DNA from: Deltaproteobacteria bacterium
Lineage (GTDB): Bacteria > Desulfobacterota > Syntrophobacteria > Syntrophobacterales > Syntrophobacteraceae
Direction of reading: 5' to 3'
Length of the DNA stretch: 59,656 nucleotides
Assembly: GCA_021793275.1 (NCBI GenBank)
Contig: JAJYTC010000004.1
Location: 1-59,656, forward strand
Shown: piece after piece, positions 1 to 59,656 of the stretch
Layout of the letters: the number at the start of each line of letters is the position of its first letter
Position numbering within the stretch: the first letter of the stretch is position 1
Position numbers and translations under genes: made by a program
Notes under the pieces: model-generated
What the model was told of the DNA's origin: nothing
What the model saw: the letters and a program-made list of their open reading frames with translations, nothing else
The model's database searches: none

Positions 1-227
1 GGCACTACAGTTCTTTGGCGGGGCATACAGCAACTCGAACCCGCCGTCGCAATGTACGTTTTCCTGCTCCCACACCTCAAACATGGCCCATGACAATGGG
101 GGCATGTGTGGGTAATTGTAAGGATAAGGCTGTGCCCACCCTACCTGGACCCGCGCCTGGCTTTGGGTGGACACATGTGCCATCGTGCCCGCCGCCCTCG
201 CGAGTCGTGTTTCCGGATGAAAGCTAA

Positions 228-3200
228 CTAGTCGCCAATGATCCATCGATGCATCCGAATCAGCAGATAATAGACTACCGGCGTGACGATGAGCGACAGC
301 GACAGGGAAAAGAACAACGCGCCAATGACGGCGACGCCAAGAGGCTTTAGCATCTGGGCGCCCGTTCCGACGCCATAGGCCAGAGGCAACATGCCCAGAG
401 CGGCCGCAAGCGAGGTCATCAGCACCGGGCGCAACCGGCGATGGCCGGCTTGCACCAGCGCCTCGATCAATTCGACTCCCTGCGCCTGCAACTGCTGAAA
501 ATAGTCCATCACCAAAATGCCGTTTTTAGCTACGATGCCCACGCCGATGATGGCGCCGAGAAAGGATACAATATCGAGTGAAACGCCGGTGGCCCACAGG
601 GCGGCCACGGTGCCGAACAGCGCAAGCACGGCTCCAAAAACAATCGCGATTGGTTCGTAGAAGGAACGGAACCCGGCCAACAGCACGGTGAACACGAGCA
701 AAATGGCTGCCAGCAACACTACCAGCAGATTGCGGAAAGATTTCTGCTGCTCATGATAGAGACCGCCATATTCCACCGAACCCGGCGGCAGCCATTTGTC
801 CCGGCTGAGTCGCGCCTTGATTTCCCGCATTGCTGTCCCCAGATCGATGCCTTCAAGGCGAGCATAAACAATGTCGTCCTGCCGCAAATCCTGCCGCTGC
901 AATTCCATCTGATCGGGCTCGACATGCACGGCGGCGACCTGGTTGAGCCGTACCAGCGCGCCGCCGGGTGTGCGGATTTGCAAATTGCCCAATTCCGCGA
1001 TGGTTTCCACGCTTTTGGGAGTTGCCATCACGCGGATGTTCACGGTGCGGTCGCCTTGGAGCAGGTAGGAGGAAATCTTGCCGAGCAGCGCGGTATGTAC
1101 AGCATCGGCGATGTCATTTACAGTCAAACCATAGCGTTTCGCCTCGGCGGGGCGCACCCGGAAGTTGATCGAAGGACCCGTAACCGTCAGACCGTCGAAG
1201 GTATCCACTATGCCGGGGATTTTCCTGATCTGGGCCGTCACGCGCGGGGCGACCTTTTTCAGCCATGACATATCCGGGGAGAATAAATAGATTTCAATCG
1301 GGTTGGGCGCCATCTGCAAATCACCCATCACATCACTCAGGTAGCCGTGAAAATCCCAGCGGATCATCGGGAAACGCCGGTTGAATTTACGGCGCATTGC
1401 ATCGAGCACCTGCTCGGTCGTCTGTTTGCGATTGGCCTTGAGTTTGATCAGATAATCGCCGACGTAAGGCTCGGTGATGAACGGCCCCAACTGTGTGCCC
1501 AACCGGCGGGAATAGCCCTCTACGTTCGGGTTGGCGCGGATGTATTTTTCGGCTTCATCCAGGACGCGCGAGGTCTCGGCGAGGCTCGTGCCCGGCCGCG
1601 CCGTAAGATCCATTACAAATCCGCCTTCGTCAAAATGCGGCAGAAATTCCGTGTGCAGTTGCCGATACATGAACACGCCGGCAACGAGTATCAAGACGCA
1701 TACCAGCATGGTCAGCCAGGAATTCTGCAGCGCCCGGCGAACCGCGTATTCATAAGCCCGGAGGACGCGCTTGAGCAAAAAGCCGGCTTCATCAGGCCCG
1801 GAACGGCCGCGGATGAACCATGCGGCCAGCGAGGGGGTCAGCGTGACCGCCAAAAGAAGGGATACCAGCAGCGCCACCACCATTGTAAGCCCCAACGCGC
1901 GGAAAAACACGCCCGCCATTCCGCCCAGATAGGCCAAGGGCAGGAAGACCACCACCGGAGTAAGAGTCGAGCTTACCAGAGCGGCCAGAATTTCGCCCAT
2001 GGCCTCATGAATGCAGGCAAGGCGCGACCCGCCGGCCGCGAGCCGATGGCACATGGCTTCGACGACGACGATGGCGTCGTCAATAATCAGCCCGATTGAC
2101 GCCGCCAGGCCGCCTAGCGTCATCATGTTGAAACTCATGTTCGCCAGGCGCATCACGACGAAGGTGATCAGCACCAGGACCGGAATAGTGACGACGGCGG
2201 TAAGGACGCTGCCCCAGTTTTTGAGGAACAGATAAAGAATGAACACTGAAAGGGCTAGACCGAAAAGAATAGCGTCCCGCACGCTGCCAACCGATTCGCG
2301 CACAAATTGGGACTGGTCGTAAAAAAAGCCCAGGTGCATGTCCGGGGGCAGTTCTTTATGCAGTTTTTTAAGATCCTGTTTCAACATCCCGGCAATTTGG
2401 AGAAGGCTGGAACCCGGCTGGCTTTCGATGTTGAACAATACGGCCTGACGCCCCTGCGCGGTGATGCTCGTATAAGCCGGCTTGGGCCCGCGAACCACGC
2501 GCGCCACGTCTTTTATGAGAACAGGATGTCCGCTGTGAACCCTTATAACCACGTTGCCTATGTCGGCCGGCGAGAGTATCCGACCGTCGACGGTGGTCAA
2601 GTACAGGTGATAATTTTCGGTAATCATGCCAGCGGCGGCGATCAGGTTGCTTCTGGTGAGCGCGTTACTCACGTCTGACATGGCCAGTCCGGCTGCCTGC
2701 AATTTCAGCGGGTCCACCATGACATGATATTCGGGCACGCGGCCGCCGAGGATTTCCACCCTGGCGACGCCGGGGATTTGAAGAAACAGCGGTTTGATTT
2801 TATAAACGGCGGTGTCCCACAAATCCATCTGGCTGCGTGTGGAACTGGTGAGGCTGATGCCGATGATCGGGTAGCTGAGGGTGAAGGCCACCCGCGACAC
2901 GTCGGTCTTTGCGGTGGGCGGCAGGTCGCTGCGGATTTCCGACAGCCGCCCCATCACATAGACCTCCGCCTGTTTCATGTTCGTGCCCCAGGTGAAAATC
3001 ACGTTGATGATAGCCGAGCCGCGCGATGTGGAGGAAATCACCGACTTAACGCCGGGAATGCTCTTCATCGACTCTTCGATGGGGCGCGTGATGGTGGCCA
3101 TCATTTCGTTGGCCTGCATAATGCCGTTACTTACCATGACGACTATGCGCGGGAAAGGCGTCTCAGGGAATACCGCCGAAGGCGTGTGCAGCGCGCAAAA

Positions 3201-3296
3201 AATTCCGGCCAGACAGAGCACAACCGCGATGAACGTGATGGACAACGCGTGCCGGGTGGCGAACCGGCCAACGCGTGAGGGGGTGGTCGAGCTCAT
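228..3296 (-). CDS. RND efflux transporter permease, HAE/AcrB-like
   Basis: Inner-membrane pump of a tripartite efflux system, driven by proton uptake. The 1022-residue length, an N-terminal membrane segment at about 15-36, two large periplasmic halves and two multi-helix bundles match the RND permease family. The fourth-helix motif GLIIDDAIVVVE carries an Asp pair (about D406-D407), as in drug/solvent (HAE-type) pumps; heavy-metal CusA pumps have a different residue pattern there. It is last in a minus-strand operon and its ATG overlaps the adaptor stop codon (ATGA), so coupled translation is likely. The substrate cannot be read from sequence. Confidence 0.93.
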   Translation of the reverse strand: MSSTTPSRVGRFATRHALSITFIAVVLCLAGIFCALHTPSAVFPETPFPRIVVMVSNGIMQANEMMATITRPIEESMKSIPGVKSVISSTSRGSAIINVIFTWGTNMKQAEVYVMGRLSEIRSDLPPTAKTDVSRVAFTLSYPIIGISLTSSTRSQMDLWDTAVYKIKPLFLQIPGVARVEILGGRVPEYHVMVDPLKLQAAGLAMSDVSNALTRSNLIAAAGMITENYHLYLTTVDGRILSPADIGNVVIRVHSGHPVLIKDVARVVRGPKPAYTSITAQGRQAVLFNIESQPGSSLLQIAGMLKQDLKKLHKELPPDMHLGFFYDQSQFVRESVGSVRDAILFGLALSVFILYLFLKNWGSVLTAVVTIPVLVLITFVVMRLANMSFNMMTLGGLAASIGLIIDDAIVVVEAMCHRLAAGGSRLACIHEAMGEILAALVSSTLTPVVVFLPLAYLGGMAGVFFRALGLTMVVALLVSLLLAVTLTPSLAAWFIRGRSGPDEAGFLLKRVLRAYEYAVRRALQNSWLTMLVCVLILVAGVFMYRQLHTEFLPHFDEGGFVMDLTARPGTSLAETSRVLDEAEKYIRANPNVEGYSRRLGTQLGPFITEPYVGDYLIKLKANRKQTTEQVLDAMRRKFNRRFPMIRWDFHGYLSDVMGDLQMAPNPIEIYLFSPDMSWLKKVAPRVTAQIRKIPGIVDTFDGLTVTGPSINFRVRPAEAKRYGLTVNDIADAVHTALLGKISSYLLQGDRTVNIRVMATPKSVETIAELGNLQIRTPGGALVRLNQVAAVHVEPDQMELQRQDLRQDDIVYARLEGIDLGTAMREIKARLSRDKWLPPGSVEYGGLYHEQQKSFRNLLVVLLAAILLVFTVLLAGFRSFYEPIAIVFGAVLALFGTVAALWATGVSLDIVSFLGAIIGVGIVAKNGILVMDYFQQLQAQGVELIEALVQAGHRRLRPVLMTSLAAALGMLPLAYGVGTGAQMLKPLGVAVIGALFFSLSLSLIVTPVVYYLLIRMHRWIIGD

Positions 3297-4303
3297 CGAT
3301 TCGTCACCTGGATTTGCGTTTTCTTCGGTAACCCGTAGGCGCCGACGGTCACCACAGTCTCACCGGCTTTGAGTCCCTTATGCTCGACCTCTACCCAGCT
3401 GCTTTCACGGAATCCTATCTGCACCGGCACTCGCGTGGCCTCTGTGTCGTGGACCAGCCAGATGAAGCTCTTTCCGTCCTGGCGAGTCACCACGCTTGCT
3501 TGCGGCACGGCGAGGCAGTTCACGTGAGTAGCCGTGACGATTCGAAGCGGAACATACCGGCCTGGAAGCAAGCCGCTGTCAGCCGGCAAGGGCGCCCACG
3601 CCGTCACCGTCCCGTTGCTCGTGTTCACCGTCGGGCTGACGAAGGAAAGCTTCGCATCCACCGGCGGCTGCGTCAGCACCTGCACCGGCTCACCTGGTTT
3701 TAATTCATTTGCTTCCCATTCGGGCACGGCGGTTTTAACCACCAGGCGCTTCAAATCCATCACTTCGGCCACCACCGTGTTGACGCCCACCGCCGCGCCG
3801 GGCTTGACGTTGAGGCTTACGACCGTTCCCGACAACGGTGTGGTGATGCGCAGCAGGGCCAGTTGGTTCTCGGCGTTTTGCAAATTTTTCAACGAGGTGT
3901 TGTGTTGGGCGTACAATTGTTTCTGCCGTGCGACTTCCTGTTCGGCATAAGCGGCGGTCACCGAACCGGAATTGAGGGTCATGAGCACCCCGCCCTTGCG
4001 CACGCTCTGGCCTTCGGCGACATTAACCCGGTACACGACCCCGGTGGTGGGCGAGGCCAGCGGGGCATCGGCGGCGGGTCGAACAGCCGTGGCGGGGGCC
4101 GGGCCGACCGTGCCGAAGCCGGTCACGTAGCGGTGCAGCGTCATGCGCCGGATCGTGCCGATTTGGACGCTCACAAGTGTGGGCGCGCTTACCGCTTCCT
4201 TTCGCGATACACGAGCGATGCGGTGGACTTTTAACAGCCAATAAAGGCCCAATCCGGCACATAGAAAGACGATAAGGCCAATTGCGATTCGTTTTGATTT
4301 CAT
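3293..4303 (-). CDS. RND efflux periplasmic adaptor (membrane fusion protein)
   Basis: Links the inner-membrane RND pump to the outer-membrane channel. The 336-residue protein has one N-terminal membrane anchor (about residues 5-25), a lipoyl-like half (GVVYRVNVAEGQSVRKGGVL), a short helical hairpin rich in Gln and Leu, the second lipoyl half (TTPLSGTVVSLNVKPGAAV) and C-terminal barrel domains. The helical hairpin is short for the family. Its start overlaps the TolC-like gene stop and its stop overlaps the pump start, each by 4 bases, giving one tightly coupled operon. Confidence 0.92.
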   Translation of the reverse strand: MKSKRIAIGLIVFLCAGLGLYWLLKVHRIARVSRKEAVSAPTLVSVQIGTIRRMTLHRYVTGFGTVGPAPATAVRPAADAPLASPTTGVVYRVNVAEGQSVRKGGVLMTLNSGSVTAAYAEQEVARQKQLYAQHNTSLKNLQNAENQLALLRITTPLSGTVVSLNVKPGAAVGVNTVVAEVMDLKRLVVKTAVPEWEANELKPGEPVQVLTQPPVDAKLSFVSPTVNTSNGTVTAWAPLPADSGLLPGRYVPLRIVTATHVNCLAVPQASVVTRQDGKSFIWLVHDTEATRVPVQIGFRESSWVEVEHKGLKAGETVVTVGAYGLPKKTQIQVTNR

Positions 4304-5721
4304 TGTTTCACATCTTCATTTGCAACAGGTGCTGTTTCGGCCGCATTAAGCCCCGAGGCCGAAAGAGTGAGCGGGCTTTGCACCGCGTCTTCCAAGCGGC
4401 CGAGCGCCCGTTGCGCCTCGATCAAAACGTTTAGCCGGTTTTGCACTCCGGCGTTAAAGGCCACTTGCGCGTTGGCCAAAGCCAACGGCTGCAGCTCTCC
4501 AGCCTGAACCTGCGCGCGTACCGAGACCAATCTACGGCGCAAACTTTTGAGCAACCCGTCGGCAGTGGCGACCTCTCGCAAGGCCGCTTGGTAGCCGGCC
4601 AACGCGCTGTCAATCCGGCTGATGGCTGCAGTTTGCACGGCGAGAAAACGCGCGGCGGCCAACTTGCGGTTCGCCTTCGCTTGAGCGATCGGGCCCTGAT
4701 TCTGGTTCAGAACAGGCAATGTCAGGGTCAAGCCAAGGTCCCATTCGTTATCGCCGGCACTGCCGGCGTTATAGGCGTAACCCGGTCCGAGATGGATATC
4801 GGGATACTGGTTGGCGATCTGGAGCTGGAGCTCGGACTGGCTGGCGGCATAATCAGCCAGGGCGCTGCGAACGTCGGCGCGATTGAGCAGTGCCCACCGC
4901 CGGACCTCCGGCCTGGTTAACCGTCGGGGAAAGGTTTTCAATGGGGCGAAGGAGAACCTCACGGCTTTTAGCGCACGTATCGGAACGCCCAGCGCCTTCG
5001 CCAGGGCAACGCGCGCCTGACGGTACCGAGCGGCGGCGGCCTGCCTGGCAAGGCTGGTGGTATCAAGGGCGATGCGGGCCTGGGTGACTTCGTAGCTGGA
5101 GACGCTGCCGACAGCCACCTGGCCTTCGAGCATCCGTAATACGTTGCATTGGGCCGTTTCCTGGCGCGCCAGCAACGATTCTGTTTGTCGCGCCGCGTAG
5201 AGATCCAATAACGCGGCGCGCACTGCGCTGCGCACTTGCCAGACAGTACCGACCAGATTCCAGCGCGCGGCCTGCGCCAAATGGAACGTATTCGCAAGGC
5301 GATAGCCGCGCTTGCCGGCGGTCTCGATCGGCCAGTCGATGCTGAGCGGCACCAACCACGGCGTGGGATTGTCGGGAATCTGGGCATCGTATCCCGGAGT
5401 CACGGATATGGACGGGTTCGGGCGTTCACCCGCGGTAATTCGAGCGGCCCTGGCCGCCAGCAATCGGGCGCGCGCCTCGGCCAAAGCTGGTTGATAATAA
5501 AACGCGGCAAGGGTCAGTTGTTTCAGAGTCCAGGCTTGTCCGGGCATTGGCGCAACGACGTGATTGGCTTCCAAAAACGCGCGCAAACCCGGATTTTCCA
5601 GCGAGCGGTCGTTGAACTCCTCAACGGTTTTCCCCGGTGAAAGGGGTTGCGGATGAAACGTGGCGCAGCCTCCAAGTGTTACGAGAATGGAGGCCATGAT
5701 AAATGCTGTTTTAACTCTCAT
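4300..5721 (-). CDS. TolC-family outer membrane efflux lipoprotein
   Basis: Outer-membrane channel of the tripartite pump. The 473-residue protein starts with a lipoprotein signal (MRVKTAFIMASILVTLGGCA, predicted lipidated Cys at about 19), followed by two repeated helical outer membrane efflux domains with Ala/Gln/Arg-rich coiled-coil stretches. It is the first gene of the three-gene minus-strand efflux operon. The lipobox resembles that of the CusC/OprM subgroup. No regulator box was identified in the 130 bases upstream. Confidence 0.91.
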   Translation of the reverse strand: MRVKTAFIMASILVTLGGCATFHPQPLSPGKTVEEFNDRSLENPGLRAFLEANHVVAPMPGQAWTLKQLTLAAFYYQPALAEARARLLAARAARITAGERPNPSISVTPGYDAQIPDNPTPWLVPLSIDWPIETAGKRGYRLANTFHLAQAARWNLVGTVWQVRSAVRAALLDLYAARQTESLLARQETAQCNVLRMLEGQVAVGSVSSYEVTQARIALDTTSLARQAAAARYRQARVALAKALGVPIRALKAVRFSFAPLKTFPRRLTRPEVRRWALLNRADVRSALADYAASQSELQLQIANQYPDIHLGPGYAYNAGSAGDNEWDLGLTLTLPVLNQNQGPIAQAKANRKLAAARFLAVQTAAISRIDSALAGYQAALREVATADGLLKSLRRRLVSVRAQVQAGELQPLALANAQVAFNAGVQNRLNVLIEAQRALGRLEDAVQSPLTLSASGLNAAETAPVANEDVKQ

Positions 5722-5854
5722 CGCCCCGCCCGAAGGGACGCTCGCATACGATATGCAAAGCCCCTCCCTTTACCAATGGGAATGAAAAAGCCATGGTCCT
5801 CTAATACCACACTGCAGCCCTTCAGGAGAAACCTGATTGCGCCGGGCCGGCTTT

Positions 5855-6148
5855 TCAATCTCCATCGTCCCAATCATCATGATGACGCCAGTCATGGCGG
5901 CAGTCATGATCCCGATAATAGGGGCGGTAGTAGCCGTCGTCATCGTCTTCACCATAGTAGGGATACACCCTGACCGGCGCGGGCTCGCCATAGTAGCCGT
6001 ATGCCGGAGGAGGCGGATAATAGCTGTAGGGTCCGTAACCCGGACCTGCCCAGTAACATTCGACAGGGACCGCAACGCCTGCCATGGAAACAGTCGGAAA
6101 CATGAAGACCGCTGACAAGAAAAAAATCAGCACAAATACCTTTTTCAT
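5855..6148 (-). CDS. small secreted Tyr/Pro/Gly-rich protein with His/Asp-rich tail
   Basis: A 97-residue protein of unknown function. It has a clear Sec signal peptide (MKKVFVLIFFLSAVFMFPTVSMA, cleavage near residue 23), a low-complexity middle of Tyr, Pro and Gly, and a C-terminal tail in which nearly every residue is Asp, His, Tyr or Arg. Such tails often bind divalent metals, but that is inference. It lies between the efflux operon and a CusRS-like two-component system on the same strand, so it may belong to the same stress response. A T-rich stretch precedes the gene. Confidence 0.7.
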   Translation of the reverse strand: MKKVFVLIFFLSAVFMFPTVSMAGVAVPVECYWAGPGYGPYSYYPPPPAYGYYGEPAPVRVYPYYGEDDDDGYYRPYYRDHDCRHDWRHHDDWDDGD

Positions 6149-6321
6149 TTTACCCCCCGTTAAAAGCTCCTGTTATGGCCCCAACTGGTCTTGGTCTTTT
6201 TTCACAATCTGCATGGCCGCTCACGGCAGCGACCCGGAAAAGAAATTAGCACAATGAACCTGACAGAAAGCTGACGAGGGTTATTTTTTCTCCGACTCGT
6301 AAGCGTGTTTAAGGAATGATT

Positions 6322-7782
6322 CTATTTAGTGGATGGAAAATTGAGTGTAACAGTCGTTCCTTTGTTCACTTCACTGCGTATGGTCGCTGTGCCGCCATGC
6401 AAATCCATTATGGATCTTACGATTGCAAGCCCCAGCCCGGCGCCGCTCGCTTTCATGGAACGAGCGGGATCCACCCGGTAAAAGCGGTCGAAGATTCTCG
6501 GCTGATGCTCGACCGGGATTCCAGAGCCCGTATCACTGACACTTATGTTCGCGGATCCATCCGGTAGATTTTCCGCCGCAAGGATGACACGTCCGCCTCG
6601 TGGAGTGTGCTGAAGGGCATTGGCGAGAAGATTGGCGATTGCCCTCTGTAAAAGAACGGGTTCGGCATGAACCACCGTATCTCCGCGGCAAATGACCTCG
6701 ACTCCGGATTCTTCAGCAACCGCATCATACAATTCCCGAATGTTTTCCATCTCTTTGTAAACCCCCACGGAGGAGCGCTCGATCTGTATTTCCCTGTTTT
6801 CCGCTCGCGCCAGAAAGAGAAGGCTCTCGATCATCCGGGCCAGCCTCGCGTATTCCTCCAGGCTGGATTCAATCACATGTCGATATTCTTCAGGAGTCCT
6901 TTCTTTAGAGAGAATGACTTCCGCCGCACCCATGAGGCCATTTACAGGCGTTCGCAACTCGTGGGCAATATCGGCTGAAAAGCGGGAAAGTCTGCTGAAT
7001 GATTCCTCGAGTCGGTCGAGCATGTCATCGAAGGCGAGTGCCAAAGTGGCCAATTCCTTAGGCCATGGCGTTTGTCCGATCCTATCGTTTAACTGCTCGG
7101 CGGAGATTCTTCGAACTGTGTGGATTATATCGTTTAGGGGTTGCGTGCCTCTACGGACGACGTAGTCACAGAAGCCAATCGAGAATATCACCCCGATAAT
7201 AAGCACAATCGCCATTCTTCTGCGGTAACCGAGCAGGATTGTTTGTTCATGGGAGATATCCATAGCCACCTGGATCAGATACCTGTTACCTGCGCCTTTC
7301 CGCGACCATGCCGATTCCAGTAGAAAGGTCTTACCCCGATCGGATTCCCATTGGGTCCCTTCTCCTGATTTCCGCCGACCATTGAGTGGTGGAGGGAAGA
7401 TCTTGGGAGGAAGAATATGTTTCATACGCTCTGTCTCGACTAATATTTTCCCGTGGTTATCGAGAACTCTGGCGAAGTACATGACGGATTTTTGTGTTGA
7501 GGCCTCCCATTGCACCTCTTCGGTCACTTCCTCCACCAGTGACTTCAGGTTATTGGAATTTGCAGCTATGGTCGTTCGCAGATGGGCTATTTCGTTAGTC
7601 AGAAAGACATTGTCTTCATGTGCTATGTTCTTGCGCATCGATATATACAAATAGAGAGTGGCGACACAAAGAATAGAGATGAAAGATAAGGTTACGAGAA
7701 GAGTCAGTCTGCCTACAAGCGACCAGGAGTCAAATGTTATAGTGGCTCCTTTGGGCGGGGCATCACCTTTGTTCGAGGACAT
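6322..7782 (-). CDS. sensor histidine kinase, CusS/heavy-metal-sensor type
   Basis: Membrane sensor kinase of 486 residues. Two membrane segments (about 25-47 and 188-206) enclose a periplasmic sensor of about 140 residues. A HAMP linker follows, then the H box DIAHELRTP with phospho-acceptor His274, the N box LLANALQHTP, and the ATP-binding motifs DTGSGIP and GAGLGLAI. Its start overlaps the end of the response regulator gene by 20 bases, so the two form one operon with the regulator first. The nearby efflux operon is the likely target; the signal is unknown. Confidence 0.93.
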   Translation of the reverse strand: MSSNKGDAPPKGATITFDSWSLVGRLTLLVTLSFISILCVATLYLYISMRKNIAHEDNVFLTNEIAHLRTTIAANSNNLKSLVEEVTEEVQWEASTQKSVMYFARVLDNHGKILVETERMKHILPPKIFPPPLNGRRKSGEGTQWESDRGKTFLLESAWSRKGAGNRYLIQVAMDISHEQTILLGYRRRMAIVLIIGVIFSIGFCDYVVRRGTQPLNDIIHTVRRISAEQLNDRIGQTPWPKELATLALAFDDMLDRLEESFSRLSRFSADIAHELRTPVNGLMGAAEVILSKERTPEEYRHVIESSLEEYARLARMIESLLFLARAENREIQIERSSVGVYKEMENIRELYDAVAEESGVEVICRGDTVVHAEPVLLQRAIANLLANALQHTPRGGRVILAAENLPDGSANISVSDTGSGIPVEHQPRIFDRFYRVDPARSMKASGAGLGLAIVRSIMDLHGGTATIRSEVNKGTTVTLNFPSTK

Positions 7783-8446
7783 AACCCACCCCGCGCACCG
7801 TATGAATCAGACTCACCGCGAAGGGCTCATCGACCTTCTTGCGCAACCGCCTGATTGCCACTTCGACCGGATTTGAATCGCTGTCAAACAATATGCCCCA
7901 GACCTGTCCCATGATAAAATTTTTCGAGAGCACTTCCCCCTTCCGTCGAACGAGCAGTTCCAAAAGGAGAAACTCCTTTGCGGTCAAGTCGAGAGATTTC
8001 CCGCTTCTTGTCGCTTTATGCCGGGTAATGTCAAGCTCCAAATCTGCTACGCGATAAACATCCGAGTGCCTGACGGGGGCACGCCGTATGAGCGTGCGGA
8101 TACGGGCCAGCAATTCGGAAAAGGCAAAAGGCTTGACCAGGTAATCATCGGCGCCCAGGTCAAGGCCTTTGATCCGATCCGGAACCGCATCCCGCGCCGT
8201 GAGGAACATGACGGGGGTCTCGTTGTTTTGTTTGCGGAAATCTTTAATGATCGACCAGCCGCTTTTTTGCGGCAACATCACATCGAGGATAATCAGGTCG
8301 TATGGTTCGCTCATCGCTAAATGGAGACCATCCTCCCCATCCTCGGCAATATCAACGATGAAGCCTTTCTCAGCCAGCCCTTTTTGGATATAGCTCGATG
8401 TCATTTTATTATCTTCTACGACAAGAATGCGCATGTGCTCCGCCAT
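7763..8446 (-). CDS. OmpR/PhoB-family response regulator (CusR-like)
   Basis: DNA-binding partner of the adjacent histidine kinase. The receiver domain holds the acidic pair in VVEDN and the phospho-acceptor Asp55 in LIILDVMLP. The C-terminal winged helix ends with IRRLRKKVDEP and VRGVGYVLE, typical of the OmpR subgroup. The protein is 227 residues from the first ATG. A second ATG 12 bases downstream (MRILVVEDN), with GGAG just before it, is an equally good start. Confidence 0.93.
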   Translation of the reverse strand: MAEHMRILVVEDNKMTSSYIQKGLAEKGFIVDIAEDGEDGLHLAMSEPYDLIILDVMLPQKSGWSIIKDFRKQNNETPVMFLTARDAVPDRIKGLDLGADDYLVKPFAFSELLARIRTLIRRAPVRHSDVYRVADLELDITRHKATRSGKSLDLTAKEFLLLELLVRRKGEVLSKNFIMGQVWGILFDSDSNPVEVAIRRLRKKVDEPFAVSLIHTVRGVGYVLEQR

Positions 8447-8579
8447 TTCGGGGGGGTGATCCTACCCTGTTTACGTTGCGCCCAGTATAATCGGGATCGG
8501 GCATGTTTTCCACAACCGGCGCCGGTTCCCTCCGGACCTTTCCCCTTCCGAAAGTCCTCCACCAGGTAGTGAGAAACCG

Positions 8580-9674
8580 TTATTTTTTGATCGCCAGCAA
8601 CAGGTTGGCCGTATTCGCCCTGATCGGTTTTTTGTAGGCCCCATAGAGCCGCAAGTTCCAGAGCGAAGGGGCGAAATACTTGAACGGAATTCCCGAATCG
8701 TCCTGCAGAACATAGCGGCTTTGATCGAGAACGAACTGTCTTGCGAGCGAGGTATGCGGGTCGAACATAACGTAAGAGTCCGATTTCATAAAGGTGATCA
8801 GCGGGCCGAAACTTTTCAGGAATGCGATGAAATGGCTGTTCCGGCGGAATGTGGAATCGTGGAGGTTCAACCTGAAATAGTAGAGGGTCTGGGGCCGGCC
8901 ATAAGAACGCTCGCTTTGGAACACAATGCGAACGCCCGGGATGGCGCCGGCAGGCGCCGGTTTGCCCCTGTAAAAGGGCGGGGCTTTGACAATGGTTCCA
9001 TCGGGCTCCATGAACCATCGCTCGACATCGAGGACTCGCGCATTTTCCCTGCCCAAAGAGAACATCAGCACGGGAAGAACCCCTTTTACTTTTTCGCCCT
9101 CCAGGGTCGAGCGCATGCGTGCGCTGGTGAAATAGCCGACGCTCAAAAGGTCGTGAAGGGATTGGCGTAGATCCGCAAAAAAGGAATCGAACTCGTCACG
9201 GTTCATAGCGCGGAAACGGGGGATGCAGCCAACGGGTTGCAGGGCAATGAGGATATAAGCGCGGGCGCGCGGGAAGAGCGTATAGGCGTTGATAAAATCG
9301 GGTCCGCTGAACGGATAGAAAACAGTCAACCGGGAGGATATCGGAGCGGCAAGCCGGCTTGAGGCCCACCTTCTCATGGGCGTCAATTGCTTGCTGACGT
9401 ATTTCTGCCAGGTCCGGTCCAGGGAGCAGGCGAATCGCGTCCAGGCCGGCCTGCTTTGGTATTCGCCAAGTGTGGTCGGAGGAGTCGGGATGCCGGCGAT
9501 AAATGCCGCGTAATCCGAATAGGCAGGCCGCAGCCCCGCCACCGGATGCAGAAGGTTTGTTCCGGTCTCGGAGGCGCAGCACGGAAAAATGAAAAGCGAA
9601 AAAAGAAGAAAGCCGAAAACAATGGGCAAAATAGCCAACTTCACTAAAAGATTCCTTTTTTGTACTGTCATCAT
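8580..9674 (-). CDS. secreted protein of unknown function
   Basis: A 364-residue protein I do not recognise. It starts with an N-terminal hydrophobic signal (about residues 10-35, ending FPCCASE) that could be cleaved after CCA. The rest is soluble, rich in aromatic residues and has no obvious catalytic motif; a stretch near the middle (VFYPFSGPDFINAYTLFP) looks conserved in character. It is divergent from the radical SAM gene across about 250 bases, so the two may share control. The second ATG, one codon in, is an alternative start. Confidence 0.75.
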   Translation of the reverse strand: MMTVQKRNLLVKLAILPIVFGFLLFSLFIFPCCASETGTNLLHPVAGLRPAYSDYAAFIAGIPTPPTTLGEYQSRPAWTRFACSLDRTWQKYVSKQLTPMRRWASSRLAAPISSRLTVFYPFSGPDFINAYTLFPRARAYILIALQPVGCIPRFRAMNRDEFDSFFADLRQSLHDLLSVGYFTSARMRSTLEGEKVKGVLPVLMFSLGRENARVLDVERWFMEPDGTIVKAPPFYRGKPAPAGAIPGVRIVFQSERSYGRPQTLYYFRLNLHDSTFRRNSHFIAFLKSFGPLITFMKSDSYVMFDPHTSLARQFVLDQSRYVLQDDSGIPFKYFAPSLWNLRLYGAYKKPIRANTANLLLAIKK

Positions 9675-9824
9675 CAGGTGCAGAGCCTCTTTTGAAAACG
9701 ATTCCTGTTCCCGAAACGCTACATAATAAGCCTCCGGACCCGGAACGCAACGTTCCCCGGATCGATCCCCGTCAAGGCATCGGGAAATACATAATTTATT
9801 TCGACAAATACTCTGCCTACCCTA

Positions 9825-9854
9825 TTGTCCCTTATTACATTCCATACATAATAA
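9825..9854 (+). promoter_or_regulatory. possible sigma-70 promoter for the radical SAM gene
   Basis: TTGTCC, an 18-base spacer and TAATAA lie in an AT-rich stretch about 65 bases before the radical SAM start. The match to consensus is moderate. The surrounding 240-base divergent region holds no gene that I can see. Confidence 0.4.
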
Positions 9855-9920
9855 AGCTTTAATGACCGCTCGCGGTAAAGCAGCACCTGTGCATGGGAAG
9901 CGGAAAAAGGATGGGTGGAG

Positions 9921-10991
9921 ATGTTTGAAAAACTGCATTACAAGGGGCGTAACGGTTTACGGGGTTTCAGGCGCTGGGTTATCCCGTATCTCGCCTCGCG
10001 GTTTCACGGCGAGCAATTCCGACCTCTGCTCTGCTACCTTTACACCGATTGGCAATGCAATATAGACTGCCACTACTGTTTTCAGTACGACAACGACCGG
10101 CCGGGAATGACCCTGGAAACGGCCCGTTCTTCCATGGACTGGCTCAAGGCCACCGGCTGCAGGGTCCTTGCCATCATGGGCGGCGAACCTTTGGTCCGCA
10201 AGGATTTCATCCTGGAACTCATTGGCTACGGCAGCCGCAACGACTTCTTCGTCTACCTGCCAACAAACGGCTACCTCATGGACCGGGAGTTCATAGACGA
10301 AGCGGGCCGGGCCGGCCTGGCGGCGATCAATCTGGCTGTAGACTGCATCACACCCCGCAAGGGTCTACCCAAAGCCCTGCTGCCCATCGAACCCCAGTTC
10401 CGCTATCTGGTCAGGCAACAAAAAAAGCACGACTTCATCATTTTTTTCAACATAAATATTTGCCGGACCAACCTCAAAGACGTCAGGCTCCTAACGGAGA
10501 TCGCCCGCCAGAACGGCATCGGCACCGATTACCACCTCAACGAAGCCCCGCAGCAGATGGCCGACATCAATCATTATAAACACCGTGAAAACGACCTGTC
10601 AATTTTACCCGAGCAGTACGACGAGGTGGACATGCTCCTGGACTGGATCATAGAAAAACAGCGCGAGGGATGGTGCATGGTCAATTCCATCGAACACCTG
10701 CAGACCATGAAGGACCGAATGCGGGGAACTATCCACCCCTGGAACTGCCGCGCCGGTCACAACGGCGCGTTAATCAGACCGGACGGCTCCCTGTCGCCCT
10801 GCTTCGACCTGATCGACTACGATCATGACTGGGGACGCATCGGGGAGCCGCATTTTGATAAAGAGGCGCTCAAGGCGATTAAAAAGCAGTGCATCCCTTA
10901 TTGCTCTTCAACCTGCTTCCACACCATGGACTTCTATTACAACCTGCGGGCGATTCCCCAATGGGTCGCGAAACACGCCATGATGGGTTGA
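9921..10991 (+). CDS. radical SAM protein with SPASM-like C-terminal cysteines
   Basis: Radical S-adenosylmethionine enzyme of about 356 residues. The cluster motif CNIDCHYC (C46, C50, C53) binds the 4Fe-4S cluster that cleaves SAM, and MGGEPLVRKD is the following GGE motif. The C-terminal part has further Cys residues (NCRAGHNGALIRPDGSLSPC, and CIPYCSSTC), suggesting an auxiliary cluster as in SPASM or twitch enzymes. I chose the ATG at 9921; a GTG at 9915 in the same frame is possible. The substrate is unknown. It lies divergent from a secreted unknown and is followed by a dispersed repeat. Confidence 0.88.
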   Translation: MFEKLHYKGRNGLRGFRRWVIPYLASRFHGEQFRPLLCYLYTDWQCNIDCHYCFQYDNDRPGMTLETARSSMDWLKATGCRVLAIMGGEPLVRKDFILELIGYGSRNDFFVYLPTNGYLMDREFIDEAGRAGLAAINLAVDCITPRKGLPKALLPIEPQFRYLVRQQKKHDFIIFFNINICRTNLKDVRLLTEIARQNGIGTDYHLNEAPQQMADINHYKHRENDLSILPEQYDEVDMLLDWIIEKQREGWCMVNSIEHLQTMKDRMRGTIHPWNCRAGHNGALIRPDGSLSPCFDLIDYDHDWGRIGEPHFDKEALKAIKKQCIPYCSSTCFHTMDFYYNLRAIPQWVAKHAMMG

Positions 10992-11029
10992 AGACTGCGA
11001 GGAGCTGCTCTGAAGGGTTCCCACCGAGG

Positions 11030-11117
11030 TCTCTTGGCGCTTCGCGCCCCGGACACCGAGTGTCCGGGCCACCCCGGTCCTTCGTAACTTTTCATTGTTT
11101 GAGGGTGTCACGTGAGG
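11030..11117 (+). repeat. dispersed GC-rich repeat, copy 1
   Basis: First of three copies of a roughly 85-base element (others near 32299 and 41073). It contains two hairpins, GGCGC-TTC-GCGCC and CCGGACAC-CGA-GTGTCCGG, then a shared ACCCCGGTCCTTCGTAACTT tract. It lies in the 230-base gap after the radical SAM gene. Confidence 0.75.
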
Positions 11118-11221
11118 GAATCGAAACGGTGAAAAGCAACCCTGCCCTTGCCGCCCCGCGCACATGAGTTTAGACTACAAAATTGGGTATATGTACCTTA
11201 ACGAATCGCAAGGAGTGGCTA

Positions 11222-12907
11222 ATGCCCGCAGACGTAGTTAAACTCGATGAAAGACGACTAAGGAAAACAGGACCCGCAGGACTTGCGCGGGAACTGATGG
11301 GCCTTCCGGCCAAGCGGCGCCTGGAGCTGATTTTAGAGAGGCCCGACGCGCAATCGGTGACGGCAGCCCTGGATGCAAACGATTTTTTCCACACGATCCA
11401 GGAAATCGGCCCCGACGATTCTGTGCCGCTTCTTGCCCTGGCCAGCCTCGAGCAGGTAAATCATCTTTTCGATATCGAATGGTGGCGCAGGGACACCCTG
11501 GAACCCGCGAAGGCCCTTGCCTGGATCGAGCGGCTATCGAGAGCGGGCGGCACGGCTCTGCTCGAATGGCTTTCCAACGCCGACTTCGAGCTGCTGGTGT
11601 CTCTATTTAAGCAATGGATATCGCTCGATACGGCGCCCGAGGACATCGACCTGGTTGAAGCGGTTGAGAGCCTGCCGCCAAGAACGCTGGACAACCATTA
11701 CTTCTGGGAATCGAGATATCCGCAGTTCGACCACCTGATCACAGAACTACTCACAGTTATCTTTGAAACGAACTACGGTTTTTTCAAAGAACTTATGAAC
11801 AGCGTTCTTTACACGTCGAGCCCGGAGGTGGAGGAAAGCGCATTTGGTTTCCATCAAGGCAGGCTGGAGGACCACGGCATTCCCGATTTTTACGACGCGC
11901 TGGAAATCTACAAGACGATCGGCCCGGAGGAATTCGCAGAAAAGGCTGTGTTCGGGCAAGCCGACGCCGAGCGCTCGGCCCCTTCATTCGCTCTTGCTCT
12001 TTTGCCTGAGCAGGACCTGTTCGCAAAGACAGTCGGCAGGATAGAGGACCCGGACCTGATGGAGACCCTCCAGGCCGAGACAGCAGCCCTGGCAAACAAA
12101 GTGATCATTGCCGATCAGATTTTCCCGGATGATTCACAAGCGCTTCGGCGGGCGGTGGAAAAGACGCTCGCCTACATCAATCTGGGACTGGAACTGCGTT
12201 GCGGGTCAAGTGTCGAAAAGGCTGCACAAATTGTCCGCAGCAACTTCCTGGAGCATCTTTTCAGGCTTGCCCAGGCCGAGGTCGCCAGGCTCAGAGGACG
12301 GCTCAGGGCAACGGTTCAAAGCGGCTGGCTGAAACATTGTCCAGGGGGTATAAAGATCCTCGACGGCGAGTGGTTCGATGCGGCCGAGGAGCTTTTGGCC
12401 GCTACCCCGAAAATCTTAAGGAGCGGACAGGGAGGGGGCGCATCTTCGTATGATTTTTTCAGGACCCCTTCGGACCTTGCCAGGGCCAGTCATTTCGTTG
12501 ACATTATCATCGAGGCGGGCGAGCTGTACGCGCCGCTAAGCGCAAAGATGAACGAAGCCGGCCGGGAGTTTGCGACCTACCGGCAGACGCAGGCCGAAGA
12601 GCTAACGCTCGGGATGCTCGTCATGACCGCTGCGGCCAACCTGCTGGTTTACGGTAAATGGAGTCCGAAGCCTCTCGCGCTTGATTCCTGGCCTGAAATT
12701 TTCCCTTTGGTGCAACCGCGGGCAATCGGGGCAGCGGTAGCGGACTGGATCGATCGGTCGGTGAGCAGAAGTGAGAGAAGCTCTCTTGCCAAGGCTTATT
12801 TTGACCCCATTTTTCGGGACTACGATCTGGAAATGCGTCCGTTTTCGTGGCAAAACCCGCCGGACCCCCAACTGGTAAGGTTTTTCATGTTCACTAAACC
12901 CAATTAG
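11222..12907 (+). CDS. DUF6178-type conserved deltaproteobacterial protein
   Basis: A 561-residue protein that I recognise as DUF6178-like, a family of unknown function mainly in Desulfobacterota. It is soluble, largely helical and acidic, with WWRRDTLEPAKALAWIERL and a C-terminal stretch LTLGMLVMTAAANLLVYGKW. The start is the ATG preceded by AGGAG at 8-base spacing; the upstream in-frame TTG at 11183 has no ribosome site. It stands alone between a repeat and a 306-base gap. Confidence 0.8.
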   Translation: MPADVVKLDERRLRKTGPAGLARELMGLPAKRRLELILERPDAQSVTAALDANDFFHTIQEIGPDDSVPLLALASLEQVNHLFDIEWWRRDTLEPAKALAWIERLSRAGGTALLEWLSNADFELLVSLFKQWISLDTAPEDIDLVEAVESLPPRTLDNHYFWESRYPQFDHLITELLTVIFETNYGFFKELMNSVLYTSSPEVEESAFGFHQGRLEDHGIPDFYDALEIYKTIGPEEFAEKAVFGQADAERSAPSFALALLPEQDLFAKTVGRIEDPDLMETLQAETAALANKVIIADQIFPDDSQALRRAVEKTLAYINLGLELRCGSSVEKAAQIVRSNFLEHLFRLAQAEVARLRGRLRATVQSGWLKHCPGGIKILDGEWFDAAEELLAATPKILRSGQGGGASSYDFFRTPSDLARASHFVDIIIEAGELYAPLSAKMNEAGREFATYRQTQAEELTLGMLVMTAAANLLVYGKWSPKPLALDSWPEIFPLVQPRAIGAAVADWIDRSVSRSERSSLAKAYFDPIFRDYDLEMRPFSWQNPPDPQLVRFFMFTKPN

Positions 12908-13213
12908 TTCCCAGCCGGTTTTGCCTTTTGCCTTTTAAGAAGCCGGATCGGCCTCGGGGGCGGGGGGGGGTGAGCGGAGCAAGGTGCAGGCCCGGCGGTG
13001 CTTGCTTTCCGACTTATCCGGTCGTAATATGAAAGTTACCGCCCGTTTTTCCGGTTTCATCATGGGTGAAGCATCGCGCCTTGACCGGTTAAGTGGCACG
13101 AAACGTGCTTCGATTTTCGGATCGATAACGCTGCACGCGCATCGGCGCCCAACTTAGCAGGCATGGAGATGCGAAACAGAGCCTATGGCAATTCCGCTCA
13201 AAAGGAGACCGGC
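12908..13213 (+). other. intergenic region with a G-rich run
   Basis: About 300 bases without a gene that I can see. Near 12950-12970 are two runs of five and ten G residues, preceded by short TTTTGCC repeats. The run could hinder polymerase or form a quadruplex, but nothing else supports a function. Confidence 0.4.
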
Positions 13214-13537
13214 ATGAGGAGAACCATAATTTTATTGGCCGCCATATTTCTTGCGATAGCCGTGGTCGTACCGGCCTTTGCTCAACAGAACCTGCCGCCG
13301 GATCCCAGCAAGATGTCGGGACGATTTTCCGCCACCCCGCCGGGAGACTTCATCCTTTTGGACGCGCTTATTCTGAGGCCGCTGGGACTCGCGGCGATGG
13401 CCGTGGGCGCCATAGGGGCCGTGGCGGCCACCCCATGGGCCGAGGCGTCCCATTCGGAAGACCGGGTAAAGCGTGAGCTTATAGAGAAGCCTTACTGGTA
13501 TACATTCTGCAGGCCGTTGGGCGACTCTGATTTTTGA
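13214..13537 (+). CDS. small exported or membrane protein of unknown function
   Basis: A 107-residue protein with an N-terminal signal (MRRTIILLAAIFLAIAVVVPAFA, cleavage after AFA). A second hydrophobic segment lies at about 55-77 (LRPLGLAAMAVGAIGAVAAT), followed by a charged tail ending KPYWYTFCRPLG. The start is the ATG preceded by AAAGGAG; an upstream in-frame ATG at 13163 would bury the signal peptide. It is followed at once by coaE and may be the first gene of the coaE-NUDIX-Gre run. Confidence 0.72.
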   Translation: MRRTIILLAAIFLAIAVVVPAFAQQNLPPDPSKMSGRFSATPPGDFILLDALILRPLGLAAMAVGAIGAVAATPWAEASHSEDRVKRELIEKPYWYTFCRPLGDSDF

Positions 13538-13554
13538 ACCGGCAAGCTCTGAAA

Positions 13555-14160
13555 ATGGCAGATAAGAGAATCGCGCTCACGGGCGGCATCGCGACCGGGA
13601 AGACCACGGTGGCGAACAGGTTGAGGGAACTGGGCGCAATCATTCTGGATGCGGACGAATATGCCCGCCGGGCGGCAGAACCCGGCACAGCATCTTATGA
13701 GTCTTTGCGGGAACTGATCGGAGGGCGGTATTTCAACCCGGACGGCACGCTGAAAAGAGCGGAACTGCGCCGGCGAATCGTAAGGGAGCCCGCCCTGCGC
13801 GCCGGGGTCAACGCTATTCTCCATCCATACATAGCCACTGCGATGCGGGAGGAGTGGAAAAGGCTCAAAGGGCAGAGTTCGGGGGCGGTTATAGTGTTCG
13901 ATATTCCGCTGCTCTTCGAGGGCGGACTCGAGGGCAGGTACGATATCATCATTCTGGCCTACTGTAACCGTGAAGTCCAGCTTGAGCGGCTCATGCGCAG
14001 GGACGGGCTGTCTTTGTCCGAGGCTGAGCTGACGCTGTCGATACAGCTTCCGATCGATTTCAAAAGGGATCGCTCCGATTACATAATTGAAAACAGCGCA
14101 GAGCTTGAAAGCACCCTGGATCAGGTCGATGCCCTGTGGAGCAAGCTCTCGCAACAATGA
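13555..14160 (+). CDS. coaE: dephospho-CoA kinase
   Basis: Phosphorylates the ribose 3-hydroxyl of dephospho-CoA with ATP, the last step of coenzyme A synthesis. The 201-residue length fits. Motifs are the P-loop GGIATGKTT (residues 10-18), DADEYARR after strand two, HPYIATAMREEW, and IPLLFEGGL. I chose the ATG at 13555; a TTG at 13534 overlapping the previous stop is possible. A NUDIX hydrolase follows after 20 bases on the same strand. Confidence 0.92.
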   Translation: MADKRIALTGGIATGKTTVANRLRELGAIILDADEYARRAAEPGTASYESLRELIGGRYFNPDGTLKRAELRRRIVREPALRAGVNAILHPYIATAMREEWKRLKGQSSGAVIVFDIPLLFEGGLEGRYDIIILAYCNREVQLERLMRRDGLSLSEAELTLSIQLPIDFKRDRSDYIIENSAELESTLDQVDALWSKLSQQ

Positions 14161-14180
14161 AAACGAGGACTTAAATTCTA

Positions 14181-14735
14181 ATGGAAGAGACGATCAGGAC
14201 TCTTGGCATTTTAAAGGCAAGACATTTCAGCGCGAGCCTGAATGCAGTGAGGCTAAGGAGCGGCAGGCTAACGGAGCGAATAAAGATAGAGCATCCGGAG
14301 GCCGCCGCCATCCTGGCGTTTCCGGACAGGGATCATATCATCATGGTTCGTCAATGGCGCTATGCGATCGGCTGTGAGACCCTGGAAATACCGGCGGGCA
14401 AGGTGGACCCGGGAGAAGTGCCCGAGACATGCGCCGGCCGGGAGCTTATGGAAGAAACGGGGCAAAGGGCAAGGCGGCTGGTCGAAATTTTCAGCTATTA
14501 TCCCGCCATAGGGTATGCTGACGAGGTCATTAGAATTTTTGTCGCTTCGGGTCTGGAGGCCGCTTCCGACCGGGAGGACAACGACGAGATATCCGAAACG
14601 GAAATTATAAGACTTTCGGAGGTCCATGATATGATTATGTCGGGCAGGATTCGCGACGGCAAAACGGTCATCGCCCTGTCGGTTTTACGCGCCAGAATGG
14701 AAAGAGGAGAAATTCCGGATAATTTTTTTTCGTGA
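14181..14735 (+). CDS. NUDIX hydrolase, ADP-ribose pyrophosphatase-like
   Basis: Hydrolyses a nucleoside diphosphate linked to another moiety, most likely ADP-ribose. The NUDIX box is complete (GKVDPGEVPETCAGRELMEE followed by TG), preceded by the ETLEIPAGKVDPGE signature of the ADP-ribose subgroup. The protein is 184 residues. It lies 20 bases after coaE and 6 bases before a Gre-family gene, so the three are probably co-transcribed. Confidence 0.9.
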   Translation: MEETIRTLGILKARHFSASLNAVRLRSGRLTERIKIEHPEAAAILAFPDRDHIIMVRQWRYAIGCETLEIPAGKVDPGEVPETCAGRELMEETGQRARRLVEIFSYYPAIGYADEVIRIFVASGLEAASDREDNDEISETEIIRLSEVHDMIMSGRIRDGKTVIALSVLRARMERGEIPDNFFS

Positions 14736-14741
14736 GTTGCA

Positions 14742-15215
14742 ATGAAGCCCAAGGTCCCCATTACGCGAAACGGTCATCGAATGCTGCTCAGAGAGCTTTC
14801 CCACCTGAGAAGGGTCGTGCGGCCCGAGGTGCTCGACGAGTTGCGCGAAGCCAGGGGTTACGGCGTAAAGATTGAAAACCAACAATACCTTCTGGCCCGC
14901 GAACGCCACGCGGCCATTCAGAAAAAGATAAACGATCTGGAAGAAAAGCTGGCGGCCTGCGAGATATTTGTCGGGAGAAAGTTTTTTTTCAAACAGGTAG
15001 GCTTCGGGACCGTAATAACCGTTAAGAATCTTCACTCCGGCGACGTCAAGCGGTTCCAGATGGTGGGGCCGTGGGAATCCGACGTATCCGACGGCAGGCT
15101 GTCGGTGGATTCTCCGGTCGGCAGGGGCCTGATGGGACATGGCGAGGGCGAGGAGATACTGGTTTACACTCCCTCGGGGGACCGTTCCTACCGCATACTT
15201 TCCATCGAAATCTAA
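14742..15215 (+). CDS. GreA/GreB-family transcription factor, altered catalytic tip
   Basis: A 157-residue member of the Gre family, which enters the RNA polymerase secondary channel. It has an N-terminal coiled coil (about 1-75) and a GreB-like C-terminal domain with SVDSPVGRGLMGHGEGEEI. In GreA and GreB the coiled-coil tip carries an Asp and a Glu that position catalytic Mg2+. Here the tip reads GYGVKIENQQY, so Val42 replaces the Asp while Glu45 remains. Transcript cleavage may be reduced, or the protein may play another role in the channel. It is last in the coaE-NUDIX run. Confidence 0.88.
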   Translation: MKPKVPITRNGHRMLLRELSHLRRVVRPEVLDELREARGYGVKIENQQYLLARERHAAIQKKINDLEEKLAACEIFVGRKFFFKQVGFGTVITVKNLHSGDVKRFQMVGPWESDVSDGRLSVDSPVGRGLMGHGEGEEILVYTPSGDRSYRILSIEI

Positions 15216-15275
15216 AAACCGGATTTGCATTGAGGCAGGCTGAGGGCAGCAGATAGAGAGAGAAGCTGCGGCAGG

Positions 15276-16622
15276 TCAATCGGTTTTGCCCAGGAAACAG
15301 AGCCAGGCCAGGCCGATTGGAGCGGCAACGATCGAGGCGGCAAGAATGCCTGTTTTGGCCTCTTCGAGATGGACCGGCCCTTCAAAAGCCAGATTGCTTA
15401 TAAAAAGCGACATCGTTAATCCGATTCCTCCGAGCCAGCCAATACCGAGCATCTGTCTCCAGCTCACCTTACTTGGAAGCTTGGCTATTCTTAATTTGAC
15501 GGCAAGCCAACTGAACAGGAAGATCCCGGTAAATTTTCCGAAAACGAGACCCAGGAACACTCCAAGCGCTATATTACCCAATGCTGCATGGAGACTCAGC
15601 TTTGAGAAATCCACCCCCATGTTGCTTAAGGCGAAAAGGGGCAGTATGAGGAAGGTGACCCAGGGGCCAATGGCATGCTCCATGTGCTGCAAGGGTGACT
15701 GGACCGCCCTTGCGGCCTTCTCCAGGTTCTCCGCAACGGAGGCCATCGCGGGGCAACCGAGTGCATGATCGCAGGCATAGGGATCGAAGGATTCTTCATA
15801 GAGTTCGTCCTGAAGCTGTTCGATCCTTGCAGCAAAATCGGGGGGGGTGAACGCGGATTTTGCCGGAATGGCCCAGGCCAGCAATATGCCTGCCACCGTC
15901 GGATGAATACCGGATTTGAGCATCGAAAACCAAAGAAAGACTCCGATTACCGCGTAAGGAAGAGGGTTGCGGATTCCTCCCCGATTTATGACAAAAAGAA
16001 CCGCGAGCAGCATGGCGGCGGCGAGCAAGGCTAACGTCTGTAATTGACCGGTGTAGAAAAACGCTATGACTGCCACCGCCCCGAGGTCATCAGCAATGGC
16101 GAGAGCGGTGAGAAAAACGATCAGGCTCGGAGGGACCCGCCGGTCGAGCAGCACCAAAATTCCAACGGCAAACGCGATGTCCGTGGCGATCGGCACCCCC
16201 CAACCCCGCGCCGCCGGTCCGTGGGGGTTGATTATCAGATAAATTGCCGCCGGGACAATCATTCCCCCGAGAGCGGCAATTATGGGCAGGGCCGCGTCCT
16301 TGAAGGACGATAACTCTCCTACCAGCAACTCGCGCTTGAGTTCCAGGCCGACCAACAGGAAAAACAATGTCATCAGCCCATCGTTTATCCAGTTGTGGAG
16401 GGTCATTTCGAGATTGAAATTTCCGACTCCCACCCTGAGCGGCTTTTCCCAAACGGCGGCAATATGTTGCAGCGGCCCGTAATTGGCAAGGAAGAGCGAA
16501 GCGACAACGGCGAGGATCAAAATGAGCCCTCCGGCCGTGGTTCGTTTCAGGAATCGCTCGAAAGGACTGAGGATTCGTCCGAAAAAACTTTCGAAAAAGA
16601 AACCGTTCCCCTTTAGTTTCAC
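15276..16622 (-). CDS. nhaA: Na+/H+ antiporter NhaA
   Basis: Exports Na+ in exchange for protons at the inner membrane. The protein has about twelve membrane segments, the ATDIAFAVG motif and the essential Asp pair in IADDLGAV. A cytoplasmic loop of about 60 residues (around PPDFAARIEQLQDELYEESF) is also present in other long NhaA proteins. I chose the GTG at 16622, which has GGAGGG 9 bases upstream. An open frame extends to an ATG at 16772, but those 50 residues are low complexity and look untranslated. Confidence 0.9.
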   Translation of the reverse strand: MKLKGNGFFFESFFGRILSPFERFLKRTTAGGLILILAVVASLFLANYGPLQHIAAVWEKPLRVGVGNFNLEMTLHNWINDGLMTLFFLLVGLELKRELLVGELSSFKDAALPIIAALGGMIVPAAIYLIINPHGPAARGWGVPIATDIAFAVGILVLLDRRVPPSLIVFLTALAIADDLGAVAVIAFFYTGQLQTLALLAAAMLLAVLFVINRGGIRNPLPYAVIGVFLWFSMLKSGIHPTVAGILLAWAIPAKSAFTPPDFAARIEQLQDELYEESFDPYACDHALGCPAMASVAENLEKAARAVQSPLQHMEHAIGPWVTFLILPLFALSNMGVDFSKLSLHAALGNIALGVFLGLVFGKFTGIFLFSWLAVKLRIAKLPSKVSWRQMLGIGWLGGIGLTMSLFISNLAFEGPVHLEEAKTGILAASIVAAPIGLAWLCFLGKTD

Positions 16623-16952
16623 TCGACCAGGCCCTCCAGGGCGTGCCACTGAAAAGGCGAAGGGCAAAAGCGCGGGGCGCCACTCACTGCCCTCCACGGG
16701 TTCTGAATCGCCCGGCGGCTGTGCCGCGCACGACGCTCTCCGCGACCGGGACGGCGGCACCGTTGGCGCCAAGCTCCATCCTCATGAGTTTAGGTTAACA
16801 TCATTGAGCCTGACCACAGTTGCAGCCCAATGTCCAGTGAAAATCCCCAAAATGCAAGGACTGTCTGCGTTTAGAGAGACGTTTTCGGCCTCGAAACCAT
16901 AAGTTCGAGGCTGTCCCCACCCTTCCCTGAGACCGGGGTTTTCGGCTGGAAG

Positions 16953-17339
16953 CTAGACGGCAGAAGGTTGGAGACCAAAATCCGACGGCTCAGGCATTTC
17001 GCGGCCATGAGGTGGGGAGAGCGTAACGGTTTCGCCTTCCCAGGCTGAAATCCCCCCGATCAGGTTGTAGATGGATGTGTTCACAAAACCGCTCTGTCCG
17101 GCAAGCATGGCACCGAGCTTTGAGCGCCATCCGCTTTTGCAGTAAAAAATCAGTTCCCGGTCCTCAGGGAGTTCGCCCAGGCGGGCCTCCAGTTCGGATA
17201 AAGGCAAAAGTTTTGCCCCGGGGATATGTTCGGCCTCATACTCCTCAGGCTCTCTTACATCAACGAGGAGGTAGTCGGTTGCGTTTTTTCGACAGAAATA
17301 CTCTTCAAGGTCCTCCGGGTACATTTCCAGGATATCCAT
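16953..17339 (-). CDS. rhodanese-like sulfurtransferase domain protein
   Basis: A single rhodanese domain of 128 residues that can carry a persulfide on its active-site Cys67 (loop CKSGWRS). Other family marks are VDVREPEEYEAEHIPGA and the final GGISAWE. The start is the ATG with GGAGG 6 bases upstream; the frame stays open to 17465 but without a ribosome site. The upstream region carries two 17-base inverted repeats that also occur before the small secreted gene at 19324, with a related one before the neighbouring lysR. Confidence 0.9.
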   Translation of the reverse strand: MDILEMYPEDLEEYFCRKNATDYLLVDVREPEEYEAEHIPGAKLLPLSELEARLGELPEDRELIFYCKSGWRSKLGAMLAGQSGFVNTSIYNLIGGISAWEGETVTLSPPHGREMPEPSDFGLQPSAV

Positions 17340-17424
17340 GCGATCCTCCAGTGAGCGGAAAATAAAAACAACCCGAGAAAAATGAGATCGGCCGGCATTC
17401 CAACAGGGGCAAGCCGCAGGCCTA

Positions 17425-17505
17425 AATCGTGGCATACGATTAACACAGAGTAGAAATCGCATCAAACGATTGTTTTTGAATTATATGATCGGAATTTCAG
17501 ATAGC
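17425..17505 (-). promoter_or_regulatory. LysR-type operator module before the rhodanese gene
   Basis: Two 17-base inverted repeats, AATCGTGGCATACGATT (17425-17441) and AATCGCATCAAACGATT (17455-17471), lie 30 bases apart, followed by TATGATCGG at 17484 and CAGATAGC at 17498. Both fit the ATC-N9-GAT form bound by LysR-family regulators. On the minus strand TTGATG-N16-TTAATC overlaps the boxes and could be the promoter. The module recurs with identical spacing at 19593-19673. Confidence 0.7.
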
Positions 17506-17590
17506 TGCAGGGGGAAGGCAAAACTGCGGCGCTTCGGGTATGTGCCGACTATGGGGCGGGCGGAACTCAGAGAAACAAAAATTAGGCCAC

Positions 17591-18478
17591 TCACCGTTTC
17601 AGCAGAGCTCTGGCGACCTCCATGAACGCCTGCAATGTTGGCGACATCCATCTGTCTCGCAACCATATCATCAATATCGCCACATCGATTCCGCCCTCCG
17701 ACCAGGGAAGGATGACCAGTCTTTTACTCCCGACTTCTTCGGCAACCGCAACCTCGGGAAGGATCGATATCCCCAGGCCGTTCATGACATTGCTCTTTAT
17801 TACCTCGACGCTGCTGCACTCGAACTTAACGTAGTCATAGACCTCCTCGTCTTTTAGCATCTGCTCGAAAATACTTTTGTAACCGCAACTCAACCTGGAG
17901 AGGAGGATCGTTGCTCCGGAAAGGTCGCGGGTATGTACAGTGCGTTTGGCGCTCAGGGGATGTTCGGGGTTTGCGACGAGCACCAACGATTCAAACCCCA
18001 CGGTTTCCATTTCAAGGTCGGAAGAGCTCATAGATTCGGCAAGCAAAAAGGCCAAGTCCGTGACACCTTTATGCAGGTCCTTGTTGAGCCCCTCAAGGGT
18101 ACAGGAGATGAGGTTGAGCTGGACCTTTGGAAATTTTGCGTGAAAGGCCTTGAGCACCGGCGGCAGGCGATGGACCCCGAGCGTTTCGGGGATCCTGATC
18201 GTAAGAGAGCCCACCGGCTCTTTGGTTCTGATCAACGACTTACTCTCGTCAACCATATCCAATATCTTGTTTGCATACTCGAGCAGCAACATGCCCGATT
18301 CGGTCAACTGGATGCGCTTGCCCAAACGATCAAAAAGCTGAACATCGAGTTCTTCTTCCAGCGAACGGATTTGGGCAGAGATGCTGGACTGGGCATAATG
18401 GAGCCTGTCTGCCGCCTTATTGAAGCTCAACAGGCTTGCCACGGCCCGAAACGATCTGAGTTGCTGGATCTCCATCAC
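17591..18478 (-). CDS. LysR-family transcriptional regulator
   Basis: A 295-residue LysR-type regulator. The N-terminal winged helix-turn-helix (FRAVASLLSFNKAADRLHYA, then QSSISAQIRSLEEELDVQLF) is followed by a co-inducer domain from about residue 90. It is flanked by rhodanese and thioredoxin genes on the same strand. A 17-base inverted repeat lies 44 bases upstream of its start, and the same type of repeat precedes the rhodanese and small secreted genes, so it probably controls itself and both neighbours. The inducer is unknown; a sulfur compound is plausible from context only. Confidence 0.93.
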   Translation of the reverse strand: MMEIQQLRSFRAVASLLSFNKAADRLHYAQSSISAQIRSLEEELDVQLFDRLGKRIQLTESGMLLLEYANKILDMVDESKSLIRTKEPVGSLTIRIPETLGVHRLPPVLKAFHAKFPKVQLNLISCTLEGLNKDLHKGVTDLAFLLAESMSSSDLEMETVGFESLVLVANPEHPLSAKRTVHTRDLSGATILLSRLSCGYKSIFEQMLKDEEVYDYVKFECSSVEVIKSNVMNGLGISILPEVAVAEEVGSKRLVILPWSEGGIDVAILMIWLRDRWMSPTLQAFMEVARALLKR

Positions 18479-18521
18479 CGGTCTCCTCTTATCTAAAATT
18501 CAGATCATATTGTTCGAAAAT

Positions 18522-18538
18522 AATCGATTGCGACGATT
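18522..18538 (-). promoter_or_regulatory. LysR-type operator before the lysR gene
   Basis: AATCGATTGCGACGATT matches the boxes at 17425 and 19623. A degenerate second site (GATCATACAATCGAATC) begins 30 bases further on, then ATCGG near 18566. This supports autoregulation. The rest of the 315-base gap to the thioredoxin gene holds nothing I can call. Confidence 0.6.
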
Positions 18539-18793
18539 AAGATTATGGCTTGATCATACAATCGAATCGGAAAATAATCAACCATAGGAGGGAAGCGACT
18601 AAAAGATGAAAACCATTTGAGCGAAGGAAGACTCTGTGCACCCGGAAGCCTAACCCGGCGCCCCATTCAAAGATATCTTCATCGAGGGGACTTTCGCTTT
18701 CCCGGGTCGAGCAAAGAAGGTCTTGGCGGCTCAAGCGTAGAAGAGCGGCCGTCTATCTATGGCTATAGAAGGAAAAGTTTACAAGTAGACGGG

Positions 18794-19156
18794 TCAGGGA
18801 ATCGTTACCGGAGAAAAGGCGGGCGCCTCATCCATAACCTTCTCGATTGCCTCTGCAATGACAGATTTAGGTACGGCCCCTATAATTTGCCCGCCCACAT
18901 TCCCGGCTTTGAAAATAAGCAGAGTGGGGATGCCGCGAATTCCATACTTTCCATGCACCCCGGGATTATCCTCAAGGTTGCACCTGGCCACCTTGAGCTT
19001 ATACTCGTAATCGTCGGAAAGTTCCTCGACAGCAGGGGCGATGGCACGGCAGGGACCGCACCAGGGAGCACAGAAATCTACCAGAACGGGCAAATGGGAC
19101 TGAAGCACCTCTTGTTCGAAATTGCTGTCTGTGACTTCTATAATGTTGCCGGCCAT
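18794..19156 (-). CDS. trxA: thioredoxin
   Basis: Protein disulfide reductase of 120 residues with the classical active site WCGPC (C33 and C36), the following RAIAPAVEEL helix and the cis-Pro loop IRGIPTLLIF. AGAGGAA lies about 7 bases before the ATG. It sits between lysR and a tiny secreted-protein gene, all on the minus strand, in a block also containing a rhodanese, which suggests reduction of persulfide or disulfide partners. The 167 bases upstream contain a 9-base inverted repeat. Confidence 0.93.
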   Translation of the reverse strand: MAGNIIEVTDSNFEQEVLQSHLPVLVDFCAPWCGPCRAIAPAVEELSDDYEYKLKVARCNLEDNPGVHGKYGIRGIPTLLIFKAGNVGGQIIGAVPKSVIAEAIEKVMDEAPAFSPVTIP

Positions 19157-19247
19157 CAGATTGTTCCTCTCATCAAGGGGGTATCAGCCAACTTCATTTA
19201 AGCGGCCATTTCAGTTTATTCAGGCACGGTCACACCCATGAAAATGA

Positions 19248-19311
19248 AGGACTGGGTCCCGTACGCCGATAAGAGGCAAACGCTCCGCCACACCTGCGCG
19301 GTCCCAGTCCT
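19248..19311 (-). repeat. inverted repeat between the small secreted gene and trx
   Basis: Arms AGGACTGGG and CCCAGTCCT (9 bases, perfect) enclose about 46 bases. It could form a long hairpin in the mRNA of the upstream small gene or act as a terminator without a T tract. The minus strand across it could also encode about 31 residues, which I do not call. Confidence 0.4.
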
Positions 19312-19323
19312 CCATGTTCGATC

Positions 19324-19533
19324 CTAAAAACCGATGCTTCCCATCACCTTTGGCGCCTGCCTATGATTGGCGCCCACCGGACATTGGACACTGTGCACGT
19401 TGATATATTCAACATTGGCAGGCATCGAGACACACGCATAGGGACCTTTGGGGGTTGCAGCCATTGAGTCGCTCAGCCCGACAAAACCAACCAGCACCAG
19501 GACCGTTACCAGGGCAACAATCGCTCTTTTCAT
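19324..19533 (-). CDS. tiny secreted protein, LysR-module regulated
   Basis: A 69-residue protein of unknown function with a Sec signal peptide (MKRAIVALVTVLVLVGFVGL, cleavage near MAA at about 26). The mature part of about 43 residues has two Cys (YACVSMP and HSVQCPVG), enough for one disulfide or a small redox site. AAAGGAAAA precedes the ATG. The promoter region carries the same two-box module as the rhodanese gene, implying shared regulation. The two-Cys mature peptide is a candidate thioredoxin or sulfur partner, by context only. Confidence 0.72.
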   Translation of the reverse strand: MKRAIVALVTVLVLVGFVGLSDSMAATPKGPYACVSMPANVEYINVHSVQCPVGANHRQAPKVMGSIGF

Positions 19534-19592
19534 GACATTTTCCTTTCGGTAAGTGAGTTTGAAGAGTCAGCGGTTGAAAATTGTGCACCATC

Positions 19593-19673
19593 AATCGTGG
19601 CTTATGATTAACACGCGCCTTTAATCGTAGCAAACGATTCCTTCCGAACCGTATGATCGGAAAAACAGATAGC
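19593..19673 (-). promoter_or_regulatory. LysR-type operator module before the small secreted gene
   Basis: Boxes AATCGTGGCTTATGATT (19593-19609) and AATCGTAGCAAACGATT (19623-19639) are 30 bases apart, with TATGATCGG at 19652 and CAGATAGC at 19666. Order and spacing match the module at 17425-17505. On the minus strand TTGCTA-N16-TTAATC could be the promoter. Confidence 0.7.
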
Positions 19674-19908
19674 ATTGGGATGGAACCGAAAATCCGGCGG
19701 CCCGGATATTTCCCGGTCCCGGGATTTGCACATCCGCCCCCCCTGCAACCGGCAAACGACATTGACCCTTTGCGGTTGACTCGAAAACTTCCTCACCTAT
19801 CTTTGGGAAGATCTATGCGTTTCCATGCGCGGCTCCGCACCCCCTGGATGTTTCTTCCTTTCTTTTGATCCGCGTTGCATTTGGACCCAAAAACAAGGAG
19901 CTTTTAAA

Positions 19909-20583
19909 ATGGAAAAGTACCTCACAGAACTGATCGGCACTTTTTTCCTCGTTTTAACCGTCGGCTGTACGGTAATTGGAGGGGGGCCCGGCGTGATTGC
20001 GCCTCTGGCTATCGGCACCGTACTGGCCGTCATGATCTGTGCAGGCGGGCACATCTCCGGAGGCCACTATAACCCGGCGGTAACCCTGGGGGTGTGGATT
20101 CGCGGCCGCTGCGAAACCAAAGACGTCATACCCTACTGGGTTTCTCAGGTCATAGGAGGAATCCTTGCTGCTCTGGCGGTAAAGTATCTCAGACAGGGCG
20201 TTGCCATAAAGCCCCTTGCTCCGGCTGTCGGCCCGGCACTGCTGGCTGAATTCCTGTTCACCTTTGCTCTTGTTTACGTGGTGCTCAATACAGCCACTTC
20301 AAAAGGAACGGCGGGCAACTCGTTCTACGGGTTTGCAATCGGGCTCACCGTCATGGTCGGTGCTTTTGCGGTTGGAGATATCTCCGGAGGAGCGTTTAAT
20401 CCGGCGGTTGCCCTCGGGATCACCACGATGGGTCTCTCACCATTTTCCAATATCTGGATCTACCTGGTTGCGGAGCTTGCAGGCGGAACCGCGGCAGGTT
20501 TTACCTTCAAGGCCTTGAGTATCGGCGACAGGGAGGCTGCGACTCCTTCGGCAAGTGACACAGGACAATTCACAGAGGCTTAG
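19909..20583 (+). CDS. aquaporin-family (MIP) channel lacking the filter arginine
   Basis: A 224-residue MIP-family channel with six membrane segments and two half-helices ending in NPA (residues 55-57 in HYNPAVTLG and 164-166 in AFNPAVALG). In water and glycerol channels the second NPA is normally followed by Arg, which forms the aromatic/arginine filter; here it is Val167. The pore may therefore pass something other than water, such as a small neutral or volatile solute. The start is the ATG with AAGGAG 8 bases upstream. It lies beside the rhodanese-LysR-thioredoxin block but on the opposite strand. Confidence 0.9.
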   Translation: MEKYLTELIGTFFLVLTVGCTVIGGGPGVIAPLAIGTVLAVMICAGGHISGGHYNPAVTLGVWIRGRCETKDVIPYWVSQVIGGILAALAVKYLRQGVAIKPLAPAVGPALLAEFLFTFALVYVVLNTATSKGTAGNSFYGFAIGLTVMVGAFAVGDISGGAFNPAVALGITTMGLSPFSNIWIYLVAELAGGTAAGFTFKALSIGDREAATPSASDTGQFTEA

Positions 20584-20690
20584 ACTACAGGCGGGACTTT
20601 TGCCAGAGCATGCCGGAAAACCAGCATGAGAGGTGGACCGGCTATTTCGATCTCCTTGCGTCCGCCCCCGATGTCGGGGTTTGCTTTGGA

Positions 20691-22106
20691 TCACCCCACC
20701 CTGCCGGGCCCAATCCCCTGATCCCTCAAGGCCGGGAGGTCCCGGGCGTCGATTCCGTGCTTTTTCATGCGATGCCAGACGGTAACGCGGTTCACGCCAA
20801 GAATCCGCGCGGCCCGGGTCTGATTGCCGCCGCATTTGACGAGGGCGTCGATGAGGGCGGCCTTCTCATTGGAAAGGGGCGCCGTCGTATCCTGAAAGGC
20901 ACTTTCGCGGCTTCGAATGGAATTTTTTATACGAACCGGCAGGTGTTCGGGAGATATAGCCCCTTTTTCGGCAAGGACAAAGGCGTACTCGAGGGCGCCC
21001 CTTAGCTCCCTTACATTTCCGGGCCAGTGATAATTCATGAAAAGGTCCATCGTACGGGCGTCAGGGCCCGAGACCTGCCTGCCGCCGCCCTCGCGCAGCA
21101 ACCGGATAAAATGCTCGACGAGAAGAGGGATGTCTTCCAACCGCTCCCTTAGCGGCGGCAAATGGATTGGAATGATATTGATGCGAAAGAACAAATCCTG
21201 CCTGAATTTACCCTCGGCGGCCAATCGATCGAGATCCCTGTTGGTAGCGGTTATGATGCGCACGTCGGTATTTATGGGCCGAAGGTCCCCCACGCGCTCG
21301 AACTGCTTGGTCTCGAGGACCCTCAGAAGCTTTACCTGCATGGAAAGAGGAATATCGCCGATCTCATCGAGGAAAATGTCCCCGCCGTGGGCGGCCTCGA
21401 AGCGTCCTTTCCGGTGCGTGTGGGCCCCGGTAAAAGCCCCCTTGACGTGGCCGAACAGTTCGCTTTCGAGAAGGGATTCGTTCAGGGCCGCGCAGTTCAG
21501 TTGAATATAGGGACCGTTTCGCCGGCTTCCGAGATCGTGGATGGCGCGGGCAACGAGTTCTTTTCCCGTACCGGTTTCGCCGAAAATGATGACGGGCGCC
21601 TCGCTCTGGGCGGCCTTTGCGATTATTTCGAAAACCCTTTGCATTCCCGCAGATTGGCCGATAAGCCCATGAAAGGTTGACCTGCCGTCCAGAAGCCTCG
21701 AGAGCTGCCAGATCTTTTCGTCTCGCTCCCTGATGCCGGTAATGTCGGTAAACGTTTCGACCGCGGCCACAACATTACCGTCCATATCCTTTAGAAGAGA
21801 GGCGTTTTTTAGCACGGGGGCATAGAAGCCGCTCTTTCGCAGGATCGAACAGGGTTTTTTGTGGGCATGGCCGAGATTAAAGAGCTGGCACCAGCGCCCG
21901 CCCGCATCCGCCCTGGCCTTTTCGCACGCGTCGCAGTGGAAGATCGAACAGGGGCTTCCGATGAGTTCGTCCCGGGAGTAGCCGGTGATCTCCTCCATGG
22001 CGCGATTGACCATGAGAATGGCCCCGTCGGGCGAGATAATGGTGATCGCATCGTTCATCGTGTTGATGATCTCTTTTAGAAACCGGTTGATCTCCTGTTC
22101 GTACAT
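20691..22106 (-). CDS. sigma-54-dependent activator with Cys-rich PAS sensor
   Basis: A 471-residue enhancer-binding protein. An N-terminal PAS domain (about 10-125) contains five Cys (C53, C58, C61, C73, C86) spaced like a metal or cluster site. The AAA+ domain has Walker A GETGTGKE (176-183), the sigma-54 contact loop GAFTGA (223-228) and FLDEIGD. A Fis-type helix-turn-helix ends the protein ([20 protein letters not shown]). It is divergent from the tusA/hdrA operon, whose promoter is of sigma-54 type, and overlapping palindromes lie just upstream of its own start. It almost certainly controls that operon; the signal may be redox or sulfur. Confidence 0.94.
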
Positions 22107-22121
22107 AAGCGGGCGGCTCCA

Positions 22122-22152
22122 TGTTTAAACGCTATTTAAACATTTAAATAGC
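22122..22152. promoter_or_regulatory. overlapping palindromes, likely activator binding sites
   Basis: TGTTTAAA-N5-TTTAAACA (22122-22142) overlaps a second perfect palindrome with arms GCTATTTAAA and TTTAAATAGC around CA (22131-22152). They lie about 90-115 bases upstream of the sigma-54 promoter, the usual place for enhancer sites, and 16 bases upstream of the activator start, so they may also serve autoregulation. Confidence 0.7.
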
Positions 22153-22237
22153 TCAGCAACCCAAAGGAAGCAAGACAAATGTTTTGTTCCTGGACTAAGT
22201 AGGCGTAATCCCGGCATTTACACCATTGCGGCCTCAT

Positions 22238-22253
22238 TGGCATCGATGTTGCT
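22238..22253 (+). promoter_or_regulatory. sigma-54 (-24/-12) promoter
   Basis: TGGCAT-N5-TTGCT has the invariant GG and GC exactly 12 bases apart, matching the TGGCAC-N5-TTGCW consensus at all but one base. Predicted transcription would begin near 22264, about 37 bases before the tusA-like start. Confidence 0.85.
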
Positions 22254-22300
22254 CTAAGGACCAGCGGCTGTAAACTTTACCGGGCAGAGCGCAGGATTCG

Positions 22301-22810
22301 ATGAAACCGGATAAGACGCTCGATCTTTGCGGCGTGTTCCATCCCTACGGCCTGATTTTGTGCAAGGCGACCCTGGCTTCGATGCAGCAGGGCGGCACAC
22401 TCGAGATTTGCATAAGGGACCCGGAGGCGACCAAGGACCTGCTGACCATACTCGACCGTTCGGGAGAAGTTCTTCTGGAAAGTGAAAAGCGCGGCGACCG
22501 TTTCCATCTGCTTGTCCGAAAATGCTCGGTCTCAATTCAACCAAAGGAGAAAAAGATGTCGAACATCGATCTTAATTCAATCAGTCCCGCGAGTTCGGTT
22601 GACGCAAGGGGCAGCGCATGCCCGGGGCCGCTTCTTGAAGCGAAGAAGGGCATCGGCAAGGTCAAGGTCGGACAAGTGCTGGAAGTCCTATCCAATGACA
22701 CCGGCACAAGAAACGATCTTCCGATCTGGGCGGCCAAAGTCGGGCACGAATTCCTGGGCTTTGTCAGCATGGACGGCTATGACAAACTCTTCATCGTGAG
22801 AAAAAAGTGA
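22301..22810 (+). CDS. tandem TusA-family sulfur carrier fusion
   Basis: One frame of 169 residues holds two TusA-like domains. TusA proteins carry sulfur as a persulfide on a Cys in a CPxP motif. The second domain has it (SACPGP, C107); the first (residues 1-80) has HPYG at that place and lacks the catalytic Cys. An internal ATG at 22556 (residue 86), with AAGGAG 6 bases upstream, could start the second domain alone. The gene may thus give a fusion and a free carrier. It is first in the sigma-54 operon and overlaps the next gene by 4 bases. Confidence 0.85.
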   Translation: MKPDKTLDLCGVFHPYGLILCKATLASMQQGGTLEICIRDPEATKDLLTILDRSGEVLLESEKRGDRFHLLVRKCSVSIQPKEKKMSNIDLNSISPASSVDARGSACPGPLLEAKKGIGKVKVGQVLEVLSNDTGTRNDLPIWAAKVGHEFLGFVSMDGYDKLFIVRKK

Positions 22811-23259
22811 ATAAAACCGGGAAAATCCTCATTCTGGCGACCGAGAGTTGCGCTTACCCGGGGGCAAATGCGGTGGGGCAGGCGCATTCGAGCTATCCGG
22901 CCAACACCTATATCCTCAGGGTGAGAGCGCCGGTCCTTTTCCCCGAGCGGTTCTATCTGGAGTGCTTCGAGAAGGGCATATGGGGCGTAATCATCATGTC
23001 GTGCGGCGTGGAATGTCCCTATCACGGGGCCTATGAAGCGCTTGCAAAGAGAATGGACCGCGTTTTCGCCATGATGAAGCAACGTGGACTCGATACCCAA
23101 AGGCTGCGGCTGACGTCGATCTGCACGGTCTGCACACGCTCTTTTTTAAAGGAGGTCCAGCAGATGAACGAGATCATCACGAAGCTCGGGCCTCCGGGAG
23201 CCGAACGGGCTCGGGCGGGCATTCCCGGACAAAACGGTGTCATGGCTTCGGGAGGCTGA
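22807..23259 (+). CDS. MvhD-like hydrogenase iron-sulfur subunit
   Basis: A 150-residue protein of the MvhD/VhuD family, which passes electrons between a hydrogenase or other donor and HdrA. It has ESCAYPGANAVGQ near the N-terminus, SCGVECPYHGAYEA in the middle and SICTVCTRSF near the C-terminus. The Cys positions resemble MvhD but the first pair is reduced to one Cys, so it is a divergent member. The GTG start overlaps the TusA-fusion stop (GTGA). Two HdrA genes follow directly, making a soluble MvhD-HdrA module likely. Confidence 0.82.
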   Translation: MNKTGKILILATESCAYPGANAVGQAHSSYPANTYILRVRAPVLFPERFYLECFEKGIWGVIIMSCGVECPYHGAYEALAKRMDRVFAMMKQRGLDTQRLRLTSICTVCTRSFLKEVQQMNEIITKLGPPGAERARAGIPGQNGVMASGG

Positions 23260-23262
23260 GAG

Positions 23263-24543
23263 ATGGAATCCGGCGTCAAAAAATTCGATGCGCTCGTTCT
23301 CGGCGGGGGCATTGCGGGCCTCGAGGCCGCGCTGAACCTCGCCGAGCTGAATTTCAGCGTAGCGGTCGTGGAAAAGGATGCTTCCATAGGCGGCAAGATG
23401 ATTCGGCTCTCCAAGGTCTTCCCGACTCTTGACTGCGCAAGCTGCATCACAACGCCCAAGATGGCCGCTGCCGCCCATCATAATAATATAACCCTTTTCA
23501 CCTACTGCGATCTCGTTTCCCTTAGCAGGAACGGCAGGGGGCTCAGGGCGCAGATCCGGCAAAAACCGAGGTATGTCGACGCGGACAAATGCATAGGCTG
23601 CAGGCAATGCGAGTATGCGTGCCCCGTGTATGTCTCGGACCCAGAACAGGGAGACTTTGCAGCGCGAAAAGCGGTCTACATTCCCTTTTCCAACGCGATT
23701 CCCCAGATTGCGCTGATCGATACGCAAAACTGCATGCTCTGCGGGAAATGCGAAAAGGTTTGCCCGACGGGGGCGGTGGACTATCTGCAGGCGCCGCAAG
23801 ATTTCACGATAGAATCCAAAACGGCGGTGATAGCAACGGGTTTTGACGTGACTCCCGTCGAGAATAAGCCCCTCTATGGCGCGGGAAAGATCCCGAACGT
23901 GATCACGGCGCTGCAGATGGAGAGGCTGCTCGCACCCCACGGACCTTACAACCGGGTGCTTCGGCCATCGGACGGCAAGCTGCCCGACTCGGTCGCCTAC
24001 ATCCAGTGCGCGGGATCGCGGGACCAGACGACAGGCATCCCCTACTGTTCCCGGGTTTGCTGCATGTACGCAATCAAGCAGGCGATGCTGCTTTCGGGAA
24101 GCCTTCCTCTTGCCGACATCACGATCTATTACATTGACATACGCGCGTTCGGCAAGGGCTACGAGCAGTTCTACCAGAACGCCGCCGCAATGGGGATCCA
24201 GTTCGTCAAGGCAAAACCGGTGATCGTCGGATCGGGGGAGGGAGGGGGCGTGGTTTTGCGCTACGAAGCCCAGGAGGATGGCGGCCGCATTGTCACGGCC
24301 GAACACGACCTGGTGGTGCTCTCTCTTGGTCTGGTTCCAGGCCGGGCGCCCGGGGAGCGGGCCGCCGCGCCGACAGGCCCCGACGGCTTCATCGCCGTAC
24401 CCCGGCCGAGGACCGCTCCGGCCGTTACGGAAGTCGAGGGCGTTTTCGTCGCCGGCACGGCCTGCGGGCCCAAAGACATCGTGGATACGATTGCCGAGGC
24501 CGGGGCGGCTGCGATGGAAGCTTCAAACTACCTCAGGGAATGA
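23263..24543 (+). CDS. hdrA: HdrA-like FAD/iron-sulfur protein, short form
   Basis: A 426-residue HdrA/QmoA-type flavoprotein. HdrA proteins hold FAD and split or relay electrons among ferredoxin, disulfide and hydrogenase partners. The Rossmann motif GGGIAG is at 14-19 and DCASCITTPKM follows (C58, C61). Two complete 4Fe-4S motifs are CIGCRQCEYACP (C110-C120) and CMLCGKCEKVCP (C157-C167), and the HdrA-specific CAGSRD and YCSRVCCMYA cysteines come after. It lacks the N-terminal domain and C-terminal ferredoxin of the long form encoded next door. GGGAGG precedes the ATG. Confidence 0.9.
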   Translation: MESGVKKFDALVLGGGIAGLEAALNLAELNFSVAVVEKDASIGGKMIRLSKVFPTLDCASCITTPKMAAAAHHNNITLFTYCDLVSLSRNGRGLRAQIRQKPRYVDADKCIGCRQCEYACPVYVSDPEQGDFAARKAVYIPFSNAIPQIALIDTQNCMLCGKCEKVCPTGAVDYLQAPQDFTIESKTAVIATGFDVTPVENKPLYGAGKIPNVITALQMERLLAPHGPYNRVLRPSDGKLPDSVAYIQCAGSRDQTTGIPYCSRVCCMYAIKQAMLLSGSLPLADITIYYIDIRAFGKGYEQFYQNAAAMGIQFVKAKPVIVGSGEGGGVVLRYEAQEDGGRIVTAEHDLVVLSLGLVPGRAPGERAAAPTGPDGFIAVPRPRTAPAVTEVEGVFVAGTACGPKDIVDTIAEAGAAAMEASNYLRE

Positions 24544-26504
24544 TCATGGCTGGTGAGAACGAATACGGAAAAGAAGGCGCAGCCGGCAGGCGCAAAGTCG
24601 GCGTCTATGTGTGCCACTGCGGTGGAAACATTTCAGACCACGTCGACGTTGGGGAGGTGTGCCGGAGGATCGAGAAGATTCCCGGCGTGACGTCGGTACA
24701 AAACAACGTGTTCATGTGCTCCGATCCCGGACAGGAACTCATAATGAAAGACATAAGGAGCGGGGCCGCAGACCGTGTCGTGGTGGCGTCCTGCGCCCCC
24801 AATCTTCACGAGGCGACTTTTCGAAACGCGATTTCCCGGGCCGGGGGAAACCCCTATATCTACGAACATGCCAATATCCGCGAACAGGTGAGCTGGGTCC
24901 ATCACGGCGCGGCCGCAACGGAAAAGGCCATCCGCCTTATCGCCGCGGCAGCCGCCAAGGCCGAACGGCTGGAACCCCTGACCCCCATTCGGCTGGAGGC
25001 GCTAAGACACGCAACGGTCGTCGGCGGAGGCATCGCAGGGCTCAAGGCGGCAATAGACCTGGCAAAGCGCGGGGTCGAGGTAGCGATCATCGAAACCTCG
25101 CCTTTTCTTGGCGGGCGCGCGGCCCAACTGGACCGGCTGGCCCCGTCGGGGGAAAGCGCAGCGCAGGTTATCTCGGAGCTTGCCGGGCGGGTCCTTAACC
25201 ATAAGTCCATCACCGTTCATACATGCGCCCGAATCCGCACATATCAGGGGTATATTGGAAATTTCAGGATCGGGATCGGAAGAGAGGCTCCCGGCGGCAG
25301 CGGGGAGTGGAATGAAAGCGGGAAGAAGGACAAGCCGGCTCCGGCCCGCGGCGAGTTCGTTCCCTTTGCGGGAGTATATGCGGGCGAGGTTTTGGAGATA
25401 CCGGAAGAATTTTCGATCGATACCGGGATAATTCTTCTTGCGACGGGTTTCAAACCTTATGAGCCAAGGCGCGGCGAGTACGGCTACAAGGAATTCGAAG
25501 GGGTGGTAACGCTTCCCGAATTCATAAAGATGCTCGCCCTGGCGGGGCGAGGCGGTGACACCCTGGAGATAGGCGGCAGGCAAATAAAGAGCGTGGCGAT
25601 GATCCACTGCGTCGGCAGCCGGATGATCCCCGGGATACACGAAGAGGACGAAAACGGCCGGCTGAACGAGTATTGTTCGAGGACCTGCTGCACGGCGACC
25701 CTCCAGACGGCGACCACCATTCGCAAGACCTGGCCCCGAACGAACGTGTTCGAATTCTACCGCGACATCAGGACTTACGGACGCGGCCAGGAGGAGCTTT
25801 ACGCGGAGGCGGCCCGCGCGAGTGTGATGTTTTTGCGCTTCGACCCGGAAGAGCCTCCGGTGGTCGGGAAAAGCGAGGATAATGACGGCTATGCGCTGTA
25901 TGCGCGGGTGAAGGATAAATTGACCTTCGGCGAGGAGATCCTGGCGCCGGTGGACCTGGTGGTGCTTTCGGCGGGCATGGAGCCAAACGATGTTTCCGAT
26001 ATGGTCGCTATGATGAAGCTGCCTGTCGGGGCCGACAGGTTCCTGCAGGAAGTTCACCCGAAGCTGAGGCCAGTCGAGCTTTCCGTTGCCGGCATTCTTC
26101 TGGCCGGGACCTGTCAGGCGCCGATGGACACGGGGGAAGCGTGCGCGGCGGCTTCGGCCGCCGCCGTCAAGGCGTCGGCCGTCCTTTCCCGCGGCTATGT
26201 CGAACTCGACCCGTTCGTAGCCGAGGTCGATGGGGATAAATGCAGGGGGACCGGCGCATGTGTGCAAGCATGCCTTAAAGAAGGCGCTTTGGAGCTGGTC
26301 GAAACCCTCGATGGGGGTGAAAAGGCCCTCAGGGCGCAGGTCAATGCGGCCTTCTGCATCGGGTGCGGCGCCTGCGCGGCGGTTTGCCCCGAAGGGGCAA
26401 TAAACGTCAAAGGCTGGACGCTTAACCAGTACGAAGCGATGCTCGACGCCATCGTTTCCGACGATTTGTTTGAAGAGGAGCGGCCGCATGCAACAGCAGG
26501 ATGA
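24540..26504 (+). CDS. hdrA: HdrA-like FAD/iron-sulfur protein, long form
   Basis: A 654-residue HdrA with the N-terminal cluster domain (VCHCGGNISD, C25 and C27; FMCSDPGQ; SCAPNLHEATFR), FAD motif GGGIAG at 162-167, then CVGSR and EYCSRTCC. The C-terminal ferredoxin has one complete motif, CIGCGACAAVCP (C606-C616). The preceding motif CRGTGACVQAC has Thr571 where the second Cys is expected, so that site may hold a 3Fe-4S cluster or none. It overlaps the short hdrA by 4 bases and the winged-helix gene by 17. Paired with the short HdrA it probably forms a heteromeric electron-transfer unit. Confidence 0.92.
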   Translation: MIMAGENEYGKEGAAGRRKVGVYVCHCGGNISDHVDVGEVCRRIEKIPGVTSVQNNVFMCSDPGQELIMKDIRSGAADRVVVASCAPNLHEATFRNAISRAGGNPYIYEHANIREQVSWVHHGAAATEKAIRLIAAAAAKAERLEPLTPIRLEALRHATVVGGGIAGLKAAIDLAKRGVEVAIIETSPFLGGRAAQLDRLAPSGESAAQVISELAGRVLNHKSITVHTCARIRTYQGYIGNFRIGIGREAPGGSGEWNESGKKDKPAPARGEFVPFAGVYAGEVLEIPEEFSIDTGIILLATGFKPYEPRRGEYGYKEFEGVVTLPEFIKMLALAGRGGDTLEIGGRQIKSVAMIHCVGSRMIPGIHEEDENGRLNEYCSRTCCTATLQTATTIRKTWPRTNVFEFYRDIRTYGRGQEELYAEAARASVMFLRFDPEEPPVVGKSEDNDGYALYARVKDKLTFGEEILAPVDLVVLSAGMEPNDVSDMVAMMKLPVGADRFLQEVHPKLRPVELSVAGILLAGTCQAPMDTGEACAAASAAAVKASAVLSRGYVELDPFVAEVDGDKCRGTGACVQACLKEGALELVETLDGGEKALRAQVNAAFCIGCGACAAVCPEGAINVKGWTLNQYEAMLDAIVSDDLFEEERPHATAG

Positions 26505-26823
26505 GAAAAAGGCGAGGAAGGAAGCGATCAAAAAGCTTCGCGAGCTGAGAAAAGAAGCGATCGAGCGGGCTACGACCAGGATGAAGGAACAGAAAAGAAT
26601 CACCGATTCGATAAAGGCCGAGCTTCTCGGGGGAGACAAAACGGTCCCCGAGCTTTCCGCTGCCACAGGGATACCTTCGGCTTCCGTCATGTGGACGGTG
26701 GCTACACTCAAAAAATACGGGCAAGTCGTGGAAGGAGACGCTGCGGCAAGTTATTTCAGATACAGGCTCGCAGCGGGTGGAAAGGCCGAGGAGGCCGGGC
26801 GTGAGGCGCCAGGCGAATCTTGA
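26488..26823 (+). CDS. small coiled-coil/winged-helix protein in the hdr operon
   Basis: A 111-residue protein. The N-terminal half is a charged helix (EKKARKEAIKKLRELRKEAI). The second half looks like a winged helix-turn-helix (TVPELSAATGIPSASVMWTV, then ATLKKYGQVVEG). GAGGAG precedes the ATG, which lies inside the end of the long hdrA gene, so translation is coupled. It could be a local regulator or a structural part of the complex; sequence alone does not decide. Confidence 0.75.
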   Translation: MQQQDEKKARKEAIKKLRELRKEAIERATTRMKEQKRITDSIKAELLGGDKTVPELSAATGIPSASVMWTVATLKKYGQVVEGDAAASYFRYRLAAGGKAEEAGREAPGES

Positions 26824-26926
26824 GTTTTGAGCGCCCGGTTTTGAGCGGCTGGTTCCATTGTTTTAAACAAAAATGTTGTGCAAGAAGCTTTAAAACGGCT
26901 GATTGTAAAACACGGAGGAGAGCACT

Positions 26927-27295
26927 ATGCCTGAAAAGGAAAAGATCGTCTACATTGTAACCCATGGTGGAGAGGACCCCGACAGGGCCACCTTTCCCTT
27001 CATGCTTGCCACGGCTGCGCAAACGATGGACGTGGAAACCGTCGTGACGCTCCAGGGTTCGGGCGTCTACCTGGCGCAAAAGGGCTACCTGGATCATGTC
27101 AATGCCGCGGGGCTACCGCCGCTAAAAGGCCTGGTCGACACATTCCTAAACGAGGGCGGGCAGCTTCTTGTCTGTATTCCCTGAATACGGCAGCGTAAGA
27201 TCGCTGAAAGCGATCTCATTGAAGGCGCGAGTCCGACGATGGCGGCCAATTTGAACCAGCACATTCTCTCGGCCAACTCCACTTTGGTTTACTAG
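26927..27295 (+). CDS. selenocysteine-containing DsrE-family protein (UGA readthrough)
   Basis: DsrE-family proteins accept and transfer sulfane sulfur, often with TusA. A plain reading stops at TGA 27182-27184 after 85 residues. The frame then continues for 36 codons with family-like sequence (IRQRKIAESDLIEGA, ending NSTLVY) to a TAG at 27293. The TGA sits where relatives have Cys, giving the redox motif Cys83-Ile-Pro-Sec86. A stem of 8 perfect pairs with a GAA loop starts 13 bases after the UGA. Full length is 122 residues, normal for the family. GGAGGAG precedes the ATG. A conventional gene caller would truncate it. Confidence 0.88.
27198..27216 (+). promoter_or_regulatory. candidate bacterial SECIS element (DsrE)
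   Basis: AGATCGCT-GAA-AGCGATCT forms an 8-pair stem with a 3-base loop that begins with G. Twenty-one bases separate the UGA from the loop, within the range known for bacterial SECIS elements, which recruit SelB to insert Sec. Confidence 0.82.
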
Positions 27296-27313
27296 TAAAG
27301 GGACGCTACAAGC

Positions 27314-27823
27314 ATGGATATGATGGAAAACGCTGCGCGCGAGCCGGCTGCGCCATTTGACGGCAAGACAATTCTACTTTTTTCCGACGATCTGGACAAA
27401 GCGCTTGCCGCGCTCGTCATCGCCAACGGCGCCGCGGCAATGGACAGTCCGGTCACCATCTTTTTTGCCTTCTGGGGGTTGAACATTTTGCGAAAGCAGG
27501 CGACTCGAAAAGGAAAGGACCTGCTGTCCAGGATGTTCGGATTTATGATGCCCAAAGGCTCGGAAAAACTCAAGCTCTCCAAGCTCCACATGATGGGGAT
27601 GGGCACCACGATGATGAAGCAAGTAATGAGGAAGAAAAATGTAAAGCTCCTCCCCGACCTGATCGCCGCAGCAAAGGATGCCGGGGTGCGATTCCTGGCC
27701 TGTTCGATGTCCATGGACGTCATGGGGATCTGTAAAGAAGAGATGATAGACGGCGTCGAGGTGGGCGGGGTCGCCACCTTCCTCGGCGCTGCGGAAAAAT
27801 CCAACATGACCCTGTTCATCTGA
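27314..27823 (+). CDS. DsrE/DsrF/DrsH-like protein (DsrE2 type)
   Basis: A 169-residue protein of the DsrE2-like group, with an ILLFSDDLDKALAALVIANG start, a hydrophobic PVTIFFAFWGLNIL stretch and a Met-rich middle (LHMMGMGTTMMKQVM). A Cys in FLACSMSMDVMGI is the likely sulfur-binding residue. It may associate with the membrane. It starts 18 bases after the TAG of the Sec DsrE and is probably last in the operon, giving TusA, DsrE and DsrE2 in one transcript. A large inverted repeat follows the gene. Confidence 0.87.
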   Translation: MDMMENAAREPAAPFDGKTILLFSDDLDKALAALVIANGAAAMDSPVTIFFAFWGLNILRKQATRKGKDLLSRMFGFMMPKGSEKLKLSKLHMMGMGTTMMKQVMRKKNVKLLPDLIAAAKDAGVRFLACSMSMDVMGICKEEMIDGVEVGGVATFLGAAEKSNMTLFI

Positions 27824-27850
27824 GGAACTAAAAATCCTGTTAATCGGGCA

Positions 27851-27914
27851 AATCCTGTCCAAGTTCTTCGCTTTGTCGCCGGGGGCGACGGATTGAAGGA
27901 TTTTGGACAGGATT
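27851..27914. repeat. inverted-repeat element after the tus/hdr/dsrE operon
   Basis: Outer arms AATCCTGTCCAA and TTGGACAGGATT (12 bases, perfect) enclose an inner hairpin GTCGCC-GGG-GGCGAC. It may end the operon or be a REP-like mobile repeat. The rest of the 322-base gap to 28145 holds only a doubtful 30-codon ORF. Confidence 0.6.
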
Positions 27915-27939
27915 AATTGGAATCGAGCCGGAGTTCTGG

Positions 27940-28032
27940 ATGAACCTTCAGAGCCATTATGACCTCGAGGTTCAGTCAGACCGTCTGGCCGGGAAATTGG
28001 AACAGGAAGTCAAGATACACCCGGCAGCCTGA
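27940..28032 (+). CDS. possible 30-residue ORF or gene remnant
   Basis: ATG with GGAG 6 bases upstream starts a 30-codon frame reading MNLQSHYDLEVQSDRLAGKL and then EQEVKIHPAA before TGA. The composition looks protein-like and the ribosome site is good, but there is no recognisable domain. It could be the surviving start of a lost operon gene. Confidence 0.25.
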   Translation: MNLQSHYDLEVQSDRLAGKLEQEVKIHPAA

Positions 28033-28145
28033 ATTCGGACATAAGAGGTTTTCATGGGCCCGCTTTCAGCAATGACCTGCAAAAGACTGCGAGCCCTACC
28101 TGTCGCACAGGACCCTGTTCGTCCGAGGGTCGCTGTTTTTTGGAA

Positions 28146-28688
28146 TCAAGCTTCAGGCCAATGCAGACGGCATGCCTTTTGATCTGCCGAACATTTCTTC
28201 ATCTGGAGCGACAACCTTCGGACGTGCTGCAGTTCCTCTTTAACAAGCAGAGCGACGAGGTCCCTCGCCCTGCCCTCGCAAGTGGCCTCCTGCAGACCGA
28301 GATAAAAGATCACGGAGTCCTTTTCGAACTGGAGGGCGAGCTTCAGGGCGTCTTCGACAGTTACGAGATTTGCCGGTAGGCCGGCCTGTTTTTCTTTAGA
28401 GCCGAAGACATGCTGATCGGCCAGAGAGCGGATGTAGAGGTCGATTTCCTGGTCGGGATCGCTTACCGTGGGACGTTTGAGTTCTTCGGGCATTTCCGAC
28501 AAAATGGCCTCGAAGCGCTTTTTATGTTCGACCTCATCCCTTGCCAGCGAAGTGAACAGTTCGACGATTTCCGGATCACTTACGGCCTGGCGCGCCCTGG
28601 TGTAAAAGTTCAATCCATTTTTCTCGATTTCAATGGCTGCTTGAAACACTTCTCCCGAGCTGAAGCAAAAAAGCATGTGGCCTCCCAT
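28146..28688 (-). CDS. ferritin-like diiron protein (rubrerythrin-related)
   Basis: A 180-residue four-helix ferritin-like protein. The diiron ligands are visible as paired helices: AAIEIEKNGLNFY, DEVEHKKRFEAI (ExxH), ALQFEKDSVIFYLGL and KEELQHVRRLS (ExxH). It lacks the rubredoxin domain of full rubrerythrin. Such proteins reduce peroxide or bind iron in anaerobes. It is convergent with the dsrE operon and divergent from the zinc-ribbon and Sec peroxiredoxin genes, fitting a local oxidant-defence group. Confidence 0.88.
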   Translation of the reverse strand: MGGHMLFCFSSGEVFQAAIEIEKNGLNFYTRARQAVSDPEIVELFTSLARDEVEHKKRFEAILSEMPEELKRPTVSDPDQEIDLYIRSLADQHVFGSKEKQAGLPANLVTVEDALKLALQFEKDSVIFYLGLQEATCEGRARDLVALLVKEELQHVRRLSLQMKKCSADQKACRLHWPEA

Positions 28689-29084
28689 TTTCCCTTGTTT
28701 TGCGCACGCGGCACAGCGATAAATTCAAGATCCGGTCACTATTTTAAGACAATAAATTTTTGATTCTACTACAGGATGACGATTTTCCGTTTATTTTTTC
28801 ACCTTGACACGGTCAATTCCCATAACTACCGATTATAGAATAATAATAGGTCTCCACGATTGTCCCTGCGGAGCCCTGGCACGATACCAGGGGCCGAGTT
28901 GAAAATGTGCCCGGGAACAGTGGGAACCGGGATTTCTCATTACACCTCAGCGGCCCCCGTAGTCAAGATGCCGACCGAAAACAAAGAGCGCCGGGGATAT
29001 TCGGGTGGTTTCCATAAAGGGCCACTGCCCCCGAGTCGGGGCGCATTTCTGAAATTCTCGACAAGAGGTACGAAAGGGAACGTT
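28689..29084 (+). other. intergenic region before the zinc-ribbon gene
   Basis: About 400 bases with an AT-rich part near 28738-28855 that includes TTGACA at 28804 and TATAGAATAATAATAG near 28834. The spacing is too long for a standard promoter, so no promoter is assigned. An open frame upstream of the zinc-ribbon ATG has no ribosome site. Confidence 0.35.
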
Positions 29085-29264
29085 ATGGCCGACAAGGTTG
29101 AAGTTTGCATGTGTGAAAAGTGCGGCAATGAAGCTGAGATGACCGTATCCTGCCAGTGGATCGAAGTGCAGGGACCATCGGGCGAGGTCGAAAAGAAAAA
29201 GAAAGAAACCAGGACCTGCAAGGTCTGCGGCAACGAAGCGGACATGATCATCGACTTTGATTAG
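29085..29264 (+). CDS. small zinc-ribbon protein with duplicated CxxCGNEA motif
   Basis: A 59-residue protein. Two near-identical knuckles, [10 protein letters not shown] and [10 protein letters not shown], are separated by about 35 residues with a Lys/Glu-rich linker ([12 protein letters not shown]). The four Cys probably hold one zinc or iron. AGGGA lies upstream of the ATG; the frame remains open to 28860 without support. It sits 62 bases before the Sec peroxiredoxin and may be co-transcribed. Function is unknown. Confidence 0.72.
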
Positions 29265-29326
29265 GTCGCTTCAGCACGGTTGGGTTCCTTTTGTTTTTCA
29301 CACCCTCGCTAAGGAGGATAACGAGC

Positions 29327-30034
29327 ATGAGCGAACAAGCAGGCAGTGGTTGTGTGGAACCGGCAAAAGGCCCTATTACAGGCTCTCGGGAGGAATCCGG
29401 TGGCGGCGCCGTCCCGGCAACACCCGCCATAAGCGCGCGGGTGGGGCGGCCGGCGCCGGATTTCGAGGCATCGGCTTTTATGGATGGCGGCTTCAAAAAC
29501 ATCAGGCTCTCGGACTACAGGGGCAAGTGGGTGGTCCTGTGTTTCTATCCCGGGGACTTCACCTTTGTCTGACCCACAGAATTGACGGCAGTTGCCGTTA
29601 AATACCCCGAGCTTCAAAAGAGCGGTGTCGAGGTCCTATCGGTAAGCACCGACAGCCGCTTCTCCCACAAGATCTGGCAGAGCGAGGAACTTTCTAAAAT
29701 GACGCCCGGAGGCGTGCCCTACCCCATGCTCTCCGATGCCGGCGGAGCTATCGGCAAGGTTTACGGGGTCTACGACGAGGCTTCGGGCGTCGATTTTCGC
29801 GGCCGTTTCCTGATCGACCCGGATGGAGTCATCCAGGCGATGGAGATCCTGACGCCGCCGGTTGGGCGACACGTGGGCGAACTCATCCGGCAGATCAAAG
29901 CCTTCCAGCATGTCCGGGAAACCCAGGAGGCCACTCCTTCGGGCTGGAAGCCCGGGAAGCCTACCCTCAAACCCGGTCCGGATTTGGTAGGCATGGTGTG
30001 GCAATGCTGGAAACCCGAGATGGCGGAAGACTAG
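29327..30034 (+). CDS. selenocysteine-containing peroxiredoxin (UGA readthrough)
   Basis: Peroxiredoxins reduce hydroperoxides with a peroxidatic Cys in the motif FTFVCPTEL. Here that codon is TGA (29570-29572), and the frame continues as [14 protein letters not shown] to a TAG at 30032-30034, so residue 82 is predicted Sec. A stem-loop of SECIS type follows. The 235-residue product has an unusual 45-residue Gly/Glu-rich N-terminal extension. The usual resolving Cys near the C-terminus is absent ([10 protein letters not shown] instead of a VCP form), while Cys227 in VWQCWKP could take its place. AAGGAGG precedes the ATG at 9-base spacing. Confidence 0.9.
29582..29601 (+). promoter_or_regulatory. 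candidate bacterial SECIS element (peroxiredoxin)
   Basis: TTGACGGC-AGTT-GCCGTTAA forms an 8-pair stem (one G-U) with G as second loop base. Seventeen bases separate the UGA from the loop, as in known bacterial SECIS elements. Confidence 0.8.
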
Positions 30035-30055
30035 CCGCGTTGAAAAACTGCTGAT

Positions 30056-30081
30056 GGGCTGAGCCCACGCTCAGCCCGTTT
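30056..30081 (+). terminator. terminator after the peroxiredoxin gene
   Basis: GGGCTGAGC-CCAC-GCTCAGCCC, a perfect 9-pair stem, is followed by GTTTTG. It lies 21 bases after the stop codon. The T tract is short. Confidence 0.6.
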
Positions 30082-30150
30082 TGAATGCACCATGTTATGA
30101 TACGGCTTCGATGCGACGGGAGCCGGCGCCCCTGGCGCCAAAAACGCTCA

Positions 30151-30807
30151 CTAAGCACTGGGGGGAAAGCCGGCCTTGGCCTCGAGCTTTGCGATTTCCT
30201 CCCCCGTCATGGCCGAAGGGGCTTTCCGGTCTTCCAGTATCGAGGCATAGAAAAGAATCTTTGCGCAGTGTTCCAGCTTTTCCATGCGCATGCAGGCCTC
30301 CGCCAGGTCCCGGCCGAAAGTTACCGCCCCGTGCCTTTTCAAGAGTATCGCCCGGCTGGCCGCGACATGGGGTTCGATGGACCGGGCGACTTCCTCGCTT
30401 GCCGGGGTCGCATACGGCGCAAGAGGAACTTTTCCGAGCATAAGCCATACCTCGGGCAGAACTTTCGAGTTCAGCGGGAACCCGGCGATCGTGAATGCAG
30501 TTGCCATAGGCGGATGAGCATGAACAATCGCCGAAACGTCCGGCCTCATGCGATAGACCAGCAGGTGCATTCGTATTTCACTGGAAGGCTTTAGAGGACC
30601 TTCCAGAAGCGCCCCTTCCATATCGGTTTTCGCAAGCTCTTCGGCCGCAATGTCTCCCTTTGAAACACCGCCGGGAGTTATCAGAATGCAGTCCGGTCCC
30701 ATCCTGCAACTTACATTGCCGTCGCTTGCCGCGATCAGCCCCCCGCTTTCCAGCTTTCGGCAGACCTTTACTATTTCGAGACGCAAATTCATCTCTTGAC
30801 TATCCAT
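30151..30807 (-). CDS. class II aldolase/adducin-family protein
   Basis: A 218-residue zinc-dependent aldolase-type protein related to L-fuculose-phosphate aldolase and similar enzymes. It has SDGNVSCRMG, the SSEIRMHLLVY segment with its catalytic Glu, zinc ligands in VHAHPP, and RHGAVTFGRDL with the third His. The exact sugar or hydroxy-acid substrate cannot be read. The gene is convergent with the peroxiredoxin and divergent from ftsY and appears monocistronic. Confidence 0.9.
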   Translation of the reverse strand: MDSQEMNLRLEIVKVCRKLESGGLIAASDGNVSCRMGPDCILITPGGVSKGDIAAEELAKTDMEGALLEGPLKPSSEIRMHLLVYRMRPDVSAIVHAHPPMATAFTIAGFPLNSKVLPEVWLMLGKVPLAPYATPASEEVARSIEPHVAASRAILLKRHGAVTFGRDLAEACMRMEKLEHCAKILFYASILEDRKAPSAMTGEEIAKLEAKAGFPPSA

Positions 30808-30930
30808 CCGGCGCCCTCCAAAATCCAGTTGTTTTGACCGGTTCGACCGGTTCTGCTATTGATACGGGCTTTATCATTTCTACATACTATAATTTAGACC
30901 GAATGGGATCTTCGGAGGAGAAGAAAAAAT

Positions 30931-32163
30931 ATGATCAGATGGTTCAAGCGGAAAAAAGGAAAAGGGGCAGTAGAAGTAGAGAGCGTTCCGGGCGGAGCGG
31001 AAGAGTCCCTGGAGCAGGAGACTTCGACCGAGGCGCCGGCGCAGCCGATCGAAGAGATTGGACTCGAAGCCGCACCGGAACCGGCGCCAGAGCCTGAGCC
31101 TGAGCCGGAGCCGGAAACTGAAGCTGAACTTGAAATGTCAGCCCCCGAAGACAGAGGAAGCCTCGATGATGTCGGGCTGGAGGAAGAAGAACCGCCCGAC
31201 GATGAGACCGGGGAGGAGGAAGAAGAGGAAGTCCTGGAAGAAGGGATCCCACGAAAGGGATTTTTCAAGCGCCTTCGCAGCCGCCTCAAAGGAACGCGCG
31301 AAAGATTCGCCAACCGCATAGACCGGCTGGTTCTGGGCAGGAAGGTCATAGACGACGACCTGCTCGATGAACTGGAAGAAATCCTGATTACTTCCGATTT
31401 GGGCGTAAAAACCACCGGCATGCTTCTCAGCAAGGTGGCCGACAAGGTTAAGAGAAAAGAGTTGAGCGATCCCGCAAGGCTCCGCGAACAGATACGATCG
31501 GAAATCAGGTCGGCTCTTACCATCGAAGCCCCCGCGCTCGACTACCGCGCGCACAAGCCGCTGGTCGTCCTGATCGTTGGAGTAAACGGCACGGGAAAGA
31601 CGACGACGACCGGGAAACTGGCCAGCCAGTTGAAACGGCAGGGGCTTAAACCGATGATGGTGGCCTGCGACACATTCCGGGCCGCCGCGGTCGAGCAGCT
31701 GTCCATATGGGGTGAGCGTATCGGCGTTCCGGTGGTGAAGCAGAAGAGCGGGTCGGATCCTTCCGCGGTTGCTTTCGACGCGCTGGATGCAGCGGTTTCG
31801 CGCGATATCGACGTCGTACTGATGGACACCGCAGGCCGCATGCACACCAAAGTCAATCTCATGGAGGAATTAAAGAAGATCCACCGGGTTGTCGACAAAA
31901 AAATGCCGGGCGCGCCGCACGAGGTTTTTCTGGTTTTGGATGCCTCCACGGGCCAGAACGCCCTTTCGCAGGCGAAGCTTTTCAAGGAGGGCATAGGTCT
32001 TACGGGGCTCATTCTTACCAAGCTCGACGGTACGGCCAAGGGCGGCATTGTGGCGGCCATCTGCGACGAACTCCAGGTACCGGTCCGTTATATCGGGATC
32101 GGAGAAAGCATAGACGACCTGCGATCCTTCGACGCCGAGGAATTTACGAATGCGTTGTTTTGA
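30931..32163 (+). CDS. ftsY: signal recognition particle receptor FtsY
   Basis: GTPase that docks SRP-ribosome complexes at the membrane for co-translational insertion. The 410-residue protein has a long acidic A domain (about 1-95, with a Glu-Pro repeat PAPEPEPEPEPETEAE), then the N domain and the G domain: GVNGTGKTTTTGKLA, DTFRAAAVEQL, DTAGRMHTKV and TKLDGTAKGG. GGAGGAG lies upstream of the ATG. It stands alone, followed by a dispersed repeat. Confidence 0.95.
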   Translation: MIRWFKRKKGKGAVEVESVPGGAEESLEQETSTEAPAQPIEEIGLEAAPEPAPEPEPEPEPETEAELEMSAPEDRGSLDDVGLEEEEPPDDETGEEEEEEVLEEGIPRKGFFKRLRSRLKGTRERFANRIDRLVLGRKVIDDDLLDELEEILITSDLGVKTTGMLLSKVADKVKRKELSDPARLREQIRSEIRSALTIEAPALDYRAHKPLVVLIVGVNGTGKTTTTGKLASQLKRQGLKPMMVACDTFRAAAVEQLSIWGERIGVPVVKQKSGSDPSAVAFDALDAAVSRDIDVVLMDTAGRMHTKVNLMEELKKIHRVVDKKMPGAPHEVFLVLDASTGQNALSQAKLFKEGIGLTGLILTKLDGTAKGGIVAAICDELQVPVRYIGIGESIDDLRSFDAEEFTNALF

Positions 32164-32298
32164 GGGGTTGAGGATTCCGGCGGGAACAGAATTGAATCAG
32201 ATCATCCGTGCGGACTCTGATTCTCTCATTGAAAAGTTCTTGTTGGGCTGCGCCGTGCTTAGCCCAACCTACGGTGCTTTGGAAAGTCCCAGCCGAAA

Positions 32299-32385
32299 CC
32301 TCTTGGCGCTTTGCGCCCCGGACACCGGGTGTCCGGGCCACCCCGGTCCTTCGTAACTTTTCGTGGTTTCCGGGTGTCACGTAAA
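32299..32385 (+). repeat. dispersed GC-rich repeat, copy 2
   Basis: Second copy of the element at 11030. It has the hairpins GGCGC-TTT-GCGCC and CCGGACAC-CGG-GTGTCCGG and the shared ACCCCGGTCCTTCGTAACTT tract. It occupies part of the 560-base gap after ftsY. Confidence 0.75.
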
Positions 32386-32461
32386 GGACGTGAAGGAGTG
32401 CTGTGGTTTTTTGGTTCAGAACAAATCAGCCGCTGCTTTCAAGCGGGCTGGATTGATTTTG

Positions 32462-32694
32462 TTGCAGGTAGTTATTAGACTATTATTATCATGTTCCTGG
32501 TAGAATTCCTGCGCGGTCCCCGTAAGAGGGGGGTCCGTTCGTCGGGGAAAGCGCCGAGCGCCCGAGGCGTTGCGGCGAGTAATCGGCAGGGACATGAGCG
32601 GGCGATAACACAAACAACGAGGTGAAGATTGGAGCCACCGAGCGAGGCCCCTCGGATGCGATGAGAATACGCATCGGAGGGGCCTTTCAGTTTT
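32462..32694 (+). ncRNA. candidate structured non-coding RNA
   Basis: A stretch with its own signals but no gene. TTGCAG, a 16-base spacer and TATTAT (32462-32489) could start a transcript near 32497. About 150 bases of GC-rich, self-complementary sequence follow (for example a GTCCC near 32515 able to pair with GGGAC near 32588), ending in a strong terminator. I tested it by eye against 6S, SRP, tmRNA, RNase P and common riboswitch signatures and found no match. Length would be about 200 bases. Confidence 0.4.
32646..32694 (+). terminator. strong intrinsic terminator
   Basis: A 15-pair stem with one mismatch (GGCCCCTCGGATGCG against CGCATCGGAGGGGCC) and a 9-base loop is followed by TTTCAGTTTT. 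The orientation fits transcription on the plus strand. Confidence 0.75.
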
Positions 32695-32725
32695 GTGGGT
32701 CGAGGGTCCGCGGAAAGGGTGAAAA

Positions 32726-32929
32726 CTAACGGGACCCGGCGGATGAACCTTTGCCCTCCAGCGAGCACTTCGTAAAATCGATCTCCTTGCCGCATTTTCC
32801 GCAGATGTGCTTCTTGTTGAATTCATCCGAGAAAATTTCTTTTTCCTGGCCGCATTCCGGACAAAAACACGAGAAGGACTGCAGGTTCTTCAATTGCTCG
32901 AATCCCGGACAGTGTTGCGGTGTCGTCAT
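32726..32929 (-). CDS. small zinc-ribbon protein
   Basis: A 67-residue protein with FCPECGQEKEIF and ICGKCGKEIDF, two CxxC knuckles that would hold one zinc, and a short Ser/Gly tail. AGGAG lies just upstream of the ATG on the minus strand. Function is unknown; related small zinc proteins are common in Desulfobacterota. Confidence 0.75.
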   Translation of the reverse strand: MTTPQHCPGFEQLKNLQSFSCFCPECGQEKEIFSDEFNKKHICGKCGKEIDFTKCSLEGKGSSAGSR

Positions 32930-33056
32930 TTTGTCAGCTCCTCTTTTGGGTATGATGTTTAATTTTCACAAACGCGCATCGGCGCGCGGTATAAAGACCG
33001 ATCCGGCCTCCTCCCGTTGCGGGTTATCGGACCCCCGGAGTGTTCGCGTCGTGGCC

Positions 33057-33275
33057 TCAGGCGAGGCCGAATCCCATGGAACCCAGGTTTCTGAGACTAG
33101 CCCCGGCTTCCTCGACCGTCGCCCCGAGCTTCCACGGCTCCATGAATCCACAGAGCATCAGCTTCCAGCCGTCCTCATCGTAGAAAATGTCGGCATCGTC
33201 GGTACACGCTATGCCGCACCCTTCTTCTCCCAATATTTCATACAGGGTTTCCCTGAGCTGTCGTTCACCTTCCAT
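33057..33275 (-). CDS. small conserved-looking protein of unknown function
   Basis: A 72-residue acidic protein with three Cys (EEGCGIACTDDADIFYDEDG and LMLCGFMEPW). GGAG lies 8 bases upstream of the ATG. The composition is protein-like and distinct from shadow frames, but no domain is recognised. It lies between the zinc-ribbon gene and uvrA on the same strand. Confidence 0.55.
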   Translation of the reverse strand: MEGERQLRETLYEILGEEGCGIACTDDADIFYDEDGWKLMLCGFMEPWKLGATVEEAGASLRNLGSMGFGLA

Positions 33276-33397
33276 ATCCGAATCTCCATTATCGAAATCA
33301 TGACGGCATTTTCAACCGTCTTGTTACGATTCTTCTAATTACGATTTCAATGCCAGGCAATAGAGGCGGCGGGGAGTAGAAGGCCGGAGCTTCACGG

Positions 33398-36007
33398 TCA
33401 GATTCCGAGGGCCTCCCTCAAATAGGGCGCCGTGTGAGAAACACTCGAGCGGGCAACCTGCTCGGGGGTCCCGGCGGCGACTATCCGGCCGCCGCCATCG
33501 CCCCCTTCGGGCCCGAGATCTATCACGTAGTCGGCCGACTTTATCACGTCCGTATGATGCTCGATCACGATGACCGTGTTCTGTTGGTCCACCAGCTTTC
33601 GCAGTACGAGCAGGAGTTTGCTGATATCTTCAAAATGAAGGCCGGTAGTGGGTTCATCGAGAATGTAGAGCGCTTTCCCCTGGCCTCGCCGGCTGAGCTC
33701 GGCAGCCAGCTTCACCCTTTGCGCTTCGCCTCCCGAAAGAGTCGTGGCGGGCTGTCCCAACCGTATGTAGCCCATTCCGACGCCGATCAATCCATCGAGT
33801 TTGGAGCGAATGGCGCGGAAATTGGTGAAAAAAGCCGCCGCCTCGTATACGGTCATATCCAGGACGGCAGCTATCGAGCAGCCTTTATAGGTAATATCGA
33901 GGGTCTCCCGGTTATACCTCGTTCCCCCGCAAACCGGGCAGGTTACGTAGATATCGGGCAAAAAATACATCTCTATGCGCTGGAGACCCTCTCCACGGCA
34001 GTGTTCGCACCGACCTCCTCTTGCGTTGAATGAAAAGCGGGCGGGCGAGTAACCGCGGGCGCGGGCTTCGGGCGCCCGTGAAAACAGTTGCCGGATCAGT
34101 TCGAAAACCCCGGTATAGGTTGCCGGGATCGAACGCGGGGTCCTGCCGATGGGCGATTGATCGACCAGGATCACCTTTTGGAGCCGTTCGGCGTTTTCCA
34201 GGGTCGCGAACGGGGCGGGATGCGTTTCGACCTTGTATATCATCCGGGCCAGCGCGCGGTACAGCGTATCGAGGACGAGCGTGCTCTTTCCGGAGCCGGA
34301 AACTCCGGTGACACAGGTGAGGAGCCCGTAAGGAAAATCGGCGGAAATCGATTTGAGATTGTGTCCTGAGGCGCCGGTCAGCCGAAGAAAACTTGCGGCT
34401 TTCTTCCTGTGTTTGGGAGTTTCTATGCGCTTTTTGCCCGATAAATAGAGACCGGTGAGTGAGGCGGAGCAGTCGGCGATTCGTTCGGGGGGCCCTGAAA
34501 ACACCACCTCGCCACCCTCTGTTCCGGCGCCGGGTCCCATGTCGATTACATAGTCGGCGCGCAGGATCGTCTCCCTGTCGTGTTCGACCGTGACAAGGCT
34601 GTTGCCGGCGTCGCGGAGCCGCATCAAAAGATCGAGGAGCCTGCGGTGGTCGCGCGGATGCAGGCCGACGCTCGGTTCATCGAGAACATAGAGGACCCCT
34701 GAGAGGTTTGCTCCGACCTGGTGGGCCAGGCGAACCCGCTGTGCCTCTCCGCCCGAAAGGGTGTTCGAGGAGCGGTCGAGAGTCAGGTAGGGCAGCCCGA
34801 GTTCGACGAGGTTGTAAAGGCGGCTGAGGATTTCCTTTTTGGGGCGATTTAAAATTTCTCGCCGTGCTTGGTCGAAATCGAGCCCTTCGAGCCATTTGGC
34901 CGCGGCGGACGGAGTCATAGACAAAACGCGGTCGATGGAAAGCCCGCCCAGCCGGACCGACCGGGCGGAATCGTTTAGCCTTGTCCCCCCGCACGCCTGG
35001 CATTGCGGCAGCTCGGAGGCGGCGAGGGGCGCCTCGGCGGTTTCGTCTTCAAGGCCCTCGGGCGGAGATTTTGAGCGGCGGTTCCCCTCGCTCTGACTTA
35101 AAAGAGCGGCGGAGGGGGCGAAAAAGTCCGGGCCGAGGCCGTCATCACCTGCATAGCCCAGCCCGCGGCACGCAGGGCACATGCCGGAGGGGTGCTGGAA
35201 AGAGAAAAGGCCGGGCGTCAGTTCCGGCCCGGTGTATCCGCAGGAAGCGCAACGGGCCGATTCGGAGTAGGACCTTTCCCAGCCTTCGGGGGTTGCGATT
35301 GCGGCCGTACCTTTTCCAGCCTTGAGGGCGAGTTCCAGCGAGTCGATGAGCCGCCTTTGCTTTTCTTCGTCGAAAAGGAGGCGGTCGATCACGATCTGGA
35401 GCATGTGGGAAGGCCTGCGGGGAAGAGAAGGAAGCGGGTCCAGTTCATAGACCGATCCGTAAGCGCGGACCCTGCCGAAGCCGTCGCGCCTTAGCTTTCT
35501 AAGCAGGTTGGGCAGTTCCTTTTCAGGGACCTCGCCAAGGGGCGCTAGAATCAACATGCGGCTTTTCGCGGAAAGGCTTGCGGAAAGGTCGGCCAGTATT
35601 TCGTGGACCGTCCATGCCCGAACGGGCAAATCGCAAGTGGGGCAAAAGATTGTGCCAAGCCTTGCGAAAAGAAGCCTCAGGTAATCGTTTATTTCGGTGA
35701 GGGTGCCGACCGTGGAGCGAGGATTATGCGGCAAACCCTTTTGTTCGATCGCAATCGCAGGGCTCAGCCCGTCGATTTCATCGACAAGCGGCGCGTTGAG
35801 TCTTCCGGCAGTCTGGCGCGCGTAGGTGGAAAGGGCCTCGAGGTAGCGCCTCTGACCTTCTGCGAAAAGAGTGTCGAAGGCGAGCGAAGATTTGCCCGAT
35901 CCGCTTACCCCGGTGATGACGACGAAGCTGTTTCGAGGGACCTGCAGGTCGATATTCTTGAGGTTATTCTGCCTCGCTCCGCGAATATAGATGGATTTTT
36001 CGGCCAT
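33398..36007 (-). CDS. uvrA: excinuclease ABC subunit A
   Basis: Damage-recognition ATPase of nucleotide excision repair. It has two ABC modules: GVSGSGKSSLAFDTLFAEGQ near the N-terminus and GVSGSGKSTLVLDTLYRA in the second half. Each has its signature (NTLSGGEAQRVRLA and TTLSGGEAQRVKLA). The UvrB-binding part (KSRMLILAPLGEVPEKELP) and the C-terminal zinc finger (CEHCRGEG then CPVCGG) are present. At 869 residues it is about 70 shorter than typical UvrA, so it may be a compact or second UvrA. It appears monocistronic. Confidence 0.92.
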   Translation of the reverse strand: MAEKSIYIRGARQNNLKNIDLQVPRNSFVVITGVSGSGKSSLAFDTLFAEGQRRYLEALSTYARQTAGRLNAPLVDEIDGLSPAIAIEQKGLPHNPRSTVGTLTEINDYLRLLFARLGTIFCPTCDLPVRAWTVHEILADLSASLSAKSRMLILAPLGEVPEKELPNLLRKLRRDGFGRVRAYGSVYELDPLPSLPRRPSHMLQIVIDRLLFDEEKQRRLIDSLELALKAGKGTAAIATPEGWERSYSESARCASCGYTGPELTPGLFSFQHPSGMCPACRGLGYAGDDGLGPDFFAPSAALLSQSEGNRRSKSPPEGLEDETAEAPLAASELPQCQACGGTRLNDSARSVRLGGLSIDRVLSMTPSAAAKWLEGLDFDQARREILNRPKKEILSRLYNLVELGLPYLTLDRSSNTLSGGEAQRVRLAHQVGANLSGVLYVLDEPSVGLHPRDHRRLLDLLMRLRDAGNSLVTVEHDRETILRADYVIDMGPGAGTEGGEVVFSGPPERIADCSASLTGLYLSGKKRIETPKHRKKAASFLRLTGASGHNLKSISADFPYGLLTCVTGVSGSGKSTLVLDTLYRALARMIYKVETHPAPFATLENAERLQKVILVDQSPIGRTPRSIPATYTGVFELIRQLFSRAPEARARGYSPARFSFNARGGRCEHCRGEGLQRIEMYFLPDIYVTCPVCGGTRYNRETLDITYKGCSIAAVLDMTVYEAAAFFTNFRAIRSKLDGLIGVGMGYIRLGQPATTLSGGEAQRVKLAAELSRRGQGKALYILDEPTTGLHFEDISKLLLVLRKLVDQQNTVIVIEHHTDVIKSADYVIDLGPEGGDGGGRIVAAGTPEQVARSSVSHTAPYLREALGI

Positions 36008-36081
36008 AGAAAAGCCGCCTCGGTGGAAATGGGTTATCCGTTTGGAATGACGAAGAAACGGGGCTAGACGCCCAGGCTCGG

Positions 36082-36485
36082 CTATTGGTTTGTTCGAGCC
36101 ATTCTATTGAGTTCCTCGTCGAAAGTGAAAAGAGATGCCCCGGGCTCCGAGGCTTTCACTCACAATATGCAATCAACAATGTCGATGTTGCGCTCCGAAA
36201 AGAGAGTCAGGGCGCAGATAAGTTTTCCCCGTCGGGATTTTCAATCCCTTTATAGCGGAGCAGCGCGATCAGGCTGTCAGCCGCCTCTTTGCCGGGCACC
36301 TTATATATTTTAGTAAGAACGTAGATACATTCGGCGATAACGCTTTCGAGGATAACGGCCTGTGTGGCACCCTCCTTGACCGTGTCGAAAAATTCCTTGG
36401 CCCTTACATATAAGGGTTCGTTATCTCTCGTGAGATATCGGATGAGTACATTCGTATCAGGCAGGCTCCTTGCCGGCTTTTTCAT
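36082..36485 (-). pseudogene. broken PIN-domain toxin (frameshift plus stop)
   Basis: PIN toxins are Mg2+-dependent RNases of about 130 residues. The first frame gives 92 residues (LPDTNVLIRYLTRDNEP with its Asp, VIAECIYVLTKIY) and stops at 36207. The remaining PIN sequence continues in a neighbouring frame from about 36213 (LTLFSERNIDIVDCIL), is interrupted by TGA at 36160-36162 and resumes with VKASEPGASLFTFDEELNRM. At least two lesions therefore inactivate the toxin while its antitoxin gene stays intact. Confidence 0.75.
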
Positions 36486-36711
36486 AGACCGCTTCTTCCC
36501 ATGCCCTGTCTTTCATCCGCTTCATGGTAACACCCGGTCCCGCGTTGGCGGCGTATTTACTAAGAACCCCACCGGCGTCTTTTACGGCCCTCAGCATTAT
36601 ATCACCCTCGACTACCTCAAAATAAACGACGGTTGCATTGAGTTTGTCGCGGATTTCCCTGGGAATGGTAACTTGCCCTTTTTTTGTGATTTTTACAGGT
36701 TGCGTCGTCAC
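36457..36711 (-). CDS. AbrB/MazE-type antitoxin
   Basis: An 84-residue swapped-hairpin DNA-binding protein (VKITKKGQVTIPREIRDKLN) with a C-terminal tail that should bind the toxin. It overlaps the PIN toxin start by 29 bases, the usual order of such pairs. Since the toxin is broken, this antitoxin is probably an orphan or protects against related toxins elsewhere. Confidence 0.88.
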   Translation of the reverse strand: MTTQPVKITKKGQVTIPREIRDKLNATVVYFEVVEGDIMLRAVKDAGGVLSKYAANAGPGVTMKRMKDRAWEEAVYEKAGKEPA

Positions 36712-36803
36712 AGGCCCCCACCTCCATCTGGCATTCCATATGCTAAAAGTAATACATTCGGGACCTTTCGGTCAACTTTTCCCTATGCCGCATGGACCTT
36801 CAG

Positions 36804-37079
36804 TTATCGGCCCTCCCGTGTATGCCAGACGCGCAGAATATAAACGGCAGGTTCCCGGATCTCGTAGCGCATCTCATAATGACCCACAAGGATGCGGCGG
36901 ACTTCGCGCGGTTCGAATTCTTCAAGTTTTTCGCCGATACGCGGAAAATCGAGGAGACGGGCCGGGACTGCCGCCAGCGATTGGACCGTACGAGCTGCGG
37001 CGCGTTTATCGACCGGCGCCAGGAAGTCGTAAAGTCGCGCCAGATCGGAAAGGGCTTTAGTTGTCCATTTCACTTCCAT
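36804..37079 (-). CDS. RelE/ParE-family toxin
   Basis: A 91-residue toxin of the ParE/RelE fold, with WTTKALSDLARLYDFLAPVD at the start and VGHYEMRYEIREPAVYILRVWHTRE at the end. The final HTRE pattern is typical. Whether it targets gyrase or mRNA cannot be told. Its start overlaps the antitoxin stop, so they form one module that looks intact. Confidence 0.88.
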   Translation of the reverse strand: MEVKWTTKALSDLARLYDFLAPVDKRAAARTVQSLAAVPARLLDFPRIGEKLEEFEPREVRRILVGHYEMRYEIREPAVYILRVWHTREGR

Positions 37080-37339
37080 CAGCGGGGCACAGGCAGCGGG
37101 TCATCGGTGACAAGGCTATCCGCCCATGCCTGCACGGCCTGATGGTCGATAACACGCCCGGCATCGACATCGGCTAATGCTTCCAAAGTCAGCCGACGGC
37201 GTTCTTCTTCCTGCTCCACCCAGGCGGACAAGGCCTGTTTAATGATCCATCCGCGCGAGCGCTCCAGGCGGGCGGCCAATTGGTCGACTTTTTCGACTAA
37301 TGACAAAGGCACATGTGCAGTAAGCACTTTCGTGGTCAC
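37079..37339 (-). CDS. ribbon-helix-helix (CopG/ParD-like) antitoxin
   Basis: An 86-residue antitoxin. The ribbon-helix-helix (KVLTAHVPLSLVEKVDQLAA, then RLERSRGWIIKQALSAW) lies at the N-terminus, followed by a toxin-binding tail. I chose the GTG at 37339, with AAAGGAA 8 bases upstream; an upstream in-frame start at 37375 adds 12 residues. A palindrome just upstream is a likely operator for autorepression. Confidence 0.85.
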   Translation of the reverse strand: MTTKVLTAHVPLSLVEKVDQLAARLERSRGWIIKQALSAWVEQEEERRRLTLEALADVDAGRVIDHQAVQAWADSLVTDDPLPVPR

Positions 37340-37377
37340 TGAAAAATTTCCTTTCACCGACAGGTTCGAAATCAATT

Positions 37378-37394
37378 TGAATCATAACGATTCA
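37378..37394. promoter_or_regulatory. likely operator of the RHH antitoxin-ParE module
   Basis: TGAATC-ATAAC-GATTCA is a perfect inverted repeat with a further GATTCAT copy 11 bases on. It lies about 40 bases upstream of the antitoxin start, as expected for autoregulated TA modules. Confidence 0.5.
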
Positions 37395-37405
37395 TTTCGA
37401 TTCAT

Positions 37406-38470
37406 TCAAGACCTGTTGACGGCGATGGAGGCCGCGAGCTTCACGGCTGCGATAAGGCTGCCGGGGTCTGCCAATCCTTTGCCCGCAATATCGTATGCTG
37501 TCCCATGGTCGACCGAAGTGCGGACGATCTGAAGCCCGAGGCTCACGTTGACAGCTTCGTTGAAATGAGCGAGCTTGACCGGAATGAGCCCCTGGTCGTG
37601 GTACAAAGCCACAACGGCGTCAAACTCCCCCGACATGGCGCGATTGAAGACGGTATCCGCGGGCCACGGCCCGCTTATGCGGAAATCTGCGCTCAGCAAG
37701 CGGTCGGCTTCGAATTCCCCGATAACCGGCCTTATCGTTTCGATTTCCTCTTTTCCGAATTTTCCAGCTTCGCCGCAGTGGGGATTAAGGCCACAGACGG
37801 CAACACGGGGCGATTTCACGGCGAAGTCCCGGCGCATCGACTCGGCGGTAACGCCGATGACTTCTCTTAGAAGCTCTTTTGTGATCAGGCCCGGGACTTC
37901 GGCCAAAGCAACGTGAATCGTTGCGAGCGCCACCCTGAGCACCGGTCCGGCGAGCATCATCACCACGCTTTTCGATCCCGTCAGTTCCTGGAAGAATTCG
38001 GTATGTCCCGGAAAGGCAAAACCCTGCCCGTGAAGCCTTTCTTTATTAATCGGACAGGTGCATACGGCGTCGATGAATCCGCCGCAGGCAAGCGAGGCGG
38101 CCTCTTTAATCCATGCGACTACCGCCTCGCATGCCGCCGGGCTCGGGTTGGCGAATTCGATGTCGGCGGGGGTAAGCGGCGCCGGGGGACTTCCGCCGCG
38201 CGCAGGCGGACCACTCCAGAGCGGGATCGCTCCCTTGCCTGCCGAAGCAACCTCTTCGAGAGAAGAACGCAGGGTTTTGGCCGGCTCACAAATCACCATC
38301 ACCTTTGCCGGCGAGCCGAGAAGCTTTATCGCGCGCTCTATCGGCAGCCTGTCTCCGATTACCAGAGGAAGAGATCCGTTTGCAAACCCCGGCGAATCGA
38401 AAGCCTTGACGATTACTTCCGGCCCGATCCCGCACGGGTCTCCCATCGTTATCGCAACTACCGGCTGCAT
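37406..38470 (-). CDS. pdxA: 4-hydroxythreonine-4-phosphate dehydrogenase
   Basis: NAD-dependent enzyme of pyridoxal phosphate synthesis, oxidising 4-phosphohydroxy-L-threonine. The 354-residue protein has AITMGDPCGIGPEVI at the start, the metal-binding FPGHTEFFQELTG, VCGLNPHCGEAGKFGKEE and LYHDQGLIPVKL, and ends with VDHGTAYDIAGKGLADPGSL. The start is the ATG with GGAGG 8 bases upstream; a TTG at 38485 is less likely. It is divergent from the O-methyltransferase gene. Confidence 0.94.
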   Translation of the reverse strand: MQPVVAITMGDPCGIGPEVIVKAFDSPGFANGSLPLVIGDRLPIERAIKLLGSPAKVMVICEPAKTLRSSLEEVASAGKGAIPLWSGPPARGGSPPAPLTPADIEFANPSPAACEAVVAWIKEAASLACGGFIDAVCTCPINKERLHGQGFAFPGHTEFFQELTGSKSVVMMLAGPVLRVALATIHVALAEVPGLITKELLREVIGVTAESMRRDFAVKSPRVAVCGLNPHCGEAGKFGKEEIETIRPVIGEFEADRLLSADFRISGPWPADTVFNRAMSGEFDAVVALYHDQGLIPVKLAHFNEAVNVSLGLQIVRTSVDHGTAYDIAGKGLADPGSLIAAVKLAASIAVNRS

Positions 38471-38601
38471 TGCCACTGCCTCCAAAAGAAGATTGGCTTG
38501 ATATTACCATGGCCCGGCGAAGCCGCAGCCAAAAAAGTACATTCCGAAAATGCTTAAAAATTGATTAGAAACGTTGTAGAGTCGAAGACAAGGAGGGAGC
38601 T

Positions 38602-39306
38602 ATGAACAGCGAGCCTAAAGATTCGGAAAAACAAGCGCAGAACTCGAAGGGTATATATTGCTTTATGGACGTTGTCGCCAGGGAGGCGGAAGAATACGCG
38701 AGAGACCATACCTCGCCCATGCCTTCTCTGCTCGAGGAAATAGAGCGTTTCTCCCTTACGGCGACGCCATATCCCAGTATGCTCACCGGGCGCGTCGAAG
38801 GCCGTTTTCTGCACTTGATTGTCCAACTGTGCGGCGCCCGTCGGATCGTGGATATCGGCACCTTCACCGGCTACTCGGCCCTTGCAATGGCGGAAGCTTT
38901 GAGCGACGACGGGCAAATACTGACGATCGAGCGCGACCCCCATTTTGCGAAAATCGCACAGGGTTTTTTCGACCGGAGCCCTGCCGGCGGCAAAATAACC
39001 CTTCGCAGGGGCGAGGCGATGGAAATTCTCCAGTCGCTTCCGGATGCTGAAACGGACCTCGTTTTTATGGATGCCGACAAGATCGAATATGCGGCATATT
39101 ACAGGGAATCGATGCGGATCCTTCGAACCGGCGGCCTGATGCTTGCGGACAATGTCCTGTGGTACGGGAGGATTTTCCATGCGGGAGATGATGACAGCCG
39201 CGCGGTTGCCGATTTCAATGACATGGTGAACGGGGACCGCCGGGCTGAAAAGCTGTTCCTTACCATCCGCGACGGCATCTACCTGATCAGGAAACGAGCC
39301 GCCTGA
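38602..39306 (+). CDS. SAM-dependent O-methyltransferase (CCoAOMT-like)
   Basis: A 234-residue class I methyltransferase of the family that includes caffeoyl-CoA O-methyltransferase. The SAM-binding motif is VDIGTFTGYSALAMAEAL, followed by IERDPHFAKIAQGF and DLVFMDADKIEYAAYY with the metal-site Asp residues, then LMLADNVLWYGR. AAGGAGG precedes the ATG. The substrate, probably a catechol-like hydroxyl, is not known. An EmrB-type exporter follows after 36 bases on the same strand. Confidence 0.92.
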   Translation: MNSEPKDSEKQAQNSKGIYCFMDVVAREAEEYARDHTSPMPSLLEEIERFSLTATPYPSMLTGRVEGRFLHLIVQLCGARRIVDIGTFTGYSALAMAEALSDDGQILTIERDPHFAKIAQGFFDRSPAGGKITLRRGEAMEILQSLPDAETDLVFMDADKIEYAAYYRESMRILRTGGLMLADNVLWYGRIFHAGDDDSRAVADFNDMVNGDRRAEKLFLTIRDGIYLIRKRAA

Positions 39307-39342
39307 GCGCATGCGTTTGACTTCGCCCGGGGATTTGTTGTC

Positions 39343-40905
39343 ATGAGCAATACCGATGCTCTTACCTGGCGCCCGGCAGTCAATCCGTGGCTGATTGCGG
39401 TCACCATGATTTTGCCGACCTTCATGGTCGCCCTGGATACCTCGGTCGCCAATGTCGCGCTTCCCTATATTGCCGGCAGCCTGTCATCGAGCCTCGATGA
39501 AGCCACGTGGGTCCTGACCAGCTATCTGGTGGCCAACGCCATCATACTGCCCATTTCGGGCTGGATTTCGCAGGTCCTGGGCCGCAAGCGCTTCCTCGTT
39601 GTCAGCATGGTCATTTTCACCGGCGCATCCTTTGTAAGCGGGGCCGCCGTCAGCCTGCCCATGCTCATAATCGCCCGTATATTCCAGGGCGCGAGCGGAG
39701 GCGCGCTGCTTCCGGTTTCGCAGGCCGTTCTGCTGGAGAGTTTTCCCCCGGAAAAGAGGCCCGAGGCGATGGCGGTCTATGCCTTCGGCGTCATCGTGGC
39801 CCCGGTTGTCGGTCCCACATTGGGCGGCTGGATTACCGACAGCTACTCCTGGCGCTGGGTTTTCTACATCAACCTGCCGATCTGTCTTCTGGCCATTGAG
39901 ATGACGAGGCTTTTCATCGAAGACCCTCCCTATATCCGCGGCATGGCGCCGAAATCGGTCGACTACATCGGCTTTGCCCTGATGGCTGTAAGCCTCGCTG
40001 CGCTGCAGGTGGTGCTGGACAGGGGAGAGAGGGCCGATTGGTTTTCCTCGGACTGGATTTGCCTGGGGGCGATCACTTCCGCGGTCTGTCTGGTGAGTTT
40101 CGTAATCCGGGAGTTGAGCTGCAGAGATCCGATAGTAGAGCTGCGCGTTCTGGCGGACCGGAACTTTGCGGTCGGCTTTGTTCTGGCCACCGTTTACGGG
40201 TTCATCCTGTACGGAACGCTGGTGATGCTGCCTCTTTTTCTCGAAAACCTCATGGGCTACACCGCCCTTAATACAGGTCTGGCGATTACCCCCCGCGGAA
40301 TAGGCGCCCTTGTGTCGGTGACCCTGGCGGGCAGGTACCTCAAGAGAATGGACAGCCGCATTGTGATTGTCCTCGGCCTTATCCTTCTTGCCGTTGCCCT
40401 CTTTATTCTGAGCGAAATCGATCTCCAAATTTCCATTTTTAGCGTCGTCTGGCCCAACATGCTCATGGGATTTGCGATCGGGATGGTTTTCGTTGCTTTG
40501 ACCACCATCGCGGTGTCTACGCTGACCAATGAAATGATGGGCACCGCTACCGGCCTGTATAATCTGATGCGAGGCATGGGGGGAAGCATCGGCATCGCAA
40601 TGGTCACCACTCTCCAGTCCCGATACTCGCAGTTACACCAGGCAATGATGGTCTCTCATCTGACGCCGTATACGGTCACATTCCAGGAGACATTCAACAG
40701 GCTGGCGGCATTGTTTCGAACTGCGGGAAATTCCGCCGGGGCGCAAGCGAAAGCATACCTGGCCATTTACGACACACTGCTGTCCCAGAGCGCCGTGTGT
40801 GCCTTTCTCGACAGCTGCAGGATGTTTGCTTACCTTGCCCTCGCAAGCATCCCCGTGGCGCTGCTTTTTAAAAAAGCGGGGGGGAAGAAGAACCGTTCAG
40901 CCTGA
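39343..40905 (+). CDS. DHA2-family MFS multidrug exporter (EmrB/QacA type)
   Basis: A 520-residue drug/proton antiporter with about 14 membrane segments. Motif D1 is LDTSVANVALPYIAG, motif A is GWISQVLGRKRFLV, and motif C-like is GVIVAPVVGPTLGGWI. It lies just downstream of the O-methyltransferase gene, which might modify an exported compound, although EmrB pumps usually pair with EmrA and no emrA gene is present here. Confidence 0.93.
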   Translation: MSNTDALTWRPAVNPWLIAVTMILPTFMVALDTSVANVALPYIAGSLSSSLDEATWVLTSYLVANAIILPISGWISQVLGRKRFLVVSMVIFTGASFVSGAAVSLPMLIIARIFQGASGGALLPVSQAVLLESFPPEKRPEAMAVYAFGVIVAPVVGPTLGGWITDSYSWRWVFYINLPICLLAIEMTRLFIEDPPYIRGMAPKSVDYIGFALMAVSLAALQVVLDRGERADWFSSDWICLGAITSAVCLVSFVIRELSCRDPIVELRVLADRNFAVGFVLATVYGFILYGTLVMLPLFLENLMGYTALNTGLAITPRGIGALVSVTLAGRYLKRMDSRIVIVLGLILLAVALFILSEIDLQISIFSVVWPNMLMGFAIGMVFVALTTIAVSTLTNEMMGTATGLYNLMRGMGGSIGIAMVTTLQSRYSQLHQAMMVSHLTPYTVTFQETFNRLAALFRTAGNSAGAQAKAYLAIYDTLLSQSAVCAFLDSCRMFAYLALASIPVALLFKKAGGKKNRSA

Positions 40906-41008
40906 AGGCGGGGGGAATTTGTCCCCGCCGGCCCGGTTATAGGAAGTCGCATTCAAGCGCTCACTGTTACGAAGAGTTTTCCCACGTGAAGGCACGAAGG
41001 GGTGGAAC

Positions 41009-41169
41009 TTTTCGTGGTGTCAGGGTGGGCCGAGGTAACATGAGGAATTTTTTTGCAAACTTCCCACCCAGGCCTCTTGGCGCTTCGCGCCCCGGACACC
41101 CGGTGCCCGGACCACCCCGGTCCTTCGTTGCCTTTCGTGGTTTCGGGGTGGGCCGAGGGGGGCATGAGG
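41009..41169 (+). repeat. dispersed GC-rich repeat, copy 3, inside a local direct repeat
   Basis: The core at 41073-41155 is the third copy of the element at 11030 and 32299; its second hairpin has one changed pair. It is flanked by a direct repeat of about 37 bases (41009-41045 and 41133-41169), sharing TTCGTGGT and GGGTGGGCCGAGG. This fills most of the 331-base gap between the exporter and lolA. Confidence 0.7.
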
Positions 41170-41236
41170 AGCTGACGGCCGCCTTGTGAATCATTTTGCA
41201 TGCGACATCTTGCCAATCCGGCAGTTTCTACGCGAA

Positions 41237-42007
41237 TTATTTTCCCGAAGAAATTTCGGATTGGAGCTGCTCGATCCCGGCGTTGGTGAGGATGCGTCCG
41301 TTTGCGTCCAGGACCTTCGCGCCGGGGGGGACCTGCAGGCGGAAAAGCGCCGGGTCCAGGCCCGTGCGAGGCGTGAAGGAAGTGATCGTGATCTCGTTTG
41401 TATTGCCCAGAAGGTCCTGTGTTTCCACACGGGAAATCAGATAGGTTCGCAGATCTATCCACAGATAGGCGAGCTTGATGTTCGGGTCCTGGTGCAGGGG
41501 CGTTAGCTGCAAAACAGCCGTCTGCGGGGTTGAGAGCACCGGGTCGAGAGTAACGTGAAAATGGTCCCTCAGCCTCAGCGCTCCGTCAAAGAAGGTGCTG
41601 GCCAAAGGCGAGGCGAAGAGCTTCTGCGCCTCGAACAGGTTGATCTGTTTTTCATTGCTCGAAGAGAGCCAGGCAAACTTGTTGTTGGCAACGAAGATTT
41701 GTTTTTGGGGTTTGTCATACTGCCAGCGCATCTGCCGCGGCTTGGCGTAATAGAGCTTGCCTCCGGCCTTTTGTGCCCCGAGGTTCGTTGCGGCAGCAGA
41801 GACGGTTTTCTGGCTGAAAATGGCCGTGAAGGCATGGATGTTCCGATAATTGGCTTCGGTTTTGGAAAGTATTTCCCCGATCGACAGGGTCGGACCCGCG
41901 GCGGGGGCCGGACCGGCTGAACACAAAAGCACAAGCGCGGCAACGAGGCATGCCGATGAAAGCCGTAAGAAGTTTTTTCCAAAAGCAGCGCGATTCGTAT
42001 TATTCAC
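41237..42007 (-). CDS. lolA: outer membrane lipoprotein carrier LolA
   Basis: Periplasmic chaperone that carries lipoproteins from LolCDE to the outer membrane. The 256-residue protein has a signal peptide (hydrophobic about 18-33, ending APAAG) and the LolA beta-barrel half: FTAIFSQKTVSAA, GGKLYYAKPRQMRWQYDKPQ, AYLWIDLRTYLISRVE. It follows ftsK on the same strand by 39 bases, a common pairing in proteobacteria. Confidence 0.92.
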   Translation of the reverse strand: MNNTNRAAFGKNFLRLSSACLVAALVLLCSAGPAPAAGPTLSIGEILSKTEANYRNIHAFTAIFSQKTVSAAATNLGAQKAGGKLYYAKPRQMRWQYDKPQKQIFVANNKFAWLSSSNEKQINLFEAQKLFASPLASTFFDGALRLRDHFHVTLDPVLSTPQTAVLQLTPLHQDPNIKLAYLWIDLRTYLISRVETQDLLGNTNEITITSFTPRTGLDPALFRLQVPPGAKVLDANGRILTNAGIEQLQSEISSGK

Positions 42008-42046
42008 CTTAGAATTCCTTGTATCAAAGTCCCGATCCGTCCCATT

Positions 42047-44239
42047 TCAAGACAACCTTCTGCCGAGCACCTCCCTCGGCTTTATCCCGTCAGAAGGGGA
42101 GACTATCCCCTGCTGCTCCATCACCTCTATCATTCGCGCGGCGCGATTGTAACCCACCCGCAGTCTTCTTTGCAGCATGGATATCGAAGCCTGCCTGGTT
42201 TCTAAAACCATCTGGACGGCTTCATCATATTTTTCGTCCAGCTCTTCTTCGGCAATCTCCGAAGCGCCGCCTTCCTCGCGCAGGTCCACCCTGCCCATTA
42301 GCGGGTCTTCAAGAAGCTTCTGCGCTCTCCAGTGTTCGGTAAGCCTCTCTATTTCAGCGTCGGAAACGAAGGCCCCGTGAATACGCTGCAGCTTAGCCGT
42401 GCCCGGCGGAAGGAACAGCATATCTCCGGACCCGAGCAGGGTCTCGGCCCCCGAGCCGTCCAGGATGGTCCTCGAATCGATTTTCGATGAGACCTGGAAT
42501 GAAATGCGGGTGGGAATGTTGGCCTTGATTATTCCCGTCAAAACGTCCACCGAGGGCCTCTGCGTGGCGAGGACGAGATGTATGCCCGCCGCACGCGCCA
42601 TCTGTGCAAGGCGCGTAATGGATTCTTCAACATCGCGCGAGGCAACCATCATCAGGTCGGCCAGCTCGTCGATTATTATTACCACGTAAGGCAGTTTGCA
42701 GTGGTGGAGAGCCGTATCGGAGAGAGCTTCCGGATCATTGTCCGATTTTGCGTCCTCTTGAGGTTTTTCCCGAGCGAGCACCCGGTTGTAGGTTTCGATG
42801 TTTCGAACGTTTTTGTCGGCCAGAAGCTTGTAGCGAAGCTCCATTTCCTCGACGGCCCATTTGAGCGCCCTTGTGGCCATCTTGGCGTCCGTCACCACCG
42901 GGTGTATCAGATGCGGTATTCCTTCGAAGCTGCTCAGTTCGATTCTTTTGGGATCGATCAGAAGCAGGCGCAGTTCTTCGGGAGTGTTTTTGAAAAGCAG
43001 GCTGCTCAAAAGGGTATTGATGCAGACGCTTTTTCCGGTCCCCGTTGCCCCGGCAATGAGCAGGTGAGGCATTCTGGCAAGATTTGTCACAACCGGCTGG
43101 CCAGTTATGTCTTTGCCAAGGGCGATCGAGAGCGGGGCGGCGGAAAGCGTGAATATCTCGGTTTCCAGCACCGCCCTAAGAGAGACCAACTCTCTTTTAA
43201 GATTGGGTATTTCGATTCCCACCGCCGCTTTGCCCGGAATAGGGGCGACCACCCGTATGCTGATCGCCTTCAGGGCCATCGAAAGATCATCAGCCAGATT
43301 GACGATCCGGCTGATCTTTATGCCGGGCGCAGGGGCATATTCATACATCGTTATGACCGGCCCGGGATTGATGCCCACCACCTTGCCCTGAACGCCGAAA
43401 TCGGCCAGCTTTTCCTCCAGAATCGCACCGTTTTGTTCGAGCTTTTTCCAGTCGGGTTTGACCGTTTCCGTCTCATAGACGTCGAGAAGGGCGAGTTCGG
43501 GAATCACATACTGCCCGGGCGCGACTTCGAGGGTGGCCGGCAAAACAGGTCCCTTGCGGGCCTGCTTTTTCGGAAGCGTCTCCGCCTGGACGGGGGGAGA
43601 AGATACAGGCTCTTTCTTTCTTACGCGTTTAGGGGCGGCGCCGCTCGGTTCGAGCGCAGGCTGTTCGCCCTCCTCTTCCCACTTTACCTCAGCCGCCAGC
43701 CAGGCGTAGGCGGCGGCGGCCAATGTTGAAACCCGCCTGATCACGGCCTTGATCGTGAGAGGAGTTGAAAGCAGAAGAGCGATAAGAAGCGACCCTATAA
43801 GCAGGATATTTGAACCCACACCCGAAAGCCGCGCCACCAGAAAGCCGGCAGCCACCCTTCCGATCAGTCCGCCGGTTTGGAACCTTTGGCCAAAGAGTGT
43901 GATCCAGGGCCAGTGCAAACCGCCCAGTGTCATTATGCTCAGGATAAGCAGGGCGATTCCCGAGAGGCGAAGCCACAACCCTGCCAGGGAAGGGGCGGTG
44001 AAAAGGCGCCAGCTTGTCCATAAGCCTGCGATTGCCAACCCGTAGGCCCCGAGCCCGAACACGGCGATCAGCGGCCAGGCGATATTGGCGCCGAAGCGGC
44101 CCACCAGGTTTGCGGTAAAATGTTTGCAGGAATGAAAAAAGGTAGGGTCTTGGGAGCTGTAAGACAAAACGCTGAGCAGAACCAGAAGCGAGACCGTCAA
44201 AACGATCAAAGCCCATATTTCGTGTTTCTTTTCACTCAT
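42047..44239 (-). CDS. ftsK: DNA translocase FtsK
   Basis: Septal DNA pump that clears chromosomes during division. Four membrane segments lie in the first 165 residues, followed by a Pro/Lys-rich linker of moderate length. The motor domain has GATGTGKSVCINTLLSSLL, LLLIDPKRIELS and VVIIIDELADLMM. The gamma winged helix at the C-terminus (QASISMLQRRLRVGYNRAAR) reads orienting DNA sequences. At 730 residues it is a compact FtsK. It lies upstream of lolA. Confidence 0.95.
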   Translation of the reverse strand: MSEKKHEIWALIVLTVSLLVLLSVLSYSSQDPTFFHSCKHFTANLVGRFGANIAWPLIAVFGLGAYGLAIAGLWTSWRLFTAPSLAGLWLRLSGIALLILSIMTLGGLHWPWITLFGQRFQTGGLIGRVAAGFLVARLSGVGSNILLIGSLLIALLLSTPLTIKAVIRRVSTLAAAAYAWLAAEVKWEEEGEQPALEPSGAAPKRVRKKEPVSSPPVQAETLPKKQARKGPVLPATLEVAPGQYVIPELALLDVYETETVKPDWKKLEQNGAILEEKLADFGVQGKVVGINPGPVITMYEYAPAPGIKISRIVNLADDLSMALKAISIRVVAPIPGKAAVGIEIPNLKRELVSLRAVLETEIFTLSAAPLSIALGKDITGQPVVTNLARMPHLLIAGATGTGKSVCINTLLSSLLFKNTPEELRLLLIDPKRIELSSFEGIPHLIHPVVTDAKMATRALKWAVEEMELRYKLLADKNVRNIETYNRVLAREKPQEDAKSDNDPEALSDTALHHCKLPYVVIIIDELADLMMVASRDVEESITRLAQMARAAGIHLVLATQRPSVDVLTGIIKANIPTRISFQVSSKIDSRTILDGSGAETLLGSGDMLFLPPGTAKLQRIHGAFVSDAEIERLTEHWRAQKLLEDPLMGRVDLREEGGASEIAEEELDEKYDEAVQMVLETRQASISMLQRRLRVGYNRAARMIEVMEQQGIVSPSDGIKPREVLGRRLS

Positions 44240-44337
44240 GGCGCCCGCCCATTGGAACTCTCATATGAATCACGCGCATTTCAGACGCTGTCGCACAACA
44301 GGCAACCCGTCCCGCGAAACGCGGGACTGCCCGCCGC

Positions 44338-46014
44338 TTAAATTTCCACCACTATCGGATAAATAACAGGCCTCCTGTCCAGCGTTCGAATGAAGAAGCG
44401 CTTGAGGTCGCGCCGGATTTGCTCCTGGAGAAGCGCGCAGTCCAACTCGTGGGCTTCCTCCAGTTGCCTGTCAATGTTTTCGAGTATTATGCATTTGCCC
44501 TCGTAGAGGATTTCGGGTTTTGCTTCTTCATGAATGAATCCCCTGCTGAGTATGTCCGGGCCGCTCAAAATTTCGTGGGTCTCCTTGTTCACCACCAGCG
44601 AAGCGATTACAAGTCCGTCTTCGGATAAATGTCTGCGGTCCCGGAGGACCAGGCCGCCAACGTCCCCGACGCCTTTTCCGTCCACAAAGACCCTGCCCGT
44701 CTCAATTTTTTCCTTGGTGCAGACACTGTCGGGGCTGAAGCAAAGTACGCCGCCGTTTTCAATCAACAGGCAGTTGGCGGGGGATATTCCGAGAGACAGC
44801 GCCAGTTGTCTGTGTTTGACAAGATGGCGGTATTCGCCGTGAATGGGGATGAAGAAGCGCGGCTGGACCACATTGATCATTATCTTGAGCTCTTCCTGGC
44901 AGGCGTGGCCCGAGACATGGATGTCCTTTACCTGTTCGTGAATGACCTCAGCGCCGTTTCTGCACAGGTGGTTCATGATGTTTTGAATGGTGCGCTCGTT
45001 TCCGGGAATGAACCTGGAGGACAAAATTATGGTGTCGCCCTCCCTGACCTTGAGCTTTTTGTGATCGTTGAAGGCCATCCGGCTAAGGGCGCTCATCGGC
45101 TCGCCCTGGGTCCCGGTAGTGAGCATGAGCACCCGGGAGTCGGGCAAGTTTTGGAGGTCCTGGATCGCTATCTCATCTTCTTTGGTAAAGTCGAGACAGC
45201 CCAGTTCGCGGGCGATCCGAACGTTTGTCACCATCGATTTGCCGCTTAGCAGCACCTTGCGGTCGAACTCGCGGGCAATATGGATAAGCTGCTGGATCCG
45301 GTGAAGATTGCTCGCGAATACAGCCACTATGACCCGACCCTGCTTTTCCTGGAGCACATTGCGCAGCGTGACGCCGACTTCCTTTTCGGAAACCGTGTAT
45401 CCTGGTCGCTCTACATTGGTCGAGTCGGAAAAAAGGGCCAGAACGCCTTCTTCACCGTAAGAGCCAAGCCTGGCGATATCCAGTCTTTTGTCATCTACGG
45501 GGGTGTTGTCAATCTTGAAGTCGCCCGAATGGATGATAACGCCTACAGGGGTGCGGATCGCCAGTCCCACGCCGTCGGGGATGCTGTGGCAGACCCTGAT
45601 GAATTCGAAGCTGAACGGTCCGATCTCGACGACCTGGCGAGGCACGATCTGGATAAGCTCGACACGGTCGAGCAAATTATGCTCCCGGAGTTTTTCCCTG
45701 ATCAGGGCCAGGGTGAGGGCCGTCCCATATATGGGGAGGGGGAACTCGCGGACAAGGAAGGGGATGGCGCCTATATGGTCTTCATGGCCGTGGGTAACAA
45801 CCAGGGCGGCCACCTTTTCTTTTCTCCCCAGAAGATAGCTGAAATCGGGAATAACTATGTCGATACCAAGCATTTCTTCTTCGGGAAACATCAAGCCGGA
45901 ATCGACAATTACGATAGAATCCTCATATTCGAAGACCATCATATTGAGGCCGATTTCGCCAAGTCCGCCGAGGGGAATGACCTTTAAAGTCGAGCAGGCA
46001 GTTTTTTCAGGCAT
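44338..46014 (-). CDS. rnj: ribonuclease J
   Basis: Zinc-dependent 5-prime exonuclease and endonuclease for mRNA decay and rRNA processing. The metallo-beta-lactamase core has THGHEDHIGAIPFL and the IHSGDFKID and HVSGHA motifs; the beta-CASP and C-terminal domains complete about 558 residues. I chose the ATG at 46014 (MPEKTACSTLKVIPLGGLGE), 4 bases after the acyltransferase stop; the frame is open to 46083 but that overlaps the preceding gene. Confidence 0.94.
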   Translation of the reverse strand: MPEKTACSTLKVIPLGGLGEIGLNMMVFEYEDSIVIVDSGLMFPEEEMLGIDIVIPDFSYLLGRKEKVAALVVTHGHEDHIGAIPFLVREFPLPIYGTALTLALIREKLREHNLLDRVELIQIVPRQVVEIGPFSFEFIRVCHSIPDGVGLAIRTPVGVIIHSGDFKIDNTPVDDKRLDIARLGSYGEEGVLALFSDSTNVERPGYTVSEKEVGVTLRNVLQEKQGRVIVAVFASNLHRIQQLIHIAREFDRKVLLSGKSMVTNVRIARELGCLDFTKEDEIAIQDLQNLPDSRVLMLTTGTQGEPMSALSRMAFNDHKKLKVREGDTIILSSRFIPGNERTIQNIMNHLCRNGAEVIHEQVKDIHVSGHACQEELKIMINVVQPRFFIPIHGEYRHLVKHRQLALSLGISPANCLLIENGGVLCFSPDSVCTKEKIETGRVFVDGKGVGDVGGLVLRDRRHLSEDGLVIASLVVNKETHEILSGPDILSRGFIHEEAKPEILYEGKCIILENIDRQLEEAHELDCALLQEQIRRDLKRFFIRTLDRRPVIYPIVVEI

Positions 46015-46018
46015 CGCG

Positions 46019-46801
46019 TCAGATGCTACCCCCGTTTTGAGAAAGGGCGCCAGGGGTTTGCAGGCCGGCCTTGCGGTCGTCACCGGCTTCTTCGGAAGTC
46101 AAATTGGCCCGGATCGCTTCACGGACCGTTTCCATCAGGGAGTCGCGGCTTTGGGCATCGGCCCCCGAGCTGTAGACAGGAGTGCCAATCGAAAACCTGA
46201 TTTGGCCCGGATGGATCATCCAGCTTTTTTTGGGAAGGATGCGATAAGAGCCGCTGATACTAATGGGAATAATGGGCTGTCCGGATTTTACGGCCAAAAT
46301 AAACACGCCTTTTTTGAAATCCTTTATAACCCCGTCGGCACTCCTTGTGCCCTCGGGGAAAACGAATACCGAGGTCCCCTGCCGCACAATTTCTGCGACC
46401 CTGTTCATGCTGGCAATTGCCTTCCTGCGGTCCCTGCGGTCGATCGAAATATAGCCTGCCCTGGACATGGCATGGCCGAGGACAGGAATTTTAAAAAGCT
46501 CCTCTTTTGCGAGCCAGCTAAATCTTATGGGCAGCTTGCCGAGGGCGGCAAAAATATCGAACCACCCCTGGTGATTGCTCACCAATATGTAAGGGCCGCT
46601 GTTCATGTTCTCCACACCCGCAAGACTTACCTTCACTCCGGCGGCCCAAAGATTTACGTTGCCCCAGATTCTGGCCATCCAATTCGGCCACGCCCGGCTC
46701 GCCAAAGAGCCTATGACTGCGGAAGATCCCAGAATCATGGTGGATAGAAATAAAACGATATAAAAAAAGACGGATCGCAAAAATCTCATTTCTCTCCACA
46801 T
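46019..46801 (-). CDS. plsC: 1-acyl-sn-glycerol-3-phosphate acyltransferase
   Basis: Makes phosphatidic acid by acylating lysophosphatidate at the inner membrane. The 260-residue protein has an N-terminal membrane segment (about 7-27), the catalytic NHQGWFD box (NHx4D), the phosphate-binding FPEGTRS and IPISISGS. The first ATG is used; a second ATG 12 bases on has GGAGA closer to it. rnj follows immediately, so the two are probably co-transcribed. Confidence 0.92.
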   Translation of the reverse strand: MWREMRFLRSVFFYIVLFLSTMILGSSAVIGSLASRAWPNWMARIWGNVNLWAAGVKVSLAGVENMNSGPYILVSNHQGWFDIFAALGKLPIRFSWLAKEELFKIPVLGHAMSRAGYISIDRRDRRKAIASMNRVAEIVRQGTSVFVFPEGTRSADGVIKDFKKGVFILAVKSGQPIIPISISGSYRILPKKSWMIHPGQIRFSIGTPVYSSGADAQSRDSLMETVREAIRANLTSEEAGDDRKAGLQTPGALSQNGGSI

Positions 46802-47184
46802 CGAAGGCGGGTTTAGACAAAAACCGGGATAAACTTTTCAGATTATTTTTAAAAATTCAGTCTAAACTCTTTTCCGACTGTAGTCAATTGGAAGGCGGAG
46901 AAGCGAGAGGGAAAGGCATCCGATGCTATCGTTTGATTCTCGATCCACACTTTTTGCCTTCGTGGTCCTTCCTCCTTTTCGTGGTGGAAAATAATCTTAC
47001 CCTCAAAGCTTGTGATGACATCACGAAGGTCGCGAAGAGCACGAAGAAACCGCAAGGAAGAAGGTCGGGCGGTGACGTTCATCTGCGAAGAACCATGGAT
47101 CAGCATAACCGCAACCAAAGAGCTGTGTCAGCGGGCGATCCGTCGCACCCCCGCGGGATCAGGTTGAAGAAAAAACCTGTAAGG
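46802..47184. other. intergenic region with degenerate repeat sequence
   Basis: About 380 bases without a supported gene. Around 46960-47060 there are inverted and direct copies of CACGAAG-type words (CTTCGTGGTCCTTC and CACGAAGGTCGCGAAG), resembling the edges of the dispersed repeats elsewhere in the window. Confidence 0.4.
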
Positions 47185-47213
47185 TTTTCATACTCTTTGA
47201 TTAATGGTATAAG
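47185..47213 (+). promoter_or_regulatory. promoter of ssb with overlapping palindrome
   Basis: TTTTCA, a 17-base spacer and TATAAG fit a sigma-70 promoter. The perfect inverted repeat AAAACC-TGTAA-GGTTTT (47172-47188) overlaps the -35 element and could be a repressor site. It lies about 80 bases before the ssb start. Confidence 0.5.
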
Positions 47214-47291
47214 GGGATCTGGATTTAGCCGATTTACCGGCTTATTGGGCTGGGTTTAAGGGCGGCTGCGAGCTTGGAGGGGAGTCTAAAA

Positions 47292-47762
47292 ATGTCTAGA
47301 GGGACGGTTAACAAGGTTATTCTGGTGGGAAGGTTGGGCGGGGATCCTGACATTCGGTACAGCGCCAATGGAGTTGCGGTTGCCAAATTCAGCCTCGCCA
47401 CAAATGATTATGTGGCCGGGGGAGGAGAAGGCAACCGGGAAGAGCGAACGGAGTGGCATCGTATCGTTACCTTCGGCAAGACCGCGGAATTTTGTGGCAA
47501 TTATCTGTCAAAGGGCCGGCTGGTCTATGTGGAGGGCAGTCTTCGGACCAACCAGTGGGAAGATGCCCAAGGTCAGAAGCGTTATACCACCGAAATTATA
47601 GCGAGGGAGATGCAACTGCTGGGAAGCGCGGAAGGGCAGGCGCAGGGGCCTGGCGCCGCGGGCGGGCAGAGCCAGATGAGAAATTCGGGGGCCGGCGGGC
47701 GGTCAGCGATGGAAGAGTTGCCCGCCAACACGGGCGCCCCGGATGATGATATTCCATTCTAG
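47292..47762 (+). CDS. ssb: single-stranded DNA-binding protein
   Basis: Binds single-stranded DNA in replication, repair and recombination. The 156-residue protein has the OB fold (NKVILVGRLGGDPDIRYS, TEWHRIVTFGKTAEFCGNYL, LVYVEGSLRTNQWEDAQG), a Gly/Gln-rich linker and the acidic protein-binding tip DDDIPF. The start is the ATG with GGAGGGGAG upstream, six codons inside the longest open frame. Confidence 0.96.
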   Translation: MSRGTVNKVILVGRLGGDPDIRYSANGVAVAKFSLATNDYVAGGGEGNREERTEWHRIVTFGKTAEFCGNYLSKGRLVYVEGSLRTNQWEDAQGQKRYTTEIIAREMQLLGSAEGQAQGPGAAGGQSQMRNSGAGGRSAMEELPANTGAPDDDIPF

Positions 47763-47766
47763 GGCG

Positions 47767-48162
47767 TTATTTCTTGAGCATTTGTTCGACTTCGTCCATG
47801 AGTTGAAGGAATTCCTTCGACTGCCTGTACTGGTCGAGTGATTTTTGGTGCTGGAGCCAGGTTTCCCATACCTTCATCCACGCCGCATTACGCCAGTAGC
47901 ATTCCGATTGGCTGCGGTCTCCATCGACCCTGGCGCGATATTCTTCGTATTCCTGCAGACAGGATTTGCACAGGCTGTATGGAGCGGCAAAACGGGCATA
48001 TTCCTGAGATTCTATTTGGGCGCCGCACTTAGAGCACTTGACCATGCATCTGGTGCACTGGAATATCTTTCGCAATGCTTCGATCTTGAGTTGGCGCACA
48101 GCGTTATCGCGCTCCGACTTCACGTTTTCCACTTTCTTTCCGAATTCAAGGATATCTGCCAT
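47767..48162 (-). CDS. zinc-ribbon/helical protein of unknown function
   Basis: A 131-residue protein with CTRCMVKCSKCGAQIES and a later LCKSCLQEYEEY, which could hold one or two zinc ions, flanked by charged helices and a C-terminal Gln/Leu-rich helix. It follows hemA by 6 bases on the same strand and is convergent with ssb, so it ends the siroheme-ccsA-hemA transcript. Function is unknown. Confidence 0.78.
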   Translation of the reverse strand: MADILEFGKKVENVKSERDNAVRQLKIEALRKIFQCTRCMVKCSKCGAQIESQEYARFAAPYSLCKSCLQEYEEYRARVDGDRSQSECYWRNAAWMKVWETWLQHQKSLDQYRQSKEFLQLMDEVEQMLKK

Positions 48163-48168
48163 ATTACC

Positions 48169-49518
48169 TCATTTTTTGGCTGCTTTAAGAAAAGTTGCAT
48201 CTTCGGTTTTTTCGTTCTCAGCCTGTGCCGCATCCACCTCATCCATTGCCTCGATCAGATTGAAAAGCTGCAGGGTGAAATCCATGTAAACTGCCCGGGT
48301 GTCTCTTTGCGCCTTTTTTTTCAAAAACATTATGGGGTCGTGCAGCATTTTCTTGATAATCGAAGAGGTGAGGATTTCAATCGCTTCCTTTTCCTTATCG
48401 GTTAAATCGGGGAGTTGGGAAAATGTTTTCCTGAGTTCATTTTGCCTTATTCTCTCGGCCTTTTCGCGCACCGATATTATGGTGGGCACCACGTTGAGGC
48501 TTTCCATCCAGTTTCTGAATTTGATGGTTTCCTCGTTGATGATGTGTTCGGCTGCGCGCGCCTCGCTTAAACGTTCTTCCTTGTTGAATTCGATAACTCC
48601 CTGCAGGTCGTCTATGTCATAGACATAAACATTGTCAATTTCGTTGACCTTCGGGTCGATGTCTCTGGGGACGGCGATGTCGATGAAAAAAAGAGGCTTG
48701 TTGCGCCGCTCGCGCATTCTCGACCTCACGTCCCGGTAGGAGATAATCGGCTCCCTGGCGCCCGTAGAAGACACCACGATGTCGGTTGCCTTCAGTTCTT
48801 CGAGCAGGAGGTCGAAGGGGACCGTTTCGGCTTTGAACCTGGCAGCCAGTTCGACCGCCCTTTCGAGGGTCCGGTTGGCCACCATCATGCTTCGCACCCC
48901 CTGCCTGAGGAAGTGCTCGGCGGCAAGCTCGGCCATCTCTCCCGCACCGATGAGGAGCACCTTCTTGTCCTGGATGTGGCCGAAAATCTTGCGGGCAAGC
49001 TCGACAGCCGCATAGCTGACCGACACCGCGCAGGAGCCTATGCAGGTCTCGGTACGCACGCGTTTGGCCACCGAAAATGATTTATGCACGAGCCGGTTTA
49101 GCACCGTCTTAACCGTCCGGTACTCGACGGCCAAGCGATATGCGTCCTTTAACTGGCCGAGTATCTGCGGTTCCCCGACAACCATCGAGTCCAGGCTGGA
49201 TGCAACCATGAACAGGTGTTTTACAGCCTCCAAGTCCTTGTGGACGTAGAGGTATGAATCGAGGGGGACGGAGGTCGGCAAGCCTACATGGGTCCTGAGC
49301 AACGCCTTTACCTCGCCGATCCCTTCGGCAAGGGCGCCACAGGTAAACAAAAATTCCACCCTGTTGCAGGTAGACAGAAAAACCAACTCATCCACGTGAT
49401 CGAGGTGCGGGAGCATATGCAGCGGATTCACCTCTTTGCGGCACGCCACGGCAAGCTGCTCCCGAATTTCCACGGGCGCCGTTTTGTGATTCATGCCTAA
49501 GAGGATGATGTGAGACAT
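48169..49518 (-). CDS. hemA: glutamyl-tRNA reductase
   Basis: NADPH-dependent first committed enzyme of tetrapyrrole synthesis by the C5 route. The 449-residue protein has GMNHKTAPVEIREQLA, the catalytic Cys in FLSTCNRVEFLF, SCAVSVSYAAVELARKIFG, the NADPH site VLLIGAGEMAELAAEHF and a C-terminal dimerisation helix region. It lies 6 bases downstream of ccsA on the same strand. Confidence 0.95.
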   Translation of the reverse strand: MSHIILLGMNHKTAPVEIREQLAVACRKEVNPLHMLPHLDHVDELVFLSTCNRVEFLFTCGALAEGIGEVKALLRTHVGLPTSVPLDSYLYVHKDLEAVKHLFMVASSLDSMVVGEPQILGQLKDAYRLAVEYRTVKTVLNRLVHKSFSVAKRVRTETCIGSCAVSVSYAAVELARKIFGHIQDKKVLLIGAGEMAELAAEHFLRQGVRSMMVANRTLERAVELAARFKAETVPFDLLLEELKATDIVVSSTGAREPIISYRDVRSRMRERRNKPLFFIDIAVPRDIDPKVNEIDNVYVYDIDDLQGVIEFNKEERLSEARAAEHIINEETIKFRNWMESLNVVPTIISVREKAERIRQNELRKTFSQLPDLTDKEKEAIEILTSSIIKKMLHDPIMFLKKKAQRDTRAVYMDFTLQLFNLIEAMDEVDAAQAENEKTEDATFLKAAKK

Positions 49519-49524
49519 GCATTC

Positions 49525-50358
49525 CTACCCGTAAAGGTTACCGGAAATGATCGAATGGTGGCCGGCGAGCAGAAGGCTAGCCAGAACAAAGGTAAGGACA
49601 GTTGCCGAAAAACCGACAATCGCAAGCCAGGCGGCCCTGCGGCCCCGCCACCCCACAGCCAGCCGCTCATGGACAAGGACGGCATAGATCATCCATGTGA
49701 CCAGGGACAGCACTTCCATGGGGTCCCAGTTCCATGGCGAACTCCAGACCATGGAGGCATAAACGAAGCCGGTTATAAGGCCTGCGGTCATGAGCGGGAA
49801 CCCCGACATGAGACACACATGGGCTATGGAGTCTATCCGTTCGAGTGAGGGCAGCCGCTCGTAGAGCAACCCGAAATTCTTTTTCTTGATGCGTCTTTCC
49901 TGGAGCAGATACATTACACCCAGGCTGAAGAGCACCGCAAACAGCGCATTGGCCAGGAAAATACTTGTCACGTGCGCGATCAGCCAGCCGCTCCTGAAAG
50001 AGCCGCTTTTGAGTATTCCTTGAGTCGGCAGGAGCCTGGATGAAATCATGAAAATTACGGCAAGCGGGGATACGAACGAACCCAGGATTCGAAGCTGGAG
50101 TTTTATCTGGATGATAAGATAGGTAACGACGAAAATCCATGCGAAAAGCGAGATCGCCTCCCGCATCGATGTGACCGGGAAATGTCCCGTCCCGATTCCT
50201 CGCATCGCCAGCGCCGTGCCGTGAAAAAGCACTCCGACCAGCAATATGGTCCATGCTATACGGGGCAACACTTCGCGGTCTTTTAAGAGATAAATCAGGT
50301 ATCCCACGGTCCCGCTGAGATAGCAAAGCGTTGCAATTACAAGGAAAAGAGATTCCAT
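49525..50358 (-). CDS. ccsA: cytochrome c assembly protein (CcsA/HemX type)
   Basis: Membrane protein of the CcsA/HemX family that handles haem for cytochrome c biogenesis. The 277-residue protein has eight or so membrane segments and the haem-binding WxWD motif in SSPWNWDPMEVLSLVTWMIY. Conserved His residues lie in VLFHGTALAMRG and LIAHVTSIFLANALF. It overlaps the sirohaem synthase gene by 22 bases and precedes hemA, a common order in Desulfobacterota. Confidence 0.9.
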   Translation of the reverse strand: MESLFLVIATLCYLSGTVGYLIYLLKDREVLPRIAWTILLVGVLFHGTALAMRGIGTGHFPVTSMREAISLFAWIFVVTYLIIQIKLQLRILGSFVSPLAVIFMISSRLLPTQGILKSGSFRSGWLIAHVTSIFLANALFAVLFSLGVMYLLQERRIKKKNFGLLYERLPSLERIDSIAHVCLMSGFPLMTAGLITGFVYASMVWSSPWNWDPMEVLSLVTWMIYAVLVHERLAVGWRGRRAAWLAIVGFSATVLTFVLASLLLAGHHSIISGNLYG

Positions 50359-51032
50359 AGATTTTCCCAGACAGCTCTTGTTTCGTCGGCGGTCATAGCC
50401 GGGCGACAGCTTTCGACCGTTTTCTCAAGAGCCTCGCCTGCCCGGCCCTCCTCGATCCATTGGGGTATGGGCAGCCGCGCCAGCCTGCTCAATATTTCCC
50501 TGCCCGATTTTTCAACTACTCCCCTGGACTTGAATGTTTCCCGCAATTCCCCGAGCAGCCGGACGAAAAAGTCCCATTGGGGACCGATTTCCCGTTCGAG
50601 CTTTTGCCTGAGCAGCTTTGCAGCCGCCGGGCTGCGTCCCGAGGTTGAAATGGCGATGTTAAGCGTTCCCCGTTCGAAAACCGAGGGAACGATAAATGAT
50701 CCCAGTTCGGGCTCAGTAGCCATGTTGCACCAGACGCCAAGCTCGCGCGCATCTGCGGCAATGGTCCGGTTAAGCTCCAGGTCGTCGGTGGCAGCAAATG
50801 CGAGGCCTATCCCCTCGAGATGTGACCTCTGGTATCGTGTGGCGACCCAGTCGATGAGCTTTTCGGCCCTCTTTTGCTCCAGCCCGGCGGACAACTCACG
50901 GGCCACCAGCCGAATTGCGGCGCCATATTTGAGGAGGCTCCCGACTTTGCGCTCACCCACGGCCCCCCCGCCCACGACAAGGCAGGTAGTTCCTTCCAGG
51001 GACAGGAGGAGCGGATAATAGCGGGCAGGCAT
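50337..51032 (-). CDS. precorrin-2 dehydrogenase/sirohydrochlorin ferrochelatase-like
   Basis: A 231-residue protein of the Met8/SirC type, which oxidises precorrin-2 with NAD and may insert iron to give sirohaem, the cofactor of sulfite reductase. It has YYPLLLSLEGTTCLVVGGGAVGERKVGSLL, FAATDDLELNRTIAADA and the GTLNIAISTSGRSPA motif. The start is the third in-frame ATG (MPARYYPLLL), which matches relatives; upstream starts reach 51089. It heads the ccsA-hemA operon. Confidence 0.9.
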   Translation of the reverse strand: MPARYYPLLLSLEGTTCLVVGGGAVGERKVGSLLKYGAAIRLVARELSAGLEQKRAEKLIDWVATRYQRSHLEGIGLAFAATDDLELNRTIAADARELGVWCNMATEPELGSFIVPSVFERGTLNIAISTSGRSPAAAKLLRQKLEREIGPQWDFFVRLLGELRETFKSRGVVEKSGREILSRLARLPIPQWIEEGRAGEALEKTVESCRPAMTADETRAVWENLWNLFSL

Positions 51033-51367
51033 TCCAGGGCACTCTTCCATCGATGTCGTCGATTTCAAAAGTAATAACCACGCGATCACGCGTGGCTAGG
51101 GCGCGATACAATTTATCATTGCCGGCGCCATTAAACAAGTACTGCGGCCTTTTCTGTGCAGGGAGCAAATAAAATGTCCGCACTTTTAGCGGGCGAATTG
51201 TCGGGTTTTGACAGGCCTTCGAGGGTATGAAGAGCTGTTGCACAATGATGAATCGTTGCTATACTGCGAATTAGTTTTTTTGATCGCGTAGTGACGGGAC
51301 GCCTTCGAGAGATCAAGAGGGCGCTCTGCTGCGCGATGTCAGCTCCGCCTGAAGGGACTTTCGAAAA

Positions 51368-53245
51368 ATGGACTATGTTGATTGGCTTAACCAACATTGC
51401 GCAGACAAGATTGTCAGTTCCGAGCAGGCCGTCTCCGCCATAAAGAAGGGGAGCCGGGTTTTTATCGGCACGGGTTGCGGGGAGCCCCGGCACCTGATCG
51501 AAGCCATGGTAAAGGATACAAACCTCCAGGATATCCTGGTCTACCAGATGCTTTCGGGCGCGCTTTCCGAATACGTCGACGATGAGTCCTTCCTCAACCG
51601 TTTTTCACTCAAGCTTTTTTTCATCAGCCAGGCGATGCGAAAGGCGGTTTTCAAAGGAAACATAGACTACGTTCCGGCCTACCTTTCGCAAATTCCCGAG
51701 CTTTTTTCCAGCAAGCTGATCGGGCTGGACGCAGCGCTCATTCAGGTAAGTCCACCCGACAGGTACGGCTACTGCAGCCTGGGCATTTCCGTTGACATCA
51801 CCCGCGCCGGCATGCAGAACTCCGCGCTGGTCATCGCGCAGGTCAATCCGCGCATGCCAAGGACGCTCGGAGACAGCTTCGTTCACGTCGACAATATCGA
51901 TTACCTGGTCCTGCATGAAGAGCCGCTTGGAGAATACCTGCCGCTCGGAGCACACGAGGAGACGACCCAGCGAATCGGTCATTACGTTTCGCAACTGGTA
52001 AGTGACGGCGCCACGCTCCAGATCGGCTACGGGCGCCTGCCCTACGCTCTTTTACAGTACCTGGAGGACAAAAACGACCTGGGCATTCATACACAGGTGA
52101 TCACCGATGCGTTTTTACCTCTTTTTCAAAAAAAGGTCATAACCAACAGCAAGAAATCCCTGCTGCCCGGAAGAGCGGTTGCAGCCCTTTGCATGGGGTC
52201 GCCCGAGCTCTACGACTACCTCGACAACAATCCCATGTTCTATTTCGCCAGTTCCGATTTCGTAAACGATCCGGGTGTTGTTGCCAAAAACGACAACCTG
52301 ATTTCCATCAGTTCGGCATTGGAAGTCGATCTCACCGGGCAGGTGTGTTCGGATTCGGTCGGCTATCTTTTTTACAGCGGCATTGGCGACCAGGTTGACT
52401 TCATTCGAGGCAGCTCCATGTCCAGGGGCGGCTTTTCCATCATAGCCCTGCCCTCGACCGCTTTGCACGGCCAAGCCTCGCGCATCGTTTCCCACCTCAG
52501 TGAAGGGGCCGGTGTGGCCACAACCCGGGGTGACGTCAACTTCGTCGTCACGGAATACGGCATTGCGGAACTAAGGGGAAAAAGCATCTATCAGCGGGTC
52601 ATGGAACTGGCCCAGATCGCTCACCCGAAGTTTCGCGAGGAACTGATAGAGGTAGCCAAAAAACATCATTACATATTTTCGGACCAGATCTCTCCCCACC
52701 AGGAAGACCTGATTTTCCTCGAGGATTACAAGACTTCCTTTCAGATCAAGGACGGCAGAACGATCGAGGTTCGCCCGCTGCTCGCTTCGGACGAGTTTGC
52801 ATTCCGCAATTTCTTTTACTCGCTCCAGGCCCAATCGATATATCACCGGTTTTTTTACCACAAGAAACTTTTTTCGCACAAAGCCATGCAGCAGCAGTGG
52901 GCCAGTGTGGATTACCGCAGGAACATGTCCATTATAGGCCTCACGTCCGCAAGGGGGCACCAGGAAATCATGGCTATCGCATCATACGCCCAGGCCGGGG
53001 AAGACCGCGCGGAGGTCGCCTTTATGGTGGGCGACGATTTCCAGGGGCGGGGCATAGGCTCCCGCATGGTCGATATCCTTGAAAAGATCGCCAGGGAAAA
53101 CGGTTACAAAGGCTTTTCGGCTTACGTATTGAGAGAGAACCTGTCGATGCTCCACATTTTCCGGAAGCGATATCCAAACTGCAAAATCACGCCGATGGGT
53201 GAAACGCTCTTTATGGAAATGGATTTTGAAGCGCAACCCGTGTGA
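51368..53245 (+). CDS. acetyl-CoA hydrolase/transferase fused to GNAT acetyltransferase
   Basis: A 625-residue fusion. Residues about 1-450 form a family-I CoA transferase or hydrolase (VFIGTGCGEPRHLIEAM, LQIGYGRLPYALLQYL, SRGGFSIIALPSTA, NFVVTEYGIAELRGKS). Residues about 470-625 form a GNAT domain with the acetyl-CoA motif VGDDFQGRGIGSRMVDILEK. The pairing suggests control of acyl-CoA metabolism by acetylation, or acetyl transfer linked to CoA exchange. About 280 bases upstream hold no gene that I can see. Confidence 0.9.
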   Translation: MDYVDWLNQHCADKIVSSEQAVSAIKKGSRVFIGTGCGEPRHLIEAMVKDTNLQDILVYQMLSGALSEYVDDESFLNRFSLKLFFISQAMRKAVFKGNIDYVPAYLSQIPELFSSKLIGLDAALIQVSPPDRYGYCSLGISVDITRAGMQNSALVIAQVNPRMPRTLGDSFVHVDNIDYLVLHEEPLGEYLPLGAHEETTQRIGHYVSQLVSDGATLQIGYGRLPYALLQYLEDKNDLGIHTQVITDAFLPLFQKKVITNSKKSLLPGRAVAALCMGSPELYDYLDNNPMFYFASSDFVNDPGVVAKNDNLISISSALEVDLTGQVCSDSVGYLFYSGIGDQVDFIRGSSMSRGGFSIIALPSTALHGQASRIVSHLSEGAGVATTRGDVNFVVTEYGIAELRGKSIYQRVMELAQIAHPKFREELIEVAKKHHYIFSDQISPHQEDLIFLEDYKTSFQIKDGRTIEVRPLLASDEFAFRNFFYSLQAQSIYHRFFYHKKLFSHKAMQQQWASVDYRRNMSIIGLTSARGHQEIMAIASYAQAGEDRAEVAFMVGDDFQGRGIGSRMVDILEKIARENGYKGFSAYVLRENLSMLHIFRKRYPNCKITPMGETLFMEMDFEAQPV

Positions 53246-53948
53246 TGTTGCGACGATCACGCCCGGCCCAGAACCCTGCAAGCCCGTCTCCCCCAGAAGG
53301 CGGGTTTGTATAGAAGCCGCATCCCGCTTGTATGGGTCACAGCGCCGAAATATGTTCTTTTCTTAGATTTATGGCTGCCTGATTGCGATTCTAACTATTT
53401 GATTTCCGGAACTATATCAGAACAAGCGCAACGTCGCTTCACCCGAAAACGGCGCCCCGCAGCCGATTTCCTCTTCGGATCGTCGATTGATCGGCTCCCG
53501 ACAAGATTCCAGGCCGCGATTGGAGGTGTCCGTCACTACTATTTTTCGGAAGACAATTTGTCTCCATCCGGCCCACGCAGCGGCCGCCGCACAAGCGTCG
53601 CGACGGTTCCCGTCCTTTTTTGTCGAACATTGCGCAAAAATGCACTTGACCCATTCGATCATAACTGGTACACAATGGTCGTCAAAACGCAGTTTCCTAT
53701 CAATTCAAACAAATTTTTTTTGTCACCCGGCCGGGATCGCGAAAGCGTCCAGGATAGGTTCAGCTCGCGCTGCGGTAAGGAAGCGTCGTGATTGCGGGAC
53801 ATGCGGGCCGGGTAGCCTTCTTCCTTCTCGCGACCGGAGAAGGAAAGAAAAGCGTCATCAACTTCCAGATGGGCGGTTGACCGGTGGCCCATCCCGGGAA
53901 TCATCTCGTAGCCTCAAAGCTGGAGAAGAGGCGAGGGGTTAATGATAG
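53246..53948. other. long intergenic region before the V/A-ATPase operon
   Basis: About 700 bases without a supported gene; open frames here lack ribosome sites and family features. TTGACC-N17-TACACA (53646-53674) is a weak candidate promoter for the ATPase operon. An eight-T run lies at about 53715. No repeat from elsewhere in the window is present. Confidence 0.4.
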
Positions 53949-54263
53949 ATGCACGGAATCGAATTAATTAAACAAATAGCCGAGCTCGATCGCGAACTGG
54001 CTGAAAAAGTGGCCGAAGCCCGCCGGTCTGCCGAACTGAAGATCGAAACCGCCCAAGCGGAGAGCAAGCGTCTTTTGGCCGAGGCCGAGGCCGAGATTCG
54101 CCGGATCGAAGAGGAGGCCAGGAAGCGTATCGCCGAGGAATCCGACAGACTGACCGAGGAAGCGCGCAAGAGAGCGGCGGCAGAAAAAACTCAGTTGAAT
54201 TCCCGGGGGCTGCCTAACCTGGAGCGTGTCATAGAATTTATCATATCAAAGGTCGTGCCGTGA
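53949..54263 (+). CDS. V/A-type ATPase subunit G/H (peripheral stalk)
   Basis: A 104-residue, almost wholly coiled-coil protein (Ala, Glu, Arg-rich, heptad pattern from about residue 5 to 80), matching the small peripheral-stalk subunit that pairs with subunit E. Its place directly before subunit I supports this. The ribosome site is weak (GAGGGG about 13 bases upstream). The stop overlaps the GTG of the next gene by 4 bases. Confidence 0.82.
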   Translation: MHGIELIKQIAELDRELAEKVAEARRSAELKIETAQAESKRLLAEAEAEIRRIEEEARKRIAEESDRLTEEARKRAAAEKTQLNSRGLPNLERVIEFIISKVVP

Positions 54264-56236
54264 TCGCCCGCATGGAAAAGCTTTGCATTGTGGGTCCCAA
54301 AAGACTGGCCCCAACGGTTTTAGAGAATTTGCAGCAGGCCGGGGTGGTACAGATTGACGAGCTGCCCCCGGACCAGATGCAGGCCTATCAGCTTGGACCC
54401 GAAGAAGAAGCTCTGCTCAAGGGCTGGGAAGGGATGGCGATCTCCGTTGACCACGCATCCCACCTTCTGGGGTTGGAAATCGATGCGCCCGTAGATCCTT
54501 TCCAGGGCAACCTGGCGGAGGCTTCCGCCACAGCCGCCGCGTATGAGCAGCGGGCTGCGGCCCTGGTAGAAAAGCGCGAAAGTCTAAAAGACGAACTCCA
54601 ATTGATAAACCTCTACAAGGAGATCCTGGAGTATCTGGCGGAAGCCGTAGACGGGTTGGACTGCAGTTCCAGACTTTCGGTCATCTGTTTTCTGGTCGAG
54701 AGGCCCGAAGAGCTGACGGCCTCGGAACAGGAACTCAGTTCAACGCTGGATGACCGTTATCTTCTGACCAGGGGAGCGCTGGGCAACTTGACGGTTGCGG
54801 TGATTATCGGCCTGAATCGGGACGCCGAGACGGCCCGGGGCATTCTTGCCCGCAAGGGTTTGCATGAACTTCCGCACATGCTGGAACATGGGCCGATGGA
54901 TTTGAAAAGCACGGCCGCGCGGCTGACGGAAAGGTCGCAGCATGCTCCGGAAGAGCTGGCCGCGGTCGAAAAAGAGATTGACCGATTGCGGCAGGAGGCC
55001 GGCCGGTCGCTGAAGAGCCTCTGGTTCCGAGCCGCCGATGAGACCAACCGCCTCCGCACTTTCAAGAAGATGGGATCCGGTCGTTACGGCTTCGCGCTGT
55101 GCGGCTGGGCGCCGCTCAACCGAAAATCCCGCGTTGTGGACTTCCTGGAGCGGTTGGACGAACAGATACGTTACACTTTCGAACCCGCCGATGAAGATCA
55201 TGAACCGGAGCGGGTTCCGGTCATGCTGGAAAATCCTTCCTGGGCCAAGCCCTTCGAGGTTTTGATCTCTTTTTTAAATACCCCGCGCTACGATGGCTGG
55301 GACCCCACCTGCATCACGGCCGCCCTTTTTCCGCTGTGGGTCGGAATGGTTATCGGGGACATGGGCTACGGCCTGGTGTTTGCCGCTCTGGCTTGGTATC
55401 TGCACACTTTTGTAAGGCGCAAACAACCGCTCACGATAGATTTTTTCAAAATACGTCTGGCGCCTGAGGGGGTGGCGCAGTTGCTGCGCGTTATGACGCC
55501 CATACTCATCTGGACCATGTTGTGGGGGTTCGTGTACGGAGAGTTCTTTGGCGACCTGCTGCGGCGCCTGGGCATCTTCGGCACCGCCAGTTATCCGGGC
55601 TTGATCCCCATCCTGATTCCCCGGACCGAAACCGACGCTACAGCGACCATGTTGATTCTGGTGTCCATAGGGTTCGGGGTCGTGCAGGTGCTGCACGGGT
55701 TTGTCGTCAAAGCGCGCACGAGCTGCAGGAATGGCGAACGCCGGCATTTCTGGGAGGGGATCGGCTACTTCGGCGGCGTCGCGGGCCTGGTCCTGTTCGC
55801 TTACGCCTTCATGACCCACAATTACCCCCTATGGCTCGTTATCATGATGTCAGCGGCTTTCTCGCTTTTTGTGTTGGGAATGGTCCGTGCAAAAATGCCT
55901 CTCATGATCGCGGAACTTCCGACTCAAGGGGGCCATATACTCAGCTATATCCGGATCTACGCGGTTGGGCTCGCTTCGGCTATTTTGGCCAATCTGGCCA
56001 CCGACATAGGGTTTGCGCTGCTTCACAAAGGCGGGATCGTCGAGGCGGTGGCGGGTATGCTGATCGGCGTCGCGCTTGGGATCCTGGTCCACGCGATCCT
56101 GCTGGTTTTGCTCACCGTGGGCCACATCCTGCAGCCCATTCGTCTCATCTGGGTCGAATTTTTCACCAAGTTTGATTTTTACTCCTTAAGCGGCAAACCA
56201 TACCGCCCGTTCAAACTGTATAACGGAAAAACATGA
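54260..56236 (+). CDS. V/A-type ATPase subunit I (a)
   Basis: Stator membrane subunit that forms the ion half-channels. The N-terminal cytoplasmic half (about 1-330) is coiled coil and alpha/beta. The C-terminal half has seven to eight membrane segments, beginning GMVIGDMGYGLVFAALAWYL. The essential channel Arg is probably in ILSYIRIYAVGLASAILANL. The GTG start overlaps subunit G/H (GTGA). Length 658 fits the family. Confidence 0.93.
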   Translation: MIARMEKLCIVGPKRLAPTVLENLQQAGVVQIDELPPDQMQAYQLGPEEEALLKGWEGMAISVDHASHLLGLEIDAPVDPFQGNLAEASATAAAYEQRAAALVEKRESLKDELQLINLYKEILEYLAEAVDGLDCSSRLSVICFLVERPEELTASEQELSSTLDDRYLLTRGALGNLTVAVIIGLNRDAETARGILARKGLHELPHMLEHGPMDLKSTAARLTERSQHAPEELAAVEKEIDRLRQEAGRSLKSLWFRAADETNRLRTFKKMGSGRYGFALCGWAPLNRKSRVVDFLERLDEQIRYTFEPADEDHEPERVPVMLENPSWAKPFEVLISFLNTPRYDGWDPTCITAALFPLWVGMVIGDMGYGLVFAALAWYLHTFVRRKQPLTIDFFKIRLAPEGVAQLLRVMTPILIWTMLWGFVYGEFFGDLLRRLGIFGTASYPGLIPILIPRTETDATATMLILVSIGFGVVQVLHGFVVKARTSCRNGERRHFWEGIGYFGGVAGLVLFAYAFMTHNYPLWLVIMMSAAFSLFVLGMVRAKMPLMIAELPTQGGHILSYIRIYAVGLASAILANLATDIGFALLHKGGIVEAVAGMLIGVALGILVHAILLVLLTVGHILQPIRLIWVEFFTKFDFYSLSGKPYRPFKLYNGKT

Positions 56237-56307
56237 TGAATACCCGGTTGTGTCAGATTAATCCGATATTGCAAATACTAAAGGTTGAAAAGATAAGGAG
56301 GGGAGTA

Positions 56308-56631
56308 ATGAAAACCAAGATTCTTTCCATTTTAGGATTCCTGTTCGCCAGTTCGCTGGTACTGGCTTCTCGGGCTTTCGCGGCCGCCGCGGCCAGCGGC
56401 CACGGGGGCAACTTTGCGGATCATGGTATGTACGCCATCGGCATGGGCCTTGCGGTGGGGCTGAGCGCCATAGGGACCGGTCTGGCCCAGGCCCGAATCG
56501 GCGCCGCCGGTCTGGGAAGCGCCGTGGAAAAACCGGAATCCCTTGGTCTGGCCCTTATCTTCTTGCTGTTGCCGGAAACTTTGGTGATTTTCGGATTAGT
56601 TGTCGCCTTTCTCCTTCTAGGAAAGCTGTAA
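56308..56631 (+). CDS. V/A-type ATPase subunit K (c ring)
   Basis: Proteolipid that forms the rotating ring. The start is the ATG with AAGGAGGGG upstream; the longer frame from 56233 is unlikely. The 107-residue protein has a signal-like N-terminal segment (about 5-28, ending AFAAAAA) and then one hairpin of two membrane helices. The ion-binding Glu90 lies in LLLPETLVIFG, with Gln61 in the first hairpin helix. A single-hairpin form gives one ion site per hairpin. Whether it moves H+ or Na+ cannot be decided here. Confidence 0.9.
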   Translation: MKTKILSILGFLFASSLVLASRAFAAAAASGHGGNFADHGMYAIGMGLAVGLSAIGTGLAQARIGAAGLGSAVEKPESLGLALIFLLLPETLVIFGLVVAFLLLGKL

Positions 56632-57194
56632 TGACAAAGTTGGAGGAAATTCTCCAGGCAGAGGTCCAGACGGAGATCAGCGAGATCCTCTCAGAGGCTG
56701 ATTCGCGGGCCGCAAAGATTGTCGGTGATGCGAAAAGTCGCGCCGAGGCCCGCGTTGCCGAGCATCGGAGGAGGATCGACGTTGAGGTCCGTACGGCCGC
56801 TCACCAGGCACGGAGCGCGGCTGAACTCATCCTGGCCAATGCCCGCATGGAGGCCAAGGGAGAGGTGATGGAACTGCTGCGGCAAAAGGTCCTGGACGCT
56901 TTGGAACAGGTTGCCTCCCGGCCCGATTACGGCGTTGTGCTTCAGGCCCTGGCCAAGGAAGCCATGGAGTTTGCCGGGCACACTGAGACGCTGGTCGTGC
57001 ATCCGGAAGACCGGGAGAAAGTGAGCGGCTGGGCGGAGGGTGTTGGCATTGGGCTGGAGACCGACCCGGAATTGCACCTGGGAGTGCGGCTCCAAAGCGC
57101 AAGGGGCGCAATAGTGGAAAACACCCTGCCGGAGCGGTTGAGACGCGTATGGGGAACATTGGCTCCCCAGATAGCCGGAATGCTATGGGAGTGA
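56631..57194 (+). CDS. V/A-type ATPase subunit E (peripheral stalk)
   Basis: A 187-residue protein with a long N-terminal coiled coil (about 1-90, AEHRRRIDVEVRTAAHQARS) and a globular C-terminal domain (GAIVENTLPERLRRVWGTLA), as in the stalk subunit E. Its ATG overlaps the subunit K stop codon by one base (TAATG). Confidence 0.9.
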   Translation: MTKLEEILQAEVQTEISEILSEADSRAAKIVGDAKSRAEARVAEHRRRIDVEVRTAAHQARSAAELILANARMEAKGEVMELLRQKVLDALEQVASRPDYGVVLQALAKEAMEFAGHTETLVVHPEDREKVSGWAEGVGIGLETDPELHLGVRLQSARGAIVENTLPERLRRVWGTLAPQIAGMLWE

Positions 57195-57204
57195 GGCAAA
57201 AGAA

Positions 57205-58188
57205 TTGACTGAGGATTTCGCCTATTTGAACGCCCGCATCCGAGTCAGGCTGAGCCAGATGTTGCCTGAGGGCTTTTTCCGGGAGGCGCTCAGACTGAGC
57301 TTCCCCGAACTGGTGAAGATTCTGGGTGACACCATCTACGGACCTGATCTGACGGGAAATGATCTCGACGACGTGGACCGCGCAGTTACGGTCCATTTGA
57401 ACCGCACTGTGGGAGACTTGCCCCGTTTGGTCTCGGGATCTGTGCGCGATGCCGTCAACCTGCTTTTGGTGCGCTCCGACCTGACCAATACGAAAACCAT
57501 ACTGCGCGGCAAACACAGGGGCTGGACAAAAGAGGAAATCCTGCGGAGACTGGGCTCGGGCACTGTGCCTCGGGCGCTTTACGGCCGCATGGTCGAAGCG
57601 GCTGACGCGGTGTCCCTGGCTCAGCTTCTCACGTTAACCCGGCATCCGCTCGCCCGCGCCCTGCGCGCCGCTGTGTCGACCGCCCGAGAGCCGCTGGAGC
57701 TGGAAATAGCGCTGGACCGGGAATTTTACATCGCCGTTGGGCGCCAGGCATCTCAACTCGATCAGCCCTACCTGGTCAGCTTTCTGCGTTTTGAGATCGA
57801 TGCGTTGAATTTGGCCACCGGCTTGAAATTAGCCGCGATGGATTATAGAGGAGACTTGGGGCGGCTGTTTTTGCCCGGAGGCAGGAGCATCGGCCGGAAT
57901 TTGTTCGAAACGCTGGCTGCAGGAGACCTGAGAGTGCTCGAAGAATTGGCCCATACCGATTTTAAAGGCCTGACGGAGGGAAAAGACCTCACCGCCATAG
58001 AGCGCGGCCTGCGCTGCATTCTTTTGGCAAAGGCGCGTGAAGGCGTTAAGGATGTCCTGGGGGCAGGTATGGCGAACCACTATGTCCTGAGTAAGGAGTG
58101 GGAGGCCGGCCGGATACGGCTTTTGGCCCGGCGCGCCACCTATGAGCTGCCACCTGCAGACGTCGAAATGGAGGTCTTCTGCCAGTGA
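57205..58188 (+). CDS. V/A-type ATPase subunit C (d)
   Basis: Links the V1 axle to the membrane ring. The 327-residue helical protein has repeat-like segments (LLLVRSDLTNTKTILRGKHR, VSFLRFEIDALNLATGLKLA), typical of the AtpC/NtpC family. The start is TTG with GAGG upstream. It follows subunit E by 10 bases and overlaps subunit F by 4. Confidence 0.9.
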   Translation: MTEDFAYLNARIRVRLSQMLPEGFFREALRLSFPELVKILGDTIYGPDLTGNDLDDVDRAVTVHLNRTVGDLPRLVSGSVRDAVNLLLVRSDLTNTKTILRGKHRGWTKEEILRRLGSGTVPRALYGRMVEAADAVSLAQLLTLTRHPLARALRAAVSTAREPLELEIALDREFYIAVGRQASQLDQPYLVSFLRFEIDALNLATGLKLAAMDYRGDLGRLFLPGGRSIGRNLFETLAAGDLRVLEELAHTDFKGLTEGKDLTAIERGLRCILLAKAREGVKDVLGAGMANHYVLSKEWEAGRIRLLARRATYELPPADVEMEVFCQ

Positions 58189-58511
58189 AGATTGCAATTT
58201 TAACCGATCCCCTCTCGGCGTCGGGATACCGCCTGGGCGGTATAGAGGTGTTTACGGCCCATGATACGGCAGAGGCCGTTGAAGTCCTGACCCGGATGGT
58301 TCAAACAGACGAGTATGCTCTCATTATCGTAAATCTGAGGTTGTTGCCGGAGCCGTATGTTTCGGTCAGAAAAGTGATGCGCAGGCGCGAGCTGCCCATC
58401 CTGCTTGCAGTCCCGCCACACCGCGAGGCCGTCCACAGCTCGGACACCGAGGCTGAGATCTACATGCGACAGTTGATCAAAGAAACCACGGGGTATGAGT
58501 TTAAAATCTAG
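58185..58511 (+). CDS. V/A-type ATPase subunit F
   Basis: A 108-residue axle subunit with the Rossmann-like fold of the family (KIAILTDPLSASGYRLGGIE, YALIIVNLRLLPE) and a C-terminal helix ending in ETTGYEFKI. The GTG start overlaps the subunit C stop. It sits before subunit A as in other operons. Confidence 0.92.
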   Translation: MKIAILTDPLSASGYRLGGIEVFTAHDTAEAVEVLTRMVQTDEYALIIVNLRLLPEPYVSVRKVMRRRELPILLAVPPHREAVHSSDTEAEIYMRQLIKETTGYEFKI

Positions 58512-58545
58512 GAGATTTCATTAGCATGCGCATACAGGAGAGAAA

Positions 58546-59656
58546 ATGATCCGTGGAACCGTTCGGAAAATTACCGGTCCGGCGGTAATCGCCACAGGGA
58601 TGCTCGGGGCCCGCATGTACGACATTGTTGAGGTGGGCGAAGAGGAACTGGTAGGTGAAATCATCCGCCTGGAAGGAGACACCGCCTTCGTCCAGGTCTA
58701 TGAGGACACTTTCGGACTGGTAGTAGGTCAACCGGTGGTGTCGACGGGGGCGCCGCTGACTGTGGAACTGGGCCCGGGGCTGCTCAATATGGTATTTGAC
58801 GGGATTCAGCGCCCGCTTTACGCCATCCGCGAAAAAACCGGCGACTTCATTTCCAGGGGGGTGAAGGCGCTGGCGCTGGACAGGTCGAAGCAATGGGACT
58901 GGAGCCCCGGGGTCCGGCAAGGCGATACGATCACCGGCGGCATGATGATAGGCACTGTCAAGGAATTCCGGTTCACCCATAAGATCCTGGCGCCTCCACA
59001 TGTCGGCGGTGTCGTCGGGCAGGTAAAACCGGCAGGTTCCTACACGGTGGAAGAACCCGTGGTTATTCTCGAAGACGGCACCGAGCTCAAGATGTACCAA
59101 ACCTGGCCGGTGCGGCATTCGCGGCCGGTGAGGGAAAAACTCGATCCCACCACCCCTTTTCTTACCGGCATGCGGATTTTGGACGTAATGTTTCCTGTGG
59201 CCATGGGGGGCAACGCTGCTATTCCCGGCCCCTTCGGCTCGGGTAAGACGGTGACCCAGCAGTCGCTGGCCAAGTGGTCCAACGCGGATATCGTGCTCTA
59301 CGTGGGTTGCGGCGAGCGGGGCAACGAAATGACGGATGTGCTCATGGAGTTCCCTGAGCTGATCGATCCCAAGACCGGCGATCCCTTGATGCACCGCACA
59401 GTGCTCATAGCCAATACGTCCAACATGCCCGTGGCGGCCCGTGAGGCCAGCATTTACGTAGGCGTGACCCTTGCCGAATATTTTCGCGACCAGGGTTATA
59501 CGGTGGCGTTGATGGCCGACTCGACCAGCCGCTGGGCTGAAGCGCTGCGGGAAATCTCCTCCCGGCTCGAGGAGATGCCCGCCGAAGAAGGCTACCCTCC
59601 GTACCTGTCCTCGCGGTTGGCCGCGTTCTATGAGCGGGCCGGCCTGGTTACCACGC
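58546..59656 (+). CDS. V/A-type ATPase catalytic subunit A (cut by window end)
   Basis: Catalytic subunit; only the first 370 codons are present. It begins [16 protein letters not shown], has the N-terminal barrel, the A-specific bulge domain ([16 protein letters not shown]) and the P-loop [12 protein letters not shown], then [12 protein letters not shown] and [25 protein letters not shown] lies upstream of the ATG. The frame runs on past 59656; subunits B and D are expected beyond. Confidence 0.95.

Follow-up and report, generated by a model that had tools for sequence, protein, structure and literature searches.

Sigma-54 activators of sulfur genes have been described in several bacteria. 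FisR of Cupriavidus pinatubonensis and Acinetobacter baumannii is a sulfide/persulfide-responsive sigma-54 activator of sulfide-oxidation genes (PMC7315123, PMC9918477), and the PAS domain of NreB from Bacillus licheniformis has been reported to sense H2S (PMC9918477). In the TspS/TspR system of Acidithiobacillus (PMC12194929) a sigma-54 activator is encoded beside sulfur-oxidation (sox) genes, as the regulator described here is beside sulfur genes. The sigma-54 regulons of Desulfovibrio vulgaris Hildenborough (PMC4641369) follow the same logic in a sulfate reducer, with a sigma-54 promoter and upstream activator sites; no tusA, sulfurtransferase or heterodisulfide operon is named as a target in the text of the survey. 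The YTD cluster, or dsrEFH type II (yeeE-tusA-dsrEFH; PMC13293266, PMC12998232), contains the TusA and DsrE sulfur-relay genes of Desulfobacterota, and the sHdr-LbpA sulfur-oxidation system (PMC6067878) brings Hdr-like and TusA/DsrE proteins together in one sulfur pathway.

The window, by which we mean the whole stretch of 59,656 nucleotides that was analysed, encodes an Hdr/TusA operon and, divergent from it, a sigma-54 activator (Table 1). Like FisR, this activator joins a regulatory domain to an AAA+ domain and a Fis DNA-binding domain, and FisR of A. baumannii is likewise encoded divergently to a sulfur operon for which a sigma-54 promoter has been predicted (PMC7315123). The targets differ, being sqr/pdo in aerobes for FisR and TusA/Hdr in strict anaerobes for the window activator. 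In the Cupriavidus protein, cysteines of the regulatory domain are important for responding to sulfide; A. baumannii FisR does not share these cysteines (PMC7315123), whereas five are nearly invariant in the window family. Conserved cysteines in the N-terminal regulatory domain (five, across 56 members) are a likeness in kind to FisR that implies no equivalence of the individual residues. By this comparison the window activator appears FisR-like in its presumed mode of working, not in established FisR membership. Two plasmid matches considered as FisR kin were rejected, as they were not FisR-type loci. TspR is a two-component response regulator with a receiver domain, whereas a Pfam search of the window protein found a PAS domain and no receiver domain of the TspR/NtrC type. 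The operon also has a different gene set from the YTD cluster, with flpD and two hdrA genes present and no yeeE-like gene between 22301 and 27823, and differs from sHdr-LbpA in having no lbpA, an hdrA pair with flpD and a different type of regulator. No published account of the regulator/operon pair, or of sigma-54 control of the operon, was found in the literature available outside subscription, an absence that is weak evidence. The original prediction had called such a switch unusual for an Hdr/TusA system. This needs narrowing, because the circuit type and sigma-54 activators beside sulfur-oxidation genes (FisR, TspR) are already known; the new points are that the target is an Hdr/TusA operon, that the arrangement is conserved across the phylum and that the PAS domain is rich in cysteines.

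Table 1. Features of the window around the divergent gap, with coordinates on the whole stretch
Feature	Position	Strand	Basis or remark
Divergent sigma-54 activator gene, 471 aa	20691..22106	-	Pfam/NCBIfam, translation
Activator domains	PAS aa 9-123; AAA+ aa 148-315; Fis-type HTH aa 414-450		AAA+ with Walker motifs and GAFTGA
Palindrome 1, ATGTTTAAACGCTATTTAAACAT = ATGTTTAAA-CGCTA-TTTAAACAT	22121..22143		9-bp arms, 5-bp spacer
Palindrome 2, GCTATTTAAACATTTAAATAGC = GCTATTTAAA-CA-TTTAAATAGC	22131..22152		10-bp arms, 2-bp spacer
Sigma-54 (-24/-12) promoter, TGGCATCGATGTTGCT	22238..22253	+	Sequence; conserved in 63/79 related loci vs ~3% by chance
Predicted transcription start	22264	+	12 bases past the -12 GC, from sigma-54 promoter geometry
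Two TusA domains, one open frame	22301..22810	+	Pfam TusA, 2 stretches; first with CGVFHP replacing CPxP, second with canonical CPGP
FlpD/MvhD-like iron-sulfur protein	22807..23259	+	Pfam FlpD, E 4e-21
HdrA-like flavoprotein, short form	23263..24543	+	NCBIfam HdrA2, E 2e-131
HdrA-like flavoprotein, C-terminal ferredoxin-type domain	24540..26504	+	NCBIfam HdrA2, E 3e-146
Small HTH-like protein	26470..26823	+	No Pfam/NCBIfam match; kept in nearly all related operons
DsrE-family protein	26927..27295	+	In-frame TGA at 27182-27184 (VCIP-TGA-IRQRK)
DsrE2-like protein	27314..27823	+	Pfam DrsE_2, E 1e-57

From the sequence comparisons set out below, 22107-22300 is very probably the control region of a dedicated, enhancer-driven sigma-54 switch. 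The gap between the divergent genes is 194 bp and houses the promoter and both palindromes. The promoter reads TGGCAT-CGATG-TTGCT, which matches TGGCAC-N5-TTGC at 9/10 positions with the GG and GC correctly spaced, as expected of the near-perfect -24/-12 element that had been predicted. The ATG of tusA follows 48 bp past it. Only one other + strand site of 9/10 quality was present in the 59.7 kb (two in total). Scanning the genome for TGGCAY-N5-TTGC revealed 49 sites against 9 for the reversed control pattern. The sequence features looked for in a sigma-54-dependent bacterial enhancer-binding protein (EBP) and its target were found at this locus: a -24/-12 element at the target and an rpoN gene in the genome, upstream dyads about 80-150 bp from the start that are conserved with the gene, and an AAA+ domain with a GAFTGA loop combined with a Fis-type HTH.

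The translated activator carried the intact GAFTGA motif that had been predicted, and its Pfam matches were Sigma54_activat (E 5e-70), PAS and HTH_8. The activators linked to the operon formed, with their nearest paralogues, a single clade (support 100/99). In this family Cys53, Cys58, Cys73 and Cys86 of the PAS domain were present in 56/56 members and Cys61 in 54/56, giving the spacing C-x4-C-x2-C-x11-C-x12-C. The AF2 model of the PAS domain was of good overall confidence (pLDDT 85.5), lowest around residues 61-80. A fold search of the PDB with this model returned an ordinary PAS fold, the nearest being flavin (LOV, NifL) and haem (DosP) PAS domains, and there was no thiol sensor among these PDB neighbours. 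Reactive sulfur or redox state probably acts on the switch by way of the PAS cysteines. A serious contender, if not quite an even one, is that the cysteines hold an Fe-S cluster or other redox cofactor which senses oxygen, NO or cell redox instead of sulfane sulfur, so that the operon would be redox-switched. The cysteine spacing offers enough ligands for a cluster, the nearest solved folds are cofactor-binding PAS domains, and the PAS domain of a second activator clade, present at some of these loci, is likewise rich in cysteines. Against this, the operon is made of sulfur-relay proteins (TusA, DsrE), and the known cysteine sensors beside sulfur operons, namely FisR, SqrR, CstR and NreB of B. 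licheniformis, read persulfide or sulfide (PMC7315123, PMC9918477), which is not decisive. We consider a cluster-bound redox sensor about as likely as sulfur sensing by the PAS domain. The wider reading of a hitherto undescribed, phylum-wide activator family in sulfate reducers, in which a five-cysteine PAS domain senses sulfane sulfur (or redox), the protein acts as a dedicated TusA/Hdr on-switch and the DNA recognition code has diversified readably, with helix classes matching half-site classes, is held tentatively, at a little less than an even chance.

The upstream region contained the two overlapping palindromes that had been predicted, both of them perfect. The pair lies 86-117 bp upstream of the -24 element, at approximately -112 to -143 from the predicted start. 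Shuffling showed that palindromes with arms of at least 9 arise about twice per window by chance; when the 194-bp gap itself was shuffled 5000 times, one such palindrome occurred in 0.5% of cases and two in none. Palindrome 2 resembles the conserved doublet of the relatives, TTAACA-N2-TKAACA, and has the same 8-bp period. A point against the reading as a switch is that the window site, with its TTTAAA core, has diverged from the TGTTAA module that is commoner among the relatives. Alignment of the window with its closest relative, the sister MAG L031, placed the palindromic element (the putative UAS) and the -24/-12 element among the best-kept blocks of the gap. A palindrome resembling a UAS half-site, TGTTTTAAACA, was also present between 26859 and 26869, in the gap before dsrE, with no sigma-54 site after it.

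Taken element by element this evidence is moderate, and it is comparative conservation that settles whether the switch is real. When 84,980 species genomes were searched with aligned sequences of the second TusA domain, 80 named loci emerged, nearly all with the same operon. Besides the window, 79 loci of Desulfobacterota had this tusA gene and at least 100 bp of upstream sequence; the conserved sites counted for them in Table 1 were those scoring at least 9/10, with GG and GC in place, no more than 910 bases upstream of tusA; the chance expectation in the same loci corresponds to a background of 0.033 hits per kb-strand. These sites differ among the relatives in both sequence (TGGCAT/C-N5-TTGC-A/T/C) and position, so their conservation is more than mere sequence identity. 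In the 41 loci with a divergent activator, the half-sites TGTTAA, TTAACA, GTTTAAA and TTTAAAC occurred 122 times upstream of the sigma-54 site against 15 +/- 4 in dinucleotide shuffles, an 8x enrichment. The palindromes therefore passed the test, set in the original prediction, of being conserved next to orthologues. About 20 loci share the module CTGTTAA..TTAACA..GTTAA..TTAACA-N2-TKAACA; as its alignment was anchored on the doublet TTAACA-N2-TKAACA, the doublet is conserved by construction and the flanking half-sites are not. Promoter, upstream palindromes and divergent activator thus recur together before orthologous tusA-flpD-hdrA operons across Desulfobacterota, which supports the reading of the region as an enhancer-driven switch. 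Cultured relatives that have the switch include Desulfosarcina widdelii (L061) and Desulfacinum (L056).

An unlikely alternative accepts the promoter and activator as real and takes the palindromes to be mainly an operator for the activator's own gene, or the site of another regulator, and not the tusA enhancer. The palindrome site is only 15-46 bp from the activator start codon, and 19/20 relatives have, at a fixed 8-9 bp past the doublet, a GCAA-like element whose opposite strand, TTGC, recalls a -35 box. In Desulfacinum (L056) and at L092, however, TGTTAA half-sites stand upstream of the sigma-54 site of tusA even though no activator is encoded divergently there. The idea that the activator has a sigma-70 promoter across the UAS was rejected, as its pattern was not found in the window and the reverse-strand matches in relatives were not above shuffles. 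The operator and enhancer roles could also hold together. The last possibility, that an AT-rich gap fortuitously holds a sigma-54-like site and palindromes, draws on the frequency of equally good palindromes in shuffled windows and is refuted by the promoters and half-sites conserved together in dozens of loci (63/79 promoters; 122 vs 15 +/- 4 half-sites).

The GCAA-like element took the form GCAA, CCAA or ACAAG (e.g. L108 and L055; L035-L108 range), and its spacing differs in the genus of the window. Possible readings are a -35 box from which the activator gene is transcribed, or a further portion of the binding site.

Analysis of the 29 loci with long flanks revealed the family activator to be divergent in 18 (no more than 1.7 kb away), on the same strand at the operon end in 2 and elsewhere nearby in 3; in the other 6 it was absent from the flanks examined. 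Four loci (L048, L051, L062 and L063) keep the sigma-54 site and have no family activator in the flanks examined, which suggests that other activators can take over or that the gene lies elsewhere. A second clade of sigma-54 activators, with a different cysteine-rich PAS domain and HTH (WNKAEVGRR), was found no more than 10 kb from the same operons at L052, L054, L059, L078, L080 and L103.

Comparison of the recognition helices with the half-sites paired the window group with GTTTAAA and the NRVTVWNR helix of the Desulfobacula group with GTAACG. Further helix classes were SRT[ST][VI]W.Q, paired with TGTTCA, SRGTVWNR, paired with TGTCTA, and SRVTVWNR. In a two-class test the helix class and the dominant half-site agreed at 40/44 loci, with classes that follow clades and were defined after looking. 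The number of phylogenetically independent helix/half-site pairs is only 2-4, which gave the independent comparison little power, and the covariation was not significant. The helix/half-site match, which is confounded by ancestry, is suggestive of the window activator reading the window element.

Within the 4.65-Mb genome the exact UAS palindrome occurred once, and no second exact or one-mismatch copy was found. Allowing two mismatches gave 21 matches per strand (the window site included), compared with 9 when the pattern was reversed; the window site was stronger than every other match. From the genome's 49 sigma-54 sites, 30 besides that of the window were inspected, and GTTTAAA or TTTAAAC stood upstream of none of them. 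A larger regulon in the same genome was rejected on these two grounds. A paralogous activator (54% identity) is encoded on contig C190 of the same genome (L183, 7684-13802), divergent from a second sigma-54-controlled operon. This operon encodes TusA-like, MetF-like and HdrA-like proteins, named by eye from the translations, and the locus has its own -24/-12 site and TTAACA/TGTTAA half-sites. The activator family thus seems to be linked with Hdr operons at more than one locus.

The enhancer-driven sigma-54 circuit is of a textbook type. Sequence and comparison show directly which parts are present and how well they are conserved, that the genome has an rpoN gene, that the activators fall in one clade and that the palindrome is unique in the genome. 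RNA polymerase with RpoN would sit at the -24/-12 element in a closed complex that is unable to melt alone. The activator would bind the half-site cluster (22121-22152) through its Fis HTH as an oligomer and loop the DNA to the promoter, where the GAFTGA-bearing AAA+ ring would hydrolyse ATP and open it. Transcription would then begin near the predicted start and run through tusA-tusA-flpD-hdrA-hdrA-hth-dsrE-dsrE2. The PAS domain would gate the switch, its five cysteines probably reading persulfide/sulfide or redox, directly or via an Fe-S cluster, such that the sulfur-relay/Hdr electron-transfer machinery would be made only with its substrate present. From sigma-54 geometry and general knowledge, together with the cysteines and the genes of the operon, we infer that the activator binds and loops the DNA, where transcription starts and, most of all, what the signal is.

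Operons of the Hdr/TusA/DsrE kind occur widely among sulfate reducers, and their role and timing of use are unsettled. A conserved, dedicated and signal-gated switch would provide a direct handle on them, as the signal of the activator, once found, would reveal the sulfur compound or redox condition to which the operon responds. Point mutations for testing can be chosen from the alignments of promoter, half-sites and cysteines, and the helix/half-site match may make it possible to recognise the switch in metagenomes and to predict its specificity there.

The genome also encodes a DsrA/DsrB-type sulfite reductase, so the organism looks like a sulfate reducer. The small HTH-like protein shows 32-57% identity outside the genus and is possibly a second regulator. 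Between its gene and dsrE, L033, L056 and L061 encode HdrC-like and HdrB-like (CCG) proteins, and most others have a gap of the same size. The window (26823-26927) and the sister MAG lack both genes. The relatives have a stop between two separate tusA genes, whereas the window runs both domains in one frame. An AAAGGAG-like ribosome site and an ATG still precede the second TusA domain, and the joined frame may be a recent fusion or may still contain an internal start. Where the window dsrE has TGA, relatives including the sister MAG carry Cys (VCIPC), and the TGA probably encodes selenocysteine. The genome has selB-like sequence in fragments on separate contigs, all of them below the family cut-off. 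A peroxiredoxin-like frame (29291-30034) has a single TGA at the catalytic position (PGDFTFV-TGA-PTEL) and is, as judged from its sequence, a probable selenocysteine peroxiredoxin.

Follow-up and report, generated by a model that had tools for sequence, protein, structure and literature searches.

The TusA-HdrA operon and its dsrE gene

The window analysed here, a stretch of 59,656 nucleotides from a member of the Syntrophobacteraceae (contig JAJYTC010000004.1), carries genes for a TusA sulfur carrier, an FlpD/MvhD-like subunit, two HdrA-like subunits, a small winged-helix-like protein, a DsrE-like protein whose frame contains a TGA codon, and a DsrE2-type protein (Table 1). The gene order TusA-FlpD-HdrA-HdrA-wHTH-(HdrC-HdrB)-DsrE is conserved in relatives from several families. 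Most of these relatives have room between the winged-helix gene and dsrE and, where inspected, this space was found to be filled by HdrC-like and HdrB-like (CCG domain) genes. Neither of the latter two genes is present at positions 26823-26927 of the window or at this place in the sister G004 (as compared with L086, L088 and L078), and the window possesses a DsrE2 gene. A preceding sequence-only reading had placed dsrE within a TusA-HdrA operon, and TusA, FlpD and two HdrA-like genes are indeed located upstream on the same strand. It had also considered such a placement to be less usual, a view that does not hold, since the same TusA/FlpD/HdrA setting occurs in many genomes of the phylum, some of which carry a DsrE with selenocysteine (Sec) in a UxxC motif.

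The host is predicted to be a dissimilator of the sulfite/sulfate type, based on the presence of a dsrA-family gene scoring above cut-off in its genome. With regard to the neighbourhood of the operon, a PAS/sigma-54-type regulator is encoded beside it (20691-22106, reverse strand), and at least two relatives likewise have such a regulator close to dsrE (L078, 43-1260; L086, 7913-9283). According to Pfam, the TusA gene contains two TusA-like stretches, the first of which is possibly degenerate.

Table 1. Coordinates of the operon genes, the in-frame TGA, the putative bSECIS hairpin and the second predicted selenoprotein gene in the window.
Feature	Position	Strand	Evidence and remarks
TusA sulfur carrier	22301..22810	+	Pfam TusA E=2.5e-30, TusA domain 100-165; syntenic in relatives
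FlpD/MvhD-like electron-transfer subunit	22807..23259	+	Pfam FlpD E=3.8e-21; syntenic
HdrA-like flavin/Fe-S subunit, 426 aa	23263..24543	+	NF040770 440 bits, well below the cut-off for true HdrA2 (1100 bits)
Second HdrA-like subunit, 654 aa	24540..26504	+	NF040770 489 bits, likewise well below that cut-off
Small winged-helix-like protein	26470..26823	+	Conserved in synteny; homologue L088 matches HTH_5 (ArsR) weakly, E=5.5e-5
dsrE-like gene, predicted selenoprotein	26927..27295	+	122 aa, C83-I-P-U86; ORF, Pfam, homologue alignments
In-frame TGA, predicted to be read as selenocysteine (U86)	27182..27184	+	Cys (TGC/TGT) there in all full-length close homologues
Putative bSECIS hairpin	27198..27216	+	8 bp, GAA loop
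DsrE2-type protein	27314..27823	+	Pfam DrsE_2 E=1.4e-57; NF047629 below cut-off
PrxU peroxiredoxin, second predicted Sec gene, outside the operon	29330..30034	+	TGA 29570-29572 (TFVU); NF040737 378 bits, cut-off 270

The dsrE reading frame continues past the TGA codon

The ATG at 26927, which is preceded by a strong ribosome-binding site (GGAGG), is in frame with the TGA, and the latter is followed by 36 sense codons and a TAG stop (27293-27295). The Pfam DsrE domain (PF02635) was matched at E=4e-16 (59.6 bits against a cut-off of 22.7) over residues 6-121, thus spanning the TGA. Homologues from the same genus and beyond align with the product over residues 1-122, and all have Cys in the TGA column. 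The codon is TGT in the closest homologue (L019, also L074, contig JAKAJS010000182.1), an 86%-identical congener, and a scan of genome contigs for dsrE relatives retrieved two, both with Cys. The CxxU form of the window is a single instance on its branch, its sister in the same genus possessing Cys. When compared with L019, the dN/dS ratio is approximately 0.15 on either side of the TGA, with dN 0.077 and dS 0.502 over the 85 codons before it, and dN 0.057 and dS 0.377 over the 36 codons after it.

The Pfam match across the TGA, the full-length Cys homologues and the equal dN/dS ratios on both sides place read-through of dsrE far beyond chance, and the TGA is very probably decoded as Sec. The sequence-only reading of this gene as a DsrE-family selenoprotein with a Cys-Ile-Pro-Sec motif and family-like codons beyond the TGA is hence sustained. 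The outcome that it had named as counting against the claim, namely that all homologues would end at the position of residue 85, did not occur, the nearest homologues being full length. If the TGA is annotated as a stop, the gene is truncated at residue 85 and the active residue is missed.

A putative bSECIS hairpin follows the TGA

Bacterial SECIS (bSECIS) elements are recognised as hairpins located shortly past the UGA with an apical loop starting with G. The dsrE hairpin fits this description: its stem pairs 27198-27205 with 27209-27216 through eight Watson-Crick pairs, and the GAA loop begins 21 nt past the TGA, as the sequence-only reading had noticed. When the 54-nt segment was folded as a whole, the shuffle z-score was -1.3, which is weak as proof of a SECIS, and tests specific to the geometry were therefore employed. 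When the 20 residues past the TGA were recoded synonymously 20,000 times, 1.5% of the recodings gave an equally stable hairpin of SECIS geometry, while an equally good one was found in 3.9% of random operon codon strings and at 79 of 1532 codon positions of the operon genes. By itself, the hairpin is thus only moderately unusual, representing about a 1-in-70 event, and constitutes moderate evidence. The hairpin of the same geometry measures -9.5 kcal/mol in the window as against -6.2 kcal/mol in the best Cys homologue. In L019 the stem comprises 6 bp, and a two-base change in the window (GAG to GCT) extends it to 8 bp.

Selenocysteine machinery and a second predicted Sec gene

The genome was searched for the sel genes, and the tRNA-Sec gene (selC, anticodon TCA), SelA (618 bits) and SelD (379 bits, with an in-frame TGA of its own in the motif GUAAK) were all found. 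SelB was represented by fragments at contig ends, none of which alone scored above the family cut-off. These SelB-like pieces comprise L009 and L010 (G000 C235:3-914 and C226:3-698), L012 and L016, and two contigs start with a similar stretch. Their location at contig ends suggests that the genome probably does have a selB gene, broken up by the assembly. SelA was present in all 15 genomes checked, with either Cys or Sec in DsrE, and its absence therefore does not explain why the DsrE of the sister species has Cys. A genome-wide reassignment of TGA was rejected, since six other operon genes (TusA, FlpD, both HdrA, wHTH and DsrE2) end normally at TGA.

Among the TGA-interrupted open reading frames of the window, which were judged by eye, only DsrE and the peroxiredoxin PrxU could be recognised as homologues that extend beyond the TGA. 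The PrxU gene, approximately 2 kb downstream of dsrE, has a hairpin of 8 bp with an AGTT loop 17 nt past its TGA. It had no match in three relatives of the same genus (E<=1e-20), and in the other genomes where PrxU was found it lies far from DsrE or on a different contig.

The probable Sec occupies the second position of the motif

The sequence-only reading had proposed that selenium would be at the sulfur-transfer site. The product was compared with solved structures, the best sequence match being 3MC3 (E 4.8e-10, or 1.1e-14 with a 15-sequence profile), which has been named DsrE3A of S. solfataricus (PMC4175335). Weak PDB profile matches to BURRH (4CJ9/4CJA) were discarded as repeat-protein noise. 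An AlphaFold2 model with a mean pLDDT of 97.2 also found 3MC3 as its best structural match (Z 18.7, 119 residues, rmsd 2.7), with DsrEFH and TusBCD subunits ranking lower. In the 3MC3 alignment, the established active-site Cys of DsrE is aligned with Cys83, and position 86 is opposite a Ser; the selenium is therefore placed at the second of the two redox positions. In an alignment of 47 sequences, with Sec read as Cys, position 86 is invariant and Cys83 nearly so. In the model, strand 79-83 terminates with Cys83, and residue 86 belongs to the opening turn of helix 84-89. As judged from these alignments, Sec86 is the predicted partner of the sulfur-transfer Cys83 and not the transfer residue itself, and the earlier placement of selenium is not upheld, as the transfer residue is still a Cys (PMC4175335).

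Probable Sec at either motif position in related DsrE proteins

Relatives in the DsrE subfamily of the window were found to carry the inverse motif, U-I-P-C, with Cys at position 86, in G240, G283, G361 and G323, which belong to one family, and in G206, giving five genomes in total. In the four genes of the one family, the hairpin loop begins 23 nt past codon 86, very close to its location in the window (21 nt), although the hairpin is weaker than that of the window in an ungapped scan. A paralogous subfamily has C-K-A-U in G024, G039, G050, G020 and G378, and G283 has CKAU in a DsrE copy that resembles the CKAC branch; the motif in G081 is UIPC. Second DsrE copies with CKAU and hairpins of their own were noted in L040, L047, L113, L115, L085 and L086, with L113 resembling the otherwise CKAC branch. 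In a maximum-likelihood tree of 52 proteins, well-supported branches force at least four Cys/Sec changes, two to CxxU and two to UxxC. Sec thus appears to have replaced either Cys of the DsrE motif several separate times in evolution. A further TGA, in the DsrE homologue L034 (G030)/L084 (6312-6659, reverse strand), was rejected as Sec: it aligns with Y54 of the window protein, is accompanied by no hairpin of SECIS geometry, and leaves both Cys of a CGPC motif in place. Mutation or error are among the readings of this TGA at a third cysteine position.

Sec is costly to make and is kept where redox chemistry limits the rate. The repeated change from Cys to Sec at both positions speaks for a catalytic role of each residue of the pair, and for a redox step, not a plain hand-over, in the Hdr-linked relay of sulfur in sulfite/sulfate reducers. 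We tentatively propose that DsrE proteins tied to Hdr perform CxxC dithiol or thiol-selenol redox chemistry, as opposed to passive carriage on one cysteine, that Sec would therefore have arisen on either side of the motif several times, and that the CIPU form of the window would be a recent, independent case.

A possible redox role and its alternatives

The UGA is very probably decoded by the SelABCD system of the cell together with the hairpin just 3' of it. The mechanism favoured here, although somewhat less likely than not, is that Cys83 and Sec86 form a redox pair which releases TusA-delivered sulfur to the Hdr-like complex. In such a scheme, Cys83 would take up sulfur, as a persulfide or thiosulfonate, from the TusA of the same operon, and the Sec86 selenolate would attack the Cys83-bound sulfur to create a Cys83-S-Se-Sec86 bond. 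Formation of this selenenyl sulfide would free reduced sulfur or thiosulfate, after which the FlpD-HdrA-HdrA complex might re-reduce it or, in the opposite direction, might accept electrons from the pair. The idea of a resolving bond at Sec86 derives from DsrE3A, for which an intra- or intermolecular disulfide has been proposed to power the release of thiosulfate from TusA (PMC4175335).

Sec could also be inserted into a protein that acts mainly in redox or peroxide defence, or as a selenium carrier, and not as a sulfur-transfer partner of TusA and Hdr. A CxxU motif is a typical feature of thiol redox proteins (PMC1088965) and a PrxU gene is nearby; however, PrxU is not a conserved neighbour of DsrE, while the operon with TusA, FlpD and HdrA is conserved in many genomes and the group of the closest solved relative exchanges thiosulfate with TusA (PMC4175335), for which reasons we regard such a role as unlikely. 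A CxPC gene that had recently suffered a nonsense mutation, and was now a pseudogene with an 85-residue product, would agree with the TGT of L019, one substitution away, and with the occurrence of the Sec state in one genome only on this branch. Yet the stop would have arisen exactly at the invariant redox Cys, in a genome that is equipped with Sec machinery and carries another Sec gene, without any difference between downstream and upstream dN/dS, next to a hairpin that is longer and more stable than in any Cys homologue, and in a family with Sec elsewhere at this motif; we consider it very improbable. Finally, a sequencing or assembly error, which the fragmentation of the assembly (278 contigs) might invite, is scarcely credible, as it would have to coincide with a CxxC Cys codon, a Sec-capable genome and a hairpin better than those of the relatives.

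Comparison with known DsrE proteins and selenoproteins

DsrE-like selenoproteins have been described since 2005, in the Sargasso Sea, as GOS DsrE 1 and 2, and in Desulfovibrio vulgaris, in agreement with the sequence-only reading (PMC1088965, PMC2398784, PMC1794560, PMC13188914). Like the protein of the window, these possess a Pfam DsrE domain, Sec in place of a Cys of a CxxC-type motif, and a SECIS-like hairpin. However, their motif, where given in surveys and reviews, is UxxC (PMC1088965, PMC2398784, PMC9312934, PMC13188914), whereas the window has CxxU, with Sec at the second cysteine. A literature search, limited largely to openly readable papers, found no published CxxU DsrE selenoprotein. 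DsrE selenoproteins as such are therefore known, and what appears to be new is the CxxU arrangement, the apparently separate rise of Sec at either side of the motif, and the location in an Hdr operon.

The DsrE3A proteins of the Sulfolobales (3MC3; Metallosphaera cuprina) resemble the window protein in sequence and fold, in the alignment of their first Cys with Cys83, and in their location near TusA, DsrE2 and Hdr-like genes. They differ in having a Cys-X7-Cys motif and no Sec, where the window has Cys-X2-Sec, and in having dihydrolipoamide dehydrogenase as a neighbour, the Hdr part of the window being FlpD-HdrA-HdrA (PMC4175335). DsrEFH of types I and II (A. vinosum; cable bacteria), the second of which occurs in sulfate reducers, share the fold and the TusA-linked transfer at one DsrE cysteine (PMC13293266). 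In contrast to these systems, the window combines a single dsrE and a single dsrE2 with Hdr-like neighbours, without adjacent DsrF or DsrH, and has a predicted Sec.

Selenoproteins of the CxxU type are known among HdrA and FrhD/MvhD, the same electron-transfer families as the HdrA and FlpD of the window operon. The HdrA and FlpD genes of the window, however, are devoid of in-frame TGA, and it is DsrE that carries the predicted Sec.
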